Shown one piece after another: positions 1-21,376 of a DNA stretch of 21,376 nt; position 1 is the stretch's first letter; each line of letters opens with the position of its first letter. A program made the translations under genes and the position numbers. Under the pieces are notes generated by a model. That model was not told the DNA's origin and searched no databases. It saw only the letters and a program-made list of their open reading frames with translations. Source of the DNA: a virus; the IMG/VR virus record IMGVR_UViG_3300048772_000281, positions 1 to 21,376 of that record; one strand, 5' to 3'.

Positions 1-678
1 TTCTTGGAAAAGTCTTTTATTCCACTTTTCCGCCGGTGATCTTGCGTATTTAGACAGATTCCATGACGATTTATGCCAGACATGGCCGATGTAACCAAGT
101 GGAAGTTCGGCGGGAAAAATATGATGCCTAATGTTTCGCTGCGTGGTGATAATGCCCTTGTCCAACCGAATCAGGCAGGCCATCGCCAAGTCAAAAATCG
201 AGGCACCGAGAATGAAGTCTGGAATTTCGTTCCAATGCTGTGTGAGCCACGATTTCTTGAACGCGAACAGGTCGCGCCCCATGTGAGGGCTGGCGGCTTT
301 CACCCAGTCTTCCGTTGTGGCGTTGACTGGAATGCGCCGCTTGAACTCGCATCGCTGGCTGCAAACAGCATCATAAACCGACACGCAGAATCGAAGGATT
401 TCGGGAAGTTGCGGGTGCAAAAGGTTGTCGTCGTTTGTCCAGAAAATGATGTCGTCATCACCAGCCTGATCCATCGCGGATTTCAAAACGTCCTTCAAGA
501 ACGGGAGCGCGCGGTGGTCTCCGATTTCCAGCGCCGTCCGCTCGTATCGCCAGTAGTGGCACGGAATGACGCCGTTTTCGTAGAGCGTGTCCCAGCTTGC
601 TTGCGCGGCCTGCACCCTGGCATCGCCGCCCTCGTGCCGTTCAACGGCGTGGTAGATTCTGCGAGTTGGAGGATTCAT
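1..678 (-). CDS. Glycosyltransferase-like protein, 3' end cut by window edge
   Basis: The reading frame stays open for 226 codons from ATG at 678 to the window edge, so the C-terminus is missing. It starts inside the stop of the upstream GT2-GT9 gene (ATGA overlap), which implies translational coupling and a related job. Around residues 73-87 the sequence reads DDDIIFWTNDDNLLH. This resembles the nucleotide-sugar-binding acidic motif of GT-A-fold glycosyltransferases, with hydrophobic beta-strand residues before a DD pair. Further on it is rich in Trp, His and Phe (for example FAFKKSWLTQHWNEIPDF), as in sugar-binding regions. Seen: frame, overlap and acidic motif. Inferred: a sugar transferase acting on a phage or host glycan. 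It could instead be a structural homologue without activity. No Shine-Dalgarno sequence precedes it. Confidence 0.75.
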   Translation of the reverse strand, partial: MNPPTRRIYHAVERHEGGDARVQAAQASWDTLYENGVIPCHYWRYERTALEIGDHRALPFLKDVLKSAMDQAGDDDIIFWTNDDNLLHPQLPEILRFCVSVYDAVCSQRCEFKRRIPVNATTEDWVKAASPHMGRDLFAFKKSWLTQHWNEIPDFILGASIFDLAMACLIRLDKGIITTQRNIRHHIFPAELPLGYIGHVWHKSSWNLSKYARSPAEKWNKRLFQE

Positions 679-2189
679 TTCGGGATGGCTTTAAGAAGCA
701 GTCTGGGGTTCTTTTCAATCTCGGTATAGGTCAACCGAGCCACGCAGTTGCAACGCGGGGTTGTGCCGGCCCACGGCGTCGGATTGACGATAGCCAGCAC
801 GGGCACGGTCGAGGCGGCGGCAAGGTGGATTGTCGCTGTGTCTATGGTTATCAAACCGGCGGCGACATCCATCAGACCCAGCAGGTCGTAAATTCGTTCA
901 CATTGCACGATGCTCAAATCCACCACGTTGAAGTCCGCGCCAAAATACTGCCGAATCGCGTAGAGATTCCTTTCACCAGTTGGAAATGGCGAACTCATTC
1001 CGCCCGTCACCTTGACCAACAGCATCGGTTTGTCCGTCTTCAATTTGTCCACAAGCTGCTGCTCGCGCTTGGCGTCGCGCCGGTCGAACACCAGCGGGAA
1101 TGCCGGGTCTTTGAAGTGTTTCAGAAATCCAAGTTCACGCCACGATTCCTCGTTGTAGGACGCGCATTGCTTTTCCTGATGATGCCCGCTGCCCCAAATC
1201 TGGCCGCGCATGACAATTGGAAATTTGCGCTGTGCCTCTGCCACGCCAGCATTCAAATGCTCGTAAGGAATGTCCACCACTTCAGGGATGACGTAGCTCA
1301 CGCCATCCAGCACAGAAGCAAATGGCCGGCTGACCATCAGATGCGGTTTCCCATATTGCTCCGCGATATGTTTGCAGATCGGCAGGAGGTTGATAACGTC
1401 ACCGATGCGCCCCAATTCAACGATGCAAACCGGCATCGGGTCACCCGGATGGACGACGCTCGCTAGAAAATCATCCGCCATCTTTTGAGTGTCAACTGAT
1501 TCTGGCTTCAATTCGACGGTGCCCATTGGCTCCATGCCGTTTTTCACGCGCCGCTTCAAATCCAATTCCGAGCGGACATACGCCGGTTGCAATCCGCGCT
1601 TGTCCTCGCCGAGGCCGGATATGTGTGCGGCGCCATTTGCCCAGCAGTAGATGAAGCTGATTTTGTCCGGCGCAAGTGTGATTCGTTTCCCCGGCAGCGC
1701 CGACGTGACCCGGCTGACGAAGTGACGATCCTCACCGACCGACAACTCGTTGAATCCGCCAACGGTTTCCCACGCCTTTTTTGTGAACGCAAACGTGTTG
1801 TAACTCCCAGACATGAATTTCAGGATTGCGCCCTTCTCGCTGTAAAACTGATTTTCCATCCAAACCCATTCTCCTTCCGAGAATTGCTCCGCGAAATTGG
1901 AAAGATGGTTTGGCAATACTAAATCATCATCGTCGTGCGTAACGATCAAGTCGCCAGTTGTTTCCTTGACGCCAATGTTCCGGCACGCGCCTAGCGATGG
2001 AGGGCGATGATCAAGATTCACAATTCGGACATCCTTGAAGTCGCCGGTCAATTTCTGGCCGGGGAAGGTGTTGAGAATGATGAGTTCCCTGTTCGGATAA
2101 TCCTGATTGAGGAAACATTGCAACGCGCGCTGGACGTGAGCGGTTCTGCCATACGTCACCATCAGCGCCGAGAGTTTCGGATTATTCAT
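675..2189 (-). CDS. Two-domain glycosyltransferase (GT2 + GT9-like)
   Basis: This 504-residue protein appears to fuse two glycosyltransferases. Residues 5-215 look like a family 2 (GT-A) enzyme: the start LSALMVTYGRTAHVQRAL, then SLGACRNIGV near 65-74, and the acidic metal and nucleotide-sugar motif THDDDDLVLPNHL at 84-96. Residues 253-500 look like family 9 (heptosyltransferase-like, GT-B): ELGRIGDVINLLPI at 258-271 matches the N-terminal GxGD loop, and TIDTATIHLAAASTVPVLAI at 448-467 matches the D-x-x-x-x-HLAAA motif of that family. It lies 20 bp downstream of the giant adhesin gene and overlaps the next glycosyltransferase-like gene by 4 bp. Such enzymes move activated sugars onto glycans or proteins in the cytoplasm. 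Here the likely acceptors are virion surface proteins or the host envelope, which is inference. AGGA lies 11 nt before the ATG, a weak ribosome site. Confidence 0.85.
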   Translation of the reverse strand: MNNPKLSALMVTYGRTAHVQRALQCFLNQDYPNRELIILNTFPGQKLTGDFKDVRIVNLDHRPPSLGACRNIGVKETTGDLIVTHDDDDLVLPNHLSNFAEQFSEGEWVWMENQFYSEKGAILKFMSGSYNTFAFTKKAWETVGGFNELSVGEDRHFVSRVTSALPGKRITLAPDKISFIYCWANGAAHISGLGEDKRGLQPAYVRSELDLKRRVKNGMEPMGTVELKPESVDTQKMADDFLASVVHPGDPMPVCIVELGRIGDVINLLPICKHIAEQYGKPHLMVSRPFASVLDGVSYVIPEVVDIPYEHLNAGVAEAQRKFPIVMRGQIWGSGHHQEKQCASYNEESWRELGFLKHFKDPAFPLVFDRRDAKREQQLVDKLKTDKPMLLVKVTGGMSSPFPTGERNLYAIRQYFGADFNVVDLSIVQCERIYDLLGLMDVAAGLITIDTATIHLAAASTVPVLAIVNPTPWAGTTPRCNCVARLTYTEIEKNPRLLLKAIPK

Positions 2190-2209
2190 TTGCCGGGATG
2201 TCCTTTGGT

Positions 2210-5200
2210 TTATGCAGAAGTTATGTTCACGGCGAACCCGCCGACGATTGCCCCGCCATCCAGCGGCTGGCTGTCAAAAACAAACAAGTTCCAGACGCCA
2301 TTCGGGTCTTCTCCGATGAATGCCGCCAAGGTGTTATGCGGTGTCCCTGACGGGCATGGGGCGGGCAGTGATACAGTCAGACCTCGTTGCGTCGGTTTGT
2401 AAGTGCCAGAAACAATCTGTGCGTTGTCTGGAAGCGGGTTTGCCGCGCTGTCATCGAAAATAATGTTGCAGTCGGATGCCTCGAATACCGCATTTTCACC
2501 GCCACAATTCCGCATCAGTTCAACAATCGTTCCGGTCGGACTCATCAAAACCACACTGACATCGCTGGGCGATGTATGATAAAAGCCGGCAAGTTCGACC
2601 GTAACTTTTGTAATCGTCCCGGTTTTGCCAGAAACACATTGACTGGCAGGATACAGAGTTGCCGCGCCTTCAAGCGGAATGGTGATGGTGTCTTCGCTCG
2701 TGTCGTTGCAAACGCACACCAAGGCGGTTTCCGCCGCCGCTTGTGCCGCAGCCTGTGCATTGTTCTGCGCGTCTTGCAGGCTGATAAGACTGGTTGCCGT
2801 GACTGATTTGGTTACAGATGATCCAGTCATGCCAACTATGCAACTTGCCGTGAATGATTCCGTTGCGGTAAAACCATCAACACAATTCAGTTGTGCCGTG
2901 GCCGCTGCCGTGGCCGCTGCCGTGGCCTTTGAATCTGCGTCGGTCTGACTGATCTCGCTGGTGTAGGAGGCGCTGGCACATACTTGGAGCGGAGCCGGAG
3001 CAAATACTTCAATCAGGTTGACGAACGGATATTGCTGTGGAGTTCCGGCAATGGTGATGCTGGTTAAGGTGAGCCGGATGAAAGTGCATGATGCCGGGGC
3101 ACCGAGGGTGAACAGCTTCCGCTCGCTGCCGTAGAATGAAAGCCCGGTCTGGGTGTCAACGGTCGTCCAGTTTGTGCCATCGTCGGAGACTTGAAATTCA
3201 AAACTGACATTTGACGCCCCGATCAATCCGAGCGTGACGCCGTAATTTCCAATCGTCTGTTCTGCGGCAAACTGATATTGAAGCCATTGCGGACAATTCC
3301 CGCCCGCATCCCACAACTGGCCGGCAATCGTGGCGAAACCCCGGAAAGCCTGCCACGGATAATTCGTGCTGCTGTAACTGGATGCCGACACAATCCCGCT
3401 TGGCATGGTATCGCTGGTCATCGCGGGTATCAGACTGGCGGGCTGGAAATTAACCTGTTCGCCGGGACAACTGACACAAACTTGTTGCGTGCTTTGATAG
3501 GTGCCGGGCGGCGTGTAACCGGACTCGATGTCGGGTTGCGGTGATGGGTCTTGGAGTTGCGCGGGAGGAGGCGTGTCGAGACAGCCTTCACCGTAGCAGC
3601 AATAGCCGGATTCGTAGCCGTAGGGCTGGACGTAGCATAAGACATTCCCTGATACATTTATGGTGGAATACATTTGGAACAATGAAACCAATAGGTAATC
3701 ACCTTGATATGGCGCTGGTGGGTATAATAGCAGGATTCGATAATACGAATATGCAGTCGTATTGCTGAAGCTAAACGTATTAATGCTCCTCATCAAGTTT
3801 GCATTCGAACTGCCAAAATTAAAACCAGTTTGCGTGTCCAGCGTCGTCCAGCTTGATCCGTTATTTGAACCTTGGAACGACCAAGATAGAGACGAATTGT
3901 TTATTGAGAATGAATAACTATTAACCAATTGTGGCGTGTTGAATTGGTATTGCAACCATCCTTGGTAACTAATGGTCGCCCATGCGTGGTCGAAGGCGCT
4001 GAATAATCCGACAGCTATTCCGGCACTTCCGTCGAATGCCTTCCACGGATAAAGGGAGTTATTTTGTCCTGCAAACGTATATTGATCGGACGCGGATGCG
4101 ATTCCAGACGGCGTATTAGCCGAAGTCATCAGCGGGATTAGTGTGGTTGTTGTCTGATTGGAATACGACCCGCATTGTCCGTAATACTGGTAACCTACCG
4201 GCACATACGTCTTTCCAGTCCCGCAAGCTGGGGGGATATACGTCAAATTCTCATTCGTGAAATCGTCGCGCAACAAATTGATGATGTCCGTCGTGTCGTC
4301 AAAGGAAACGCTGTCGAGCAGCAATCCCGTTGACGCCGCGCCCGCCGGGAATGCCGTCTGCTGGAATGAAATCCAGACCACCGCATCGGATGGCGCGGTG
4401 AACGTGAACGATTGCGGCGTGAATCCCTGTTGGTAATTGTTGATGGATACCGACTGATTCAGATAGTTCACCGTTGAACCAGTGGTGTTGGCCGTCGGAA
4501 CAACCGCGCAAGTGTCAACCGTTCCAGCCGCCATCGCTGCAATCATGTCCGCCTCGTTCATGTAATCCGTGTAGGCCGGGGCGGTATTGTCAATTTCGGC
4601 AATCAGATAATAAGGGCTGTCCGGTGCAGTTCCAATTGTCCGGTAAATCCGTATTTTGTCCGCGCTCGCATCAGCGGCGGTTTGGACGGTGACGGACGCG
4701 CCATCAGTTGTCGGCGTTGCCGATGCCACCGGGCTTGGCGCCGTCTCGCCATTGGCGTTGGTGTAGGTGTATGCATACTTGTAGGTCGGCGTGGTCGAAA
4801 GCGTGTTGCCGGCATTGTTCACCGTCAACACCGGGGCACCCGACGGGTTTGAAAGCCCGTCATTGTTGCGCCCGAATATCTTCATCAAAACCGTGTTCGG
4901 AGATCCCGCCACGCGCTGATTGCCAGCCAGATTCAAAGACAGCCGGTAATTGTGGCCGGACTTCAATGCGAAAGAATTCTTGCTGACCATCGCGCCGCCG
5001 TGCGGTGCATCACTCCCGGCAAGTTCAACGTAAAGCCCGTTGCCGGGCAGGTAATCCAGAAACCCATTCCCCAGTAAATCTACATGGCCTCCAACCACAT
5101 TCCAGTTCGCAAACGCGCAATAATCGAACTGCCCTTTGGCAACATAATCATCACCTACCGGGGCGCAATTGCCCGCGCAGAAATATCCCTTCATGCCGCT

Positions 5201-6136
5201 CAAATAGCCAAGCGCAGCCGTCGCCGTCGAGTCGAAGGCGTTGACAAAGAAACCGCCCGTTGACAGTGACTCCAAAAAGCTGAAACCGCCGCTGCTTGAC
5301 CGCACACCTAAACAAATGATTATCCCGCCGCCGGACTGGAATTGTTTTGCCAAGGCCAGCGCGTCCGCCATGTCCGTTGAATCGGCGGTTGACGTGTCAA
5401 CTCCGTCGCTCATCAAAACGAGCACCAGTTCCGACGCGCCGCTTGCGTTGAGCGCGCCGATTGCGGCGGTCAGCGCCGCCGCGTATCCGGTCAACTGGCT
5501 GGTCTGGCTGATGTCGTTCACGAGTGCCGCGACTGCGTTTTCATCGTGCGACAAATCGGAAACCACCGTGCCGCCACTGTCGTTGAATGTCATCAGCCCA
5601 ACCAGGTCTTTCGTCCCGTTGACTTCACCGATAAATCGTTTCGCCGCCGCCTTTGCATACGCCAGCTTTGTCAGGTAACTCCCATTGAACTGTTGCGACA
5701 TCGAAAGGCTGTTGTCCACCACAACCATCATGGCAACCTCCACGTCATCGCAACACCCGCATTCGTCTGGTTGCCCGATGACGGTGAGTGAAGCCTGCGT
5801 TGTCATGCCGTTGTAGGTCGCATTCACCACGGCTTCACCTTCACCAACGCCGGTCGCCCGGCCACTGGAAACCCCAATCACAGCTATGGCCGGATCTGAA
5901 ATCTGGAAAATGGTCGAGGCCGTCACGTCCGTTTCAACTCCATTTAGAATCTGAACTGCGCTAAATTTCACTCCTCCCAGCAAGCAGCAAAGCACATTCG
6001 ACGGCTGGATGATGAGTTGCGGTGTCGAGCCGCAAATGCCGGGGTTGAGTTCAGCAAATGCAGGGTCGTTGCAATTCTGATTCGGAACCGATCCGATGTT
6101 CACGCAATCCACTTTGATGATTAAGCCGAAATTCAT
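2210..6136 (-). CDS. Giant tail adhesin with Ig-like, VWA, discoidin-like and P-like domains
   Basis: This 1308-residue protein is built like an extracellular adhesin. In order: a Cys-rich N-terminus; a bacterial Ig-like (Big_2-type) domain near 50-120; and a von Willebrand A domain near 135-325 with an intact MIDAS (D141-x-S143-x-S145, Thr near 216, Asp244 in MSDGVD). A lectin-like beta region and a fibronectin-III-like stretch (about 430-540) follow. Two related F5/8-type C (discoidin-like) modules each begin LIP-x-MTS and contain YPW-x-AF. Two DUF5977-like Ala/Gln repeats come next, and then a C-terminal module resembling the proprotein-convertase P domain (EDPNGVWNLFVFDSQ). I chose ATG 6136 because it overlaps the upstream stop as ATGA; the longer frame begins at a GTG inside the upstream gene. 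The position after the neck-like gene fits a receptor-binding fibre or spike. Binding partners are unknown. Confidence 0.85.
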   Translation of the reverse strand: MNFGLIIKVDCVNIGSVPNQNCNDPAFAELNPGICGSTPQLIIQPSNVLCCLLGGVKFSAVQILNGVETDVTASTIFQISDPAIAVIGVSSGRATGVGEGEAVVNATYNGMTTQASLTVIGQPDECGCCDDVEVAMMVVVDNSLSMSQQFNGSYLTKLAYAKAAAKRFIGEVNGTKDLVGLMTFNDSGGTVVSDLSHDENAVAALVNDISQTSQLTGYAAALTAAIGALNASGASELVLVLMSDGVDTSTADSTDMADALALAKQFQSGGGIIICLGVRSSSGGFSFLESLSTGGFFVNAFDSTATAALGYLSGMKGYFCAGNCAPVGDDYVAKGQFDYCAFANWNVVGGHVDLLGNGFLDYLPGNGLYVELAGSDAPHGGAMVSKNSFALKSGHNYRLSLNLAGNQRVAGSPNTVLMKIFGRNNDGLSNPSGAPVLTVNNAGNTLSTTPTYKYAYTYTNANGETAPSPVASATPTTDGASVTVQTAADASADKIRIYRTIGTAPDSPYYLIAEIDNTAPAYTDYMNEADMIAAMAAGTVDTCAVVPTANTTGSTVNYLNQSVSINNYQQGFTPQSFTFTAPSDAVVWISFQQTAFPAGAASTGLLLDSVSFDDTTDIINLLRDDFTNENLTYIPPACGTGKTYVPVGYQYYGQCGSYSNQTTTTLIPLMTSANTPSGIASASDQYTFAGQNNSLYPWKAFDGSAGIAVGLFSAFDHAWATISYQGWLQYQFNTPQLVNSYSFSINNSSLSWSFQGSNNGSSWTTLDTQTGFNFGSSNANLMRSINTFSFSNTTAYSYYRILLLYPPAPYQGDYLLVSLFQMYSTINVSGNVLCYVQPYGYESGYCCYGEGCLDTPPPAQLQDPSPQPDIESGYTPPGTYQSTQQVCVSCPGEQVNFQPASLIPAMTSDTMPSGIVSASSYSSTNYPWQAFRGFATIAGQLWDAGGNCPQWLQYQFAAEQTIGNYGVTLGLIGASNVSFEFQVSDDGTNWTTVDTQTGLSFYGSERKLFTLGAPASCTFIRLTLTSITIAGTPQQYPFVNLIEVFAPAPLQVCASASYTSEISQTDADSKATAAATAAATAQLNCVDGFTATESFTASCIVGMTGSSVTKSVTATSLISLQDAQNNAQAAAQAAAETALVCVCNDTSEDTITIPLEGAATLYPASQCVSGKTGTITKVTVELAGFYHTSPSDVSVVLMSPTGTIVELMRNCGGENAVFEASDCNIIFDDSAANPLPDNAQIVSGTYKPTQRGLTVSLPAPCPSGTPHNTLAAFIGEDPNGVWNLFVFDSQPLDGGAIVGGFAVNITSA
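2895..2927. repeat. 12-bp tandem repeat inside the adhesin gene
   Basis: The unit GCCGTGGCCGCT is repeated 2.75 times without mismatch. It encodes alternating Ala and Thr in the first DUF5977-like repeat of the adhesin. Slippage here would change the protein by four residues per unit without a frameshift. Confidence 0.9.
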
Positions 6137-8223
6137 ACGCTCGTATTGGGATATTGAATGGTGATTGGCGGACACACTGAAATCCCAGTTGGGGGATACT
6201 TCATGCAGGCCGAAAGCCAGGCACTTAAAATTCTGCCATTTGCCCAGTTGATCGCCTGTTGATTTGCATCAGCTTGCGATACGCGGGAATTAAAGCTTCC
6301 CGCCGGCACAAGGAGCATGACTTGCATATTGCAGCCGGCATAAACTCCTGGGCCTTTACAGAAAGCCAATTTAGTTGCTGATTGGAGGGTGTTGAAATAA
6401 AGCACCCCGCCGCCGCAATTAAGGGCTGTATTTGCGGAATTGGTCGCGGCAATCAGTGCATTATTGTCGGCTTCCGCTTGTGATAATGTCGAGTCGCATG
6501 AACTGGTTCCGGAGGGCGTGGTGCCTACTGCGGTGATGCTTGGATTCAATGGGCAGGACGCCGTGAAACTGACGGCCTTGTTGTGCCAGATGCAAACCAG
6601 TTGATCGGTCGCTTCGCTGGTGGCCTGCGCCAACGCAAGAGCATTTGCATCGTCTTGGCTGACAACCGAAGAAATTGCTCCGGCTGAAATTGTGACTGTC
6701 ACTGGTGTTCCTGTGGGACTTGGCGCTCCGGTTTCTCCCGTGCAAACCGCCGTGAAACTCTGCGCGGCGTTGTAATAGGTTATCAGTGGTGACTGGCAAT
6801 TCAACTGCGCCGTTGCCTGCTGCTGCGCCTGCGCCAATGCCTGTGTGTCGGCATCAGCCTGTGAAAGCGAACTGGCAACGGTTCCTGCCGGAATCGTCAC
6901 CGAAACTGGATTTCCGGTTTGACCAGACGAACAACTGGCCGTGGCCGTCTGCGCGTTGTTGTAGAACAGCGCCCCGCCGCCGGCTGAATTTGCCGAGGAA
7001 ACCGCCCTGGCAAAACTCGGCTCATCGCCGCGTATCCGGGTTTCTTCCCGGCATTCATGGATGAGCTTGGCTCGCGCCTCGTTGTATGCTCCCTGCGCGA
7101 CCTGCGCCGCCTCGTAATCCCGATCCCAATAGGTGTAGTGGTTTTGCCGGACAAACGCCGTAACCGCCTCAGTCAACAGCGGGTCGTCGTCAACCGGGTC
7201 GGCATCCGCCCAGATTCGTTTGATGCCATCCCACTTGACCAGCACGGTTTCCGTGCTGTCAATCCACGGAGCGATATAGATTTTCCCGCGCTCAATCGCC
7301 CACACGCCGGAGCGCGCGCGATGCTTTTTGTCCGTGTCGGATTGCGGATAATGAAACCCCATCGGCAAAACGGCAAGCCCGGCGGGAACCGTGGCGTCCG
7401 TTGGCACGGGCGGATAATTCCGCATCCCGCTTTGTTCAGCATCCAAGCCGAAGAAAAATGGAATGGATGGACAATATCTCCGGTGCCGGGTCTCATTCCA
7501 GTATTTTTGAACGTAAGCCGGATCAACCTGCTTGTATTCAATTTCCGAGCAGTATTCATCAACCGACGTAAGGATGTCCGTGGCAATGTTTTGCCGGACA
7601 TTCACCGTGATTTGCGCGCCGCCATCGCCCGGCGAGTTTTTCACGGGAACATTGACCGGAACGATGGAAACATAAACATCAGAGTTGGCCACGATGTTGG
7701 CCTGAATTGTCTGGTCTGTGTTGCAATCGTTGAGCGTCACGCGATTGGTTGCGGTCTGCACACCTGAAGGGGACTTGTAAAGGATGTTGACGTTGAAGTA
7801 TTGCGGCACCTTTTTCCCGGAGCACCTTGTCCCTTGGCCGATAATTTCAATGATGTAAAGATCGGGATTGACGATGGTGCCGATGTCTGACATTCCTCTG
7901 GCCGCATCCGTTATCTGAGGGTTGAATGTTCCTGAAAACAAAATGTCGCCGCTGGGCGCTGGCGACCGTTGCGAATCAATGACTGACACTTTTTTAATCC
8001 GGCCACGCGGCGCGTCGAACACGGTGATGCCACAGTTGTAAAGCGTGGAGCATTGCGGAAAAAGTGAAGTGTTGTCAGTTTGAAGGCATTCAACAAAAAT
8101 TTGCAGGTCAATCAGCGCGTCAACAAATGCCTTGTCGTGAGCGGCGATAAGATTTGAACTTTCCCCGCTTGGAAAAATTATTGCCCGGACATCTGATTTG
8201 AGTTTTCCAAAAGTGGCGCTCAT
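6133..8223 (-). CDS. Neck-like virion protein with C-terminal DUF5977-like repeats
   Basis: This 696-residue protein has two parts. The first ~410 residues include GKIYIAPWIDSTETVLVKWDG followed closely by VTAFVRQNHYTYWDRDYEAA and a helical tail ending CREETRIRG. That layout (beta hairpin, then helices rich in charged residues) resembles head-to-tail adaptor proteins of short-tailed phages. Residues ~414-680 hold four degenerate repeats of about 62-90 residues. Each has an aromatic N-terminal strand, a Cys, a PAG or SAG turn and an Ala/Gln helix of the form SQADAxxxAL; this looks like the DUF5977 family. Related repeats occur in the next gene's product, so the two proteins may share a host-surface or assembly partner. 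It starts 3 bp after the upstream stop and its own stop overlaps the adhesin ATG. The neck role is inference. Confidence 0.8.
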   Translation of the reverse strand: MSATFGKLKSDVRAIIFPSGESSNLIAAHDKAFVDALIDLQIFVECLQTDNTSLFPQCSTLYNCGITVFDAPRGRIKKVSVIDSQRSPAPSGDILFSGTFNPQITDAARGMSDIGTIVNPDLYIIEIIGQGTRCSGKKVPQYFNVNILYKSPSGVQTATNRVTLNDCNTDQTIQANIVANSDVYVSIVPVNVPVKNSPGDGGAQITVNVRQNIATDILTSVDEYCSEIEYKQVDPAYVQKYWNETRHRRYCPSIPFFFGLDAEQSGMRNYPPVPTDATVPAGLAVLPMGFHYPQSDTDKKHRARSGVWAIERGKIYIAPWIDSTETVLVKWDGIKRIWADADPVDDDPLLTEAVTAFVRQNHYTYWDRDYEAAQVAQGAYNEARAKLIHECREETRIRGDEPSFARAVSSANSAGGGALFYNNAQTATASCSSGQTGNPVSVTIPAGTVASSLSQADADTQALAQAQQQATAQLNCQSPLITYYNAAQSFTAVCTGETGAPSPTGTPVTVTISAGAISSVVSQDDANALALAQATSEATDQLVCIWHNKAVSFTASCPLNPSITAVGTTPSGTSSCDSTLSQAEADNNALIAATNSANTALNCGGGVLYFNTLQSATKLAFCKGPGVYAGCNMQVMLLVPAGSFNSRVSQADANQQAINWANGRILSAWLSACMKYPPTGISVCPPITIQYPNTSV

Positions 8224-8226
8224 TTA

Positions 8227-8691
8227 TCATGGGTTGCCGGGAACTTTTGTCTTGTCCGAGTCGTTCAACACCTTGCCTCGGCGAGGGATGAACGACCCTC
8301 TTTGATCCGTGGAACCAAGCGCCTCACCAGGACTGTTTGCGGGGCTTCGCTGATGAACTGGATTTTCAGCCGCCGCAACAACTGCGGTGTCCTTTGGCTT
8401 GCCGAACGGGCTTGGGACTTTGAGGACTTGCAACCTTTGACTGGGCAAGAAGGCGGCGGATACTCTGCCGATCTTGTTTTTTTTTATGGCTTCGTAGGTC
8501 GCCTCATCAATTTTACCGATGCCGCCCTTGCGTTTGGAAATCGCATCATCCAACGCGGCGACAAGTTTTGCGTCAGCCTCGGAATCCAAAGCGATGACGC
8601 CGGTGTTGGATGGCTGACACTCGAATGGGACGGGAGAATTGTCAACGAAGAATTTATTCGCGCAGAGTTCTTTTTTGAAAAAAAGTTTCAT
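8227..8691 (-). CDS. Small hypothetical protein, first gene of operon B
   Basis: This 154-residue protein is not recognised. The N-terminus (MKLFFKKELCANKFFVDNSP) is compact and mixed, residues 35-75 look helical with many Lys and Ala, and the C-terminal third is Pro/Ser/Gly-rich and probably disordered. It lies between the major capsid gene and the neck-like gene. Phages often encode small head-completion or decoration proteins there, but nothing in the sequence proves that role. The ATG lies 8 nt after a good -10 box, so its mRNA is probably leaderless; no Shine-Dalgarno sequence is present. The stop is followed after 3 bp by the next start. Confidence 0.75.
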   Translation of the reverse strand: MKLFFKKELCANKFFVDNSPVPFECQPSNTGVIALDSEADAKLVAALDDAISKRKGGIGKIDEATYEAIKKNKIGRVSAAFLPSQRLQVLKVPSPFGKPKDTAVVAAAENPVHQRSPANSPGEALGSTDQRGSFIPRRGKVLNDSDKTKVPGNP

Positions 8692-8699
8692 GTCGCATC

Positions 8700-8728
8700 A
8701 CTGTAAATCTTAACGCCGCGATTTGCAA
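8700..8728 (-). promoter_or_regulatory. Sigma70-type promoter for operon B, leaderless
   Basis: Read on the minus strand, TTGCAA (8728-8723) is followed after 17 bp by TACAGT (8705-8700). The predicted start of transcription, about 7 nt past the -10 box, falls at 8692-8693, one or two nt before ATG 8691. The -35 box sits directly behind the terminator of the capsid gene. Confidence 0.65.
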
Positions 8729-8730
8729 GC

Positions 8731-8759
8731 AAAAACGGCGCGGGAACCACCCCGCGCCG
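8731..8759 (-). terminator. Rho-independent terminator after the major capsid gene
   Basis: A perfect 9-bp GC-rich stem (CGGCGCGGG at 8736-8744 pairing with CCCGCGCCG at 8751-8759) has a 6-nt loop. On the minus strand it is followed at once by five T residues (8735-8731). It lies 27 bp past the capsid stop codon and isolates that gene from operon B. Confidence 0.92.
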
Positions 8760-8785
8760 CCGATGACAAAACCAACGCGAAAAAC

Positions 8786-10513
8786 TTAATGATACGGTGT
8801 GGTCGTCGTAGTGCCGCCACTCGGATAATCAGCACCGTTATCAACCAGCGGTTCGATCTCCGTGGAGTCCCAGTTCTCGATGATCAGATTGCTCTTGGGA
8901 CATTCGACAACCACGGTGTAACTGGTGGAGGTCAACGTCTGCTCGCGCGTCGGAACTTTCATCACGCACGCGTAATCCGAGTTGACAGACGCCATCGTTT
9001 TCAGGTCGCCAGTCTTGGCGATGACTTTATTTGTGGCGAGGATGCCCGGATAGATCCCGGCAAAGTCAAGTATCCACAACACCCTCGCCATGTTCGATGA
9101 CGCACCGTAAGCACGGGCGCCAGCGGACAAATAGTCGTCGAAGAAGTAGTGGGTGACGATGTTCATCGTCAGCGCCGGCCACTGCAACGGATACGCGCGG
9201 TAGCGGAAACCGAACTCCGCGTTCTTCGGCTGCGAAGCAACGGGCGTGTTGAACGACTTCACAGAGTCGTCAATGCTCAACGTCATCCGCAAAGTGTTGT
9301 TCGACTTGCCGCTGTAATACTTGATCATCGCCTGATTGATGCGCTCGGCAGTCACCGAGTCGGTGAAGATGTCAATCGTGTCGGGCTTGTTTCCAATGCC
9401 CTCGCGGACACGCGAAATGTTGTAGAGCGCCCGGAACAGCGCGGGCAGGTTAAGGCCGGCACCTTGAAGGTCAACGATCTGGCCGCACTCCGCCAACTGT
9501 TCGTAAACACCGACGACGTTCGCGCGCTTGCCCTGGCAGGTCGCGCCGTCAACGCCGAGGCCGAACTGTGAGCCGTCGAATGCGTCAATGGTTTCGAGGT
9601 CGTTGTAGGTCGAAAGGCTCTGGTTCGGCAGAGGTTTCGAGAAAAAGATGTTGTGGACTAAGCTCTTTTGGAAAGAGCGGCCAAGCTGCTTGTTGCGCTG
9701 GATGTCATCCAAGTCGCCGAACTCCCGGAAGAGCGGGTTGTTTTCGAGAATCAACGCGCGCCATTTGTCGTAGTTCGAGGATTTGCAAAGGCTCGTGCGC
9801 GTGGTTTCAAACCAGAAGGGGACGTTCTTCCAGTTGATGTAGGAGGGGTCTTCGTTGCAGAACTTCTCGTAATCGCTGACATTGTTCGAGCCAATCGTCA
9901 TCACGCCATTGACCGGGCTGGTCAGTTTGTCGGCGTCGAGGAAGGAGTTGGCGTTCTGCGAAGTGAGCGTGAGATCGGCGGTGTCGTCGCCATTGTCAAC
10001 CGCGCTGACAATCGCCCATGCCGTCGAAGCCTTCGTTCCGGCATTGGTCATCGAGTCAATGTAAACGCGGCGGCCGGCGGGGAACAGGCGGAGATCAATC
10101 GGGATGTTCGTCGAGGAAGTGACTTCGACAACCCAATTGCTGGCGGAGGCGCGGCCATTGCCGACGATCCAGTATTCATCGTTGATCGGGCTGAACTGGC
10201 GGGCCATGATGAACGGCGCGATTTCGATGAGGCCGCTGTTCATGTTGTCGCTCTTGATGCGTTTCGACAGATTGACCCTGTTGGCCATCAGGAAATCATA
10301 CATCCCGTTCTGGACGGCCTCGCACATCTTGATTTCCATGTCGTGCATCAACAGCGCCTCCATGACGCGGTAGTTGCCCGATTTCATATAAACATCGGTG
10401 AGATCGCCGACTTCGAGCGGAACGGCATCACAGATGGTGACGCTGCCGCATTGCCTGATGTTGGTGGAAATCGCCGGAGCGCATTTCGAGAAACTGTTTG
10501 CTACGAGTGCCAT
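8786..10513 (-). CDS. Probable major capsid protein
   Basis: This 575-residue protein is soluble, with no signal peptide or membrane segment. Its mix of helical segments (about 40-90 and 230-300) and beta-rich stretches suits a HK97-fold capsid subunit. Residues ~125-210 are strongly beta-type with Thr/Ser/Asp turns and could be an inserted accessory domain. The C-terminus is a short Gly/Thr tail. Position supports the call: it follows portal, a 95-residue protein and a scaffold-like protein, and precedes neck and tail genes. It is the only gene in the arm with its own terminators on both sides, as expected for a protein needed in hundreds of copies. The ATG is preceded by an A-rich leader (GAAAAATT) and no Shine-Dalgarno sequence. 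Fold and exact family are inferred. Confidence 0.85.
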   Translation of the reverse strand: MALVANSFSKCAPAISTNIRQCGSVTICDAVPLEVGDLTDVYMKSGNYRVMEALLMHDMEIKMCEAVQNGMYDFLMANRVNLSKRIKSDNMNSGLIEIAPFIMARQFSPINDEYWIVGNGRASASNWVVEVTSSTNIPIDLRLFPAGRRVYIDSMTNAGTKASTAWAIVSAVDNGDDTADLTLTSQNANSFLDADKLTSPVNGVMTIGSNNVSDYEKFCNEDPSYINWKNVPFWFETTRTSLCKSSNYDKWRALILENNPLFREFGDLDDIQRNKQLGRSFQKSLVHNIFFSKPLPNQSLSTYNDLETIDAFDGSQFGLGVDGATCQGKRANVVGVYEQLAECGQIVDLQGAGLNLPALFRALYNISRVREGIGNKPDTIDIFTDSVTAERINQAMIKYYSGKSNNTLRMTLSIDDSVKSFNTPVASQPKNAEFGFRYRAYPLQWPALTMNIVTHYFFDDYLSAGARAYGASSNMARVLWILDFAGIYPGILATNKVIAKTGDLKTMASVNSDYACVMKVPTREQTLTSTSYTVVVECPKSNLIIENWDSTEIEPLVDNGADYPSGGTTTTTPYH

Positions 10514-10711
10514 AATTTTTCGTTGTTCAATTGTTAAACTTTACGCAAACAGCATCTTTCAATTCGTCAAGGGTTGCTGAAAGAAAGTTGAATTATTTTT
10601 CCACATTCTTTGAAGATGCCATATTTGGCATTCTATCGGGCTTAATACTCCGCGACCTAAATGGCCATATTGCCTTGCAAATAAAAGGCTCCATTAGGTT
10701 CAATCCACCTT
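10514..10711 (-). promoter_or_regulatory. Upstream region of the capsid gene
   Basis: About 200 bp between the scaffold terminator and the capsid ATG hold no gene. On the minus strand TTGACG (near 10571) and TAAAGT lie 21 bp apart, too far for a standard sigma70 promoter, so the start point is unclear. GCCATATT occurs twice on the plus strand (10618-10625 and 10664-10671). The first is part of an inverted repeat, ATGCCA-TATT-TGGCAT (10616-10631); the second overlaps the palindrome ATGGCCAT (10661-10668). These could bind a regulator of late capsid expression. Confidence 0.45.
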
Positions 10712-10748
10712 GAAAACGAAAAGACCCGTTCGCGCTTTTGCGAACGGG
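10712..10748 (-). terminator. Rho-independent terminator ending operon A
   Basis: CCCGTTCGC (10725-10733) pairs perfectly with GCGAACGGG (10740-10748) around a 6-nt loop. On the minus strand the stem is followed by TCTTTTCGTTTTC. It lies 23 bp past the scaffold stop codon. Confidence 0.9.
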
Positions 10749-10771
10749 CTTGTTGAAAAACCGGCCTGAAA

Positions 10772-12181
10772 TCAGGCTTTGGCGATGAATTTATTAAAGA
10801 ATTTCGACTGTGAATCGGTGGATTCCGGCGCTTTTCCGCTGGAAGTTCGCGGTTGAATCGGGACATCTGGCGTCTCCGGTTTGTCGTCTTCATCCGCCGG
10901 AACCGGCTTCACCGTGGACTGAACCGTTGGTTTTTCCAGTGGTGTTTCCAGATTTATCCCGCGTGCCTTTGCGCGCTTGGCAAACTTTTCATCCTCGACA
11001 GAGATTTGTTTTTTCGCCTGCTGATAGACGCCGTTGACGAGCAACACCTGAATATCCTTTTGGTTGAACGTCCAGAACTTCCCCTGCTGTTCCTTGGACA
11101 ACTTCCAAAATACTGCCGCCGGTTTGAATGGATGTCCCTTGCTGTTTTGCTGTTGATCGGAGGGCAGTTTCAAAAGCTGCGCCTCCTTTTGAAGAATGAA
11201 ATTGCTGATGTCACGATGCAATGGGTTCTGCCCGCTGAACGGCACCAGCCCGTTAAAGAGTGCGTGGTTCTCGGCCACAAGCCGCTCAACCATGTCGGCG
11301 GAACTGATGATGATTTCGGTTTTTACCGGGTCTTCGGCGTTCAATTTGTCGAACACTTCCTTCTTCACAACTCCGTCTTCGCCGACAATCGCCGCATATT
11401 CCTCGCCCATCTTGGAAAGAAACGAACGTCCGGCAGCCAGGCGCTCGGCGGCAATGACCGGCATTGCTGACTGCAATCGCGCAGCCGCCGCCACCTTCAT
11501 ATCGTCCTTTTTCTGCGAATCGCCCACAACCTTTTGGACTTTGATTTCGGCAAGGGCGTCGGTGTAATCGTCATCGTCCCAATCCAAACCCTGCTCATTT
11601 TGAGCAATCCATTCCTTGTGATCCTCGGCATCCTCGTCGAAGGTTTCGCCGGGGTGTTCGGTCTCCCATTTCGCCGCGTAGTCAACAAGATTGGCCAGTG
11701 ATTTTTTGTAAAGGTCGGCCATGCCTTTGTATTTATCGGGATTGGATTTCTCCATTTCAGTCAAGATCGAAACGCGGCGCTGCTCGGCGGCTGGTAATTT
11801 TCTCAACTCCTCCACTCTCTTTATTTCCTCATCAGCCAAACGGGTTTCGCGCGTAAAGGTTGATTTGGTTTCGGCCAGTGCAGTCGCAACACCGCGCGCC
11901 GCCGCCTCCGCAATTTCATCCGCGCCCAACGGAACCGGTGGCGGTGAGGCTGCTGCGTGCGCCGGCGCTGGCTTTGCCTTTGGCTTGACTGCCGGCTTGT
12001 CTTCCTTTTTCTTTGGCGTGACAAGCGGCTGCTCGCCGGGCGGTCTGGGAATGAATCGTGAAGTGAAAGAGTCAATCGCCTTGCTTTCAACGGGCTTCTC
12101 GCCCCCGGCCTTTTTGACTTCTTCGGGTGTTGGTTGAACGAGGGGGATGATTTTTTCGTCTGTCGGTTTTTCTTTTGCCAT
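10772..12181 (-). CDS. Probable scaffolding protein
   Basis: This 469-residue protein is highly charged and mostly helical or disordered, typical of phage scaffolds. Residues 1-90 are Pro/Lys/Ala-rich and probably unstructured. Residues ~95-260 are predicted helical with long Lys/Glu runs, including a very acidic patch (DWDDDDYTDALAE near 200-212). The last ~60 residues are again Pro/Thr-rich and end with a short basic-hydrophobic segment, SKFFNKFIAKA, like the C-terminal coat-binding helix of known scaffolds. It sits between portal and capsid, the usual scaffold position. No catalytic motif is visible, so a fused protease seems unlikely. The ATG follows GGAAAAATT with no Shine-Dalgarno sequence, the same leader type as the capsid gene. 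Confidence 0.75.
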   Translation of the reverse strand: MAKEKPTDEKIIPLVQPTPEEVKKAGGEKPVESKAIDSFTSRFIPRPPGEQPLVTPKKKEDKPAVKPKAKPAPAHAAASPPPVPLGADEIAEAAARGVATALAETKSTFTRETRLADEEIKRVEELRKLPAAEQRRVSILTEMEKSNPDKYKGMADLYKKSLANLVDYAAKWETEHPGETFDEDAEDHKEWIAQNEQGLDWDDDDYTDALAEIKVQKVVGDSQKKDDMKVAAAARLQSAMPVIAAERLAAGRSFLSKMGEEYAAIVGEDGVVKKEVFDKLNAEDPVKTEIIISSADMVERLVAENHALFNGLVPFSGQNPLHRDISNFILQKEAQLLKLPSDQQQNSKGHPFKPAAVFWKLSKEQQGKFWTFNQKDIQVLLVNGVYQQAKKQISVEDEKFAKRAKARGINLETPLEKPTVQSTVKPVPADEDDKPETPDVPIQPRTSSGKAPESTDSQSKFFNKFIAKA

Positions 12182-12204
12182 AATTTTTCCGAGTGGTTGG
12201 TGGT

Positions 12205-12492
12205 TTATTTTGAAGTGATGAGCGTGAAGGTTTCCTTGCGCTGTTTCAGTTCTTGCAGGACTTCAAGCGCGGTCTGATAGCGAATGGCGATGGCGAGTTC
12301 GGCATTGGCCGCATCGGTGTAATTCGGAAATTTTCCAGATTCAAGCGCCTTGTTGGTTGCGGCAAAGGCGGATTTCTTGGCCTCGGCCTCGATGATGCGC
12401 TCAAGGGTTTTAAAATCGCTTCGCCTAAAAAGGTTGACGACGGAATCTTGCAATCCTTTTTCCAGTGGCGTTTCGTTGAGTTCAATGTTCAT
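12205..12492 (-). CDS. Small helical protein between portal and scaffold
   Basis: This 95-residue protein is almost entirely helical: charged N-terminal third, an Ala-rich middle (FAATNKALESGKFPNYTDAANAELA) and a Lys/Glu/Leu C-terminal helix. I do not recognise the family. Its ATG overlaps the portal stop (ATGA), so it is probably translated with the portal, and it ends 23 bp before the scaffold start. Possible roles are a portal accessory or assembly chaperone, but this is only position-based inference. Confidence 0.8.
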   Translation of the reverse strand: MNIELNETPLEKGLQDSVVNLFRRSDFKTLERIIEAEAKKSAFAATNKALESGKFPNYTDAANAELAIAIRYQTALEVLQELKQRKETFTLITSK

Positions 12493-14939
12493 CGTGGAAT
12501 CATTGCGGGCGGTGGCATTTGTCCATCCGGCGGCAATGCTGCCTGAACTGGCGTCGGTGTTCCGGGGGCATTCATTTGCGGAGGCAACGCTGGCGGTGCG
12601 GGCGGCGGCTGCGCGAGTTTGGAGAGCAACACTTCAAGCTGCTGGACAAGCTGGCCGATTTGCTGGATTTGCTGTGCGCCCTGTTGAATCTGTTTCTCCT
12701 GCTTCACCATCTCATCAGCGGCGGGTTTAGCGATCTTTTCCTCAACGGTTTTCAGGATGGCTTGCTGCAACTGCTGCAACAGCGGCATGATTTCCTGCTG
12801 AACTGGGGACATCGGCGGCTGGCTGGCGGGCGCGGGCGGTGCTCCAGTCGGTTGCGCGCCGGGTTGCGGCGGCTGGCCGGGCACAGGCTGGCCGGTCGGC
12901 GGGGTTTCCACCGGAAGTTTGAAGTCCTCATCAGCGCCAGCCATCTTCGCGGCCTGTTCAAGCAGGCTGATGACGCGCTTGGCTCCAATCGGCGCGAAGA
13001 TTTCAGGATGCGAGGCGATGATCCCGATGGTATTGAACATTGCTTGAGCTGTCTGCTGGTCAGTCTGCGGTTCGTCATCCTTGCCCGTGCGGGCAAACTC
13101 ATCCAATTCGAGCTTGTGCTTTTCACCCTTCACAAAAATCTTGTCCTTTGACCGTCCCGTGATGGTGAAGCCCAATTCTTCGATGACCTTTTCAACGTCG
13201 GGGATGTCCATTGAAACCTCTGATTCAAAATCGGCGTCCATGTAGGCGCGCGCCCCGGTGTAGAGTTGCTGTTTCCACGCATCAATGCCATTGTCAATCG
13301 AGGCCCCCGTGTAATTCACGCGTGAATCAGATGATTCGTTTGTGGTTTCGACCTCTTTTGCGGACTGATAATGTTTTGCCGTCGCCCCGACTTCCTGCGC
13401 CGTGAACTGCAACACCCGCCCCATGATGTCGAGCACCGCTCCCATCATCTGCATCATGTCCTGAATCGTCCGGTAATTCAACTGAACCGGCGTGAATGCG
13501 CGCTGCGGATCAAACCCGCCCCGCCCGGATTTCATTGAATCATACGGCAGAAAATTCAAACTTCGGTAGCGGGCTTCTCCCAGATTTTTTAACTCGTCAA
13601 TGTCGGTCTTGTTCACCAAGTTCGTGTCGTAGAAAATGACGTTGGCAAGATTTTGCTTCGAGGTCAGAAACATCTGGGTGATGATGTTTCCCAAAATGTC
13701 CTGCCATGAAATCGTTTCCAGTCCAAGGCTTGTTTGACGGCCAGCCTGGGCATCGTAGTCGTAACCCATGAACCAGTTTGGATTGTAGGCGCATGGCTCG
13801 GCCCAGATAACCGTTGAATCTCCGGCAAGATAAAAACGGTGCCACACCGGATGGCCGTAGGTATCAACCAGTTTCCCGTCTTCATATCGTCCCAAATCCC
13901 AGTCGCGCGGGCGGAGCTTCATGTAATAGCGCGTTATGAACACCGCTTTGTCCCGATCTGATGTGCTGTAAATTGCCGCCTTGTCCTGACGCTTTGCATC
14001 CGCGCCCGCACCCAAAATCGGGAATTGAAGGCGGCATGGGTAAAATTCATTGAAATAATTTCCGGCCAGCGGGTTGTCAAACCAGTTGGTGCCGTAGGAA
14101 ATTGACCGGCGATTCCAAAAATTGCGATTGTCAAGCAATTCGCTGAATGGTACCACGTCCCAATAGGCGCAGAATTCAATTCCAGAATCGCTGTTGATGC
14201 TCGGCAGGGGATGATACAAATCGTAAAACATCCGGGTCGGATGCGGAAAGGTGTAGCGCAACCCTTCTTTCACTGTCACCTTTTCTTCATCCTCTCCCTG
14301 CAACTGCCGTTCGCAATGCCATTCCTCACATGGAAATGACAGCGCCACGCCATATTTTACAGTCTGCTTGATGGCCTGATCCAGATAGTTCACATAACCG
14401 TAATCAGTTGAAATCCGATTGATAAGGTCGGTGACGATCTCGCAGATGACGCGGTTGCGCGCGGTTTTTTTCAACGGGCGATAAGGCAGTAGTGGCACCC
14501 GGTTCCGTTCGTTGAACAGCGTGGCGATGCGAGCGGCACAATATGCCCGCGCCAGCGGGATGAGGACTTGGAAGAAGATCGGCGGATTGACCACCTTCAA
14601 GGTTTCGCCTCCCTTCGTCTTGACGGTCAGAAATAGTTCGTCCTCCTTGATTCCCCACTTTTCGATCTCGGCCAGCAATTCCTCGGCCTTCAACTTTCGC
14701 GACATCAGATGCCGGACAAAGGTTGCGGTCGTCTGATTGAACGGTGCGTCATGCGCCAGATCAATCGCGGCGTAATTTTTCCAGTCGGTAAGATTTCGGG
14801 TGTAACCGTCCTTGACACGGTTGCTGATGAGATCAATGAGCTTTTGAACGCGAGGTGGCTTCTGCGGCATGGTGAATAATTTCTTATACTCGCCGCTTGA
14901 GATGCCGTGCTTCTTCAGCACTTTGATGTCAACGCTCAT
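12489..14939 (-). CDS. Portal protein
   Basis: This 816-residue protein has the size and position of a podovirus-type portal, the dodecameric ring through which DNA enters the head. The conserved-looking core includes PLLPYRPLKKTARNRV followed by a long helix and a YGYVNYLDQAIKQTVKYGVA-type segment, as in large phage portals. Residues ~690-816 differ sharply: Pro/Gln/Ala-rich stretches flank a Gln-rich helix (QEIMPLLQQLQQAI, then QIQQGAQQIQQIGQLVQQL) likely to form a coiled coil. I chose ATG 14939 (MSVDIKVLKKHG). The longer frame back to 15098 begins with a basic, compositionally odd segment that overlaps the upstream gene. GGA lies 8 nt before this ATG. The stop overlaps the next ATG. Confidence 0.88.
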   Translation of the reverse strand: MSVDIKVLKKHGISSGEYKKLFTMPQKPPRVQKLIDLISNRVKDGYTRNLTDWKNYAAIDLAHDAPFNQTTATFVRHLMSRKLKAEELLAEIEKWGIKEDELFLTVKTKGGETLKVVNPPIFFQVLIPLARAYCAARIATLFNERNRVPLLPYRPLKKTARNRVICEIVTDLINRISTDYGYVNYLDQAIKQTVKYGVALSFPCEEWHCERQLQGEDEEKVTVKEGLRYTFPHPTRMFYDLYHPLPSINSDSGIEFCAYWDVVPFSELLDNRNFWNRRSISYGTNWFDNPLAGNYFNEFYPCRLQFPILGAGADAKRQDKAAIYSTSDRDKAVFITRYYMKLRPRDWDLGRYEDGKLVDTYGHPVWHRFYLAGDSTVIWAEPCAYNPNWFMGYDYDAQAGRQTSLGLETISWQDILGNIITQMFLTSKQNLANVIFYDTNLVNKTDIDELKNLGEARYRSLNFLPYDSMKSGRGGFDPQRAFTPVQLNYRTIQDMMQMMGAVLDIMGRVLQFTAQEVGATAKHYQSAKEVETTNESSDSRVNYTGASIDNGIDAWKQQLYTGARAYMDADFESEVSMDIPDVEKVIEELGFTITGRSKDKIFVKGEKHKLELDEFARTGKDDEPQTDQQTAQAMFNTIGIIASHPEIFAPIGAKRVISLLEQAAKMAGADEDFKLPVETPPTGQPVPGQPPQPGAQPTGAPPAPASQPPMSPVQQEIMPLLQQLQQAILKTVEEKIAKPAADEMVKQEKQIQQGAQQIQQIGQLVQQLEVLLSKLAQPPPAPPALPPQMNAPGTPTPVQAALPPDGQMPPPAMIPR

Positions 14940-15174
14940 TTTGTTTTCCAAATAGTCGGGATGGATGGACGTTTTTTTGGAACTGCCGAATAACTGCCCT
15001 TCGGTGTGCGGACGTGAACGGCATCGGGAGCACCGCAACGGCAAACGCACCAGGATAAACACACGCACCGGGAAAGTTGTCTTTGGGTTTCTTCTCAAAG
15101 ATTATTTGAGGATCGCCGTCGAGTGAATACGTCCACCCAAAGCGCACCCGGCTATCTGTGTTTTGTTTGCTCAT
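14929..15174 (-). CDS. Small hypothetical protein upstream of portal
   Basis: This 81-residue frame starts at ATG 15174 (MSKQNTDSRVRFGWTYSLDG) and overlaps the portal start by 11 bp, which would couple their translation. It has an acidic-aromatic N-terminal half and a basic C-terminus with no known motif. A start at 15204 would give 91 residues, but that ATG lies inside the loop of a stable hairpin (15184-15224). I prefer 15174, which lies just after the hairpin. No Shine-Dalgarno sequence is visible. Confidence 0.55.
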   Translation of the reverse strand: MSKQNTDSRVRFGWTYSLDGDPQIIFEKKPKDNFPGACVYPGAFAVAVLPMPFTSAHRRAVIRQFQKNVHPSRLFGKQNER

Positions 15175-15183
15175 ATTTACGCG

Positions 15184-15224
15184 GAAGGCGGCGGGCAGTC
15201 TCATGGGACAACCGCGCCGCCTTC
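15184..15224 (+). terminator. Hairpin with plus-strand T-tract between the 118- and 81-residue genes
   Basis: GAAGGCGGCG (15184-15193) pairs perfectly with CGCCGCCTTC (15215-15224) around a 21-nt loop that can form a small inner stem (GTC/GAC). Reading on the plus strand, TTTTATTGTT follows, as in an intrinsic terminator. On the minus strand, the direction of the flanking genes, no T-tract follows and the hairpin lies in the leader of the 81-residue gene. Confidence 0.55.
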
Positions 15225-15256
15225 TTTTATTGTTGGCCGTAACGTGGCCACAAAAA

Positions 15257-15613
15257 TTATTCCTTCATCAAGTTCTTGATGGCGGGATTGTCGGTCGTGG
15301 TGTCAATCTCCGTGGCCGGCGGCTCGCCTGCTTCCTCGTCGCCGGGCTTGGCCTCGGCGTCCCCGGCGGGCTTGGCGTCTTGGATTTCCGTGACGGTGAG
15401 TTCGCCGGGAGAAATCTGCGTGGCCTTGAGCGTGATTACGTATTCCTGCCCATCCTCCCACTCGTCAACGTAGCCCTTGAACTCGTCCGCTGACGGGTCG
15501 AGCGAAAGCCGGTTGTCAACGGCTCCGGGTTCCTCGGTTGATGTGGGAGCGCCACCGCCGCCGGCTGGGGCGGCATCCGCAATGTCGGGCGCGCGAAGAA
15601 TTTGTGTTCTCAT
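15257..15613 (-). CDS. Small acidic protein, first gene of operon A
   Basis: This 118-residue protein is strongly acidic and low in complexity. A Gly/Ala/Pro-rich N-terminal part is followed by a short ordered-looking segment (FKGYVDEWEDGQEYVITLKA, then ISPGELTVTEIQD) that could form a small beta structure. A Glu/Asp/Ala/Pro tail ends in NPAIKNLMKE. I do not recognise it. I chose ATG 15613 because it follows a good promoter; the longer frame to 15652 would place its start upstream of that -10 box. It opens the operon that encodes portal and scaffold, so a head-assembly role is possible. Disorder and acidity also fit an assembly chaperone or a DNA mimic, neither proven. Confidence 0.65.
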   Translation of the reverse strand: MRTQILRAPDIADAAPAGGGGAPTSTEEPGAVDNRLSLDPSADEFKGYVDEWEDGQEYVITLKATQISPGELTVTEIQDAKPAGDAEAKPGDEEAGEPPATEIDTTTDNPAIKNLMKE

Positions 15614-15617
15614 TTTG

Positions 15618-15645
15618 TTGAAAGATTTTAATTTGTTGCTATCGT
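15618..15645 (+). promoter_or_regulatory. Candidate promoter for terminase gene
   Basis: TTGAAA (15618-15623) is followed after 16 bp by TATCGT (15640-15645). Transcription would start near 15652, giving a leader of about 40 nt ending in an A-rich run before ATG 15692. It overlaps an opposing promoter on the other strand. Confidence 0.45.
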
Positions 15646-15652
15646 TAATCAA
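15625..15652 (-). promoter_or_regulatory. Candidate promoter for operon A
   Basis: On the minus strand TTGATT (15652-15647) is followed after 16 bp by TAAAAT (15630-15625). Transcription would start near 15618, about 5 nt before ATG 15613, so the mRNA would be nearly leaderless. Confidence 0.5.
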
Positions 15653-15691
15653 TGTCTTACATCAAAATGCCGCCGCCGTCAATAAAAATTT

Positions 15692-17233
15692 ATGTCTGAT
15701 TATCTGCTCAAGCCGATGAACCCCAAAGGGGAGTTGCTGATGAGCGTCTGTAAAAAGAAACGTCTCACGCTTGCTTCGGGCACGAGATTGTCAACGAAAA
15801 CCATAAACTGCCTGCATATCGTGTGTGACCACGCATGGAACACGAGGCTTGGCAATATCGCGCTCGTCACCTTGACGCTCGGCGCAGGCACGGATAGCGG
15901 CATCTGGCAACAACTCATGGATTGGGTAATTCCGCACTTCGGATTGAAGTTCAAAAAGAAGCCGTATAACGAGGGGTCGTCGAAAAAGCCGTCGTGCATC
16001 GTTTTTAATAAATTCGGCGAGGGGGTGAAGATTCAACTCCATTCCTTGTCGCACGAGGAAGATGTTGAGAAGCGGTTCAAAAACAAATCGTTCTCCATGA
16101 TTTATGTGACCGAACTGGATTTGTTCAAAAAGTTAAAAACCTTTTCAACCTGGGTCTTGGCTTTGAGAATGCCAAATCTTAAAGACAATGAACTGCTTTT
16201 TTTAGGGGACTGCAATCCGGCGGATGAAGGCGCCGCCTCTTGGATTTACAAAATGTGGTTTGAACTGGGGCAAGACGATGAGTTCGACGACAAGCTGAAG
16301 GCTCTCAAAGATCAACTTGGATTGGTGCAGTTTGACTTGTCTGACAACATTTATTCCTCACCGGCGGAAATTGAACTCGTCAAATCCCAATATGCCACTG
16401 ACCCGGATTTGTATGCGCGCTACATTGAAGGCAAGTGGGTAACGGCCAGCGAGAATGCCTTGTTTCTTGGCGTGTTTCGTCCATTATTCCACGTCATCGG
16501 CGAAATCGAGACGCGGAGCAATCCAACACCGGAACTTCTGTTGCCGGAACCGGACTGCTTCCAGCTTGTTGCCGGTTGGGACATCGGGGAGTCTGTGAAC
16601 AGCGCGATGGCCATCATTGAAAAGTATGTCCGCGATGAGTCGCGCGAAGTCACCGATGAGCGCGGGATCAGAAAGACGGTGATAAAACCCGTGTCCTACT
16701 TCAAGATTCTGGATGAAACGGTCATCGTTGGCGAGGATCATTTGATAGACGACTTTGTTCGGGAAGCAATGGCCAAGATGCGGTTCTGGGAGAAATTCAC
16801 TGGCAACTCAATTATCTGGGATCATTGGTCGGATAAAAGCGCATTCGACACCAAGGAGCCGTTGGGGGGACGTTTCCAGCATCAACTTGTAGCCGAATCA
16901 TCGGATGGTAAAATAACGCTGGTGGCGGCAATGCGAGGCCGAAGGACAAACGAGACGGTGAGGCAGCGCATTGATTTGTTCCGCAAACTTCTGTTCCAAG
17001 GCCGCATCTTCTTTTCAAACTCGAAAACACCAAATGCAATCCAGATGTGTAAATCACTGTGCAAAGGTCGGGGGCAATACTCGACGATTGACAAGGGGTC
17101 GAAGCATAAACACATTTTCGACGCCATCACCTACGCCGTCGCCACTGAATGTTTTGAGGAGTTGAACCACAACCTCTTAATGGACTGGAAACGCGATCAC
17201 GCCGCTTCCGGTGTCTCCTCTGTCGGATTATGA
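15692..17233 (+). CDS. terL: Terminase large subunit
   Basis: This 513-residue protein is the packaging motor: an ATPase that drives DNA into the prohead and a nuclease that cuts concatemers. ATPase part: Walker A-like ASGTRLSTKT at 28-37, Walker B-like SMIYVTELD near 135-143 with Glu141 as likely catalytic base, and a coupling motif LLFLGDCNP near 168-176. Nuclease part (RNase H-like): GWDIGES with Asp297, IIWDHWSDKSAF with Asp377, and KHIFDAITYAVA with Asp477. Length is normal. The Walker A is unusual in having Thr rather than Gly before the Lys. It runs divergently from portal, scaffold and capsid. The ATG follows AATAAAAATTT without a Shine-Dalgarno sequence. Its stop overlaps the next ATG. 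Confidence 0.93.
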   Translation: MSDYLLKPMNPKGELLMSVCKKKRLTLASGTRLSTKTINCLHIVCDHAWNTRLGNIALVTLTLGAGTDSGIWQQLMDWVIPHFGLKFKKKPYNEGSSKKPSCIVFNKFGEGVKIQLHSLSHEEDVEKRFKNKSFSMIYVTELDLFKKLKTFSTWVLALRMPNLKDNELLFLGDCNPADEGAASWIYKMWFELGQDDEFDDKLKALKDQLGLVQFDLSDNIYSSPAEIELVKSQYATDPDLYARYIEGKWVTASENALFLGVFRPLFHVIGEIETRSNPTPELLLPEPDCFQLVAGWDIGESVNSAMAIIEKYVRDESREVTDERGIRKTVIKPVSYFKILDETVIVGEDHLIDDFVREAMAKMRFWEKFTGNSIIWDHWSDKSAFDTKEPLGGRFQHQLVAESSDGKITLVAAMRGRRTNETVRQRIDLFRKLLFQGRIFFSNSKTPNAIQMCKSLCKGRGQYSTIDKGSKHKHIFDAITYAVATECFEELNHNLLMDWKRDHAASGVSSVGL

Positions 17234-17571
17234 GAACCATCCGCTTACTGTCCGCTCTCGCCGTCGCCGTCATCGCCTGCATCCTCTCGCCGGCCAAGTC
17301 TGCCAGCCGCATCCGCGCCGCCTGGTTCCTCTGGCTCAAACCCATGACCCAGGCACCATTCTGGCTCACCTACCGCCGTTACCGAGCCTGCCGACATTGC
17401 CCCGTCTTTTATCCCCCACTCCGAACCTGCGGATCCCCGCTCTCAAAAGAATTCCGGGGTCTTGGCTGTTATTGTTCCACCGAAATTAAATGCGGTATCC
17501 TAAACGCCTCCTGCTGGGGAGATGACATCAGCACGCAATTTACTTTCGGTTGGCGTTCCCACAACAAATAG
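17230..17571 (+). CDS. Cys-rich small membrane or exported protein
   Basis: This 113-residue protein starts inside the terminase stop (ATGA). The N-terminus (basic MRTIR, then hydrophobic LLSALAVAVIACILS) looks like a signal sequence or membrane anchor; VIAC at 14-17 also fits a lipobox. The rest has seven Cys: CRHC at 54-57, C67 in RTCGSP, C80 and C82 in GCYC, C88 and C95. This spacing suggests one or two zinc or disulphide knuckles. The pattern CxxCPxFYPPLxTCGSPL looks conserved in design, but I cannot name the family. Possible roles include lysis, membrane targeting or a zinc-binding packaging accessory. The context (between terminase and another small gene) does not decide. Confidence 0.7.
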   Translation: MRTIRLLSALAVAVIACILSPAKSASRIRAAWFLWLKPMTQAPFWLTYRRYRACRHCPVFYPPLRTCGSPLSKEFRGLGCYCSTEIKCGILNASCWGDDISTQFTFGWRSHNK

Positions 17572-17585
17572 TCCACATTATCATC

Positions 17586-18155
17586 ATGGCCAAACGAAAA
17601 GGCATCTACTCCATTGACATCCTGCCGGCAACGCAGTCTGACACCCCGCTCGCCTTCACTAAATCCGTCGCCGATAAAATCAGGAAAATCATCAAAACAC
17701 AGAACAATAACGAACTCAACAAGGCTTTCATCAAACTCGTCGCGCGCGGCTATATTATTGATCAGGAAATCCAACACTTCGTCTATAACGCCATCGGAGA
17801 AAATTGCACCAACATCCTTTACGAAACCGCCCTCGAAATCAGCGAGCGTGTCAAAAAACACGACGTGCTCGATGAAGAAGAAATTGCTTCTGTGAAAGCC
17901 ATGACCGATACCTTCAAAGCCGCAGCCGATGTCGCTAAGTCCTTTGCCTATGCCGCAGCCCAAACCGATAAATCCAGACCGGCCACATCAAAAACTGCCG
18001 ATTCAGACGAACCTGTTTCCACCCCAAAATTCTACCTCCAACAGAAAACAGAGATTCATTTACCCAAAAATCAAGCCCCCGACACCATCCATGCCGTAAA
18101 TCTACCAAAGTTGATTGACACCACCCCCTTACCGGCGGAAATTGAGCAAGGATAG
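17586..18155 (+). CDS. Helical hypothetical protein, possible packaging accessory
   Basis: This 189-residue protein begins at ATG 17586, 14 bp after the upstream stop; the TTG start at 17550 would overlap that gene. Residues 25-125 are strongly helical with alternating charge (for example KSVADKIRKIIKTQNNNELNKAFIKL). Residues 130-189 are Pro/Thr/Ser-rich and probably disordered, ending near LPAEIEQG. It follows the terminase large subunit in the same transcript. A small, mainly helical, DNA-binding partner (small terminase) would fit that place, but I see no clear helix-turn-helix, so this stays a guess. Confidence 0.7.
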   Translation: MAKRKGIYSIDILPATQSDTPLAFTKSVADKIRKIIKTQNNNELNKAFIKLVARGYIIDQEIQHFVYNAIGENCTNILYETALEISERVKKHDVLDEEEIASVKAMTDTFKAAADVAKSFAYAAAQTDKSRPATSKTADSDEPVSTPKFYLQQKTEIHLPKNQAPDTIHAVNLPKLIDTTPLPAEIEQG

Positions 18156-18504
18156 AGATATGGGGCATCGCGTCATATTCGTCCGCCACCCGGCCACCCC
18201 AAAACCCCTCCCCCGGCCTGCTGGGTTGTAGCATCCGAGGTCGAATTATAGATGCACAATATCCATTGTATTTAATTGGATGCGTCATATTCTCCTTTAT
18301 CCACGCGGGTTTGATGGCTCTTGTGGTTTTTGACCAGGTTCCATCCAAAATCGGGCACCAAAAAACACCACAAGCACAACCTGTAGGGGTGTCAGATCGA
18401 GGCTTCCATCACCGGTCTGGATCGGCGTCGCTCGCGTCGCTCGTATTCTGCAAGTCGGCTGAAAATGGATGGGCAGAGCCAATCACCGATAAGTCAATTT
18501 CCGT
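18156..18504. other. Intergenic stretch without a convincing gene
   Basis: About 350 bp with no frame I would call a gene. It holds an 11-bp direct repeat (GCGTCATATTC at 18170-18180 and 18282-18292), a perfect 9-bp tandem duplication (GCGTCGCTC at 18425-18442) and an inverted repeat (CTTGTGGT at 18320-18327 with ACCACAAG at 18367-18374, extended by T and A runs across one bulge). A CCAC/GTGG stem before TTTTT (18301-18331) is too weak to call as the terminator of the terminase operon. Confidence 0.5.
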
Positions 18505-18565
18505 TGTGTTGACATAACTCGTTAAAAATCAAATGAATAAAACTACAAATAATGTGTTGACATAA
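18505..18565 (+). repeat. Duplicated 13-bp motif TGTGTTGACATAA
   Basis: The same 13 bases occur at 18505-18517 and 18553-18565, 48 bp apart, without mismatch. Each contains a perfect -35 box, TTGACA. Only the second has a matching -10 box, so the first may be a second binding site or a decayed promoter. Confidence 0.8.
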
Positions 18566-18584
18566 TTACTGGATATGGTATCTT
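18557..18584 (+). promoter_or_regulatory. Sigma70-type promoter for the right-arm gene set
   Basis: TTGACA (18557-18562) is followed after 16 bp by TATCTT (18579-18584), which is preceded by TGG, giving an extended -10. Transcription would start near 18591, 63 nt before the preferred ATG at 18654. Confidence 0.6.
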
Positions 18585-18653
18585 GTCCCTGTAATCAAGA
18601 TGATTACGACCGACCCGCCGGATGCGGGAAGTGAAAATAACACAGACAAAATT

Positions 18654-19622
18654 ATGAAAAATCCAGAAATCGCAGAATGCCTCGCCTCCAAAAAAAGATC
18701 CCGCACGGTTAATCCTTTCACCGTCCTCGCGGAGACAATCCGCGAGGTGGCAAAATCCAAGACCGGACTCGCAGCCAATGTCGAGCACGGCGGCGGAGTC
18801 CCGAATTGCTACGGATATCCGGCTGACAGCGAGTGCGTCGGTGCTTGCGCCGTCCGCACAAGTGGGCGCGGTGGCCGCGCGTATGTCCGATACGCCTGTA
18901 TTCCGGCGAATAAGATCACCAATAGCGGGGCGGCTAATGCCACCCTCGGCTGCCGCTCTCCTTGGGATTCTCGAATGAAAGACACCACTGCTGACTACGC
19001 ATTTTTGCGAAAAAATTGCTGGGCTAACGGAGACATAGTTTGGCGCGAGACAGCATTGGGTGGCCTGTATTTCCTCGCGGCGGGGTATGGCTGGCGCACG
19101 GCTAAAAACAAAATCTCTCCTATGACCACGCTCCAAACCAAGCGCGCAGTGCGCGCCATGCGACGCCTGTGCCCGGCGGGGTGGGCTGTGGTGGTTACTC
19201 CAGCGAGCCAGGGCGCGGCAGCAAGCCCGGCATGGAAACAAGGCGCAGAAGAATATCATATCACCGGCGCGAATGGCCGCTATGACGTGCGGGGGACAAT
19301 TCGCGCCGCAAGCGATGCCTTTTTCGCCCGCGCTGCGCAACGTGATACAGCGGCATTGACAGCGCTGCTGGATTCTGGCGCGGCGAATGGTGTCTTTGTG
19401 TGCGCCGCTGATAGTCAGCGCGCGGGAAATTGTGTCGCCGGAACGCAGTCTTTTGCGGATCGGCACGCGCTGGATATTTCCAAGCATTATCGCGCAGCCG
19501 AATTGATGGCCGTTTGCAACGGGGATGCCAGATATGTTCGGGCTGCGATTTTGGCCGGATTGAGGCGCGAAAAAATCGAATCGAAGAATGGCTACGCTCT
19601 TTTGAGCGATCACGGAAAATAA
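18654..19622 (+). CDS. Unrecognised 322-residue protein
   Basis: I do not recognise this protein. It starts MKNPEIAECLASKKRSRTVN, a basic segment that could touch nucleic acid. Residues ~45-100 contain repeated small and aromatic residues (VPNCYGYPADSECVGACAV, later YACIPANKITNSGAANATLG), suggesting a compact alpha/beta domain. The C-terminal third (about 240-322) is helical, with GNCVAGTQSFADRHAL and RAAELMAVCNGDARYVRAAI. There are no membrane segments and no obvious catalytic motif. I chose ATG 18654 because its leader (CAAAATT) matches those of the scaffold and capsid genes; ATG 18600 would add 18 residues. It follows a strong promoter and leads a plus-strand run of small genes, typical of an early phage gene. 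Confidence 0.65.
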   Translation: MKNPEIAECLASKKRSRTVNPFTVLAETIREVAKSKTGLAANVEHGGGVPNCYGYPADSECVGACAVRTSGRGGRAYVRYACIPANKITNSGAANATLGCRSPWDSRMKDTTADYAFLRKNCWANGDIVWRETALGGLYFLAAGYGWRTAKNKISPMTTLQTKRAVRAMRRLCPAGWAVVVTPASQGAAASPAWKQGAEEYHITGANGRYDVRGTIRAASDAFFARAAQRDTAALTALLDSGAANGVFVCAADSQRAGNCVAGTQSFADRHALDISKHYRAAELMAVCNGDARYVRAAILAGLRREKIESKNGYALLSDHGK

Positions 19623-19629
19623 AGAATGC

Positions 19630-19681
19630 CGGGCGCGGAATTTACTGCAATTTTGAGCTAGTCTCAACGGGGCCGCGCCCG
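19630..19681 (+). other. Nested hairpin in the gap after the 322-residue gene
   Basis: CGGGCGCGG (19630-19638) pairs perfectly with CCGCGCCCG (19673-19681). Inside lies a second stem, TTGAG (19653-19657) with CTCAA (19663-19667), around a 5-nt loop. No T-tract follows on either strand, so it is not a standard intrinsic terminator. It may stabilise or process the mRNA. Confidence 0.6.
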
Positions 19682-19710
19682 ACCACACAATTAAACCAGA
19701 AATAAAATTT

Positions 19711-19908
19711 ATGTCAATCGAAAACCAAATCCACCGGGTAGGAACGGCCTGCTGCCACGCACTAAACCAAGACCAAGACACCATGACATTTTGGATTGAG
19801 TTCAACCAACATTTCACGGACTTTTCCGAGGGCAAAACCATCGAGCAGGCCGTGGGGAAATTGGGCATGAAAATGTCCGACGTGAAATCATACAAGGAAA
19901 TCGAATAA
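19711..19908 (+). CDS. Small hypothetical protein
   Basis: This 65-residue protein (MSIENQIHRVGTACCHALNQ at its start) is soluble, with a helical N-terminal half containing a CC pair and an acidic-basic C-terminus. It is not recognised. The ATG follows GAAATAAAATTT, nearly the same leader as the terminase gene, which supports the start. It ends 1 bp before the next ATG. Confidence 0.6.
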   Translation: MSIENQIHRVGTACCHALNQDQDTMTFWIEFNQHFTDFSEGKTIEQAVGKLGMKMSDVKSYKEIE

Positions 19909-19909
19909 C

Positions 19910-20125
19910 ATGAGTGTCCCACACAAAACGACCAATCCAGTTGGCCGCCCGCTGACAGACGGCGTGGCGGCCACTGGCCACATCCACCTGCGCGTCGTGA
20001 TGGCGCGCAAGAACTGGTATGTGCGAATGGCACGGCTGCACAATCTGACATTGGCGGAATGGATGCAGCGTGTATGTGACGAGGCATCAGGCTACCCGCC
20101 GAAAGGTCAAAATGAGCGCGTATAA
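19910..20125 (+). CDS. Small ribbon-helix-helix-like DNA-binding protein
   Basis: This 71-residue protein has a flexible N-terminus (NPVGRPLTDG), then a short strand HLRVVMARKNWYVRMARLHN and a helix LTLAEWMQRVCDEASGY. Strand-helix-helix with an Arg/Lys-rich first helix resembles CopG/Arc-type ribbon-helix-helix proteins, which bind repeated DNA boxes as dimers. It lies 290 bp upstream of three evenly spaced GCGTGAC boxes and could be their ligand, which is inference. It begins 1 bp after the previous stop; no Shine-Dalgarno sequence is visible. Confidence 0.6.
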   Translation: MSVPHKTTNPVGRPLTDGVAATGHIHLRVVMARKNWYVRMARLHNLTLAEWMQRVCDEASGYPPKGQNERV

Positions 20126-20255
20126 TTTCAAGGATTTTCCACAAATCCGAAACCAGCTTGAAATCGTGGTTCTTCGCCATTTTCCGCTTTGGGCAATCCA
20201 TTTGGTCAGGATTTGGGTTAAGCTGGTAAAACGGCAAAAACGAGTAAAATGGTGA
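20112..20255 (+). CDS. Possible 47-residue basic amphipathic protein
   Basis: A short frame from ATG 20112 overlaps the preceding gene by 14 bp. It is hydrophobic in the middle (VVLRHFPLWAIHLVRIWVKL) and ends in a Lys/Arg tail. AAAGGT lies just before the ATG, one of few ribosome-site-like sequences here. It may be a real small peptide or chance. Confidence 0.35.
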   Translation: MSAYNFKDFPQIRNQLEIVVLRHFPLWAIHLVRIWVKLVKRQKRVKW

Positions 20256-20419
20256 AAAGGCTTGTAAATCGCATGAAATTTGGTGTCTGGCTGGCGCTGG
20301 GGACGTTTTTATTGGTCGGGCTTGGTGTTGACATGGGGGGAATTTGGGATTGGCGGGATTTGGGGGATTTTGCCGCGGGCGGGGAGTTTTTTCTCTGTAG
20401 TATGCTTCTGCTTGCGTGA
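20249..20419 (+). CDS. Possible 56-residue membrane protein
   Basis: A short frame from ATG 20249 overlaps the stop of the preceding small frame. It has a basic start (MVKRLVNRMK), one clear hydrophobic segment (FGVWLALGTFLLVGLGV) and a hydrophobic C-terminus (FFLCSMLLLA). A small lysis or membrane protein is possible. The G-rich DNA in the middle may mean it is only a by-product of that signal. Confidence 0.3.
   Translation: MVKRLVNRMKFGVWLALGTFLLVGLGVDMGGIWDWRDLGDFAAGGEFFLCSMLLLA
20335..20366 (+). other. Potential G-quadruplex motif
   Basis: Four G-runs of 6, 3, 3 and 5 bases are separated by 5, 6 and 4 nt, which meets the usual G3+N1-7 rule. It lies on the plus strand, about 50 bp before the first GCGTGAC box. 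Confidence 0.7.
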
Positions 20420-20464
20420 CGCTACGGCTTGCTACGCGTGACATCACACTTGACACGGCGTGAC
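20414..20464 (+). repeat. Three GCGTGAC boxes at exact 22-bp spacing
   Basis: GCGTGAC occurs at 20414-20420, 20436-20442 and 20458-20464. The first and third extend to the odd palindrome GCGTGACGC. A 22-bp period equals two helical turns, so all boxes face the same side of the DNA. The third lies between the -35 and -10 of the promoter at 20450-20478 and the second lies just upstream of it. They could be operators or replication iterons. Confidence 0.75.
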
Positions 20465-20478
20465 GCATGGTTTATGCT
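20450..20478 (+). promoter_or_regulatory. Near-consensus promoter for the replisome-organiser-like gene
   Basis: TTGACA (20450-20455) is followed after exactly 17 bp by TATGCT (20473-20478). Transcription would begin near 20485, two nt before ATG 20487, so the mRNA should be leaderless. A GCGTGAC box fills the spacer, so a protein bound there would block the promoter. Confidence 0.72.
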
Positions 20479-20486
20479 GTTGGAAT

Positions 20487-21050
20487 ATGGCATTTGTAAA
20501 ACTTGACTGCGGGATATTAGACTCAACAATCTGGCTTGACCGCGCTGCGCGGGAATTGTTCATCACGGCTTTGCTCATGGCGGAGCCGTTTGAATTGAGG
20601 GAACCGGCGAAACAAATCAAGGTCCGGTCTCTGGATGAAACGGGGTTTGTCGTGCCGGTTGGTTGGTATGGATTTGTCGCGGCGGCTGGCAGCGGCATCA
20701 TCCACCGATCCGGGATGGAAGCTGAAATTGGACTGGCGGCTCTTGAGCGTTTGGGAGAACCGGAGATGGAAAGCCGGACACCGGACTTTGACGGGCGAAG
20801 ATTGGTGCGTGTCTCTGGCGGTTTCATTGCGTTAAATTTTGCGAAGTATCGGGAGAAGGATCACACCAGCGCGGCGCGGTCAAAGCGTTATCGGGAAAAG
20901 AAACACGGCGGTCGGCGGCGGCGAGTCAACACCGGCGACGACGGCAAGGCACCGTCTGAAGCATTCATGGCGCGCGAACGGCGGGCGGTCAAAGCGGCGG
21001 ACAATGGCAACCAGGCATTGGCCGACAGCATCATTGCTGGTGACGCATGA
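20487..21050 (+). CDS. Replisome-organiser-like DNA-binding protein
   Basis: This 187-residue protein resembles the N-terminal region of phage replication or replisome-organiser proteins. It begins MAFVKLDCGILDSTIWLDRA, has a hydrophobic helix (ELFITALLMAEP), a middle that could form a winged helix, then a conserved-looking block (ESRTPDFDGRRLVRVSGGFI, ALNFAKYREKDHTSAARSKR) and a strongly basic RYREKKHGGRRRR patch near 140-152. The last ~35 residues are charged and disordered. Such proteins bind origin DNA and help load the helicase. I chose ATG 20487 because that beginning looks conserved and the promoter predicts a start there; GTG 20460 would precede the -10 box. The three GCGTGAC boxes just upstream fit an origin or autoregulatory site. 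The family call is recognition only. Confidence 0.72.
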   Translation: MAFVKLDCGILDSTIWLDRAARELFITALLMAEPFELREPAKQIKVRSLDETGFVVPVGWYGFVAAAGSGIIHRSGMEAEIGLAALERLGEPEMESRTPDFDGRRLVRVSGGFIALNFAKYREKDHTSAARSKRYREKKHGGRRRRVNTGDDGKAPSEAFMARERRAVKAADNGNQALADSIIAGDA

Positions 21051-21178
21051 CGGCAAGGCAAGTCCAATATCAGGATTTTCTGGCGTCGGTCTTTTGGGCT
21101 GATATTCGGCAACTTTGTTTCAATCGTATCAGGTTGCAACAAAAACTGATTGCCGTTCCTGTCAACAGATTATTTTGC
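21051..21178. other. Short gap with an inverted repeat, no gene
   Basis: AATATCAG (21066-21073) pairs with CTGATATT (21099-21106) across a 25-nt loop. A T-rich stretch lies 8 nt further on, too far for a confident terminator. Confidence 0.4.
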
Positions 21179-21208
21179 TTGCAATCCAAACCGCTTTGCT
21201 GTTACACT
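21179..21208 (+). promoter_or_regulatory. Candidate leaderless promoter for the last gene
   Basis: TTGCAA (21179-21184) is followed after 18 bp by TACACT (21203-21208). Transcription would begin at about 21215, directly before ATG 21216. The boxes closely match those of the promoter at 8700-8728. Confidence 0.55.
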
Positions 21209-21215
21209 GGCCGGC

Positions 21216-21371
21216 ATGAGTTCTAAAAATCCGTTTGCGGTTGCGCTTGGCCGGCTTGGCGGTTTGAAAAAAACAGTCAAAAAGCGGGCGGCAATCTTGA
21301 AAAATCTTAAGCGTGCAAATCTGGAAAGGCAAAGATTGTCCATGCTTAATTGCAAAAACCCTTGTAAATAA
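21216..21371 (+). CDS. Small basic protein of the ALGRLGG type
   Basis: This 51-residue protein starts MSSKNPFAVALGRLGGLKKT and continues as a Lys/Arg-rich helix (RAAILKNLKRANLERQRL). NPxAVALGRLGGxK is a motif I recognise from a widespread group of very small basic bacterial and phage proteins of unclear function, probably nucleic-acid binding. The more upstream ATG at 21150 would lie before the promoter, so 21216 is preferred. Confidence 0.65.
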   Translation: MSSKNPFAVALGRLGGLKKTVKKRAAILKNLKRANLERQRLSMLNCKNPCK

Positions 21372-21376
21372 AGGGT
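21358..21376 (+). terminator. Possible terminator stem cut by window end
   Basis: ACCCTT (21358-21363) pairs with AAGGGT (21371-21376) around a 7-nt loop and overlaps the last stop codon. Any T-tract would lie outside the window, so this is only a candidate. Confidence 0.4.

Follow-up and report, generated by a model that had tools for sequence, protein, structure and literature searches.

A candidate phage replication origin combined with the operator of a putative initiator gene

In iteron plasmids such as R6K, F and P1, repeats at the Rep promoter or at the origin serve both replication and autoregulation. In phage lambda the repeats bound by the initiator lie in the middle of the initiator gene O itself, beside an unwinding tract (PMC7466680), and the SPP1 replisome organizer gp38 binds repeats both within the gene that encodes it (oriL) and elsewhere (oriR) (PMC6316719). 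The gene F0, near the end of the 21,376-nucleotide stretch of viral DNA analysed here (the window), and its relatives in other phages resemble each of these systems in part. Most relatives share the plan of lambda, with repeats inside the gene and an adjoining tract; the lambda iterons are symmetric, like the GTNAC boxes of the F0 family, and DnaB-type genes lie near the initiator in several F0 relatives. However, lambda iterons measure 19 bp, whereas the F0-family boxes measure 5–7 bp at 5–22 bp spacing; the lambda unwinding tract is AT-rich, whereas the tract adjoining the boxes in the window and its relatives is a G+C-containing hexamer repeat; and the conserved domain of F0 matches no O family. 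The in-gene repeats of lambda follow the DNA-binding domain, an arrangement from which the window copy departs, its array being upstream and inverted. Like gp38, the F0 family has one box cluster in its own gene and another at a second place, but the second SPP1 origin is about 13 kb away, whereas the F0 family has its second array at the promoter of the initiator, with the hexamer tract in one place only. Iteron plasmids put their repeats to a similar dual use, but these are regular direct repeats of about 17–22 bp, whereas the F0 family has no regular period outside the window, and F0 matches no known Rep family and no plasmid. The likeness to R6K raised in an earlier reading of the window (the original prediction) holds as a resemblance, but better models are lambda O and SPP1 gp38.

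Boxes, promoter and hexamer tract in the window

The original prediction described three GCGTGAC boxes with a 22-bp period and a TTGACA-17-TATGCT promoter with one box in its spacer, all of which are present. The copies occupy 20414–20420, 20436–20442 and 20458–20464, 22 bp from start to start, and the two that had been described as extended are the first and third, which read GCGTGACGC. Box 2 is just upstream of the −35 hexamer, and box 3 fills the 17-bp spacer between TTGACA and TATGCT, with the ATG at 20487 downstream. To these elements we add a hexamer tract immediately before box 1 that had gone unmentioned.

20401..20413, minus strand: hexamer tract TATGCTTCTGCTT (reverse complement AAGCAGAAGCATA), abutting box 1
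20414..20422, plus strand: box 1, GCGTGACGC; GTGAC core invariant in the clade alignment
20436..20442, plus strand: box 2, GCGTGAC; conserved in part within the clade
20450..20455, plus strand: −35 hexamer, TTGACA; TTGACH at matching distance in relatives
20458..20466, plus strand: box 3, GCGTGACGC; inside the promoter spacer
20473..20478, plus strand: −10 hexamer, TATGCT; spacing read from the sequence
20487..21050, plus strand: F0, proposed replication initiator of 187 aa, from comparison with relatives
21040..21044, plus strand: lone GTGAC box at the end of F0; one GTNAC in the 380–560 bp interval of L024, versus 2–8 in most relatives

The three-box cluster is not a product of chance. Dinucleotide shuffles of the window were scored for one identical 7-mer occurring three times at equal spacing, 8–35 bp apart, and such triples were present in 2 of 200 shuffles. 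The window itself has two, the boxes and a coding repeat near 2894; the latter region (2894–2930) holds a 12-bp spaced direct repeat (TGCCGTGGCC...) within a large virion-type coding region. GCGTGAC is not enriched across the whole window (6 seen, 3.3 expected), and only its clustering is unusual. The recurrence of GTGACGCATG at 21040–21049, also reported originally, was confirmed, but this is a lone box rather than an array, and it is probably incidental.

The position of the promoter relative to the gene recurs in other phages. Of the 74 relatives, 26 have TTGACH starting 34–38 bp ahead of the ATG, compared with 0.5% of control slots, and in 21 of these 26 a GTNAC box lies between TTGACH and the ATG. 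This recurrent −35 spacing with a box behind it suggests a transcript start at or near the ATG and repression when the boxes are filled; for F0 of the window, the predicted start falls within a few bases of the ATG, making the transcript nearly leaderless. A G-quadruplex-like run, GGGGGGAATTTGGGATTGGCGGGATTTGGGGG, is found at 20335–20366, just upstream of the putative origin; none was seen among the other relatives' upstream regions examined.

The F0 family and its box arrays

Relatives of F0 came from IMG/VR and four MAG contigs; the 74 distinct sequences, all from uncultured phages, comprised a first set of 51 and a held-out set of 23 added later. The closest MAG match comes from a Verrucomicrobiaceae contig (74%) and points to a possible verrucomicrobial host. 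Over its full length the 21-kb window is matched at 99.7% by a 73-kb contig, G001. Six members make up the window clade (L024, L026, L027, L028, L031 and L088; support 84/92). Across the relatives essentially no neighbour gene around F0 is conserved.

The F0 protein consists of a conserved domain of approximately residues 1–140, with a basic helix at 124–140, and a short C-terminal tail. An AlphaFold model (pLDDT 80.5) has its helices and strands in an order that suggests a winged helix, with helix 124–140 predicted at low to moderate model confidence; on our own reading the residue register of this helix does not suit a bZIP, and a bZIP-like interpretation was set aside. No match was obtained for F0 of the window among PHROG or Pfam profiles, for its sequence among solved structures, or by tblastn in annotated phages or plasmids, and a PDB fold search returned nothing significant. 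Fold searching with the predicted domain gave two strong matches, both to uncharacterised phage proteins, and the weak next-best viral matches included phage entries named 'Replisome organizer' and 'O protein'. F0 of the window does not match the O-family sequence profile and has no O-like C-terminal domain; among the relatives only L015 has a C-terminus of this kind, matching 'replication initiation O-like' (5e-16). The literature searched contained no description of the GTNAC box or of the F0 family. The best-supported reading is that F0 represents an undescribed family of phage initiators, working in the manner of the lambda O and SPP1 gp38 origins.

The box shared by the relatives is GTNAC, usually flanked as CGTNACG, and not GCGTGAC. 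In the 51 relatives of the first set its density is 2.18 per 100 bp at −100 to 0 and 3.49 at +400 to +500 from the ATG, compared with 0.08–0.42 in all other bins, and control words gave no comparable pair of peaks. The in-gene array, approximately 400–500 bp into the gene, directly follows the conserved DNA-binding domain of about 140 residues, and is itself followed, usually immediately, by a tandem GCAGAA/GCAGAT tract. Upstream boxes accompany the in-gene array in many relatives, and some relatives have arrays without a clear hexamer tract, or neither element. The original prediction had called for a search of related phages for identically spaced boxes before the gene. The boxes are indeed kept there, but the conserved unit is GTNAC/CGTNACG and their spacing ranges from 5 to 22 bp and more, the exact 22-bp phasing being local to the window. 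Two DNA-first scans for box plus hexamer recovered true arrays only beside F0, or at a contig end in L132; the non-F0 matches were ordinary coding sequence with no real arrays, and the idea that the signature is used more widely, apart from F0, was rejected.

A potential concern with the in-gene arrays is that they are translated: in most relatives arrays and hexamers read as VT..RD..AEAEAE, so that GTNAC and GCAGAA might be codon side effects of VT/RD and AE repeats forming a flexible linker. We consider this explanation extremely improbable, as it is already contradicted by three results. In-gene GTNAC number 163, compared with 100.6 (sd 3.9) in synonymous-codon shuffles, a conservative comparison in that codons of the array are part of the shuffled pool. 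In five relatives (L045, L050, L051, L054 and L062) the stop codon falls within the array and the hexamers come after it, which indicates that DNA rather than protein is kept. Finally, the same elements are found in non-coding upstream DNA.

Place and orientation of the array

The hexamer tract was scored under a strict rule of at least two GCAGA in 25 bp. Among the 51 loci it was in the gene on the plus strand in 34 and upstream on the minus strand in 7, never in both places (Fisher p=1.7e-4), and upstream on the plus strand in none. All six members of the window clade lack an in-gene array and have the tract upstream, where it is mostly invariant across the clade; L024, a window-type copy, and L026 have approximately 1.5 hexamers each, below the two-hexamer cutoff, and the window copy itself, with about 1.5 hexamers and three boxes, is classed as 'none' under the strict rule. 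Further upstream tracts occur in L074, L080 and the held-out L185, and another held-out relative, L263, has an in-gene tract on the opposite strand. In L133 a module of boxes and hexamers precedes a methyltransferase-like gene and lies about 860 bp from F0 on the upstream side; there are no boxes at F0 itself.

The upstream and in-gene copies also agree at the junction of tract and boxes. The in-gene junction of the relatives appears upstream of F0 in the window in reverse complement, as TTCTGCTTGCGTGACGC, and a 17-bp string, TCACGCAAGCAGAAGCA, found on the reverse strand upstream of F0 in the window, recurs without change at the in-gene junction of L013, L037, L040, L043 and L217; it is also exact in the upstream regions of L027, L028 and L074. 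The upstream tract at 20401–20413 is the counterpart of the in-gene (GCAGAA)n tract and is a possible unwinding or loading element. The best-supported reading of these comparisons, leaving aside the ancestral arrangement and the direction of change, is that in the window clade the origin moved and was inverted onto the initiator's promoter. The shift from gene interior to promoter would provide a concrete case in which an origin changes place and its initiator stays the same; the tree of the F0 domain is too poorly resolved for an exact count of such moves.

The placement of box 3 in the promoter spacer and of box 2 just upstream of the −35 hexamer would also be expected if the boxes were an operator and nothing else, with F0 now an autoregulator (or some other repressor on the boxes), control of transcription the sole role of the upstream boxes, and the real origin elsewhere. 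F0 of the window is short and without an O-like C-terminus, and the coexistence of upstream boxes with in-gene arrays in many relatives indicates that upstream boxes alone can be an operator. We regard this explanation as unlikely, because the upstream region of the clade has the hexamer tract and the exact junction of the in-gene arrays precisely where the in-gene copy is missing, because the module of L133 stands well apart from an F0 without boxes, and because no second cluster was found in a 70-kb relative. The GC skew of this relative, a check proposed in the original prediction, has no clear extremum at the site and was uninformative. In our assessment, positions 20401–20466 are likely to be both a phage replication origin and the operator of the initiator gene F0. 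The original suggestion of an origin or a self-repressing replication switch is supported by the boxes kept before the gene, by the in-gene arrays beside hexamers, and by the covariation of the boxes with F0 described below.

Box recognition, proposed function and surrounding DNA

We examined the base at the centre of the box in relation to the F0 residues. The G/C fraction at the centre covaries with residue 132 (Kruskal p=1e-6, 88 columns): S or A accompanies a high G/C centre, M a low one, and Q a mixed one. Residue 128 covaries as well, N being associated with 0% G/C at the centre. The covariation with residue 132 was unchanged after adjustment for G+C. With the hypothesis fixed on the first set, the held-out relatives gave 0.85 versus 0.40 for residue 132 (p=0.0055); they contain no N at 128, and the replication covers residue 132 alone. 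For the combined data (n=69) the association reached p=1e-8, and 22 of 24 disjoint close-pair contrasts agreed. After thinning to below 65% identity (n=23), residue 132 was not among the top five columns, and residue 2 likewise gave a biased contrast (22:4). A single helical turn separates residues 128 and 132 in the predicted helix 124–140, where the invariant R131 and R136 adjoin them. Because the box-centre base covaries with residues of F0, it is probably F0 itself that reads the boxes. The naturally occurring variants of initiator and box provide a candidate recognition code.

Recognition by another phage or host protein, such as a methyltransferase specific for GTNAC or the ribbon-helix-helix-like protein encoded at 19910–20125, appears very unlikely. 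GTNAC is a symmetric pentamer of the restriction-site type, a methyltransferase-like gene adjoins the module in L133, and G001 encodes several methyltransferases. However, the boxes accompany F0 across phages that share almost no neighbour gene, and the covariation is with F0. For the ribbon-helix-helix-like protein, one of two binders proposed originally, we found no support.

The mechanism that we favour is as follows. The conserved domain of F0, with basic helix 124–140, would contact the GTNAC boxes. Bound at the origin, F0 would melt the double strand within or next to the GCAGAA hexamers and recruit a helicase, in this phage probably the host's. On boxes 2 and 3 F0 would cover the −35 and −10 hexamers and shut off synthesis of its own nearly leaderless transcript. 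In most relatives the origin would lie in the gene, right after the DNA-binding domain, with more boxes at the promoter; in the window clade, where the gene is short and the in-gene array gone, an inverted copy of boxes and hexamers upstream would have merged with the operator. We infer binding, unwinding, helicase recruitment and repression from the conservation and position of boxes and hexamers, the exclusive location of the tract, the covariation and the recurrent −35 spacing. A broader proposal, for which we think the balance of evidence is somewhat favourable, is that an undescribed initiator family reads GTNAC boxes through a basic helix in which residues 128 and 132 select the centre, and that the origin is a portable, oriented module of boxes and GCAGAA hexamers that has moved between gene interior and promoter, flipping as it did so, in more than one lineage. 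It is rare for the replication origin of an uncultured phage to be identified, and a GTNAC array with a GCAGAA tract marks likely origins in dozens of phages.

Replication genes are found near F0 in several relatives: DnaB-like genes in L011 and L013, a DnaC-like AAA loader in L016, and a DnaB-like or primase-helicase ATPase in L015. A scan of 60 G001 proteins recognised no helicase and no polymerase among the families listed (25 of 31), and given the absence of a helicase among these families the window phage may use that of its host. G001 also encodes several HNH endonuclease matches, DNA methyltransferases, a restriction endonuclease-like protein and a RecT-type annealing protein.

F0 and the putative origin are present at both ends of G001 as an exact 1763-bp repeat (1–1763 and 70650–72412), which is either a contig overlap of strain variants or a real duplication. 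Beyond the repeat, the two copies differ by a transposase-like segment. Positions 20115–20250 of the window hold what is left of an ORF, a short N-terminal part; in the second G001 copy (L003 1–900) the ORF continues into a transposase-like protein, which resembles ISXO2/IS1595 by eye, and the ORFs scanned on the stretch gave no PHROG match. Near-identical CGCCATTT(T)CC sequences flank the difference of approximately 700 bp, which looks like a deletion between short repeats. From the ribbon-helix-helix-like gene of the window, a 164-bp stretch recurs at 94% identity in G001 (55885–56047).
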